A DNA stretch of 39,404 nucleotides from Bacillota bacterium (lineage in GTDB: Bacteria; Bacillota; Sulfobacillia; JAJZYS01; JAJYTV01): NCBI GenBank assembly GCA_021847575.1, contig JAJZQO010000020.1, forward strand, positions 1 to 39,404, written 5' to 3'. Below are positions 1 through 39,404 of the stretch, piece after piece; within the stretch, counting starts at the first letter, position 1; each line of letters begins with the position of its first letter. The translations under genes and the position numbers were made by a program. A model generated the notes under the pieces. That model saw nothing but the letters and a program-made list of their open reading frames with translations, had not been told where the DNA came from and made no database searches.

Positions 1-1
1 C

Positions 2-583
2 GACGAGACATCGGTGCTTGGGGCGATCGCCGCGGCGGAGAGCCTCGGTCCCCTCGGCCTCCTGGTGAACTGCGCCGGTGTAGGCATTGCCCAGACGGTG
101 CTGGGGCGTGAAGGCGCTCGCCCTCTGCAGGACTTCGCGCGGGTCGTCCAGGTGAACCTGATCGGCACCTACAACGCCATCCGCCTGGCGGCCGACGCCA
201 TGCGCAAGAGGAAGTCCGGCCCGGACGGCGAGCGCGGCGTCATCGTGACGACGGCCTCTGTGGCGGCGTTCGAGGGTCAAATCGGCCAGGCCGCATACAG
301 CGCCTCGAAGGGAGGCATCGTTTCGCTGACCTTGCCCCTCGCGCGCGAGTTTGCGCGTTACGGCATCCGAGTCGTCGCAATTGCCCCGGGCATCTTTGAC
401 ACACCCATGCTGGCGGGTCTCCCGGAAGAGGCGCGCCAGTCGCTGGGCCAGCAGGTGCCATTCCCACCACGGCTCGGCCGGCCCGCTGAATACGCTGCAC
501 TCGTCCTGCACATCCTGCGGAATCCCATGCTGAACGGGACGGCTGTGCGCCTGGATGGTGCCATGCGTATGGGGGCCCGCTGA
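2..583 (+). CDS. SDR family oxidoreductase, 3-hydroxyacyl-CoA dehydrogenase type 2-like (5' partial)
   Basis: The frame is open from the window edge, so the N-terminus with the TGxxxGIG nucleotide-binding turn lies outside. The visible 193 residues carry the SDR features LVNCAGVG, the catalytic Ser region TTASVAAF, the active-site YSASKG, and an [10 protein letters not shown] segment. The run [15 protein letters not shown] and the C-terminal [17 protein letters not shown] resemble the HSD17B10 branch, which oxidises 3-hydroxyacyl-CoA with NAD in fatty acid or isoleucine breakdown. The next gene, a CoA-transferase, starts 1 base after the stop codon, so the two are co-transcribed and probably act on CoA thioesters. 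The exact substrate is inferred. Confidence 0.88.
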
Positions 584-584
584 C

Positions 585-1481
585 GTGGAACGACCGCTCG
601 TGCTCGACCTGACACGACTCCTGCCCGGTCCCCTGGCGGGCCGCATTCTGTGCGACCTCGGCTACAGGGTGCATCGGCTGGTGCCGCCTGGCGGCGATCT
701 GATGGAAGGACATGCTCCCGAGACTTTCGCCTGGCTGCATGCCGGCAAGACCGGGGAGACCCTGGATCTCAAGGCCGCGGCGGGCAGGCGAAGGCTTTTG
801 CAACTGGTCCGGGAGGCGAGGGTCCTGCTGGACTCGAACCGGCCCGGCGTCATGGAGCGCCTGGGCGTTGGTCCTGAGGAACTGCGCGCTGTCAATCCGG
901 CCCTCAGCTATGTGCGGATCGCGGGGCACTCCGCCGCGGCCTTCCGGCAGAACCCTGGTCACGACCTCACGTATCTCGCCGCTGCAGGCCTGCTCGGCCG
1001 CTTCGAAAGCGCTTGGCCCCAGGTGCAGCTTGCGGACAGCGCGGGAGCCATGTGGGCCGCGCTGGCGGCGCAGCAGGGGATCTTGCAGGGTGGCGGGTTC
1101 TTTGAGGTGCAACTCGAACGTGCGCCGCGCGTTTTCGCCTATCCCGCGGTGCCCGGTCTCGGCGGCAACCTAGTTTGCTACGCGGTCTACGGCGCGAAGC
1201 AGGGCCGGGTGGCGCTCGCTGCCTTGGAACCGCACTTGTGGCAGCGGTGCTGCGAGGCTCTGGGTCATGCCGAGTGGGCGAGCGAGAATTATGGTCCCGC
1301 ATCTGCGGTCAACGACGTGTACAGGGAACTGCAGGCGATCTTCATGCAGCGCACAGCGGCCGAATGGGACGAGTTCGCCCGAATTGGGGCGCTGCCGCTG
1401 AGAGCGATCCACCCCGAGGCTGTCGCCGACCCCGAGGACACCATTGTGCCGTGGGTGCAGGAGAGTGGTGTCAACAGCTGA
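585..1481 (+). CDS. Compact CaiB/BaiF family III CoA-transferase (alpha-methylacyl-CoA racemase-like)
   Basis: The protein opens with VLDLTRLLPGPLAGRILCDLG, the usual start of family III CoA-transferases. It has the G-H-D-L-T-Y motif whose Asp is the acyl-carrying catalytic residue in formyl-CoA transferase and AMACR. The later segment ALEPHLWQRCCEALG is also typical. At 298 residues it is shorter than the usual 360-400: the loop after the catalytic Asp is reduced and the C-terminus ends near the conserved ADP region. The GTG at 585, one base after the SDR stop, gives the expected N-terminus; an in-frame ATG at 555 lies inside the SDR gene and would add unrelated residues. Whether it transfers CoA or racemises an acyl-CoA cannot be told. 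Confidence 0.85.
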   Translation: MERPLVLDLTRLLPGPLAGRILCDLGYRVHRLVPPGGDLMEGHAPETFAWLHAGKTGETLDLKAAAGRRRLLQLVREARVLLDSNRPGVMERLGVGPEELRAVNPALSYVRIAGHSAAAFRQNPGHDLTYLAAAGLLGRFESAWPQVQLADSAGAMWAALAAQQGILQGGGFFEVQLERAPRVFAYPAVPGLGGNLVCYAVYGAKQGRVALAALEPHLWQRCCEALGHAEWASENYGPASAVNDVYRELQAIFMQRTAAEWDEFARIGALPLRAIHPEAVADPEDTIVPWVQESGVNS

Positions 1482-1823
1482 ATGGTCTGGACGTGCCGGC
1501 ATCGACAGATGGTGCAATGCGCAGGCGCACTGTGCGTGCAGCGGTTACGGTGTCAGGGCTCAACCACTGGCGATCGCCTCGAATCCGGTTCTTTCGTCGC
1601 TTCCTCGACGTGGCGGCGAACAGGCTGCGATTGCCTGCCATCCAGTCTTCACGCAAACACGGCGATGATCGCGAGCATGTCCTGCACAAGTTCCCGGGTT
1701 CGGGGAGCACGACCGGCCCAGCCAAGACGGCAACGCGGACGCCGCGTGCCGGCGTCGCCCCGGGCAAGGCAGGGCGCGAGAGAGGGGCGCAAGCAGGGCG
1801 AGCGGCCGCTTGCCCCGACGCGT
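1482..1823. other. Intergenic stretch without a recognised gene
   Basis: About 340 bases lie between the CoA-transferase and the convergent Lin0512-family gene. Open frames cross it on both strands, but their translations are Arg/Ser-rich and low in similarity to anything recognised, and they run into the flanking genes. The only structure seen is a hairpin near the right end (1784-1816), listed separately. A decayed gene cannot be excluded. Confidence 0.5.
1784..1816 (-). terminator. Candidate terminator hairpin downstream of the Lin0512-family gene
   Basis: On the minus strand GGGGCAAGC can pair with GCTTGCGCCCC, leaving a two-base bulge and a loop of about 13 bases. It starts 8 bases past the leftward gene's stop codon. 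There is no T-run after it, so its termination role is a guess. Confidence 0.35.
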
Positions 1824-2183
1824 CTAATATCCGACGGCGACCACCGCGTCCACGATCACCATGTCGTCCGTGATGTCACCCTTGTCCGCGAGCAGCACGC
1901 CGCTGCTCGCAATGAGGCCGCCGGATACGACCCGCACCTTGACCTTGCCGTAGGGGAAGGTGCTCTCGACGGCGTTCAGATCCACCTGCTGCGGCTGGCC
2001 TGGCACGCCCAGCGTGACCTCCACCTGCATCTGGTTGATGTCGCCATCCGGAAGCACGCTGCGTATGCCAGGCATGGAATTGTGGCCGATCGCGCTGTGG
2101 CAGGCCCGTACGCAGGCTGAAGTGACATCCTGTCCGTGCAGGTCAATGCCTTGGCCGATCTCGACGAACATCACGCGTTCCAA
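1824..2183 (-). CDS. Lin0512 family protein
   Basis: This 119-residue protein has the pattern of the Lin0512 family: an N-terminal FVEIGQGIDLHGQDVT, then RACHSAIGHNSMPG, and a C-terminal TDDMVIVDAVVAVGY. The family is small, soluble, widespread in Bacillota, and I know of no settled biochemical role. The TTG at 2183 is the likely start because GGGAGG lies 8-10 bases upstream on the minus strand; a GTG (2174) and an ATG (2171) follow in frame but are worse spaced. It lies downstream of the secreted 3D-domain gene in the same direction, about 95 bases away, so co-transcription is possible. Confidence 0.8.
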   Translation of the reverse strand: MERVMFVEIGQGIDLHGQDVTSACVRACHSAIGHNSMPGIRSVLPDGDINQMQVEVTLGVPGQPQQVDLNAVESTFPYGKVKVRVVSGGLIASSGVLLADKGDITDDMVIVDAVVAVGY

Positions 2184-2277
2184 GTAAATCGCCTCCCGTT
2201 CCTCTCATCCTCCCTCAGTGCCCCCTCCACCGCAACGGCAGCGCGCCGCAAGGCTCCGCCTCCCTGCCATGCGCCGC

Positions 2278-2820
2278 CTACTTGAGCACGTACGCCGTGA
2301 CACCTTGGATGCCGAAACTCGAGATGCGAGACGCGCCCGCGTCGATGAAGATGTCGATCCGGGCGCCCTTGATCGCGTCGCCGGTGTCGACCGCCCGCGC
2401 GAGGAAGCCGTCCGCCGGCAGGATGGACGACTTGTAACCGGTCACCCAGAGCAGGGTGCCGAGCGGGATGACGCGCGGGTCCACCGCGACATCTCCAGCG
2501 ACAAGGGGGTTCCCGTAGTAATCCACGGCGCTGTAAGGATAGTTGTCCCTGGCGCTCGGCCCATAGGCGGTTGCGGCGAGGCGCAAGCGCCCTGCAACCT
2601 GGTGACCGTCGAAGGCCTCGGCCACCCGAGCAGGGGCAGCCATCGCTGCCTGCGCTGCGGGACGATCCTCGCGCTTTGGGTGATGCTGAGGCGGGCCCTG
2701 GTGCGCGATTGTCGCGTGCTGGGCCACGGCCGCGGAGTGCGCAAGGGCGCTGGCCGGCACGGCGGTCAGCAGAGCCATGGCGCCTGTGACGGCGATCAGC
2801 CGCTTGAAGTCCTGATGCAC
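2278..2820 (-). CDS. Secreted 3D-domain protein (putative cell-wall lytic enzyme)
   Basis: The 180 residues begin with a signal peptide: a basic start, a hydrophobic run LIAVTGAMALLTAVPASA and an ALA-type cleavage site. A low-complexity Ala/His/Pro-rich linker follows to about residue 80. The last 95 residues form a 3D domain named for three Asp residues, here in VAVDPRVIPLGT, AVDTGDAIKG and RIDIFID. 3D domains occur in MltA-type lytic transglycosylases and in the C-termini of YabE/YocH-like wall proteins, so a peptidoglycan-remodelling role outside the cell is likely. No LysM or G5 domain is present. The GTG start at 2820 has GGAGGG 9 bases upstream. Confidence 0.85.
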   Translation of the reverse strand: MHQDFKRLIAVTGAMALLTAVPASALAHSAAVAQHATIAHQGPPQHHPKREDRPAAQAAMAAPARVAEAFDGHQVAGRLRLAATAYGPSARDNYPYSAVDYYGNPLVAGDVAVDPRVIPLGTLLWVTGYKSSILPADGFLARAVDTGDAIKGARIDIFIDAGASRISSFGIQGVTAYVLK

Positions 2821-3074
2821 TGCAGTCGCCCTCCAACCTTAGTATGGCGGTCGGTTGTCGGACTGAGTCTACGCGGACGTGGCACGCATGTCATTTCGCA
2901 GAAACGGGCCTGAGTTCGCCATGGCCGGGCTGACATTGCGGAATGCGGTCCGGTGCGGAGTTGCGTGCAGCATTCTTGCGACGTGGGTCTCAGCGGCATT
3001 CCTGCTGCATCGTGTGTGGCATGCTTGAGCTGATGGCATGAAGAAGGAGGCAACGCCGTTGGCATGCTTTTTAA

Positions 3075-3923
3075 GCGAACTGTTTAAGCCCTGTGGACGC
3101 GAAGATCAGAGCCGCCGGCTCATGGGCCGGTATTGCGCCGCCAGCCGTGCTCGGCTACGACGTTTCGGGAACGTTTGTGGAGCTCGGACCTTGCGTGAAG
3201 ACAATCGAGGTCGGCCAGGACGTCTATTTCACACCTGAGATTTACGGTAACCACCATGGCAGCGACGCGTAATACGTCGCCGCACCCGCCGCGATCGTGG
3301 CCCCAAAGCCGTACGGTGTCGGCCATGTCGAGGCCGCGGCCATCCCGCTTGCGGGAGGCACGGCGTGGGAGGGCGTGGTCCGCAGGCTGCGGATCAATCC
3401 TGGCGAGACAGTGCTCATTCTTGGCGGTGCGGGTGGCGTCGGCACGTTTGCGGTACAATTCGCCAAAGCCTGTGGGCCGCAGGTGCTCGCGACAGCGAGC
3501 CAGCGCAACCACGCCGCACTCGAGGAACTCGGCGCGGATCTCGCCATCGACTACCGCGACGAGGACGTCGCGGCCCGGGTGCGCGCCGCAACAGCGGGGC
3601 ACGATGTCGACTGCCTGTTCGACTGCGTCGGCTCGGTGGCGCTCTACCCGGCTTTGCCGGCCGTGCGGCCGTTCGGGCGCGTCGCGACCATCCTCGGCGG
3701 CAGCGGTGACATTTCGCCGCTCGTGTTCCAGAACCAGACGCTGCACGGGATCTTCCTGACGCGCGAGCGGCGACGCCTCGAGGAGATGGTGCCGCTTTTC
3801 GCCTCAGGACGCGTCAGGTGGCTGATCGATGAGGTGCTGGACCTGCGGCAGGTCGCGAAGGCCCATCGGCGTCTCGACTCGGGGCATGGCAGGGGCAAGA
3901 TCGTCCTCGAAGTCGGCGGGTAG
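3075..3923 (+). pseudogene. Decayed zinc-type/quinone oxidoreductase (MDR family), 5'-truncated, one in-frame stop
   Basis: A single reading frame runs from after the TAA at 3072-3074 to 3923 and reads as an MDR-family alcohol dehydrogenase/quinone oxidoreductase. The N-terminal part shows PVDAKIRAAGSWAG, PPAVLGYDVSGT and VYFTPEIYGNHHG. The Rossmann part shows ETVLILGGAGGVGTFAVQFAK and DCLFDCVGS. The TAA at 3270-3272 interrupts the frame at a place where relatives have Glu (A-E-Y). The first 25-35 residues usual for the family are missing, replaced by unrelated sequence. A 208-residue fragment could be translated from GTG 3297, but it would lack the catalytic domain. A one-base sequencing error could explain the stop but not the missing 5' end. 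Confidence 0.8.
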
Positions 3924-4009
3924 ATCCCGGGTTTGCGGCGCAGGCATCGCGGACCTCTGGCGCGAAGCCCCGGGGGATGGACGCCCGACGATCGAAAGGG
4001 GCCACATGC

Positions 4010-4879
4010 GTGCGCAAGCTTGAAGTAAGGCAGGTGGACGCCTTCACCTCGCGGCCGCTCGAGGGCAATCCGGCTGGGGTCGTGCTCGAGGCGGGGGGCC
4101 TCTCGGCGGACGAGATGCAGGCCATAGCCAGCGAGATCAACTGCTCGGAGACCGCCTTCCTGCTGCGACCGCAGCACGGCGATCTGCGCCTGCGCTACTT
4201 CACCAGGACGCAGGAGGTGGACCTTTGCGGCCACGCCACCATCGCCAGCTTGCAGGCTTTGCTGGAGGAGGGACGGGCCGCCGGGACGCTCACGGCCGAA
4301 ACGCGGGTAGGCGTCCTGGAACTCGAGATCGGTGCGTACGGAATGCACTGGATGCGTCAGGCCACGCCGCGCTTCAAGGACTGGCAGGACGACACGGGCG
4401 AACTGCTGGAAGTGCTCGGTCTGACGCATGGGGATCTCGACCCCTCGATACCGGTCGGACTCGCTTACACCGGCCTCTGGGACCTTCTCGTGCCCGTCCG
4501 GGATCTTGCAGCACTCAATGCAGCGGGACCGGATCCACGCAGGCTCGGCGCGCACAACAGGCGGCGGGGCATCGTCTCGACGCATCTCTTCTGCCGCGAG
4601 ACGCAGCGCGCCGGCAGCACTCTGCACACCCGGGACTTCTCGCCCGCGGCGGGCGTGCCCGAGGATCCGCACACGGGAACGGCAAGCGGCGCCCTGGGCG
4701 CCTACCTGGTCAAGGAGGGCGTGCTCGCCCCCGGCCGCCATATCTTCGAGCAGGGCTGGACCGTGGGTCGGCCAGGGCTCATCCACGTCGATGTGGCCGA
4801 AGGCGCGGCGACGGTGCGGGTCGGCGGCCAGGCGGTAACGGTCATCGCCGGCAAGTTCTCGCTTCCGGATCCGGCCTGA
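4010..4879 (+). CDS. PhzF family phenazine biosynthesis-like isomerase
   Basis: This 289-residue protein has the PhzF/DapF-type fold signature: VDAFTSRPLEGNPAGVV at the N-terminus, the catalytic Glu in NCSETAFL (about residue 47), YFTRTQEVDLCGHAT, and the second half motif EDPHTGTASGALGAYL. Family members such as E. coli YddE and phenazine PhzF catalyse isomerisations, but most have unknown substrates, and there are no other phenazine genes here. The GTG at 4010 is preferred because GAAAGGGG ends 8 bases before it; an ATG at 3977 would add eleven residues without a good site. It may be expressed with the decayed oxidoreductase upstream or on its own. Confidence 0.88.
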   Translation: MRKLEVRQVDAFTSRPLEGNPAGVVLEAGGLSADEMQAIASEINCSETAFLLRPQHGDLRLRYFTRTQEVDLCGHATIASLQALLEEGRAAGTLTAETRVGVLELEIGAYGMHWMRQATPRFKDWQDDTGELLEVLGLTHGDLDPSIPVGLAYTGLWDLLVPVRDLAALNAAGPDPRRLGAHNRRRGIVSTHLFCRETQRAGSTLHTRDFSPAAGVPEDPHTGTASGALGAYLVKEGVLAPGRHIFEQGWTVGRPGLIHVDVAEGAATVRVGGQAVTVIAGKFSLPDPA

Positions 4880-4915
4880 GAACGTCTGCGATCGCTCGGG
4901 ACGCACCATTGCACA

Positions 4916-4940
4916 CAGCCCCGGGGACAACCCGGGGCTG
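4916..4940. terminator. Strong hairpin between convergent phzF-like and mmsA genes
   Basis: CAGCCCCGGG pairs perfectly with CCCGGGGCTG around a GACAA loop, a 10-bp all-paired stem. It sits 36 bases past the phzF-like stop and 16 bases past the mmsA stop, in the gap of a convergent gene pair. No clear T-run follows on either strand, so it may act as a bidirectional barrier rather than a classic intrinsic terminator. Confidence 0.6.
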
Positions 4941-4956
4941 CGCCCTTCCTTACCCT

Positions 4957-6447
4957 TCAGCGTGTGCGCGGGAAGCCGAGGTCGACAGAGCTCGTGGCGG
5001 GATCCGGCCAGCGGCTCGTCACCACCTTGCCGCGCGTGTAGAAGTTGATGCCTTCCGGGCCGTACATGTGCGTGTCGCCGAAGAGCGACTGCTTCCAGCC
5101 GCCGAACGAGTAGTAGCCGACAGGAACGGGGATCGGCACGTTGATGCCCACCATCCCCGCCTCGACGTCGAACTGGAAGCGCCGTGCGGCGCCGCCGTCG
5201 CGGGTGAAGATCGCCGTACCGTTGCCCCAGCGGTTTTCGTTGATCAGGTGGACGGCTTCCTCGTAGGTTTCGACCCGCACCACGGAGAGCACAGGGCCAA
5301 AGATCTCGTCGCGGTAGCAGTCCATCTCCGGTGTCACATGGTCGAGCAGGGAGACGCCGAGGAAGAAGCCGGGACGCGACGTGACAGGGTCCGCGCGGCC
5401 GTCGACGACCACCTGCGCGCCCTGGCGGTGGCCGGAATCGATGTACGAGGCGACGCGGTCGCGGTGCTCCGAAGTGATCAGGGGACCCATCTCAGAAAGG
5501 GGGTCCCTGCCGTCGCCGATGCGCACCTTCGGCATACGCCGCTTGATCGCGGCCACGAGGTCATCGCCGACGGAGCCGACCGCGACGACAACGGAGATCG
5601 CCATGCAGCGCTCCCCCGCCGAGCCGTAGCCCGCGGAGACGGCGGCGTCGGCCGCCATGTCGAGGTCGGCGTCGGGCAGCACCACCATGTGGTTCTTGGC
5701 GCCTGCCAGGGCCTGAACGCGCTTGCCCGCGCGGTTCGCCGTCTCATGGATGGACCGTGCCACAGGCGTCGAGCCGACGAAGGAGACCGCCTTGACGTCC
5801 TCGCTTGCCAGCAAGGCATCCACCGCCACCTTGTCGCCCTGTACGACGTTGAAGACGCCGTCCGGCACGCCAGCCTCGGACAGGAGCTGCGCCATCAGCA
5901 GCGACGGCGACGGATCCTTCTCGGAGGGCTTGAGCACGAAGGTGTTGCCGCAGGCGATTGCGTTCGCGAACATCCACATCGGCACCATGGCGGGGAAGTT
6001 GAAGGGCGAGATGCCTGCCACGACACCGAGGGGCTGGCGCATCGAGTAGACGTCGATGCCGGTGGAGGCCTGCTCGCTGTACGATCCCTTGAGCAGGTGG
6101 GGGATGCCGCACGCGAATTCGACGTTCTCGAGCCCGCGGGCCACTTCGCCCATGGCGTCCGAGAGCACCTTGCCGTGCTGGGCCGTCGTCAGTTCGGCGA
6201 TTTCCCTGCGGTGTGCGTCGAGCGCGGCGCGCACGCTGAACAGGATCTCCGCGCGGCGCGATAGCGAGGTCGCCCGCCAGGTTGGGAAGGCCTCCCGCGC
6301 GGCTGACACGGCCGCCTGCACCTCTTGTGGGCTTGCGAAGTCCACCTCATGGGTCTGGACGCCTGTCGCCGGATTGTAGACGGGACCGCGCCGTCCCGAA
6401 ATGCTGCTCACAGTCCTGCCGCCGATGAAATGCGAGATCCGTTCCAA
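4957..6447 (-). CDS. mmsA: CoA-acylating methylmalonate-semialdehyde dehydrogenase
   Basis: A 496-residue aldehyde dehydrogenase of the MmsA/IolA type, which converts malonate or methylmalonate semialdehyde with NAD and CoA to acetyl- or propionyl-CoA. Seen are the N-terminal HFIGGRTV, SPFNFPAMVPMWM, KPSEKDPS, AKNHMVVLPDADLD and the catalytic Cys281 in GSAGERCMA. Instead of the general Glu of hydrolytic aldehyde dehydrogenases it has LAGAKNH, as expected for the CoA-acylating branch. The TTG start at 6447 is supported by AAGGAGGAG six bases upstream. It follows the class III aminotransferase by 27 bases in one operon; a transaminase that makes a semialdehyde feeding this enzyme is the natural reading (beta-alanine, 3-aminoisobutyrate or valine breakdown). 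Confidence 0.93.
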   Translation of the reverse strand: MERISHFIGGRTVSSISGRRGPVYNPATGVQTHEVDFASPQEVQAAVSAAREAFPTWRATSLSRRAEILFSVRAALDAHRREIAELTTAQHGKVLSDAMGEVARGLENVEFACGIPHLLKGSYSEQASTGIDVYSMRQPLGVVAGISPFNFPAMVPMWMFANAIACGNTFVLKPSEKDPSPSLLMAQLLSEAGVPDGVFNVVQGDKVAVDALLASEDVKAVSFVGSTPVARSIHETANRAGKRVQALAGAKNHMVVLPDADLDMAADAAVSAGYGSAGERCMAISVVVAVGSVGDDLVAAIKRRMPKVRIGDGRDPLSEMGPLITSEHRDRVASYIDSGHRQGAQVVVDGRADPVTSRPGFFLGVSLLDHVTPEMDCYRDEIFGPVLSVVRVETYEEAVHLINENRWGNGTAIFTRDGGAARRFQFDVEAGMVGINVPIPVPVGYYSFGGWKQSLFGDTHMYGPEGINFYTRGKVVTSRWPDPATSSVDLGFPRTR

Positions 6448-6474
6448 GCGAGACTCCTCCTTGGCTGATGCCGC

Positions 6475-7728
6475 TCAGTCGGCCCGGCGCCGCACCCCTT
6501 CGAGCACCACCTGAAGCGCCTGGTCGAGATCGGCCTCGTCGATGACGAGCGGCGGCTGAAGGCGCAGGACGTTGCTGTCGACGCCGCCGACGCCGATCAG
6601 GACACCATGCTCGCGGCAATAGGCGCGGACGGCCTTCGCCTGTGCCGCGTCGGGCTCTTTGGAGCCTGGGTCCTTGACGAGTTCGACACCGATCATGAGA
6701 CCGAGCCCCCGCACCTCGCCGACCCCCGGAATGTCCTGGGATGCCTGGCGCAGCCGCGACATCGCCTGCTCGCCAAGACGCGCCGCCCGACCCGGCAGGT
6801 CGTCCTCGAGCATCACGTCCAGGTTCGCGATCGCGGCGGCGCAGGAGACCGGGTTGCCGCCGAAGGTGGAGAGATGCTCGCCGGGCTTGAAGCTGTCGGC
6901 GATCTCGGGCCTTGCGATCGTGGCCGAGAGCGGGAAGCCGTCGGCGATGCCCTTGGCCGAGACGAGGATGTCGGGCTCGACAGCGAAATGCTCGACGGCG
7001 AAGAGGCGGCCCGTGCGCCCGAAGCCGCACTGCACCTCGTCCGCGATCAGCAGGATGCCGTAGCGCTCCAGGATCGCCTTGACCTGCGGCAGGTAGGTCT
7101 TCGGAGGCACGATGATACCGCCCTCGCCCATGACAGGCTCCGCGATGAACGCCGCCACGTCGCCGCTCGTGTGAAAGCGGATGACATCCTCTACAGCCGC
7201 GGCAGCCTGCTCGCCGATCTCCTCGGGGCTGCCCTTGAAGCGCGAGCGGTAGGGGTAGGGCGTTGGGGCGAAGGCGACGCCCGGCAGATACGGGCCGCCG
7301 CGGGTCTTGCGAGAGAGGTTTCCCGTCAGGCTGAGGGTGCCGACCGAGCGTCCATGGAAGCTGCGTTCGAGGGCGATGAACTCGTGCCGCCCTGTGAAGG
7401 ACTTGGCCATGCGCATGGCGGCTTCGATGCCCTCGGCGCCCGAGTTGGCGAAGAAGGTCTTCTGCAGCCTGCCGGGCGTGACCTGGGCCAGGCGCTCGGC
7501 GAGATCCGCGACGGGCTCGACATAGTAGGTGTAGGAACTGGCGTGGATCAGGCGGTCGATCTGGGCCTTGGCGGCGTCCCGCACCTTGGGGTGGACGTGA
7601 CCCGCATTGACGACCGAGATACCCGCAAAGCAGTCGATGTACTGGCGCCCGTCCTGAGCCTCGATGCGCGCTCCCGCGGCGCGGGCGACCACCACCGGTT
7701 CGAGACCGCCCGTGAAGCTCGTGTTCAC
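6475..7728 (-). CDS. Class III (omega) aminotransferase, probably a beta-alanine/GABA/alanine-glyoxylate type
   Basis: The 417 residues counted from GTG 7728 are a class III PLP aminotransferase: CFAGISVVNAGHVHP, FFANSGAEGIEAAMRMAK, SFHGRS, the PLP-contact Asp in IADEVQCGFGRTG, Lys259 in SAKGIADGFPL, and HLSTFGGNPVSCAA. The family transfers the amino group of omega- or beta-amino acids to pyruvate or 2-oxoglutarate. The frame stays open upstream, and the extra residues TNTREKYDRYV match the usual N-terminus of relatives; GGAGGG (7765-7770) lies six bases before an ACG at 7758, so the real start may be ACG and the protein ten residues longer. Context with mmsA downstream and PucR upstream suggests amino-acid catabolism. 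Confidence 0.9.
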   Translation of the reverse strand: MNTSFTGGLEPVVVARAAGARIEAQDGRQYIDCFAGISVVNAGHVHPKVRDAAKAQIDRLIHASSYTYYVEPVADLAERLAQVTPGRLQKTFFANSGAEGIEAAMRMAKSFTGRHEFIALERSFHGRSVGTLSLTGNLSRKTRGGPYLPGVAFAPTPYPYRSRFKGSPEEIGEQAAAAVEDVIRFHTSGDVAAFIAEPVMGEGGIIVPPKTYLPQVKAILERYGILLIADEVQCGFGRTGRLFAVEHFAVEPDILVSAKGIADGFPLSATIARPEIADSFKPGEHLSTFGGNPVSCAAAIANLDVMLEDDLPGRAARLGEQAMSRLRQASQDIPGVGEVRGLGLMIGVELVKDPGSKEPDAAQAKAVRAYCREHGVLIGVGGVDSNVLRLQPPLVIDEADLDQALQVVLEGVRRRAD

Positions 7729-7755
7729 GTAGCGGTCGTACTTCTCCCTCGTGTT

Positions 7756-7770
7756 CGTGGCAGACCCTCC
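7756..7770 (-). promoter_or_regulatory. Ribosome binding site pointing to a possible ACG start of the aminotransferase
   Basis: On the minus strand GGAGGG (7770-7765) is followed by six bases and then ACG (7758-7756), in frame with the aminotransferase. No ATG, GTG or TTG exists between the upstream in-frame TAG and GTG 7728, which is 36 bases from the site and so too far. Confidence 0.5.
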
Positions 7771-7842
7771 TTCAGCCTCAGCCTAGTAGAGCGATACGTC
7801 CTGCGTGAGGGACATGACGTCAAAAGTCGGCGCCCTGGCCCT

Positions 7843-9453
7843 TTACACCGTGTCCAGTTCACGTCTGCCGATCTGCAGGTGGGCAAGAAGCGCGAGCATG
7901 AGACCTGGCCGCCTGTGGGGACTCAGGAAGTCCTCGCCGAGCAGGGCCCTGATCCGGTCGATCCGGTAGTAGACCGTCTGGCGCCGGATGCGGAGCCTGC
8001 GGGCGGCCTCCTCCTTCTGATCGCACTGCAGCAGCACAGCGAGGCTGCGCACGAGCTCCGTGCCGTGACGACGGTCGTAGGCGAGCAAGGGGCCGATCTC
8101 CTCCTCCACGAGGCGGGCGAGGTCGAAGCCGTCGCGGAGGTTCGCCAGCATCTTGAGGGCGCCGAGTTCGTCGTAAAGGATGCTGCTCTCCCCTTGGGAC
8201 CACTGTCCCGCGTTCAGTGCCAGTTCCGCCTCGCTGACGCCCCTGGGCAGTTCGTCCAGCGGCAACCGCGCCGAGACGCCGATCTGTGGGGGCACACCTC
8301 CGGAACCTTCCGCGACGCACCGGAGGCCGTCTGCGAGGCGTCTCAGCTGAGCCGCGCCGAACGGGTCGAAGAGCAGCATGGCGACAGCGCTGCGGTGGAC
8401 GCCGACCAATGCCGCCCGTTCCGTGGCCGTCACATGCCGGCGGATTTCCGCCGCAAGTTCGCCAAGCGACGCGCCGGGGCAGCGCAGCAGGATTAGACTT
8501 GCCGCTGCAGGCAGGCGCCCCAGGCGCCGATAGCGCCCCAGATCGTCTGAAAGCAGGCCGGGCGGCTCCTGGCGAGTAAGCAGGCGGGCGACGACGAGGT
8601 CGTCGTCTGCTGCTGCAGCGAGAGGGGGCCGCGGCACATGCGGCGGCGCCTGGGCGAGGGCCGCGGCTGCGAGGTCCAGCGCCATGCCCGCCGCCACCCG
8701 GCCGTCTCCGGCACAGGCGACCGCAAGCAGCCCGTATCGCCCGTCCTGCTGCGTGATGAGGCGCGAGACGACGGCGCTGCCGTCGCCGAGAGTCGCGTCG
8801 CGCATGCTGGCGTGGCCGTCGCGCAGCTCGCGCAGGAGTTCTTCCGACATGTCCGCAAGGGCACCTGTGCGCTCCGGCGGTCCCGATGTGAGGGTTCTGC
8901 CCGCGGCAGGCAGAAGGACGGCCGCGTCGCCGAGCCAGAGGCCAAGCCGCGCGAAGATTTCCTCTTCGCGCGCCGCTGCGCCCTGCAGGCGGCGCAGGTC
9001 CTCCGCAAGCTGTTGCAGGGAGACAAGGGCCTGCTGCTCACCCTGCAGGATCAGTCCATGCACGTCGCGGGTGATGTCGACGAACCGCACCGGCGTCGGG
9101 AATGTCACGAGGGGCAGCGAAAGCCGGTCCGCGAGGCGGAGCATATCGTCCGGGACGCTCCTGAGGTACCTGCCGAGCTCGACGCAGACCCCCGCGACGC
9201 GGCAGTCCGCGAGCCGCTCGAGGTAGCGCCGCCGATCATGTGGCTGGCGCAGGCCCACGCCCGTCGAGAGGATGAGCTCCTGCCCACGCAGGTAGCGGGC
9301 GATGTCCGGAATCTCGCCGACATGCACCCAGCGTACGGGCGCGTCGAGACCCGCCCTGCCGGCGAGGAGCTCCGCGCCCTGGAAGGCCGGGCGCCGTAGC
9401 ACCTCGCGCAGCGTGGGCAGGACGGCGGGACTCTCTTCGGACATCGTCGTCAC
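7843..9453 (-). CDS. PucR family transcriptional regulator
   Basis: This 536-residue protein has the three-part PucR/CdaR layout. Residues about 12-135 form the PucR sensory domain (LREVLRRPAF, APVRWVHVGEIPDIARYLRGQELILSTG). The centre is a GGDEF-like/CdaR middle region. The last 70 residues hold an HTH_30-type DNA-binding domain with RRLRIRRQTVYYRIDRIRALLG. PucR-type activators control purine, amino-acid and GABA catabolism and usually sit next to their targets. It reads into the aminotransferase-mmsA pair from about 85-115 bases upstream in the same direction, so that pair is its likely target. Two starts are possible, GTG 9453 (AAGG about 5 bases upstream) and ATG 9444. Confidence 0.92.
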   Translation of the reverse strand: MTTMSEESPAVLPTLREVLRRPAFQGAELLAGRAGLDAPVRWVHVGEIPDIARYLRGQELILSTGVGLRQPHDRRRYLERLADCRVAGVCVELGRYLRSVPDDMLRLADRLSLPLVTFPTPVRFVDITRDVHGLILQGEQQALVSLQQLAEDLRRLQGAAAREEEIFARLGLWLGDAAVLLPAAGRTLTSGPPERTGALADMSEELLRELRDGHASMRDATLGDGSAVVSRLITQQDGRYGLLAVACAGDGRVAAGMALDLAAAALAQAPPHVPRPPLAAAADDDLVVARLLTRQEPPGLLSDDLGRYRRLGRLPAAASLILLRCPGASLGELAAEIRRHVTATERAALVGVHRSAVAMLLFDPFGAAQLRRLADGLRCVAEGSGGVPPQIGVSARLPLDELPRGVSEAELALNAGQWSQGESSILYDELGALKMLANLRDGFDLARLVEEEIGPLLAYDRRHGTELVRSLAVLLQCDQKEEAARRLRIRRQTVYYRIDRIRALLGEDFLSPHRRPGLMLALLAHLQIGRRELDTV

Positions 9454-9507
9454 CGACCTTGCGCGACCCCTGGGGCAACGGCATGGGGAAGGGCCGGGGC
9501 ACGGCTC

Positions 9508-10260
9508 TCAGCCGAGCGAGGCGAGGAAGTGGCCATAGAGCGGATGCGACTCCCCAAGGGCTTCAAGGGCGCCGCGCACCCCTTGCACGATGCTCTCCGA
9601 CTCGACCGGCGAGCACCAGCCGGCGACCGGACCGAGTCTCGCGAACGCCAGCGTCAGCGTCGCCACGTCGCAGGTGCAGTAGGCGGAGATGTCCTGCGAT
9701 CTGCCTTCGGCGAAAAGCTGGCGGACATCCCCGCCGTCGACGCCGAGTTTGCCCGGGATGCCGAGCATCGTCGCGAGTTCGTGCTGGCTGAGAGGGGTGG
9801 AACTGCCGTAGTCCGAGAGAACGTCCATCACGTCGAGATGCGCCTCGCGGAACCTCTGCCTGTATTCGCCCCGCCAGAGCGCGGCGGGCGAGACGCCATG
9901 CCAGATCGCCCTCTGCACCAGTACCGGCATGTCGAAGCGGCGGCCATTGTACGTGACGAGCCTGACAGCGGGGGCTCTGTGCGCGAAACCTGCCCAGAAG
10001 TTTTGCAATAGCTGTGCCTCGTCGCCGCCACCAAGCGGGCGCAGGACGTCGACGCTGCCGTCCGGGCCGATGACACAGACCGAGATCTCGACCACCTGGT
10101 GGTAGAGTGGCTTGGGAAAGCCGAACGCCTCACCCTCCGATCTGGGCGGGGCGACAAGCGGCATGGCCTCGGCATCGGTCAGATCGGGCTTTGCCAGCAC
10201 GCGCCTAGCCATGTCGGGGTCGACGACGGTCTCCACATCGAAGACCAGCGCAGGCCTCAA
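9508..10260 (-). CDS. Predicted 3'-5' exonuclease, PolB-exonuclease-like
   Basis: A 250-residue DEDDy-type nuclease. ExoI is seen as VFDVETVVDP near residue 8, ExoII in YNGRRFDMPVL (about residue 108), and ExoIII in the Y-x3-D motif of AYCTCDVATL (about residue 197). These match the family of stand-alone proteins related to the proofreading domain of DNA polymerase B (DNA_pol_B_exo2), a group whose role in the cell is unclear. No polymerase domain is present. The TTG at 10260 is the start, with GGAAGGGG about 7 bases upstream. It precedes PucR by 54 bases in the same direction but looks functionally unrelated. Confidence 0.85.
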   Translation of the reverse strand: MRPALVFDVETVVDPDMARRVLAKPDLTDAEAMPLVAPPRSEGEAFGFPKPLYHQVVEISVCVIGPDGSVDVLRPLGGGDEAQLLQNFWAGFAHRAPAVRLVTYNGRRFDMPVLVQRAIWHGVSPAALWRGEYRQRFREAHLDVMDVLSDYGSSTPLSQHELATMLGIPGKLGVDGGDVRQLFAEGRSQDISAYCTCDVATLTLAFARLGPVAGWCSPVESESIVQGVRGALEALGESHPLYGHFLASLG

Positions 10261-10379
10261 GGCGGCACCCCTTCCTCTTTTCCTTCGAGCACGCTAGCGG
10301 CTTCCGCGCGGCGGCCTCTATTCCTGCTCGCCGTCCCACGGCGGGAAGCTCCGCCTGCGGCCAGGTCCTTCTGGTACTC

Positions 10380-10388
10380 TGGTACAAT
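10380..10388 (+). promoter_or_regulatory. Extended -10 element before the ABC exporter
   Basis: TGGTACAAT matches the TGnTATAAT extended -10 form with one mismatch. No clear -35 box lies 16-18 bases upstream. The element overlaps the ATG at 10387, so if it is a real promoter, transcription would start near 10395 and that ATG could not be used. Confidence 0.45.
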
Positions 10389-11370
10389 GACCCAGGACAT
10401 CAGGGCACGGCTATGCTGGGAAGAGACGCTGCGGACGATTGGGGGGATCGATCTGGCCAGGAGCGAGTTCCTGCGCCTGCAGGAGGTCCGCAAGGCCTAC
10501 GGTGACTTGCGGGCGGTCGATGGCGTCGACCTCGGTATCGAGCCGGGACAGATCTTCGGTCTCTTGGGACCGAACGGCGCCGGCAAGACCACGACGCTCG
10601 AGATGATCGAGGGGCTGAGGCGTCCCGACGCGGGCCGCATCACCTACGGCGAGCACGATCTGGTGCGCGAGCCGAGGGTGGCGCGGGAGCGCTTCGGCGT
10701 GCAGTTGCAGACCTCGGCGTTCTTCGAGCTGCTGCGGGTCGACGAGACGATAGACCTCTTCGGAAGCTTCTATAAGCACACCATCCCGACCGATCGGCTC
10801 ATCGAGCGGTTCGAACTCGGCGAGAAGCGCAAGGCCTACGTGCAGAACCTGTCGGGCGGCCAGCGCCAGCGGCTTGCGGTGGCGCTCGCACTGGTGAACG
10901 ACCCGGAGGTCGTGTTTCTGGACGAGCCGACGGCGGGCCTCGACCCGCAGGCCAGGCGCAACGTCTGGGATTCGGTGCGTGAGCTGCAACGGGAGGGCAG
11001 AACGGTCGTCCTGACAACGCACTACATGGACGAGGCGGAGGCCCTGTGCGACCACCTCGCGGTGATGGACCACGGCCGCGTTCTGGACGAGGGCCAGCCG
11101 CAGGAACTGATCCGGCGGCACCGCCCCGGGGCGTTCATCGAACTTGCGGCGGAGGTGCCGATCGACGACGAACTGCGCCTTCCCGGACTTGAACGCGTGT
11201 CGCGGGACGGAGCGAAGACGATCCTCATGACGCAGCGCCTCGACGAGACGCTGTCGGCGCTCGCCGAATGGGGCAGGAGCCGCGAGGTGCCGCTTACCGG
11301 TCTCGCGACGCGCTCCGCGACGCTCGAGGACGTCTTCCTGCAGCTGACGGGAAGGAGCCTGCGCGACTGA
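10387..11370 (+). CDS. ABC-2 type transporter, ATP-binding subunit
   Basis: A 327-residue ATPase of the drug/antibiotic exporter branch. Seen are Walker A GPNGAGKTT, the signature LSGGQRQRLAVALAL, Walker B VVFLDEPTAGLDP, the switch His in TTHYMDEAEALCD, and a C-terminal extension ending in LEDVFLQLTGRSLRD typical of ABC-2 exporters. The permease overlaps its stop by one base, so they form a two-gene exporter of unknown substrate. The start is uncertain: ATG 10387 has no good ribosome site and sits inside a promoter-like TGGTACAAT, while the domain proper begins only at FLRLQEVRKAYG (about residue 28). A shorter start between 10440 and 10460, possibly non-ATG, is possible. Confidence 0.9.
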   Translation: MTQDIRARLCWEETLRTIGGIDLARSEFLRLQEVRKAYGDLRAVDGVDLGIEPGQIFGLLGPNGAGKTTTLEMIEGLRRPDAGRITYGEHDLVREPRVARERFGVQLQTSAFFELLRVDETIDLFGSFYKHTIPTDRLIERFELGEKRKAYVQNLSGGQRQRLAVALALVNDPEVVFLDEPTAGLDPQARRNVWDSVRELQREGRTVVLTTHYMDEAEALCDHLAVMDHGRVLDEGQPQELIRRHRPGAFIELAAEVPIDDELRLPGLERVSRDGAKTILMTQRLDETLSALAEWGRSREVPLTGLATRSATLEDVFLQLTGRSLRD

Positions 11371-12440
11371 TGAGACAGCTCTTGATGGTGACGGGGGCGC
11401 TCTTGCGTTCGATGGTGCGCAACCGGCAGGCCCTCTTCTGGACGTTCTTCTTTCCCGTCCTGCTGATGGTGGTGTTCGGCTTCCTCGGCAACTCGAATTT
11501 CAAGCTGAACCTTCTCATCTCGGGACCCAAGTCGGGAACCGAGGCCAGGATCGTGCAGGCGTACAGGAAGATCCCGTACTTCAGCGTAAGGCGCGAGGAC
11601 CGCAGGCAGGCCCTGCACATGGTGCGCATCGGCCAGGCCGATGCGGTGCTGCTGCTGCCCAAGGCCGCGACGCCGCCGCCCTGGCACGCGACCCTCGTCT
11701 ACAACAGCGCCAACATGCAGACGGCCCAGCAGGCCGTATCGGCCGTGACGTCGGCCGCCGCGCAGATCAACCTCGCCATGGCCGGGGCGCGGCCCGTCTT
11801 CTCCGTCCAGCCCAAGGCCGCCTCCGGCAGCCGAAGCTCCACGTACCTCGACTTCCTGCTGCCGGGTGTCCTGGCGCTGATGGCGATGCAGAACAGCCTG
11901 TTCGGCGTGGCGGGGAGTCTCACGCGCTGGAAGGAGAAGGGGGTATTGCGCCGCTTTCTGGCGACTCCCCTGACGCCGCTGCAGTTTCTTGGCGGCGTCG
12001 TGCTGTACCAGCTCGTCTTCGGCGTCCTCAGCGCCGCGCTGATCGTGGCGATCGCCATGGCGCTGCTGCACGCCACTGTCAGCCTGCCTCTGCTGCCGCT
12101 TCTCGCGACCGTCATCGTCGGCATGGCGGCGTTCCTCGCAATCGGCTTCGTCATCGCCGGCTTCGCGAAGACGGAGGAGGCGAGCATGCCGATCATCAAC
12201 GTGGTCAGCTTTCCGATGATGTTCCTGAGCGGCGTCTTCTTCCCTGTCACGAGCTTGCCGCCGATGCTGCGCTCCATCGTGCACTTCCTGCCGCTCACCT
12301 ATCTCGTGGACGGCGTGCGCGGACTGATGTCGGGACAGTACCTGCCATGGGCACAGTCAGTGCAGGGCGACATCCTCGCTCTGGCCGTCTGGTTCGTCAT
12401 CCTCGCGTTGATCTCGAGTCGCACCTGGCGCTGGGAGTAG
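11370..12440 (+). CDS. ABC-2 type transporter, permease subunit
   Basis: A 356-residue membrane protein with an N-terminal helix (ALFWTFFFPVLLMVVFGFLG), a periplasmic-type loop of about 140 residues, and about five further helices, including SLPLLPLLATVIVGMAAFLAIGFVIAG split into two spans. The region PIINVVSFPMMFLSGVFFPVTSLP is the usual ABC-2 membrane domain motif. The ATG overlaps the last base of the ATPase stop (TGATG), so translation is coupled. The substrate cannot be inferred; such pairs export drugs, lipids or glycans. Confidence 0.9.
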   Translation: MRQLLMVTGALLRSMVRNRQALFWTFFFPVLLMVVFGFLGNSNFKLNLLISGPKSGTEARIVQAYRKIPYFSVRREDRRQALHMVRIGQADAVLLLPKAATPPPWHATLVYNSANMQTAQQAVSAVTSAAAQINLAMAGARPVFSVQPKAASGSRSSTYLDFLLPGVLALMAMQNSLFGVAGSLTRWKEKGVLRRFLATPLTPLQFLGGVVLYQLVFGVLSAALIVAIAMALLHATVSLPLLPLLATVIVGMAAFLAIGFVIAGFAKTEEASMPIINVVSFPMMFLSGVFFPVTSLPPMLRSIVHFLPLTYLVDGVRGLMSGQYLPWAQSVQGDILALAVWFVILALISSRTWRWE

Positions 12441-12507
12441 CAAGCCCTGACCGTCCGTCCTCGGATATCATGGCGGGAGAAGGCGGTCCCGCAATGGAGG
12501 CGAACGG

Positions 12508-13035
12508 ATGGACGTGCGGCTCAGGCCAGCGCAGGAGACCGACCTCCCTTTCTTCTACCGCTGGCAGGAGGAAGATCTCGGCTGGGAGCGGTACACCTGC
12601 CGGCCGGTGGAGTTCGTGCGTCCGTACCCGGTCTTCCGCGCGCGTTACATGGAAGCCCTGCGCGGCGGTCGCGAGGTGGTGTTCACCGTACTCAGGGACG
12701 GCGAGATCGTCGGTCGCACGGTCGCCCAGAACGAAAACCCGCGCAACCGCAGCCTGGAGATCGGCTACTACCTCGCCGCCGGCGCGCGCGGGCAAGGTGT
12801 CGGCCGCGAGGCCGTCAGGACCTTTGTCGGCATCCTCTTCACCTGGCCCGGCAAGATGCTGCACAAGCTCTATGCCACGACGTCGGCCGACAACGGGCCC
12901 TCGATCGCGGTGCTGGAGGCCGCCGGATTCCGTCTCGACGGCCGCTTGCGCGAACACTACCTGATCGATGGCGCGTTCAGCGACGAACTCTACTATTCGC
13001 TTTTGCGGCGCGAATGGCGGGCCCCGGAGCCTTAG
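12508..13035 (+). CDS. GNAT family N-acetyltransferase
   Basis: The 175 residues fit the RimJ/RimL-like GNAT group: LRPAQETDLPFFYRWQ at the start, the central strand LEIGYYLAAGARGQGVGREAV with the acetyl-CoA binding R/Q-x-x-G-x-G/A pattern (ARGQGVG), and the late N-G-P-S-I-A-V-L-E-A-A-G-F motif followed by REHYLIDGAFSDELYYSLLRREW. The acceptor may be a ribosomal protein, an amino acid or a small amine; this cannot be decided. ATG 12508 has GGAGG eight bases upstream. It stands alone, 67 bases after the exporter. Confidence 0.88.
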   Translation: MDVRLRPAQETDLPFFYRWQEEDLGWERYTCRPVEFVRPYPVFRARYMEALRGGREVVFTVLRDGEIVGRTVAQNENPRNRSLEIGYYLAAGARGQGVGREAVRTFVGILFTWPGKMLHKLYATTSADNGPSIAVLEAAGFRLDGRLREHYLIDGAFSDELYYSLLRREWRAPEP

Positions 13036-13048
13036 CCGGATTTGGCAA

Positions 13049-13068
13049 CAGCCGAGCGAGATCGGCTG
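13049..13068 (+). terminator. Possible terminator hairpin after the acetyltransferase
   Basis: CAGCCGA and TCGGCTG form a perfect 7-bp stem with a six-base loop, starting 13 bases after the acetyltransferase stop. No T-run follows, so the function is uncertain. Confidence 0.35.
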
Positions 13069-13194
13069 ACGCGGCAGTCTTACAGGGCGTCGCGTCTCTC
13101 AGGCGTTTCACATGCGGCAAGGCTGCACATTCACTGTATTTTCAGCCGCGGTGGGTAGACTGACCAACAGGTCTCAGCGGGGGGGACGTATCTA

Positions 13195-15090
13195 TTGTGT
13201 GGCATCGCCGGGGTCGTCGGACGAGAGTCTCGCGAGGTCGCCCAGGCTGAACTGGAGCGCATGCTCTCGGCTCTCAGACACCGCGGGCCCGACGACGAAG
13301 GAACGTATTTCGGACCGGGCGCCGCGATCGGCATGCGCCGCCTGGCGATTGTGGACCCCAGGGGCGGTGCGCAGCCCTTTTTCAGCGAGGACAGGCGCAT
13401 CGTCGCGGTGGTCAACGGCGAGATCTACAACCACGCCGAACTGCGCCGCGACCTCGAACGCCGCGGACACCGCTTTGCCGGCGGATCGGACGCGGAGGTG
13501 GTGGTTCACCTCTACGAGGAACACGGCCCCGCCTTCGCCGAGGAACTCTCAGGCATGTTCGCTGTGGCCGTCTGGGACAGCGCAAGGCGCAAGCTGGTGC
13601 TGGTGCGGGACCCGCTCGGCATCAAGCCGCTGCTCTGGCGGCGGGCGCACCATGGAGTCGCGTTCGCTTCGGAACTGCGCGCGCTGCTCGCCCTGGGCGA
13701 TGTCCCGCCGCTCAACCTCGAGGCCCTGGACCGCTATCTCCTCTACCGGACTTCCGTCGGCGAGGAGACGATCTGCGAGGGCATCCGGCGGGTGCCGCCA
13801 GGCAAGGCGCTTGTGTTGCACGCCGACGGACGCACGGAACTGCTGCACCTCGGCCAGCCCAGCCCGGCATTCCCGCAGCTTACCCTCGACGAGGCGACAG
13901 AGGAACTCGACCGCAGGCTTGCGCGCTCGGTCGAGCGCCATCTGCAGGGCGATCAGCCGATCGGTGTGCTACTTTCCGGCGGGGTCGATTCTGGGCTCGT
14001 GCTGCACTATGCGGCAAGTCTGCTCGGCGGCTCGCTCAGGGCCTACACGGCGGGCTTCCCGGACTTCGGCGACGAGGGTGAGGAGTTCGCGGTCACGGAG
14101 GCGACCGCGAGGGCGTACGGCGTGCCGCTGACGCGGCTCGAGATCGACGCCGGGGCAGCGCAAGAGCACCTGCTGATGCTGACCCGGGAAATCGACGAGC
14201 CGAACGGCGACCCGACGGCCTTGCCGCTCAGGGCGATCGCGCAGCGGGCCGCGCAGGATGTACCGGTCGTGCTGAGCGGCGAAGGCGCGGATGAACTCTT
14301 CGCCGGCTACCCCGGCTACGACGAACCGCTGGTGGTCGGCCGCTTCAGCCGATGGCTGCCCATGGCGCTGCGCCGGACGCTCGCAGCTTCGCGCCTGCCG
14401 GGGCGCGGCCTGGCCGCGCGCAGCCTGACGCCTCTCGGGGAGCGCTACCTCGGCATCGGCATGTGCTGGCAGGACGGCGAGCGCGAAGCCCTGTACCGAC
14501 CGGATGTGCGGCGGATGCTCGCCGGGAGCCATCCGGGCGGCCTCGCGGCGGAGGCCTTCGCGTCCGCCGCGGCGCGGGGTGGCGACTGGCTCAGGTCGAT
14601 GCTGCAGGTGGACCGGGAGGTCTGGCTTGCGGACGAGGCGCTCATGAAGCTCGATCGACTTACGATGGCCTTCGGACTCGAGGCGCGGGTGCCGTACCTC
14701 GACCGAAGCGTGGTGGAACTCGCGGACGCCCTGCCCTGGAACTACAAGGTGCGCGCGGGGCAGGGCAAGTTCGTGCTGCGGCAGGTGGCGCGGCGGCATC
14801 TGCCGGCCAGGGCCGCCCTGCGCCGCAAGCGCGGATTTCCATCGCCCATCTCCCGGTTGCTCGCGGGCCCCATGCGCGACTTCGCCTACGACGTCCTGAC
14901 GGGCGATACGGCAAGGAACAGGGGCCTCTTCGACGGGACTGAGGTGCAAGGGGCGCTCGGGCGCCTGAGGGGCCGCCCTGGGCAGGACGGCCGCCATGTC
15001 TATGTTCTGCTGGCGCTTGAACTGTGGCTCAGGCAGGTCTACGATGTCGCACGCAGCGGCGCGGCGGCCAAGGCGGACTACGGCAGCTGA
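13195..15090 (+). CDS. asnB: Asparagine synthetase, glutamine-hydrolysing
   Basis: A 631-residue class B enzyme that makes asparagine from aspartate, ATP and glutamine. The TTG start is followed at once by Cys, giving the MCGIAGVVG N-terminus whose Cys2 is the amidotransferase nucleophile after Met removal; a run of Gs (13179-13185) serves as ribosome site. The glutaminase half (1-210) has RHRGPDDEGTYF, RLAIVDP, VVNGEIYN and FASELRALL. The synthetase half has the PP-loop LLSGGVDSGLV, VLSGEGADELFAGY, and the C-terminal RVPYLDRSVVELA and RRKRGFPSP. It is a single gene with no visible partner. A related amidotransferase role on a wall or glycan substrate is less likely given the full length. Confidence 0.92.
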   Translation: MCGIAGVVGRESREVAQAELERMLSALRHRGPDDEGTYFGPGAAIGMRRLAIVDPRGGAQPFFSEDRRIVAVVNGEIYNHAELRRDLERRGHRFAGGSDAEVVVHLYEEHGPAFAEELSGMFAVAVWDSARRKLVLVRDPLGIKPLLWRRAHHGVAFASELRALLALGDVPPLNLEALDRYLLYRTSVGEETICEGIRRVPPGKALVLHADGRTELLHLGQPSPAFPQLTLDEATEELDRRLARSVERHLQGDQPIGVLLSGGVDSGLVLHYAASLLGGSLRAYTAGFPDFGDEGEEFAVTEATARAYGVPLTRLEIDAGAAQEHLLMLTREIDEPNGDPTALPLRAIAQRAAQDVPVVLSGEGADELFAGYPGYDEPLVVGRFSRWLPMALRRTLAASRLPGRGLAARSLTPLGERYLGIGMCWQDGEREALYRPDVRRMLAGSHPGGLAAEAFASAAARGGDWLRSMLQVDREVWLADEALMKLDRLTMAFGLEARVPYLDRSVVELADALPWNYKVRAGQGKFVLRQVARRHLPARAALRRKRGFPSPISRLLAGPMRDFAYDVLTGDTARNRGLFDGTEVQGALGRLRGRPGQDGRHVYVLLALELWLRQVYDVARSGAAAKADYGS

Positions 15091-15098
15091 AAGACGAC

Positions 15099-15566
15099 TC
15101 AGGTCCTTGAAGGCTTCGCGAACGAGCCGCCGATGGCGCCGCAGGCCGCGCCGAGAACGGCGCCCGCCAGCACGGCGCCGACGAGCGCGAACAGCACGGC
15201 GAATGGCGGCCAGGGAACCAGCACATGGCCTGCGTGCGGCCCTGCGAGATAGCGCAGGTAGCTGTCGCTGAGCAGCAGGATCGCGCCGCGCGGGAAGCCC
15301 GCGAGCAGGGCGCTCGTCAGACCGGCCACGAGCCCTCCGCGCAGCGCGGAGAGATCGTCGAGGCCGCGTCGCCGCAGGCGGAACCCGGCGCCTGCGAAGA
15401 GCACCACCTCCGCTGCGAACACCGCGATCGGCACCGGGGCGCCGTGCACCGTCATGCCTCTGGTGCCGTCGCAGGCGAGGAAGATGCCCCACGTGACCGC
15501 GGCGATGGCGAGGCCGGTCAGGAGCCCGGTGCGCACGGCAACGCCTCGCATGCCGCAACCCGTCAC
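15099..15566 (-). CDS. Small membrane protein of unknown function
   Basis: I do not recognise a family. The 155 residues hold about four hydrophobic spans: RTGLLTGLAIAAVTWGIFLA, VPIAVFAAEVVLFAGAGF, GGLVAGLTSALLAGFPRGAILLL (two segments by length) and a C-terminal Gly/Ala-rich span PFAVLFALVGAVLAGAVLGAAC. The GTG start at 15566 has GGAGGAAGA about six bases upstream, supporting it as a real gene. It is divergent from the rhomboid gene with a 90-base gap and convergent with asnB (8-base gap). Confidence 0.7.
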   Translation of the reverse strand: MTGCGMRGVAVRTGLLTGLAIAAVTWGIFLACDGTRGMTVHGAPVPIAVFAAEVVLFAGAGFRLRRRGLDDLSALRGGLVAGLTSALLAGFPRGAILLLSDSYLRYLAGPHAGHVLVPWPPFAVLFALVGAVLAGAVLGAACGAIGGSFAKPSRT

Positions 15567-15636
15567 GCGCTTCTTCCTCCTTGATCTGGCCCGGCGGCAC
15601 GGGGACGGGCTGGGGGCGCCGTTCGCGACCTTGGGC

Positions 15637-15642
15637 TACAAT
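15637..15642 (+). promoter_or_regulatory. Candidate -10 element before the rhomboid gene
   Basis: TACAAT lies 14 bases before the chosen ATG, in the gap between divergent genes. No convincing -35 is seen 17 bases upstream, so the call is weak; transcripts starting here would have a very short leader. Confidence 0.3.
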
Positions 15643-15655
15643 GGGCCGGGGGGCT

Positions 15656-16321
15656 ATGATGGTGCGACGCAGCTTCCGCGTGCTTCCCGCCACATATGGC
15701 ATTCTTGCCGTTCTCGTCGTCATGTACGTGCTCGAGGGCGGTCTCGGCGGTTCGCCCGGCATCATGCGCATGGTCAACCTCGGCGCGCAGGTGAACATCC
15801 TCGTGCTGCAGGGCCAATGGTGGCGCGTCGTCACTGCCATATTCCTGCATCTGAACCTGCTGCACATCCTGCTGAACGGCTACAGCCTGTTTGTCATGGG
15901 CGAACTCGTGGAGCCGGCGTTCGGCTGGCGCCGCTTCATCGGTCTCTTCCTGCTCGGCGGTGTCATGGGCGGACTTCTCTCGCTGGTCGCATATCCGCCC
16001 TATGCGGTGCTGGTCGGGGCTTCCGGCGCCATCTTCGGCCTGCTCGGCGCCACAGGCGTGATCGCCCTCGAGGCGCGCGGGCCCATGCGCGGCTCCCTCT
16101 TGCGCTGGCTGGGCAGCATCCTCGTCCTCAACCTGGCCTTCGATTTCATGTATCCTGGCATCGGCGTCTGGGACCACGTCGGCGGTCTCGTCGGCGGTTT
16201 CCTTGCCGCCTACATGATGGGTGGCGTGCGGCGGGTGCGGGGCACAGGCGCAAAGCTTGCGGGGGCCCTCTACGTCGTGGTCTGCCTCGGCCTCGTCGTC
16301 CTGGCACAGATGCGAGGCTAG
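15656..16321 (+). CDS. Rhomboid family intramembrane serine protease
   Basis: A 221-residue protein with about six membrane helices, which cleaves transmembrane substrates inside the bilayer. The catalytic Ser123 is in GASGAIFGLLG, the catalytic His174 in WDHVGGLVGGF, and the oxyanion-side residues in HLNLLHILLNGYSL (HxxxN). The loop-1 WR motif appears as QWWRVVTAIFLH. The N-terminal extension is short and there is no zinc ribbon or TPR region. The start at ATG 15656 (or ATG 15659) places the first helix (ATYGILAVLVVMYVLEGG) right after RRSFRVLP; frames further upstream are in promoter sequence. Confidence 0.92.
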   Translation: MMVRRSFRVLPATYGILAVLVVMYVLEGGLGGSPGIMRMVNLGAQVNILVLQGQWWRVVTAIFLHLNLLHILLNGYSLFVMGELVEPAFGWRRFIGLFLLGGVMGGLLSLVAYPPYAVLVGASGAIFGLLGATGVIALEARGPMRGSLLRWLGSILVLNLAFDFMYPGIGVWDHVGGLVGGFLAAYMMGGVRRVRGTGAKLAGALYVVVCLGLVVLAQMRG

Positions 16322-16393
16322 GCGGGATCGGACCGTTCCTAAGATATACCGGCTCGCGCAAGGGCGACAACGGCCGGCAGAACCGTACCAGTG

Positions 16394-16402
16394 TGCTATA
16401 AT
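16394..16402 (+). promoter_or_regulatory. Extended -10 promoter for yqeG-aro operon
   Basis: TGCTATAAT is a perfect extended -10 (TGnTATAAT), 29 bases before the yqeG start. No good -35 box is present 17 bases upstream, which is common for extended -10 promoters. It is the likely promoter for yqeG and perhaps the aro genes. Confidence 0.65.
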
Positions 16403-16431
16403 GCTGGCAACTTCGGCGAAGGGGCCACGTC

Positions 16432-16953
16432 GTGCTTTCGAAGTTGCGCCCGCACCTTTACCTTCCGTCGGTCCAGAGCGTGGATCCCCGGTTGCTCCGT
16501 CGCCGGGGCATCAGAGGCGTCGTGCTCGATCTCGACAACACGCTCGCGGGCTGGAAGTCGCCCAGGCCTTCGCGCGAGGTGAAGGCCTGGGTCCAGCGGT
16601 TGCACGGACACGGCATCGACGCCGTCATTCTCAGCAACAACGGCCATGGCAGGGTACAGGACTTTGCCGGCTGGCTTGGCGTGCCATTCATCCCGCATGC
16701 GCGCAAGCCGTGGGCGCGGGGATTCCGCGAGGCAATGGCTGTCCTCGGCACGGTGCCGAAGTCGACGGCGGTGATCGGCGACCAGGTCTTCACCGACATC
16801 CTCGGGGGCAACCGTGCCGGTCTCTTCACCATCCTGGTGACGCCTCTGTCGCGCCAGGAGTTCATCGGCACCAAAGCGGTCCGCCGCCTGGAAGACGTCG
16901 TCCTCCACCACTTCGAGCGCACGGGCCTGCGGGCGCCGTCGAGCGCCGGCTAG
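16432..16953 (+). CDS. yqeG: YqeG family HAD-IIIA phosphatase
   Basis: A 173-residue HAD hydrolase. Motif I is LDLDNTLAGW with the nucleophile Asp and acid Asp, motif II is ILSNN, the Lys of motif III is in ARKPWARGF, and motif IV is IGDQVFTDILGGNRAG. The opening LRPHLYLPSVQSVDP is characteristic of YqeG, a family found across Bacillota and cyanobacteria, related to mitochondrial phosphatidylglycerophosphate phosphatase; the bacterial substrate is not firmly known to me. It has a GTG start and a perfect extended -10 upstream. It commonly neighbours yqeH and aroE in Bacillota; here yqeH is missing and aroE follows after 71 bases. Confidence 0.92.
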   Translation: MLSKLRPHLYLPSVQSVDPRLLRRRGIRGVVLDLDNTLAGWKSPRPSREVKAWVQRLHGHGIDAVILSNNGHGRVQDFAGWLGVPFIPHARKPWARGFREAMAVLGTVPKSTAVIGDQVFTDILGGNRAGLFTILVTPLSRQEFIGTKAVRRLEDVVLHHFERTGLRAPSSAG

Positions 16954-17024
16954 TCGTTTTCCGGCACCTGGCGTCGGCGGGCGGAGGCCGTCGGCGTCAG
17001 GCGCTGTCATCCTCATGATCTTGC

Positions 17025-17864
17025 GTGCGAGGCGGTGCGCCCGTGGAGCTTCTGGGCCTGTTCGGCCGCGATATCGAGGGTTCGCTCTCGCCGGCTCTGC
17101 ACGGCGCGGCTCTGCACGCGACGGGACGGGACGGGCAGTACATGGTCTGGGACATCGCCGCGGAAGACCTTGGTGCCGCTTTGCGCGGGGCACATCTGCT
17201 GGGTGCGCGTGGCGCGAACGTGACGAAGCCACACAAGCAGGCCGCCGCCCAGATGGTGATGCGCCTGCACCCGTGGGCGAAGCGCATCGGCGCGGTCAAC
17301 GTGCTGCGCCGGACGAAAGGCGGCTGGGAGGGCCACAACACGGACGCCGACGGCTTCTGGCAGCCGCTGGCCGCCCTCTCCAGGCCGATCCGCTCGGCAT
17401 TGGTGCTCGGCACGGGCGGGGCGGCCCTGGCCGTCTGTGCGGTGCTGGCCCGCGAAGGGATCGCCCTGCGCGTCGCGGGACGCAACCGGGAGATGCTCGG
17501 GCGGATGGGCCGGGAGTTCGGGGCCGAGACGATCGACTGGCGCCAGCGCGGTCAGCGCAGCGACGTCGATCTGGTCGTCAACGCGACGACGGTCGGGACA
17601 ATGCCCTCCGACTCGCCGCTGGACGAAACCGATCTGCCTGAGGGCGCCATCGTCTACGACCTCATCTACCGGCCGCAGACGACCAGGCTGCTTCGCCTCG
17701 CGCAACTGCGGGGCTGCCGGACGATCGGCGGCGCCGGCATGCTGCTCGGACAGGCTCTGCTGTCCTGGCGGCTCTGGTATGACGAGGAGCCCCCGCACAG
17801 TGCGATGGCGACTGCCTTGCAGCAGGCGCTTGCGCGCACGCTCGTGACTGAAGGAGGGTTGTAG
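17025..17864 (+). CDS. aroE: Shikimate dehydrogenase
   Basis: A 279-residue enzyme that reduces 3-dehydroshikimate to shikimate with NADPH. The substrate site is seen as SLSPALHGAAL, GANVTKPHK (catalytic Lys) and GHNTDADGF (catalytic Asp). The NADP Rossmann motif is LVLGTGGAALAV, followed by NATTVGT and a late GGAGMLLGQALLSWRLW. Two GTG starts are possible, 17025 and 17043; the second gives the compact VELLGLFG N-terminus common in the family. It is followed two bases later by aroC, and all the late shikimate enzymes except DHQ dehydratase and EPSP synthase are here. Confidence 0.92.
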   Translation: MRGGAPVELLGLFGRDIEGSLSPALHGAALHATGRDGQYMVWDIAAEDLGAALRGAHLLGARGANVTKPHKQAAAQMVMRLHPWAKRIGAVNVLRRTKGGWEGHNTDADGFWQPLAALSRPIRSALVLGTGGAALAVCAVLAREGIALRVAGRNREMLGRMGREFGAETIDWRQRGQRSDVDLVVNATTVGTMPSDSPLDETDLPEGAIVYDLIYRPQTTRLLRLAQLRGCRTIGGAGMLLGQALLSWRLWYDEEPPHSAMATALQQALARTLVTEGGL

Positions 17865-17866
17865 GC

Positions 17867-19006
17867 TTGCGCTATCTGACCGCGGGAGAGTCCCATGGAC
17901 CAGCACTCGTCGGTATTCTCGAAGGCATCCCCGCAGGCCTCAGGCTCGCCGCTGCAGACGTCAACCGCGACCTCATGCGCCGACAGGCCGGTTACGGCCG
18001 GGGCCAGCGCATGAGCATCGAGCACGACGAGATCGAATGGCTCGCGGGGGTGCGTTTCGGCGAGACGCTTGGCTCGCCGATCGCCCTCATGATCCGCAAC
18101 CGCGACTTCTCGCGCTGGCAGGAGCGCATGGCGACCGAGGGCCCGGAGACCGGGCCGATCTTCACGCGCCCGCGGCCAGGTCACGCCGATCTGGCCGGCG
18201 CGCTCAAGTACGACAGGCGGGATGCCCGCGACATCCTCGAGCGGGCCTCCGCACGGGAGACGGCAACGCGCGTCGCGCTCGGGGCGATCGCCAAGGCCTT
18301 CCTGCGCCACTTCGGCATCGAGATCATCTCGCATGTCGTCGCGCTCGGCGATGTGACCGCGCCGCCGCCGCCGAGCCTGGACCTCGAGGCGATCGACGCG
18401 TCTTTGGTGCGCTGCGCCGATCCCGAGGCATCGGCGGCCATGGTGCAGGCGATCGATGCGGCCCGTCTCAAGGGCGACACCCTGGGGGGCGTCGTCGAGG
18501 TGCGGGCCGTTGGCGTTCCGGTTGGACTGGGCGCGCACGTGCACTGGGATCGCAAGCTCGATGGGCGCCTTGGCCAGGCGATGTTGTCCGTGCCGGCCAT
18601 CAAGGGACTCGAGATCGGGGCAGCCAACTGGTCTGCCGGCGTGCCGGGGTCCCAGGTGCACGACGAGATCGTCTACACGCCCGAACAGGGCTTCACGCGG
18701 CCTACCAACAGGGCGGGCGGCAGCGAGGGCGGCATCTCGAACGGGGAGCCCATCTGGGTCAGGGCGGCCATGAAGCCGCTGAGTTCCCTGCGCCGTCCGC
18801 TGAAGTCGGTCGACATGGCGACGAAGGAGCCGTTCCTGGCACAGGTCGAGCGGTCCGACATCACCGCCGTGCCGGCGGCGGGCGTCGTTCTGGAGGCGGT
18901 GATGGCGCTGGTGCTCGCCGAGCTCGTCCTCGAGAAGTTCGGCGGCGATTCCCTGGGGGATGTCGATCAGGCTTATCGCTACTTTCTCGGGCGGGTCCGT
19001 CCTTGA
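17867..19006 (+). CDS. aroC: Chorismate synthase
   Basis: A 379-residue enzyme that converts EPSP to chorismate using reduced FMN. Signature segments are RYLTAGESHGPALVGILEG, RPGHADLAGALKYD, ERASARETATRVALGAIAK (the usual RASARETA motif) and the C-terminal GGSEGGISNGEPI. The TTG at 17867 is supported by GAAGGAGGG about 9 bases upstream, overlapping the end of aroE. Its own stop overlaps the TTG start of the next gene (TTGA), so translation of the aro genes is coupled. Confidence 0.95.
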   Translation: MRYLTAGESHGPALVGILEGIPAGLRLAAADVNRDLMRRQAGYGRGQRMSIEHDEIEWLAGVRFGETLGSPIALMIRNRDFSRWQERMATEGPETGPIFTRPRPGHADLAGALKYDRRDARDILERASARETATRVALGAIAKAFLRHFGIEIISHVVALGDVTAPPPPSLDLEAIDASLVRCADPEASAAMVQAIDAARLKGDTLGGVVEVRAVGVPVGLGAHVHWDRKLDGRLGQAMLSVPAIKGLEIGAANWSAGVPGSQVHDEIVYTPEQGFTRPTNRAGGSEGGISNGEPIWVRAAMKPLSSLRRPLKSVDMATKEPFLAQVERSDITAVPAAGVVLEAVMALVLAELVLEKFGGDSLGDVDQAYRYFLGRVRP

Positions 19007-20529
19007 TCGTCGCGCTCGTCGGGCTGCCCGGCGCAGGGAAGAGCAGAATCGGCCGGGAGCTGGCGCAGCGCCTCGGCTACGCCTTCCTGGACACGGACCA
19101 GATGCTGCAAGAGCGGTTTGGCGCGCCGGCGGGCGAGCTGTACGAGCGACTCGGCGAATCCGCGTTCCGCGATGAGGAGACCCGCTCGCTGCGCGAGGCC
19201 GTGCAGGGCACCGACACGGTCGTCTCGACGGGCGGCGGCACGGTGCTGCGGCCAGACAACAGGCGCCTGCTGCGCGAGGTCCGCGTCCTGGGGCTGACCG
19301 CGCGGGATCCACAGTTGCTCTCGCGCCTGCGCGGCGGCAGGGGTAGACCCGTGCTGGCGCCGAATCCTGCCGATCGCCTGCAGGCCCTGCGGCGCGATCG
19401 GCTGCCGCTTTACGAAGAGGTCGCCGAGGCCTGGTTCTGGACCGAATCGGCCCCGTCCCGGGCGGTCGACCGCATCACGGACTTTCTTGCGCTGGGGCAC
19501 CTCGCGCCTGGCGTCTACTTCGGGCGCGGCGCCCGCCGCTTCGCCGGTTCGTTCACGGGCTTCGGGCGAAGCCTTCTGCTCACGCAGCCGCCACTAGCGG
19601 ACAGTTGGGCGAGGTCTCTCGTCGACAACCTGCGCTATGGCGAGCGCCAGGTGACGCTCGAAGTGGTGCCGGACGGCGAGGCGGCGAAGGACTTCGCGGT
19701 CTACCGGAATCTGCTCGGGCGCATGGCGTCGCTCGCCATGACGCGGGACGAGGCCGTGGTGGCCCTGGGCGGCGGGGCCGTGACCGACCTCGGCGGTTTC
19801 CTTGCCGCCAGCTACATGCGTGGCGTGCCGCTCGTGAACGTGCCGACCACGGTGGTGGGACAGGCCGACGCAGCACTCGGCGGCAAGACAGGACTCAACC
19901 TGCCGGAGGGCAAGAATCTGGTGGGAGCCTTCTACCCTGCGCGGGCCACGCTCATCGATCCTGAGACCTTGCGGACCCTGCCGCTCGCGGAGTTCCGCGA
20001 TGGCCTCGCCGAAGTCCTCAAGTGCGGTGTCGGCCTGGACGCGGAACTCTTCGAGGCGTGCGCCGGGTGGCGCCGTCCCCCTGCCGGACCGGCGCTCGAC
20101 TTCGCTCTGGCGCGTGCGGCCAAGGCGAAGCTCGGACTGGTCGCGGCGGATCCCAAGGAATCGGGCGTTCGCGCCAAGCTGAACCTCGGTCACACGGCGG
20201 GCCACGCTGTGGAAGCTGCAAGCGGTTACGCGCTATCCCACGGAAGCAGCGTGGCAATCGGGCTGTCGGCGGTGGTGCGGCTTGCGGAGCAGCGCTACGC
20301 CTTCAAACACGCCGATGCCGTGCTCGGGGTGCTGCGCCGCCTTGGCCTGCCGATGCACTACCAGGGCGACGCGTCGGAGCTCTGGGGCTACCTCGTCCAC
20401 GACAAGAAGAACGGCAGCCAGGGGTTCCGCATCGTCGTGCCACGGCGCATCGGCCAATGCGAGGTGGTAAGCGTCGATGAGGAGGAGATGCGGGAGTTGG
20501 CCGTCCTGGCCTGCACGCCGGTTGGATAG
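19003..20529 (+). CDS. aroKB: Fused shikimate kinase / 3-dehydroquinate synthase
   Basis: One 508-residue protein with two enzymes. Residues 1-165 are shikimate kinase: Walker A GLPGAGKS, the shikimate-binding DTDQML, GESAFRDEE and STGGGTVLRP, and a lid with RGRPVL. Residues about 170-508 are 3-dehydroquinate synthase: VPDGEAAKDF, ALGGGAVTDLGGFLAA, NVPTTVVGQADAALGGKTG, the metal-ligand region LNLGHTAGHAVE and HGSSVAIG. The pair catalyses the second and the fifth steps of the shikimate pathway. Similar fusions exist in some other bacteria (for example Thermotoga). The frame is open further upstream inside aroC, but the TTG at 19003, four bases overlapping the aroC stop, gives the natural kinase N-terminus LIVALVGLPG. 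Confidence 0.93.
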   Translation: MIVALVGLPGAGKSRIGRELAQRLGYAFLDTDQMLQERFGAPAGELYERLGESAFRDEETRSLREAVQGTDTVVSTGGGTVLRPDNRRLLREVRVLGLTARDPQLLSRLRGGRGRPVLAPNPADRLQALRRDRLPLYEEVAEAWFWTESAPSRAVDRITDFLALGHLAPGVYFGRGARRFAGSFTGFGRSLLLTQPPLADSWARSLVDNLRYGERQVTLEVVPDGEAAKDFAVYRNLLGRMASLAMTRDEAVVALGGGAVTDLGGFLAASYMRGVPLVNVPTTVVGQADAALGGKTGLNLPEGKNLVGAFYPARATLIDPETLRTLPLAEFRDGLAEVLKCGVGLDAELFEACAGWRRPPAGPALDFALARAAKAKLGLVAADPKESGVRAKLNLGHTAGHAVEAASGYALSHGSSVAIGLSAVVRLAEQRYAFKHADAVLGVLRRLGLPMHYQGDASELWGYLVHDKKNGSQGFRIVVPRRIGQCEVVSVDEEEMRELAVLACTPVG

Positions 20530-20586
20530 ATATACTTGGGTGGCGGCCCCCCCGAAAACATGCTAGACGACACGAAAACTATCCTA

Positions 20587-20615
20587 TTGACAGCGATCTC
20601 TCCACTTGTTATTTT
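20587..20615 (+). promoter_or_regulatory. Sigma-A type promoter of the tad operon
   Basis: A perfect TTGACA -35 (20587-20592) is separated by 17 bases from TATTTT (20610-20615). The surrounding 60 bases are clearly AT-richer than the genes. Transcription would start about 20622, just before the riboswitch. Confidence 0.75.
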
Positions 20616-20629
20616 CTATCTGCATAAGA

Positions 20630-20724
20630 ATACCCCGCGAAATGGCAAACGGCTCGAAAGGGTCGGACGCAAAGCCACGGGTCTAAGGCCGAAAAGGCTA
20701 TGATCGCCGGGTTGCCGAAGGGAG
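20630..20724 (+). promoter_or_regulatory. Cyclic-di-GMP class I (GEMM-I) riboswitch
   Basis: The core elements of the GEMM-I aptamer are in order: GGCAAAC (20644-20650), a 6-bp hairpin capped by GAAA (20650-20665), GGACGCAAAGCC (20665-20676), a second hairpin holding the tetraloop receptor CTAAG...TATG around a GAAA loop (about 20682-20703), and CGGGTTGCCGA. The first G of GGCAAAC, the position that contacts one guanine of the ligand, is G as in c-di-GMP binders, not A as in the cGAMP variants. It lies between a promoter and a terminator, upstream of the Flp pilin, so it is expected to govern the whole tad operon. Confidence 0.9.
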
Positions 20725-20733
20725 AAGGTTGGA

Positions 20734-20768
20734 CCTCCCAAGGCTGATTGGGAGGCCTTTCGCTTTTT
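20734..20768 (+). terminator. Riboswitch expression-platform terminator
   Basis: CCTCCCAA pairs with TTGGGAGG around GGCTGA (8 bp, perfect), followed by CCTTTCGCTTTTT. The left arm can also pair with upstream GGG and AGGT (20720-20729), giving an alternative hairpin that would stop the terminator forming. Because GGG 20720-20722 can also belong to the aptamer's closing helix with CCC 20633-20635, ligand binding should free the left arm and favour termination. The OFF logic is inferred. Confidence 0.75.
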
Positions 20769-20792
20769 CGGGGCGGGGAGAGGAGGGGCATC

Positions 20793-20975
20793 ATGTTGAT
20801 GATGGCTGCGGTCCGATTCTCCACGTTCCTTCGCCGAGTACGCGACCCAAGGGGCCAGAGCATGGTTGAGTATGCCCTCATCATCGCTCTTATCGCCGTC
20901 GTGGTTGTCGGTGCCGTCTTCGCGCTGGGCGGGAAGCTCGGCAGTGTCTTCGACAGTATCACGAACAGCCTCTAA
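20793..20975 (+). CDS. flp: Flp-type major pilin (Flp/Fap)
   Basis: A 60-residue type IVb prepilin. A short basic leader (RFSTFLRRVRDPRG) precedes the Flp motif GQSMVEYALIIALIAVVVVG: cleavage after Gly, then Glu at +5 and Tyr at +6, then a hydrophobic helix. The mature part ends KLGSVFDSITNSL. The ATG at 20793 has AGGAGG six bases upstream. It is the first gene after the riboswitch and terminator, as expected for the most abundant subunit. The peptidase that would cleave it is not in the window. Confidence 0.92.
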   Translation: MLMMAAVRFSTFLRRVRDPRGQSMVEYALIIALIAVVVVGAVFALGGKLGSVFDSITNSL

Positions 20976-21384
20976 GGCTGGGGGGACGCCGCGGCGGCCC
21001 GGGCTTCGCGACCGGAAGGGTCAGGCGGCGGTGGAGCTTGCCCTGATCCTTCCGGTTCTCGTCCTCCTGCTGCTCGGCATGCTGCAGGTGGGTGTCGTGC
21101 TGCAGGACTACCTGCAGTTGCAACAGGCGGTGGAGCAGGGGGCGCGGGTGGCGAGCCTGGGCCAGGGCGATGCGTCGGTCCTGCAGACGGTAGCCCAGTC
21201 GTCGCCCAGCCTCAACCCAAGCGCCTTGTCCGTAACCGTGTTGCCGGCTGCCGCCAATTGCCAGTCCGGAACCGACGTCACGGTGCAGGGGACGTACAGT
21301 GTCAGCGTGAGCATCCCCTTGCTCTCGTCCCTGCTCGGAAGCCAAGTACAGATCTCAAGCCAGTCGGTCATGTGTATGGAGTGA
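20944..21384 (+). CDS. tadE: TadE-family minor pilin
   Basis: A TadE-like pseudopilin of about 146 residues. A short basic leader ends in RKGQAAVELALILPVLVLLLLGMLQ, the prepilin-like cleavage site and helix, followed by DYLQLQQAVEQGARVASLG, which is typical for TadE, and a Ser/Val-rich extracellular domain with two Cys. GTG 20944 lies inside the 3' end of flp (32-base overlap) and is the last normal start before the motif; translation by coupling to flp is likely. A start at ATG 20866 would add an unusual Ser-rich stretch. Confidence 0.82.
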   Translation: MSSTVSRTASKAGGTPRRPGLRDRKGQAAVELALILPVLVLLLLGMLQVGVVLQDYLQLQQAVEQGARVASLGQGDASVLQTVAQSSPSLNPSALSVTVLPAAANCQSGTDVTVQGTYSVSVSIPLLSSLLGSQVQISSQSVMCME

Positions 21385-21390
21385 TCACTC

Positions 21391-22278
21391 ATGCCAAGGC
21401 TGCCTGCGGAGCGCGGTCAGGCCACGGTGCTGTTCGCACTCGCTGCGGTGGCTGTATTATCCGTCGCGTCGCTGTCGCTCGACGCCGGCCGGGCCTACGT
21501 CAAGACCCAGCAGTTGAAGACGGCGGCGGACGCGGCCGCGTTGGCGGGGGGGCAGCTGTTGCCCCAGGATCCAGCCGACGCCATGTCGACCGCCATCGCC
21601 ACGGCGGTCGCGAACGGCGTGCCTGCCGAGGACGTTCAGGCGCAAGTGAACCAGTCCGGCAACGTCATCACCGTGACCACGGACGGCGGCATCCCCTACT
21701 ACTTCGCATCCCTGTTCGGTGTGGACAGAGGCTCCTTCCAACTGACATCCGCAGTCGAGGTGGGTCCGATCTCGCAAGTGACAGGAGCCGTACCGCTCGG
21801 CGTCATCTGGAACGACTTCTCCTACGGCCACGCCTACCTGCTCAAGGACGGCGGAGGCTCGGGCAGTGACGGCAACTACGGCCCTCTCGCCCTCGGCGGC
21901 ACCGGTGGCAGCAATCTCAGCCAGAATCTGCAGAACGGCTACCAGACAGCATTGCAGGTTGGCGAGGACGTTGTGACGGAGCCGGGCAACAAGTTCGGGC
22001 CCACGATCCAGTCCGGCCTTTCGGCGCGGTTGGCGGCGGGCGACGGCTATACCTACGCGACGGTGCCGCTCTACTCCCCGGCGGTCGTGGACGTGCCGAT
22101 CATCGCGCCGCCGGCCAACGGCCGGACGGACACGACGATCCTCGGCTTCGCGGCGTTCTTCCTCCAGTCGGTGGACAGCCAGGGAGATGTCTGGGGCGTT
22201 TTTCTGAACGCCGTCGAGTCGGGTGAGTTCGGCGGCGGCGAGAGTTACGGCCTGCAGGCGGAGCGTCTCATCCAATGA
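21391..22278 (+). CDS. TadG-like pilus assembly protein
   Basis: A 295-residue protein with the TadG-type N-terminus: RGQATVLFALAAVAVLSVASLSLDAGRAYVKTQQLKTAADAAALAGGQLL, in which the hydrophobic segment follows a Gly-Gln cleavage-like site and the AADAAALAGG run is characteristic. The rest is an extracellular Gly/Ser/Thr-rich domain of about 240 residues without a recognised fold and without the von Willebrand domain found in longer TadG proteins. Its start is 6 bases after the tadE stop. It may be a minor pilin or anchor of the fibre. Confidence 0.82.
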   Translation: MPRLPAERGQATVLFALAAVAVLSVASLSLDAGRAYVKTQQLKTAADAAALAGGQLLPQDPADAMSTAIATAVANGVPAEDVQAQVNQSGNVITVTTDGGIPYYFASLFGVDRGSFQLTSAVEVGPISQVTGAVPLGVIWNDFSYGHAYLLKDGGGSGSDGNYGPLALGGTGGSNLSQNLQNGYQTALQVGEDVVTEPGNKFGPTIQSGLSARLAAGDGYTYATVPLYSPAVVDVPIIAPPANGRTDTTILGFAAFFLQSVDSQGDVWGVFLNAVESGEFGGGESYGLQAERLIQ

Positions 22279-22964
22279 CGCGGCGCAGGCTGCTTCGCGT
22301 GATGGTGCCCCTCCTGGTGGCGCTGGTCTTGACGCTGATTGTCGCGCGGGCCACGCAGAAACCGAGCCCGCGCCTCGTGCCGCTCGTGGTGGCCGCGACG
22401 GCGGTGCCGGCCGGTACAGAGCTGACCGGCGCAGACCTGAGGCTTCAGCGGGTCTCTCCGGCCGCCGTTCTGCCGGGGAGCCTGAGCAGCGAAGGCGCCG
22501 CGCAGGGCCAGGTCGCCAAGGTTTCCCTGACGGCCGGATCACCAGTCCTCGCAGACGAACTCGAAGCCGCATCCGAGGCCGGACTCGCCTACCAGATCCC
22601 GCGTGGCGACCGAGCCCTGACCGTGGCGGTCAACGGCGTCTCGGGCGTCGCCGGCAATCTGGCGACAGGGGATCACGTCGACGTGCTGCTCACCGTCGGG
22701 GCGCAGGCGTCGCAGGCTGGTCAGCCCGCGATCACCGCCCAGAGCACGGTGATCGTGCAGGACGTCGATGTGCTCTCGACCGGGCTCGCCGGGGCTGGCG
22801 GACCGAGCAACGGTTACGCGCTGATCACGCTGGCGGTGACGCCGCAGCAGGCGGCGACGATCTCGCTCGGCCAGCAGCAAGGCTCGATCCTGCTGCTCCT
22901 GCGCGCGCACGGCGATCAGACGCCAGGTGCTGTGGAAGTCCGGGTGGGAGGGATCGTGCCATGA
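22275..22964 (+). CDS. cpaB: Flp pilus assembly protein CpaB/RcpC
   Basis: A 229-residue protein with an N-terminal anchor (LLRVMVPLLVALVLTLIVA), then a SAF-type domain with VVAATAVPAGTELTGADL and LTAGSPVLADEL, and the RcpC segment RALTVAVNGVSGVAGNLATGDHVDVLL. In diderm bacteria CpaB partners the secretin; monoderm versions probably have a structural role outside the membrane. The ATG overlaps the upstream stop (ATGA), showing tight coupling. Confidence 0.9.
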   Translation: MTRRRLLRVMVPLLVALVLTLIVARATQKPSPRLVPLVVAATAVPAGTELTGADLRLQRVSPAAVLPGSLSSEGAAQGQVAKVSLTAGSPVLADELEAASEAGLAYQIPRGDRALTVAVNGVSGVAGNLATGDHVDVLLTVGAQASQAGQPAITAQSTVIVQDVDVLSTGLAGAGGPSNGYALITLAVTPQQAATISLGQQQGSILLLLRAHGDQTPGAVEVRVGGIVP

Positions 22965-24133
22965 GCGTGGAGCACGAGGCGCAGTTGCTGCTGATGGCAC
23001 CTGGGCAGCGGCGGGAGGCGCTGTCGGAAGTCCTCAAGGATGTGGGCAGGGTGCGAGAGGCCGACACGCCCGCCAGGGTGCGGACCCTGGCCCGCCAGGA
23101 GCGGCCCGACCTCGTCGTGCTGCACGTGGACGCCGATGCGCAGTGTCTCGGCCTCTGCGCGGAGCTCGACCAGTCGTACGGCGTCAGGGTGCTCGTCATC
23201 GGGCGGGAGGGTGGCATGGATGCCCTGCGTGCGGCCATGCAGGCGGGTGCGCGCGACTATCTTGTCGATCCTGTCCCACCGGGTGAATTGCGCGCCGCCG
23301 TGGCGCGCCTGGCGCAGGTCGAAAGGCGCACGCGGCGCGGCCACGTCGTAACCGTGTTCGGGACGAAAGGCGGCGTCGGCAAGTCGACGCTGGCGGCCAA
23401 TCTCGCTGTCGTGCTGGCGGATCGCCATCACCAGCGCGTCGCCCTGTGCGACCTGGACCTCGAGTTCGGCTGCGCCGCGACCCTCTACGGGCTCAGGCCG
23501 ACCGCGACGATCGTCGATGTCTGCCGCCACCCCGGAGCCATGACCCTCGCCACGATCGGTGAGGCGATGAGCCACTCGGACCACAGCCAGGTCGACATCC
23601 TTGCCGCTCCACCGACACCTGACCTCGCTGCGTTTGTCGACGGGGAAGGCAAGCGCGACCCCGAGCGCAACTATGTGCAGGAGATCCTGCGCACCCTGCG
23701 CACCGCCTACGACTGGGTGATCGTCGACACGGCCGTGGACTTCGGCGAGGGTGTCATCACCGCGCTCGACGAGGCGGAGCGCATCCTGTTCGTCACGACG
23801 CCGGACATCCCGGCGTTGCAGAACTCGGCCAAGGGACTCGATATCCTGCTTGAGCGCCTCGGCTACCCCCAGGAGAAGCTGGCGGTCGTGCTCAATCGCG
23901 GCAACGCGGCCATCGGCCTGATGGAGGACGAGATCTCCGATGCGCTCAATCATCCCATCCGCCATCTGCTGCCGTCGGAAGGCGACGTCGCCGTGCGCGC
24001 GGCCAACATTGGCATGCCGCTCGTGCTCCTCAGGGGCAGGTCACCCCTCGCCCGCGCCATCGGCAGGCTGGGCGGGGAACTCGTGCACGACCTCGAACGC
24101 CCGCGCGTGGCCGGCCTCAGCGCGGAAGGCTAG
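22961..24133 (+). CDS. tadZ: Pilus localisation ATPase CpaE/TadZ
   Basis: A 390-residue protein. Residues 1-125 look like a response-regulator receiver, but the phospho-acceptor position at the end of the third strand (DLVVLHVD) is His rather than Asp, so it is probably not phosphorylated. Residues 130-375 are a MinD/ParA-type ATPase: deviant Walker A FGTKGGVGKSTLAANLAV, CDLDLEFGC, and WVIVDTAVDF. TadZ proteins place the pilus machinery at a cell site. The ATG overlaps the cpaB stop (ATGA). Confidence 0.92.
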   Translation: MSVEHEAQLLLMAPGQRREALSEVLKDVGRVREADTPARVRTLARQERPDLVVLHVDADAQCLGLCAELDQSYGVRVLVIGREGGMDALRAAMQAGARDYLVDPVPPGELRAAVARLAQVERRTRRGHVVTVFGTKGGVGKSTLAANLAVVLADRHHQRVALCDLDLEFGCAATLYGLRPTATIVDVCRHPGAMTLATIGEAMSHSDHSQVDILAAPPTPDLAAFVDGEGKRDPERNYVQEILRTLRTAYDWVIVDTAVDFGEGVITALDEAERILFVTTPDIPALQNSAKGLDILLERLGYPQEKLAVVLNRGNAAIGLMEDEISDALNHPIRHLLPSEGDVAVRAANIGMPLVLLRGRSPLARAIGRLGGELVHDLERPRVAGLSAEG

Positions 24134-24146
24134 GGAGGGTTAGGAC

Positions 24147-25451
24147 TTGTCGCTGTACAAGCGCCTGCGCGGCACCGAGGAGGAGGGCCCGGCAACCGAG
24201 CTGGCGCCGGAGCCGAGCCGCGCGGAGCGGCTGCGGCTTCTGGTGCAGCAGCGCCTTGCGGCCGACATGGCCGAGGCCTCTCCGAACGGCGAGGCGTGGA
24301 AGGAGGAGGTGCGCGAGCGGATCTCGGCGCTGTTGCGCGACGAGCCGGATCTCGGCCCGCTCGAGCGCGAGACGCTTGTCGCGACGCTCTACGCGCAGGT
24401 CGTCGGCCTCGGACCGCTGCAGCCCCTGATCGAGGATCCGAGCATCAGCGAGATCATGGTCAACGGCTCTGCCCAGGTCTATGTCGAACGGGCCGGACGG
24501 CTGCAGCGCACATCGGTGCGCTTTCGCGATGACAAGGAGATCCTCGAGCTGATCGAGCGCATCGTGGCGCCGCTCGGCCGCCGCATCGACGAGTCGAGCC
24601 CGATGGTGGACGCCCGCCTGCGCGACGGCTCGCGCGTCAACGCCATCATTCCACCGCTCGCGTTGCGCGGCCCGTCGCTCACCATCCGCAAGTTCCCCGA
24701 GCGCGCCATGACCATGGAAGACCTCGAGCGTCTCGGCAGCGTGAGCGCCGGCATGGTCGACCTGCTCCGCGCCGCGGTGCGCGGCAGGCTGAACATCGTC
24801 GTCTCCGGCGGCACCGCCTCGGGCAAGACAACACTGCTCAACAGCCTTTCCGCCTTCATCCCCGACGGCGAGCGCATCGTCACGATCGAGGACGCCGCCG
24901 AACTCAGACTGCAGCAGGACCATGTCGTCTCGCTCGAGACGCGGCCCGCGAATCTGGAGGGACGCGGCGAAGTGAGCATCAGGCAGCTCGTGCGCAATGC
25001 CCTGCGCATGCGCCCCGACCGGATTGTCGTCGGCGAGGTGCGCGCAGGAGAGGCCCTCGACATGCTCCAGGCCATGAACACCGGTCACGACGGCTCCCTC
25101 ACCACGGTCCACGCCAACGCCCCGCGCGACGTCCTGTCGCGCATCGAGACGATGGTGCTCATGGCGGGCTTCGAATTGCCTGTGCGCGCCATCCGGGAGC
25201 AGATCGCCTCCGCCCTCGATCTCGTCGTGCACGCGCAGCGCATGCGCGACGGCTCGCGCCGCGTCACGCACATCACGGAGGTGCAGGGCATGGAGGGCGA
25301 AGTGATCGTGCTCCAGGACCTCTTCCGCTACCGGCCGGGCGACGGATTCGCGCCAACCGGACTGAGGCCGCGTTTCCTGGAACGTCTCGAACTCTACGGA
25401 CACACGGTCGACCCGCGCATCTTCCAGCCTGGTGCAGCCCGAGATGTTTAG
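24147..25451 (+). CDS. tadA: Tad pilus assembly ATPase TadA/CpaF
   Basis: A 434-residue secretion ATPase that powers pilin assembly, and in some systems retraction. Residues 1-130 form the N-terminal domain (PLIEDPSISEIMVNG). The motor has Walker A SGGTASGKTTLLN, the Asp box around IVTIEDAAELRL, Walker B RPDRIVVGEVRAGEALDML and the His box TGHDGSLTTVHANAP. The TTG start at 24147 has AGGGAGGG upstream, 13 bases after the tadZ stop. No separate retraction ATPase is present, as usual for Tad. Confidence 0.94.
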   Translation: MSLYKRLRGTEEEGPATELAPEPSRAERLRLLVQQRLAADMAEASPNGEAWKEEVRERISALLRDEPDLGPLERETLVATLYAQVVGLGPLQPLIEDPSISEIMVNGSAQVYVERAGRLQRTSVRFRDDKEILELIERIVAPLGRRIDESSPMVDARLRDGSRVNAIIPPLALRGPSLTIRKFPERAMTMEDLERLGSVSAGMVDLLRAAVRGRLNIVVSGGTASGKTTLLNSLSAFIPDGERIVTIEDAAELRLQQDHVVSLETRPANLEGRGEVSIRQLVRNALRMRPDRIVVGEVRAGEALDMLQAMNTGHDGSLTTVHANAPRDVLSRIETMVLMAGFELPVRAIREQIASALDLVVHAQRMRDGSRRVTHITEVQGMEGEVIVLQDLFRYRPGDGFAPTGLRPRFLERLELYGHTVDPRIFQPGAARDV

Positions 25452-26397
25452 GGAGATACTTCTGGCGCTCGTGTTCCTCTCCGCGTTCCTGGGCATCTGG
25501 GCCGTTTTGGCTCCGGACCCGCAGGTGCTGCGGCAGCTGCACAGGACCGTGCGGCGCGGCGCGGCCCAGGTGGTGGAGGAGGTGGCGCGGTCCGGGCCGG
25601 ATGAGTCACCGCGCAAAAGGCTGGCTGCCGCGCTCGAGTCCGTCGTACTGCACCGGGCTCTGGTGCAGCGTCTCGAGGCCCGGCTGCGCGCTGCGGACCT
25701 CGATCTGCGCGTCGGCGAGTTCATCATGCTCAGCCTTGGCCTCGGCCTGGTCGGTCTCGCGATTGCGGCGCTGCTCGGCGGCGGGGCCCTCTTCTTGCTC
25801 GCCCTCGGGTGCATGGCCCTGCCGACCCTGTTCCTCGCCACAAGGTCGCAGGAGCGGCACAAGCAGATCGCCCAGGCCCTGCCGGACGCTCTCGGCAGCA
25901 CGGCGAGCGCATTGCGGGCCGGCTTCTCCTTGCTGCAGGCCCTCGACGCTTGCGCAAGGCAGACCAAGGGGCCGCTCGGCCAGGAATTCGAGCGTCTGCT
26001 CGCCGAGACGCGCGTCGGCGTTCCCGTCGACGAGGCGCTCGAAAACCTCGCGGTGCGGGCAGGATCGGCCGATTTGAACCTGATGGTCACGGCGGTCCAG
26101 ATCCAGCGCCAGGTGGGTGGCAACCTGGCGGAGGTGCTCGACCGCATCCAGCAGACGATTCGCGAGCGGGTCCGCCTCCAGGCCGAGGTGCGCGCGCTCT
26201 CCGCCCAGGGCAGGATGTCTTCCCTGATCATCGGCCTCCTGCCGGTCGGCCTGCTCCTGCTGATGGGCCTCATCGCCCCGAGCTTCGTCGGCCCGATGTT
26301 TCAGCCTGGCATCGGGCGGACGCTGCTCGTCCTGGCAGCGTTGTTCGAGCTCCTGGGATTCTTCGTGCTGAGTCGCGTCGTGCGCATCGAGGTGTAG
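25432..26397 (+). CDS. tadB: Tad pilus inner-membrane platform protein TadB
   Basis: A 321-residue T2SS-F family protein with helices near residues 8-26, 100-135 and two at the C-terminus (SSLIIGLLPVGLLLLMGLI and TLLVLAALFELLGFFVL). The cytosolic part has ALPDALGSTASALRAGFSLLQALD and QVGGNLAEVLDRIQQTIRERVRLQAEVRALSAQGRMS, both conserved in TadB. It starts at GTG 25432, overlapping tadA, or at ATG 25444. With TadC it forms the platform driven by TadA. Confidence 0.92.
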   Translation: MQPEMFREILLALVFLSAFLGIWAVLAPDPQVLRQLHRTVRRGAAQVVEEVARSGPDESPRKRLAAALESVVLHRALVQRLEARLRAADLDLRVGEFIMLSLGLGLVGLAIAALLGGGALFLLALGCMALPTLFLATRSQERHKQIAQALPDALGSTASALRAGFSLLQALDACARQTKGPLGQEFERLLAETRVGVPVDEALENLAVRAGSADLNLMVTAVQIQRQVGGNLAEVLDRIQQTIRERVRLQAEVRALSAQGRMSSLIIGLLPVGLLLLMGLIAPSFVGPMFQPGIGRTLLVLAALFELLGFFVLSRVVRIEV

Positions 26398-26400
26398 GTC

Positions 26401-27288
26401 ATGCAGATCATCGCCATCGTGCTCGCCCTGGTCCTCGGCTACAGCCTCGGACTCTACATCGTCGCGCCGGGCGCCGTGCAGGAACTCGAGCGGCAGCAAC
26501 TGGAGCGCGTCGTGCGCCATCGCGGTGGCCAGACATCGGCCCAGGCGCTCGAGCGCGGCTTCGCCGACCGCTTCCTGCGCCCGATCGTCGACGAAGTCTC
26601 GCAGACGCTGCTGCGCCACCTGCCCCAGCGCCAGGGCGACATCCTGCGGCGCCGACTCGAGCGCGCCGGCAACCCGACCAGTCCCGGCGTGTTGCTCGCA
26701 AGCCGTTTCCTGCTCGGCATCGTCGGCATCCTGCCGGCCCTCTTCGGCGGCATCGCCATCCTGATCGGTCTCGCCCTCGCCCTGCTGGGCTGGCGCATCC
26801 CGGACTTCTGGCTCGCGCGGCGGGCCAGCATGCGGCAGCAGGCGATGCTGCGTCATCTGCCGGACGTGATGGACCTGCTCTCGGTCTCCGTGGAGGCGGG
26901 CCTCGGCTTCGACGCGGCCCTGGCGCGGGTCACGGGGCGCTTCGGCGAGCCGGTGGCCGGAGAATTCGGACGTCTCCTGCGGGAACTGCAACTGGGCAGG
27001 CCACGGGTCGAGGCGCTCAGGGACCTCGCGCGCCGCCTCGACCTGCCGGATCTCGACGCGTTCGTCAGCGCCGTCGTGCAGGCCGACGAACTGGGCGTCG
27101 GCATCGCGTCGGTACTGCGCGCGCAGAGCGAGCAGATACGCGCCCTAAGGCGCCAGCGGGCTCAGGAGGCCGCGCTCAAGGTGCCGATCAAGATGCTCTT
27201 TCCGCTGATCTTCCTGATCTTCCCGGCCATGTTCATCGTGCTGCTGGGTCCGGCCGTGCTCTCGTTCGTCCAAGCCCTGCGTCACTGA
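26401..27288 (+). CDS. tadC: Tad pilus inner-membrane platform protein TadC
   Basis: A 295-residue T2SS-F family protein, paralogous to TadB: an N-terminal helix (IIAIVLALVLGYSLGLYIVA), a middle pair of helices around GIVGILPALFGGIAILIGLALALLG, the F-domain MLRHLPDVMDLLSVSVEAGLGFDAALARV, and QEAALKVPIKMLFPLIFLIFPAMFIVLLGP at the end. Its start is 3 bases after the tadB stop. It is the last gene of the pilus operon and overlaps the 3' end of the convergent radical SAM gene by 7 bases. Confidence 0.93.
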   Translation: MQIIAIVLALVLGYSLGLYIVAPGAVQELERQQLERVVRHRGGQTSAQALERGFADRFLRPIVDEVSQTLLRHLPQRQGDILRRRLERAGNPTSPGVLLASRFLLGIVGILPALFGGIAILIGLALALLGWRIPDFWLARRASMRQQAMLRHLPDVMDLLSVSVEAGLGFDAALARVTGRFGEPVAGEFGRLLRELQLGRPRVEALRDLARRLDLPDLDAFVSAVVQADELGVGIASVLRAQSEQIRALRRQRAQEAALKVPIKMLFPLIFLIFPAMFIVLLGPAVLSFVQALRH

Positions 27289-28400
27289 GCGTCGTAGCCC
27301 ACGCCGAGCGGACAGGCGGGATCGGGAGCGAAGGGATCGCCGAAACTCGCGAACGCCCGCGCGCGTGAGCCGCCGCAGATCGCGCGGTAGTCGCATTCGC
27401 CGCAGCGGCCGTGCAGGTCGCGGCGGCGGATCTGCTGCAGGAGCGGATGCTCGCGGTAGACGGAAACGATGTCGTCCTGGCGGACGCTGCCGAGTTCGAG
27501 CGGCAGGAAACCGCCGGGCGAAATCGCACCGTCGTGCGCTATGAAGATGATGCCGTCGCCGTCGAGCGTACCGCGCGTGCCCATGCGCACCGGGCCGGGC
27601 GGCGGGCCCGCGAGGGTCTCGAGTCGCGAGCTGAGGCGCTGGTGCAGCGCTTCTCCGAACTGGCCCCTTTCGCGCTCGCGCAGGACCCTGCGCACAAACG
27701 GAGCCTCTACCGTGCGGACGAGCACGTCATAGCGCGACGCGTCGAGCAGGAAGTGGCAGACGTCGTCGTGTTCTGCGGGGCTCAGGGCGTCGCTCCCGCC
27801 CGCGCGGCCGGTGACGATCAGGAAGAACACCTCCCAGATCGGCACTCCCTCGCTTATGAGGAGACTGGCGATGTCGGGCAGGGTCTCGGCGGTGGAGCGC
27901 ATGACGACGGTGTTGATCTGGACCTTGAGGCCGACTCTGAGCGCCGCCCGCGTTGCGGCGAGCGTGAGGTCGTACGTGCCGGGGACGCCGCGGATACTGT
28001 CATGGACCTCGCGCGGGGCGTCCAGACTCAGCGAGATGGACTGGACGCCGGCATCCTTGAGCCGCTGCAGCATCGCCTCGTCGAGCAGCGGGGTGGCTGC
28101 GGGCGCTGCCGCGACGTGCAGGCCGAGGCGCGCGGCCTCGCCGATCAGCTCGAAGATGTCGTCGCGCAGGATGAGGTCGCCGCCCGTCAGGACGACAACC
28201 GGCGGCGGGTCGCCGAAGGCGCGGATGCGCCGCAACAGCTGAAGCCCTTCTTCGGTGCTGAGCTGACCGGGCAACGCACTTGGCTGCGACGTGGCGCGGC
28301 AGTGGCGGCAGGCGAGCAGGCAGGCCTTCGTCGTCTCCCAAAACACGAGCATCGGCCGCGCGCTGAAGGGCGACCGGATCTCTTGCTGCTGTACGGACAT
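27282..28400 (-). CDS. Radical SAM/SPASM domain protein (TIGR04053-like)
   Basis: A 372-residue radical SAM enzyme. The [4Fe-4S] motif C-x3-C-x2-C is seen as CLLACRHC near residue 30, VVLTGGDLILR follows, and the C-terminal SPASM-type region has C-G-E-C, AICGG and PDPAC, so more iron-sulfur clusters are likely. The sequence pattern (FWETTKACLLACRHCRA, GDGIIFIAHDGAISPGGFLPLELGSVR) resembles the TIGR04053 family of Bacillota, which I recall without an assigned reaction. No obvious peptide substrate gene is nearby. The start is ATG 28400 with GGGGG about nine bases upstream; GTG 28406 is also possible. It is tail-to-tail with tadC and divergent from the MFS gene. Confidence 0.85.
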   Translation of the reverse strand: MSVQQQEIRSPFSARPMLVFWETTKACLLACRHCRATSQPSALPGQLSTEEGLQLLRRIRAFGDPPPVVVLTGGDLILRDDIFELIGEAARLGLHVAAAPAATPLLDEAMLQRLKDAGVQSISLSLDAPREVHDSIRGVPGTYDLTLAATRAALRVGLKVQINTVVMRSTAETLPDIASLLISEGVPIWEVFFLIVTGRAGGSDALSPAEHDDVCHFLLDASRYDVLVRTVEAPFVRRVLRERERGQFGEALHQRLSSRLETLAGPPPGPVRMGTRGTLDGDGIIFIAHDGAISPGGFLPLELGSVRQDDIVSVYREHPLLQQIRRRDLHGRCGECDYRAICGGSRARAFASFGDPFAPDPACPLGVGYDAQ

Positions 28401-28583
28401 GGACACATACCCCCACGTGGTGGCGAAACTGCCCCGAAGACTAGCACTTCCAGCCGTGTTTCGCGAGGCTCATTCGGTCCCACCCGGCGCGCTGGCGCAT
28501 CTGGTCGGATTTGGGCAGAATGGCGAACGGAAAGGAAATCCGGCATCTGCGTGCGAAATTGGTCGCGGCGCATGAACCGGTTT

Positions 28584-28601
28584 GGAGGGATCCCTTTTTT
28601 G
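28584..28601 (+). promoter_or_regulatory. Ribosome binding site and TTG start of the MFS gene
   Basis: GGAGGG (28584-28589) lies nine bases before TTG 28599. The in-frame ATG at 28572 has no purine-rich site upstream. This favours the shorter protein. Confidence 0.5.
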
Positions 28602-29909
28602 TCACTCTCGCAGCGGGGGCTCTCAGCCACTCTCCTCCTCGCCATCTTTCTGGGTGCGGCCGACCTGAGTCTGCTCGCACCCGGTCTTCTGCCGATCGCG
28701 CAGGCCTTTCACGTGCCCCTGGCCGCTGCGTCGTGGGTCGTTACGCTCTACGCCATCGTCTTCGGCGCTGCGCTGCCGGTTCTGTTCCGTGTGCAGGGCC
28801 GCTACGGCCCGCGCCGCATGTTCGCCGCGGGTGGGCTGCTGTTCGCGGCCGGGTCCTTCCTGGCGGGATACAGCGGCGGCTTGCTTATTCTGCTGCTCGG
28901 CCGGGGACTGCAAGCCTTGGCAGCGTCGGCGCTGGTGCCCCTGGCGGGCCAGCAGGTCGCCAAGGCGTTCGCGCCGGAAGGGCACGGGCTGCCGCGAGGG
29001 GCTCTGGGCGCCTGGTACGGCATTTCGGCGGTCGTGGCCGCGCCCCTCGGCGGCATCGTCGTGGCCGATTTCGGCTGGCGCTGGCTCTTCCTGGCGACGG
29101 GACCCTTGGGATTGGCCGTCGCGGTGCTGGCAGTCCTCTTCGTAACCCCGGAAACCGGTCCGTCGGACGAGCGGCCCGACATCCATGGCGCGGTGCTCAT
29201 GGCCCTTGCGGTCGCCGCCCTTCTGCTCGGCGTCGAGATGCTGTACCGCCACGTGCTGCCGCTCGGCTGGGCAAGCCTCGTCTTCGGCGTACTGCTCGTG
29301 CCGAATCTCGTTTTGTGGGAGCGCGCGGCCGCGCAGCCCATCTTCCGTGGCGACGGCCATCTCGTCTTTGTCTACCTGCTCGGCAGCCTGGGCGCCGCCG
29401 CCACGGCCCTGGCGCTCTTCGTGCCGCTCTACGCCATCGACGCCCTGCGCCTGTCCGAAGCGACCTCCGGCCTGGCCTTGCTGCCCATGGCCTTGGGCAT
29501 GGCGGCGACAGCCTATTACGGCGGCGCTCTGACCCGCAGGCTGGCCCCCAGGTTCCTGCTCGCGGCAGGGTTTCTTGGCATGGCTTGCGGGGTGGCGGCC
29601 GTGGCTAACTTCCAGGGACTTCCCGGCGCGATCGCCGGACTTTTGCTCGTCGGAGGCGGTGTGGGCCTTACTATGGGAGCGCCGTTGCAGTATCTTGTGT
29701 TGGGACTCGCGCCTAAGGCGCAGGCCGGTCCGGCTCGGACGCTCCTGGGGACGTTCAGGGCACTTGGCTTGGCAATCGGACCAGTGGTGTATGCGGGCAT
29801 GCTGCCGGCTTTCACCAGCCTGTTCCTGGCCGCAGGGATCATCGCGTTCCTCGGCTTGGCTGCGACGCTCCCGCTGTGGGGGATGCGGCCGCGCCCCAAT
29901 CCGGTCTGA
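28599..29909 (+). CDS. Major facilitator superfamily transporter
   Basis: A membrane protein of 436 residues (445 from ATG 28572) with about 12 hydrophobic spans. The first spans and loop read as an H+ antiporter-type MFS: ADLSLLAPGLLPIAQAFHVP, then the loop-2/3 motif RVQGRYGPRRMFAAGGLLF, and the antiporter-like GLQALAASALVPLAG. A second half repeats after a short central loop. Drug or metabolite export is likely, but the substrate is unknown. It diverges from the radical SAM gene, a pairing that could mean export of a product, though the evidence for this is only position. Confidence 0.85.
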   Translation: MSLSQRGLSATLLLAIFLGAADLSLLAPGLLPIAQAFHVPLAAASWVVTLYAIVFGAALPVLFRVQGRYGPRRMFAAGGLLFAAGSFLAGYSGGLLILLLGRGLQALAASALVPLAGQQVAKAFAPEGHGLPRGALGAWYGISAVVAAPLGGIVVADFGWRWLFLATGPLGLAVAVLAVLFVTPETGPSDERPDIHGAVLMALAVAALLLGVEMLYRHVLPLGWASLVFGVLLVPNLVLWERAAAQPIFRGDGHLVFVYLLGSLGAAATALALFVPLYAIDALRLSEATSGLALLPMALGMAATAYYGGALTRRLAPRFLLAAGFLGMACGVAAVANFQGLPGAIAGLLLVGGGVGLTMGAPLQYLVLGLAPKAQAGPARTLLGTFRALGLAIGPVVYAGMLPAFTSLFLAAGIIAFLGLAATLPLWGMRPRPNPV

Positions 29910-30116
29910 CGTTCAACCGCGCGAGCTGCGGACGCTCCGGGTCCGAGGGGGCGTTCGACATCATGGCGGGGAGACTGGGCTAAGATCGGAGTGGGACCAG
30001 CAGGTTGCCTTTGGCGACCGGGGCTCGCGGAACCGGTCCGGATTCGCGCAGCGGGTCGCCGTCGGCGGCCCGGGCATCGCAGATGGGGTCGCCGGCGCGA
30101 CCCAGGAGGCAAGGAA

Positions 30117-31228
<1,112 letters not shown>

Positions 31229-31232
<4 letters not shown>

Positions 31233-31615
31233 AGACACCGTCTGAACTGCGTTACACGGAGGACCACGAGTGGCTGCGGCCCGATGGCAGGTCCGCCCGT
31301 ATCGGCATCACCGACTTCGCGCAGGACCAGCTCGGGGACGTCGTGTTCGTGGAGCTGCCGGAAGTTGGCCGCGAGGTCAAGAAGGGTGAGGCGTTCGGTG
31401 TCGTCGAGTCGGTGAAGAGCGTCTCCGACGTGTTCGCGCCGATCTCCGGCAAGGTCCTCGCCGTCAACCACGACCTCGTCGACAAGCCCGAACTCGTCAA
31501 CCAGGACCCGTACGGCCAGGGCTGGATCGTCGAGATCGAGTTCGGCGACGAGGCCGAGGTGCAGTCCCTGCTCGACGCACAGGCGTACGGGGCGCTGCAG
31601 GAGGGCGGGCACTGA
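31229..31615 (+). CDS. gcvH: Glycine cleavage system H protein
   Basis: A 128-residue lipoyl carrier: YTEDHEWLRPDG at the start, ITDFAQDQLGDVVFVELPEVG, and the lipoyl-Lys63 in VVESVKSVSDVFAP, with the hairpin end QDPYGQGWIVEIE. It shuttles the aminomethyl group between GcvP and GcvT. Its GTG overlaps the gcvT stop by 4 bases (GTGA), with GGAGGAG upstream. Confidence 0.95.
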
Positions 31616-31616
31616 C

Positions 31617-32957
31617 ATGCGCTTCTCGCCGCATACGGCGGACGATCGGCGCGCGATGTTGCGGCAGATCGGAGTCGACTCCGTCGAGGACCTCTTCTCC
31701 GACCTGCCCGCGTCGGTGCGTCTCGAACGACCGCTGAACCTGCCGCAGGGACTTTCGGAGAGCGAGGTCGCGGCGCTCCTTGGGGAGCTCGCCGCCAAAG
31801 ACCTCGACATGCAGCAATACGTCTCGTTCCTCGGTGGCGGCAGCTACGACCGCTACATCCCGTCCGTCGTGGGCGAGATGCTCAGGCGTTCGGAGTTCTA
31901 CACCGCCTACACGCCCTACCAGCCCGAGATCAGCCAGGGCACGCTCCAGGCCATCTTCGAGTTTCAGTCCCTCATCGCCGCGCTGACTGGCCTCGACATC
32001 GCCCAGGCGTCGCTGTACGACGGCGCGACGGCGGTGGCCGAGGCGGCGATGCTGGCCTGGGGCCAGACAGGCAGGAAACGCATCGTCGTGGCACGCTCCG
32101 TCGACCCGCAATACCGCAGCGTGCTGCGCACCTACGCGCACGGACACGGCCTTGAGGTCGTCGAGGTGCCTCTCAGGGACGGACGCGCCGCAGCGGACGA
32201 TGTGGCCACGGCGGCGGCGGACGCCGCCTGCGTCATCGTCCAGCACCCGAACTTCTTCGGCCTCCTGGAGGACGTCGACAGCCTCGTCGGCGCGGCGCAC
32301 GGTGCGGGGGCCCTCTACATCGCGGTCGCGGACCCGATCTCGCTTGCGGTGCTCCGCACGCCGGGGGCCTACGGCGCCGACGTCGCGGTGGGCGAGGGAC
32401 AGGCGCTCGGCATCGCGCCATCCTTCGGCGGCCCCTACCTCGGCTTCATGGCCGTGCGCCAGGAATACCTCAGGCGCCTGCCGGGACGCATCGTCGGCGA
32501 GACGGCCGACCATGAGGGCAGAAGGGGTTACGTGCTGACGTTCCAGACGCGTGAGCAACACATCCGGCGCGAGAAGGCGACGTCGAACATCTGCACGAAC
32601 CAGGGCCTGATGGCGCTCGCGGCGACCATCTACACCACACTGCTCGGTCCGCACGGCCTCAGGCAGGCCGCGGCGCTCTCGATCGAGGGTGCCCATCTGC
32701 TCGGCGACGGTGCGCAGGGCATTTCGGGCATGGACATGGCCTTCACCGGCCCCTACGCGTTCGAGGTCGCACTGCGCACAGGCGCCAAGGTTGGGGACGT
32801 GCAGGCGGCGATGCTCGGGGCCGGCATGCTCGGACCGCTCGACCTCGAGCGGTTCTACCCCGAACTGCCCGGCCACATGCTGCTGTCGGTGACGGAAAAG
32901 AGGACAGCCGGGGAGATCAAGCGCCTCCTCGCCGTGCTGCAGGGGGTCGAGGCATGA
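31617..32957 (+). CDS. gcvPA: Glycine dehydrogenase (decarboxylating) subunit 1
   Basis: A 446-residue subunit, the N-terminal half of P protein found separately in many Bacillota and archaea. It has [76 protein letters not shown], and [18 protein letters not shown] segments, all typical. The PLP lysine is on the partner subunit. It begins one base after gcvH and overlaps gcvPB by 4 bases. Confidence 0.95.
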
Positions 32958-34396
32958 AGACGATCTTCGAGGAACACCAGCCGGGGCGCGGCACCGAATA
33001 CCTGCCCAGCCGCGAAGTGGATCTGCGGGCCTTCCTGCCCGAAGCGGAGATCCGCTCCGAACTGCCCCTCCCGGAGCTCTCCGAGGTGCAGGCAGTCCGC
33101 CACTTCACGGGCCTTTCCCGCCGCAACTACGGTGTCGATACGGGCTTCTACCCGCTCGGCTCCTGCACGATGAAGTACAACCCGAAGATCAACGAGGACA
33201 CGGCCCGCCTGCCGGGCTTCGCGCAGATCCACCCGTACCAGGGCGAAGCGACGGCGCAAGGCGCCCTGCAGCTGATGTGGGAGCTGCAACGGGACCTCGC
33301 CGAGATCACAGGCATGGACGCCGTGTCGCTGCAACCAGCCGCCGGCGCGCATGGCGAGCTCACAGGCATCCTGATCGTCCGCGCCTACCATGAGCTGCGC
33401 GGCGACAAGGCGCGCACGCAGGTCATCGTCCCCGACTCCGCGCATGGCACGAACCCGGCGACGGCGGCCATGGCCGGTTTCGAAGTGGTGCATGTGCCGT
33501 CGGACGAGCGGGGCGGCGTCGACGTCGAGGCCCTGCGGGCCCTCACGTCCGAGAAGACGGCCGCGCTCATGCTCACGAACCCGAACACCCTCGGCGTTTT
33601 CGACGAGCGGATCGCCGAGATCGCCGAGATCATCCATGGCCAGGGCGGGCTGGTCTACTACGACGGCGCCAATCTGAACGCCGTGCTCGGCCACTCGCGC
33701 CCGGGCGACATGGGCTTCGACATCGTCCACCTGAACCTGCACAAGACCTTCTCCACACCGCACGGCGGCGGCGGTCCGGGCGCAGGGCCCGTCGGCGTCA
33801 AGCGCCACCTGGCCGAGTTCCTGCCCGTTCCGGTCGTGACGCAGCAGGACGGCCGCTACCACCTCAGCTACGACGCCCCGCACAGCATTGGCCAGATGCG
33901 CTCGTTCTACGGCAACTTCGGCGTCCTGGTCCGCGCCTACACGTACATACGCGCGCTGGGGCCCGAGGGGCTGCGCGAGGTCGCCGACGACGCGGTGCTG
34001 AATGCCAACTACGTCCTGAGCCTGATCAGGGACCACTTCGTGCTGCCGTTCGACCGCATCCCCAAGCACGAGTTCGTCGTGGCGCCGCCCGACGACCTGG
34101 TGCGCGGGAAGGGCGTGAAGACCCTCGACATCGCGAAGCGCCTGCTCGACTTCGACTTCCACCCGCCGACAGTCTACTTTCCGCTCATCGTCCACGAGGC
34201 GATGATGGTCGAGCCGACGGAGACCGAGACCAAGGAGACGCTCGCATCGTTCGCGGGGACGCTGAACGGCATCGTCGACGAGGCCCGAGAGAACCCGGAG
34301 TACGTCAAGACCGCTCCGCACCAGACGGTCGTGGGACGGCTCGACGAGGCGAGGGCCGTCAAGCAGCCCAAGCTCCTCGAGCGGCTCGGTGGCTGA
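32954..34396 (+). CDS. gcvPB: Glycine dehydrogenase (decarboxylating) subunit 2
   Basis: A 480-residue PLP subunit that decarboxylates glycine together with GcvPA. Seen are [55 protein letters not shown], and Lys264 in [21 protein letters not shown], the PLP-binding lysine and its glycine-rich tail. Its ATG overlaps the stop of gcvPA. The glycine cleavage set T-H-PA-PB is complete apart from the lipoamide dehydrogenase (L protein), which is not in this window. Confidence 0.95.
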
Positions 34397-35111
34397 GCTC
34401 CTCATCCTGCGCGAGGGCGATCGGTCCGGGCGCCACAACATGGCGCGGGACCTCGCCCTCGCCGACCTCGTGCGCAGGGACGGACAGGCGCGCCTGCGCC
34501 TCTACGGCTGGCGGCGGCCGACGCTGTCGATTGGTTACGGCCAGTCGCCGCAGGCGTTTCGGCCGCAGCGTCTCAGGGAACTCGGCGTCGACTTCGTCCG
34601 CCGCCCCACAGGCGGCAGGGCAGTGCTGCACCAGCATGAGGTGACCTACGCCTTTGCCGTGCCGGCACGAGATCTGCCCGGGGACGTGGTTGCGACCTAT
34701 CTCGAGATCGCCCGCCCTCTGCTCGCGGCCTTGCAGGAGCTGGGGGCGGACGTCGGGCTCGCGGGAGACCCGGGCAAGCCCAGCCTGGACGAGAACTGCT
34801 TCCAGCAGCCGTCGTGGTACGAAATCGAGGTGGGGGGGCGCAAGCTCCTCGGATCGGCGCAGGTCCGCCACCTCGGTGTGCTGCTGCAGCATGGCGCATT
34901 GCCGCTCCGCCTCGACTACCGACTCTGGGCCCAGGTATTCGGGGCGCGGGATCCCCAGGGATACGAAGCGGCGATGCGGCGCCGGGCTATCGATCTGGCG
35001 GAGGCCGTCGGCCGGGAGCCGAGCCGGCGCGAGGTGCGCAGCGCCCTCGCGCGGGCGTTCGCGAATTGGTGGGCCGATCGGCCGAAGGAGGAACCCCAAA
35101 TTGCTCGCTGA
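34389..35111 (+). CDS. lipM: LipM-type octanoyltransferase / lipoate-protein ligase A family
   Basis: A 240-residue member of the BPL/LplA/LipM fold. It has [10 protein letters not shown] near the start, the lipoyl-site loop [20 protein letters not shown], and [24 protein letters not shown]. The Cys before F-Q-Q-P-S-W-Y-E matches the catalytic Cys of LipM, which moves octanoyl groups from acyl carrier protein to GcvH; true LplA ligases lack it. Its place between gcvPB and glyA, overlapping gcvPB by 8 bases at GTG 34389, supports a job in making lipoyl-GcvH. Ligase activity cannot be ruled out. Confidence 0.85.
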
Positions 35112-36342
35112 TACCGACCCGGAGATCCGGCGCCTGATCGGCGCCGAGTTGAACCGCCAGCGCGAGACGCTTGAGCTGATCGCATCGGAGAACTTCACCT
35201 CGCCCGCGGTCCTCGAGGCCATGGGCAGCGTCCTGACCAACAAGTATGCCGAGGGCTACCCCGGCCATCGCTACTACGGCGGCTGCCACGTGGTCGATCA
35301 GGTCGAGGAGCTGGCGCGCAACCGCGCCTGCGCGCTTTTCCACGCTGAGTACGCCAACGTCCAGCCGCACGCCGGCGCGCCGGCCAACATGGCCGCGTAC
35401 CACGCCTTGATCAAGCCCGGCGACACCGTGCTCGGCATGAAGCTGAGCGAGGGCGGCCACCTGACCCATGGCAGCCCGGTGAACTTCTCGGGACAGGATT
35501 ACCGCTTCGTCGCCTACGGTCTGAACCCGGAGACGGAGCGGATCGACTACGACGAGATCGAGGCGCTCGCGCAGGAGCATCGCCCGAAGCTCATCGTCGC
35601 AGGTGCCTCCGCCTACCCGCGCATCATAGACTTCCCGCGCCTCAGGCAGATCGCCGACAAGGCGGGCGCCAGGCTGATGGTGGACATGGCACACATCGCG
35701 GGGCTCGTGGCGGCTGACGAGCATCCCTCGCCGGTGGGCTACGCCGATATCGTGACATCGACGACGCACAAGACGCTGCGCGGACCGCGCGGAGGCTTCA
35801 TCCTGGCGTCGCGCGAACTCGGACCGGCGGTCGACAAGGCTGTCTTCCCCGGGCTGCAGGGCGGCCCGCTCGAGCATATCATCGCGGCCAAGGCCGTCGC
35901 CTTCGGCGAGGCGATGCGACCCGAGTTCAAGGCCTACCAGCAGGCGGTGCGCGACAACGCCCAGGCCCTGGCCGAGGAGCTCATGCGGCGCGGCTACCGG
36001 CTCGTCTCGGGCGGTACGGACAACCATCTCCTCCTGATGTCCTTCGTCGACCGTGACGACCTCACAGGCAAGGATGCCGAGGCGGCGCTCGAGCAGGCGG
36101 GAATGACGGTGAACAAGAACACGGTTCCCGGCGAGAGGCGCTCGCCCTTCGTCACGAGCGGTGTCCGCATCGGCACGGCGGCCGTGACGACGCGCGGCGT
36201 CCGCGCCCAGGAGATGCGCGAGATCGGCGGCATGATCGACGAGGCGATCCGGGGGCGCCACAGCTCCGAGCGTCTCGCCGAGATCCACGAGCAGTCCCTC
36301 GCGCTGTGCCGGCGTTTTCCGCTGTATCCGGAACTGGCCTGA
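35101..36342 (+). CDS. glyA: Serine hydroxymethyltransferase
   Basis: A 413-residue PLP enzyme interconverting serine and glycine with tetrahydrofolate. Features are [50 protein letters not shown], and Lys224 in [13 protein letters not shown], the Schiff-base lysine. A TTG at 35101 is the start, with AAGGAGG 9 bases upstream inside the lipM 3' end (11-base overlap). It closes the gcv operon and, with GcvTHP, gives a glycine-serine-C1 shuttle. Confidence 0.95.
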
Positions 36343-36356
36343 CTTCGCCATTTGTC

Positions 36357-36386
36357 TTGACGTGGGGCGGCCAGGGCCGCTACACT
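36357..36386 (+). promoter_or_regulatory. Sigma-A type promoter of the serine operon
   Basis: TTGACG (36357-36362) and TACACT (36381-36386) are separated by 18 bases, and the region directly follows the glyA stop. Transcription would start about 36393, at the beginning of the T-box leader. Confidence 0.7.
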
Positions 36387-36392
36387 TGCGCA

Positions 36393-36614
36393 AAGCATAC
36401 GCATCGATGAACGGGAAGAGGCCGCATCGCGCAGTTGCCAGCGAGCCGGGGTGGTGAAAGCCGGCCGCGCGCGGTCCCGATTCCACCCGGGAGTAGCCGG
36501 CGAAGAGCCGGACGCGCGCAGCGTTACCGCGCCGAGCGGGCCCATGGTATGGGCCAAGCAGGGTGGTACCGCGGCGACACCGTCGTCCCTGAGAGGGGAT
36601 GGCGGTGCTTTTTT
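36393..36614 (+). promoter_or_regulatory. T-box leader, probable serine specifier (UCC)
   Basis: A T-box riboswitch before serine genes. The T-box sequence AGGGTGGTACCGCGG is at 36560-36574; its UGGU (36564-36567) would pair with the tRNA acceptor end NCCA. In Stem I the 3' side GATTCCACCCGGGAG aligns with the usual codon-then-A context, making UCC (36482-36484), a Ser codon, the specifier. Uncharged tRNA-Ser would favour the antiterminator, allowing transcription of the aminotransferase and serA. The specifier reading is by alignment to known leaders from memory, and the two downstream genes agree with it. Confidence 0.85.
36578..36614 (+). terminator. Intrinsic terminator of the T-box leader
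   Basis: CACCGTCGTCCC pairs with GGGATGGCGGTG (with two G-U pairs) around a short TGAGAG loop, followed by CTTTTTT. It competes with the antiterminator that includes the T-box. Confidence 0.85.
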
Positions 36615-36635
36615 CATGTCAGGGGGGCAGTGGCG

Positions 36636-37781
36636 ATGTGGCAGGAGCGGCTTTTCATTCCGGGACCGACCCCCGTGCCCGCGGCGGTCCTCAGCGCGGG
36701 CGCACAGCAGATGCAGGACCATCGCGGACCGGGGTTCACCGCGCTCTATAGGGCAGTGCGCGCCAACCTGACGGAACTGGGCGGCGCCGCAGACGCGGCG
36801 GTCTTGCCTGCGAGCGGCACCGGCGGGCTCGAAGCGGTCGCGGTGTCGCTGCTCAGGCCAGGCATGCGCGTGCTCGCACCGGTGGCAGGGGCGTTCGGTG
36901 AGCGCTTCGCGAAGGTGGCCGAAGTGCTCGGCGCCGAGGTCGAGAGGATGGAATTCCCATGGGGCGAGGCGATCGACGCGGACGCCGTCGCAGGGCGCGC
37001 CAGAGATGGTTTCGACGCGGTCCTGCTGACGCAGAACGAGACGTCCACCGGTGTTCTCCATCCGACCGACGCGGTGGCGCGCCTGCTCGCTGGCGGGCCG
37101 CTTCTGCTGCTCGACGCGATCAGCGGTTTTCCAGCGCTGCCCCTGCAGGTGGAGGGACGCTACGACGCGGCGGTCGCCTGTTCGCAGAAGGGATTCATGG
37201 CGCCTCCGGGCCTCGCAGTCGTGCTGCTTTCGCAGCGGGGCGCCACGCAGGTGCGCGGCGGCAGTCCGAGGAGCGTCTACTTCGACCTGCGCCCGTATCT
37301 CACGGGAGACCTGCCCTACACCCCGCCCGTCTCACTGATCGCCGCCCTTTCGGAGGCGATGCGGCTGCTGCGCGAGGAAGGCGCGGAACGGAGGTTCGCC
37401 CGCCACAGGCTGCTCTCGCGCATGGCGCGCGCCGCCGGCCGGGAGCTCGGGCTTGAACCGCTCGCGGCCGAGGCCGTGACGTCCCCGACGGTGACGGCAC
37501 TCACGCTGCCGCAGGACATCGACCCGGGCGTGCTCAGGGCGGCCGTCCGCCAGGAGGGGGCCGTGCTGGCCGGCGGCCAGGGCCGGCTCAAGCGGCGGGT
37601 GGTGCGCATCGGGCACGTCGGTGCGATCATGCCGCTCGAACTGCTCGGCGCGGTCGGGGCTCTCGAAGTGGCGCTCAGCCGTCTCGGCCATGGCGCTGCG
37701 GCCGGGGCGGGCGTCGGCGCGGCGCTCGCCGCCTGGCGCGACGCGAGAAACGCAGAAAGCGGGGGGAACGGCAATGGCTGA
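36636..37781 (+). CDS. Class V aminotransferase (serine-pyruvate/alanine-glyoxylate type), probable serine pathway enzyme
   Basis: A 381-residue PLP enzyme: ERLFIPGPTPVPAAVLSAG, MQDHRGPGFTALYRA, ASGTGGLEAVAVSLL, DAISGFPALPLQ and Lys185 in CSQKGFMAPPGLAVV, the PLP lysine. In sequence it is the alanine-glyoxylate/serine-pyruvate kind, not SerC. It lies behind a serine-type T-box and directly upstream of serA, with which it overlaps (ATGGCTGA), so it probably acts as the phosphohydroxypyruvate transaminase or in another serine step. ATG 36636 is preceded by AGGGGGG at eight bases. Confidence 0.9.
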   Translation: MWQERLFIPGPTPVPAAVLSAGAQQMQDHRGPGFTALYRAVRANLTELGGAADAAVLPASGTGGLEAVAVSLLRPGMRVLAPVAGAFGERFAKVAEVLGAEVERMEFPWGEAIDADAVAGRARDGFDAVLLTQNETSTGVLHPTDAVARLLAGGPLLLLDAISGFPALPLQVEGRYDAAVACSQKGFMAPPGLAVVLLSQRGATQVRGGSPRSVYFDLRPYLTGDLPYTPPVSLIAALSEAMRLLREEGAERRFARHRLLSRMARAAGRELGLEPLAAEAVTSPTVTALTLPQDIDPGVLRAAVRQEGAVLAGGQGRLKRRVVRIGHVGAIMPLELLGAVGALEVALSRLGHGAAAGAGVGAALAAWRDARNAESGGNGNG

Positions 37782-39351
37782 GGGGCTGAGGGTGCTGGTC
37801 ACGGAACATCTCGGGGAAGAGGGCCTCGCGCTGCTGCGCGGCAAGGTGGAACTCGAGAGCTACGAACTCCTGCCCGTCGAAGAACTGCCCGCCCGCCTGC
37901 CGGATTTCGACGCGGTGATCATCCGCAGTGCCCACCGCATCACGCGAGACCTGCTCGACCTTGCGCCGCGGCTGCGCGTCGTGGCGCGCGCGGGAGCCGG
38001 CTTCGACAACATCGATCTCGATGCCGCGACGGAGCGCGGCGTGCTTGTCCTGAACACCCCTGGCGCCAATGCGGAGGCCGCGGCCGAGCATACCTTCGCG
38101 CTGCTGCTGTCCTTGCTCCGCCATGTCAGGATCGCCGACCGGCACGTGCGCGGCGGCGGCTGGGACCGTCAGGCGTTCATCGGCACAGAGCTCAAGGGCA
38201 AGACGCTCGGCATCATCGGCATCGGTAGGGTGGGGCGGGAAGTGGCCCGCATCGCGAGAGGCTTCGGCATGCAGGTGTTCGCCTACGACCCCTACGTCGC
38301 AGCGGACGTCGTGCAGGCGCGCGGCGCCGTGAAGGTCGAGACGCTGCCGGCACTCCTCGCGAAGGCGCAGATCCTGACGATCCACACGCCGAAGACCGGG
38401 CCGCACCTCGGCCGGGCCGAACTGCTGCAGCTCCCTGCAGGGGCCTTCGTCCTCAACGTCGCGCGTGGCGGCCTCGTCGACGAGCAGGCCCTGCAAGAGC
38501 TCTGCGACGAAAAGCGCATCGCGGGGGCCGCCCTCGATGTCTTCAGCTCGGAGCCACCGCGAGATCCACGGCTGCTCGGCCGCGACGACATGGTGTTCAC
38601 CTGCCACCTCGGCGGGTCGACCGACGAGGCGATGGCGAACATCGGCACGCGGGTGGCGGACGCGGTCTTGCGGGCTCTGGCCGGAGAGGTGCCGGAGGAG
38701 GCGGTCAACCTGCCCTTCCCGAGCCTCGACCGCCTTCCCGCCGGCCTGCTCGACATCGGCCGCCAGCTCGGCCGCATTGTCGGCATGACGGGCGGCGAGG
38801 GACCGGTGTTGCACGTGGCCTGTCGCGGCGGCGTGCCCGAGGAGGCGGCGCCGATCGCGGCCCGCGCGGTGCTCGCGGGGGTGCTCGAGCAGGTTCTGGA
38901 CGGACCGGTGAATGTGGTGAATGCGGCGCTGCGGGCCCAAGAGGCCGGCCTGCAGATCAACATCGGGCTCGAGTCGGCGCCTGTGCCGAGCCTTGCAGCC
39001 TGGTTCGCGGGCAGCGAGGACCTGCTCGCGGAGATCACCCTCGAGGAGGCGCCGCGCATCCGGCGTCTCGCCGGGGGCCGCTTCGACCTGCGGCTGCCTT
39101 CGCATCTGGTGGTGACGCAGCATCACGACCAGCCTGGTGTCGTCGGCCGCGTCGGCACACTCTTTGGCCAGGCGGGCGTCAACATCGCCACGCTCGAACT
39201 GGACCGCGACGTGCAGGGCGGGCGGGCGACCATGGCGCTCGGCTTGGACGAGGCGCCGGGCGCGGACCTGCTCGCTGCCTTGCTGGGGCTTGTGGGCGTC
39301 GAGCGCATCCATGCGGTGGATCTGGCCGTGGGTGCGGGCAAAGGCCGCTGA
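37774..39351 (+). CDS. serA: D-3-phosphoglycerate dehydrogenase, long form with ACT domain
   Basis: A 525-residue enzyme that starts serine synthesis by oxidising 3-phosphoglycerate. The catalytic half has AGAGFDNIDLDAATERGV, the NAD motif GIIGIGRVGREVARIA, the Arg in VARGGLVDEQAL, and the His in VFTCHLGGSTDEA. It continues with an ASB-like domain (about 315-450) and a C-terminal ACT domain (HHDQPGVVGRVGTLFGQAGVNIATLELDR), where serine probably binds for feedback inhibition. ATG 37774 overlaps the aminotransferase stop by 8 bases. It is under the T-box, so it is controlled by both tRNA-Ser charging and serine. Confidence 0.95.
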   Translation: MAEGLRVLVTEHLGEEGLALLRGKVELESYELLPVEELPARLPDFDAVIIRSAHRITRDLLDLAPRLRVVARAGAGFDNIDLDAATERGVLVLNTPGANAEAAAEHTFALLLSLLRHVRIADRHVRGGGWDRQAFIGTELKGKTLGIIGIGRVGREVARIARGFGMQVFAYDPYVAADVVQARGAVKVETLPALLAKAQILTIHTPKTGPHLGRAELLQLPAGAFVLNVARGGLVDEQALQELCDEKRIAGAALDVFSSEPPRDPRLLGRDDMVFTCHLGGSTDEAMANIGTRVADAVLRALAGEVPEEAVNLPFPSLDRLPAGLLDIGRQLGRIVGMTGGEGPVLHVACRGGVPEEAAPIAARAVLAGVLEQVLDGPVNVVNAALRAQEAGLQINIGLESAPVPSLAAWFAGSEDLLAEITLEEAPRIRRLAGGRFDLRLPSHLVVTQHHDQPGVVGRVGTLFGQAGVNIATLELDRDVQGGRATMALGLDEAPGADLLAALLGLVGVERIHAVDLAVGAGKGR

Positions 39352-39368
39352 GGCACCGCACCGCGAGC

Positions 39369-39404
39369 ATGGCGAAGGCGCCGCCGAAAGGCCTGGTCGA
39401 TGTA
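39369..39404 (+). CDS. Possible start of a next gene, cut by the window edge
   Basis: An ATG at 39369 opens a frame reading MAKAPPKGLVDV to the window end, 17 bases after serA. There is no strong ribosome site and only 12 codons are visible, so the identity is unknown. Confidence 0.25.
   Translation, partial: MAKAPPKGLVDV

Follow-up and report, generated by a model that had tools for sequence, protein, structure and literature searches.

The leader of the flp-tad operon in the analyzed window (the whole stretch of DNA, 39,404 nucleotides) probably contains a transcriptional c-di-GMP-I riboswitch that works as an OFF switch. The riboswitch class of the element at 20634–20719, GEMM-I, is already well known, and so is the type of mechanism; the tad/flp operon as its target is apparently unreported. 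No paper linking a c-di-GMP riboswitch with tad/flp regulation was found in the literature searched, where an earlier mention may have been missed. The features of the leader and of the operon are listed below; the strands of the leader are named P, A, T, and H according to PMC9262584.

20587–20615, + strand: sigma-70-like promoter TTGACA-N17-TATTTT
20633–20635, + strand: strand P, CCC, the 5' half of the closing helix P1, pairing with GGG 20720–20722
20634–20719, + strand: c-di-GMP-I (GEMM-I) aptamer with a GAAA tetraloop (RF01051)
20720–20724, + strand: strand A, GGGAG, common to P1 and the antiterminator, read from the sequence
20720–20739, + strand: antiterminator hairpin GGGAG/CUCCC (A:T), −6.1 kcal/mol
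20734–20768, + strand: intrinsic-terminator-like hairpin (T:H) with a U-rich tail, −13.2 kcal/mol, kept in the family
20735–20739, + strand: strand T, CUCCC, common to the antiterminator and the 5' arm of the terminator
20750–20754, + strand: strand H, GGGAG, the 3' side of the terminator
20782–20788, + strand: Shine–Dalgarno-like GGAGGGG before flp, read from the sequence
20793–20975, + strand: flp, Flp/Fap pilin of 60 aa with the processing motif G|QSMVEYALI (PF04964)
20866–21384, + strand: TadE-like gene (PF07811); ORF limits, the true start lies downstream and is uncertain
21391–22278, + strand: TadE/G-like gene (PF13400; TIGR03816 below the cut-off)
22275–22964, + strand: rcpC/cpaB-like gene (PF16976, PF08666)
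22964–24133, + strand: tadZ/cpaE-like gene, receiver-like and ParA/MinD ATPase (PF13614, PF00072), start uncertain
24147–25451, + strand: tadA/cpaF ATPase gene (PF00437, E 8e-67)
25432–26397, + strand: tadB gene (PF00482)
26401–27288, + strand: tadC gene (PF00482)

The GEMM-I aptamer proposed in the initial annotation was recovered in the RF01051 run as a full-length match (model positions 1–87 of 87) with 82.5 bits against a gathering threshold of 35 and an E-value of 6.2e-15; no other Rfam match in the 39-kb window exceeded its threshold. The GEMM-I core motifs, namely GGCAAAC, the GAAA tetraloop with its receptor, ACGCAAAGCC, and UGCCGAA, were present in the alignment to the RF01051 model. 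We take G20645 to be G20 of Vc2 and C20715 to be C92, and with this presumed numbering the register of strand P (CCC 20633–20635) agrees. The putative position 20, assigned in this way, is G, as in c-di-GMP-type aptamers, and not A, as in cGAMP-type ones. Both the GGC containing the putative G20 and the CC containing the putative C92 were invariant in 39 of 39 aligned aptamers. The GEMM-I structure modelled with cGAMP was that of a G20A mutant (PMC6274999). Since the GGC with the putative G20 is kept in every aligned copy, cGAMP was rejected as the ligand, and the aptamer sequence points to c-di-GMP as the predicted one, which the copy at 20634–20719 would be expected to bind.

The genome of the host (2.86 Mb in 137 contigs) contained 11 GGDEF and 9 EAL matches, and c-di-GMP signalling is therefore present. 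Three GEMM-I copies, including that of the flp leader, were found in this genome. The other two (L002 1501–1586, − strand, and L003 187–272, + strand) precede secreted proteins, one of which has a DUF5666 match while the other is unassigned.

The operon of eight tad genes with flp in the first position was confirmed by Pfam matches from flp through tadC, up to 27288; the coordinates and the gene count of the initial annotation were right. The PF04964 match of flp (43.7 bits) was scored on a longer ORF, while the start codon ATG 20793 and the processing motif were read from the sequence. A whole-genome search gave no PF00263 (secretin) match, and a single prepilin peptidase match was located on another contig. 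The missing secretin and the distant prepilin peptidase fit a monoderm Tad system, as had been suggested from the window. Two further ORFs of the window were noted. The 830-aa ORF 18037–20529 encodes fused shikimate kinase and 3-dehydroquinate synthase domains, with no Pfam family match for its first 320 residues; in the 832-aa ORF 27411–29909, an MFS transporter domain was found only at residues 408–791, and the first 400 residues had no match.

In the 1 kb at 20300–21300, where shuffled sequences would be expected to give 0.2 promoter-like sites, only the promoter that had been proposed for the operon was seen. Its TTGACA element was invariant or nearly so among eight aligned leaders of the family, and CCCC at strand P was invariant in all eight. 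Two hairpins, GGGAG 20720–20724 with CUCCC 20735–20739 and CCUCCCAA (20734–20741) with UUGGGAGG (20748–20755), are both encoded downstream of the aptamer and exclude each other, in agreement with the initial annotation. The terminator hairpin was more stable than shuffled sequences (z −3.5), while the antiterminator hairpin of the window, taken alone, was no better than shuffles (z 0.1). The last U run, U5 at 20764–20768, begins 8 nt past the 8-bp terminator stem; therefore, the terminator would have the textbook form only if AAGG/CCUU pairing lengthened the stem. Such an extension, with a bulge, gives −15.0 kcal/mol and closes most of the gap to the U run. The U tract adjoins the terminator stem in the leaders of the sister genus (GGCUUUUUG, GGAUUUUUG). 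Termination itself at this site of the flp leader is predicted.

Some other elements of the leader were observed. GAGAAGGU is complementary to GCUUUUUC (20722–20729 and 20762–20769); this pairing can draw the U run into a long lower terminator stem and is kept in several sister leaders. A G-rich stretch, GGGGCGGGGAGAGGAGGGG, occupies 20770–20788 and includes the Shine–Dalgarno sequence; (TT)CGGGGCGGGG is kept across most leaders of the family. This G-rich stretch could fold into a G-quadruplex that covers the ribosome-binding site.

The proposed mechanism is as follows. Transcription would start a few bases past 20615. With c-di-GMP bound, GGG 20720–20722 of strand A would be held in P1 against CCC 20633–20635 of strand P, which would leave CUCCC of strand T free for GGGAG of strand H; the terminator would form and RNA polymerase would stop before flp. 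With no ligand, GGGAG of strand A would leave P1 and capture CUCCC, the terminator would be delayed, and flp-tad would be read through.

In the window, the strands follow the order P-A-T-H, with strand A common to P1 and the antiterminator and strand T common to the antiterminator and the terminator. The pairs of P1, antiterminator, and terminator were kept in all eight leaders of the family, except that G006 lost one antiterminator and one terminator pair. Covariation inside the family was slight because strands A and T are nearly invariant there. Leaders G012–G014, belonging to another family of the same order, had different sequences with the same P-A-T-H layout, and their A:T helix carried one A-U to G-C exchange. 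The antiterminator of the sister genus is longer (GGGAAGGCU/AGCCUCCC) and better than 98% of shuffles; the best antiterminator, that of G006 (−13.9 kcal/mol), exceeded 98% of them. The A:T complementarity per leader was modest, with shuffle fractions of 0.02–0.14 in the two near families, and the same A:T pairing was not seen in some distant flp leaders (G024, G027, and G048).

Equilibrium profiles were calculated by transcript length, the ligand being imitated by a bonus of 8 kcal/mol on one pair, favouring P1. RNAfold did not recover the tertiary fold of the aptamer and preferred another fold of the free aptamer; therefore, the energies that involve the aptamer are indicative only. With no ligand, the A:T pairing reached 0.94 until strand H emerged; with the P1 bonus, it was about 0 where strand H was completed. 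After strand H was complete, the terminator dominated with or without ligand. An A:T pairing of 0.94 before strand H and a dominant terminator after it mean that the switch would be kinetic, as for the Cd1 riboswitch of Clostridioides difficile. The prediction that the ligand turns the operon off was supported: OFF is the best-supported direction, given the Cd1-like P-A-T-H layout that is kept throughout the family and recurs in a second one, and it stays a prediction.

An opposite, ON output is unlikely. Here, the lower stem of the terminator would use the 3' end of the aptamer (CGAAGG 20716–20721 with CCUUUCG 20756–20762), and the ligand would prevent termination; indeed, the hairpin extended from the aptamer 3' end and ending immediately before CUUUUUC was the best terminator-like candidate of the window (−19.9 kcal/mol). 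However, the CGAAGG/CCUUUCG extension gave −15.4 kcal/mol versus −15.0 kcal/mol for the OFF-compatible AAGG/CCUU, so no energy is gained, and the sister leaders, with CCUAUCAC or similar at this place, cannot form the CGAAGG/CCUUUCG stem. The strand order also argues against it: strand T lies downstream of strand A in the window, but precedes it in the ON switch pilM (PMC9262584). Control of translation, in which CCUCCC of strand T, resembling an anti-Shine–Dalgarno sequence, pairs with the G-rich 20770–20788 and strand A or H sets its availability, is still less probable. Strand T has two complements in the Shine–Dalgarno region, GGGAG and GGAGG, and the U run is not next to the stem in the genus of the window; nevertheless, the U tract of the sister genus does adjoin it, complementarity of CCUCC to any Shine–Dalgarno sequence is generic, and T:H was the dominant pairing of the equilibrium profile once strand H was made.

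The least probable reading, which we consider very improbable, is that of a real aptamer on which tad expression does not ordinarily depend, owing to constitutive termination or another promoter. The terminator does win at equilibrium irrespective of ligand, but the promoter, aptamer, and platform before flp are conserved across the family, the GEMM-I/flp pair is conserved across the class, and 20300–21300 holds no second promoter-like site before flp. The transcriptional OFF switch is thus the preferred reading, and we infer the OFF direction for the flp leader.

The proposed search for GEMM-I before flp in related genomes was positive. Among 61 genomes of the class, RF01051 was found in 58 (203 matches) and PF04964 in 59. 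In these genomes, 22 GEMM-I copies preceded a same-strand flp by at most a few hundred bases, and one more pair came from 41 further loci, nearly all of them flp upstream regions. This gives 23 pairs in 22 genomes of 12 families, two of the counted leaders (G003 and G004) being identical. Chance placement was rejected: about 0.04 same-strand pairs within 600 nt are expected by a hand calculation from 203 GEMM-I copies and about 92 flp places in the 61 genomes. All six genomes of the window's genus had the pair. Most GEMM-I copies in the class have no flp next to them, and no GEMM-I was found in the flp regions checked in Symbiobacterium-like and Thermaerobacter-like genomes. Tandem GEMM-I copies about 75–120 nt apart were observed in relatives (G023:C16:290-583, G015:C56:58181-58472, and G030:C69:52907-53158), as was a divergent pair (G031:C70:17266-17601) with flp behind one of its arms.

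A second sample consisted of 80 named loci picked only by TadA similarity; in four of them, all from Bacillota, GEMM-I was present upstream of tad. It stands directly before flp, whose identity was read from the sequence, in Neobacillus muris and Fredinandcohnia onubensis. The 23 pairs of the class together with the named Bacillota loci mean that the arrangement is real and recurrent. In two Clostridia MAGs (L090 4265–4352 and L100 185–275), GEMM-I upstream of tad precedes not flp but a prepilin-peptidase-like frame, also identified from its sequence.

The closest known system is Cd1 (Cdi-1-3), a c-di-GMP-I riboswitch before flgB of C. difficile and a proven OFF switch (PMC9262584, PMC6200980). 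In Cd1, strand A pairs with strand P of the aptamer or with strand T in the antiterminator, strand T pairs with strand H in the terminator, and the antiterminator is only transiently stable (PMC9262584). Cd1 and the element of the window share the aptamer class, the P-A-T-H order, a strand A common to P1 and the antiterminator, and a transcription terminator (predicted in the window) before a surface-appendage operon. They differ in the target, flagellum in Cd1 and Tad/Flp pilus in the window, and in architecture: the spacing between aptamer and terminator is longer in Cd1, whereas the window has a short platform and a weak 5-bp antiterminator. Cdi-2-4 before pilA1 of C. difficile is likewise a c-di-GMP riboswitch acting on transcription of a type IV pilin in a monoderm (PMC6200980); unlike the element of the window, it has a class II aptamer and an ON output, and its target is a type IV pilus not of the Tad type. 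The GEMM-Ib riboswitches of Geobacter have the GEMM-I fold and pilus-related targets in common with the window, and deletion of the cGAMP synthase deprives their downstream genes of expression (PMC6456294, PMC9262584). In contrast to the window, their ligand is cGAMP, their host is diderm, and they are ON switches; the aptamer of the window has the GGC of c-di-GMP-type aptamers instead. Tad pili of Caulobacter also respond to c-di-GMP, a high level of which leads to retraction; there, c-di-GMP acts on pilus activity, with the amount of pilin unchanged and no riboswitch involved (PMC6581867).

The initial annotation regarded an OFF switch for an adhesion pilus as unexpected, which was overstated. 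Most class I switches of C. difficile turn expression off, among them one that precedes a putative adhesin (a single downstream gene was upregulated), whereas the class II switch before pilA1 is ON (PMC6200980). The Tad pilus activity of Caulobacter rises at moderate c-di-GMP levels and falls at high ones (PMC6581867). With the predominance of OFF among the class I switches of C. difficile and the retraction of Caulobacter Tad pili at high c-di-GMP, an OFF switch on Tad is compatible with known biology.

Such a switch suggests that the Tad pilus belongs to the low-c-di-GMP phase. More broadly, GEMM-I OFF switches may act directly on Tad operons throughout this class of Bacillota-like monoderms, and separately also in Bacillaceae and in Clostridia. 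The Tad pilus of these bacteria would then serve while c-di-GMP is low, in early contact, surface motility, or DNA uptake, rather than as an adhesin of biofilms; we give this generalization slightly less than an even chance. Such a switch would mean that c-di-GMP acts on Tad pilus transcription directly, with no protein in between, in many uncultured lineages as well as in named, testable Bacillaceae, N. muris and F. onubensis. The timing of Tad pilus use by monoderms, at low versus high c-di-GMP, would become open to experiment.
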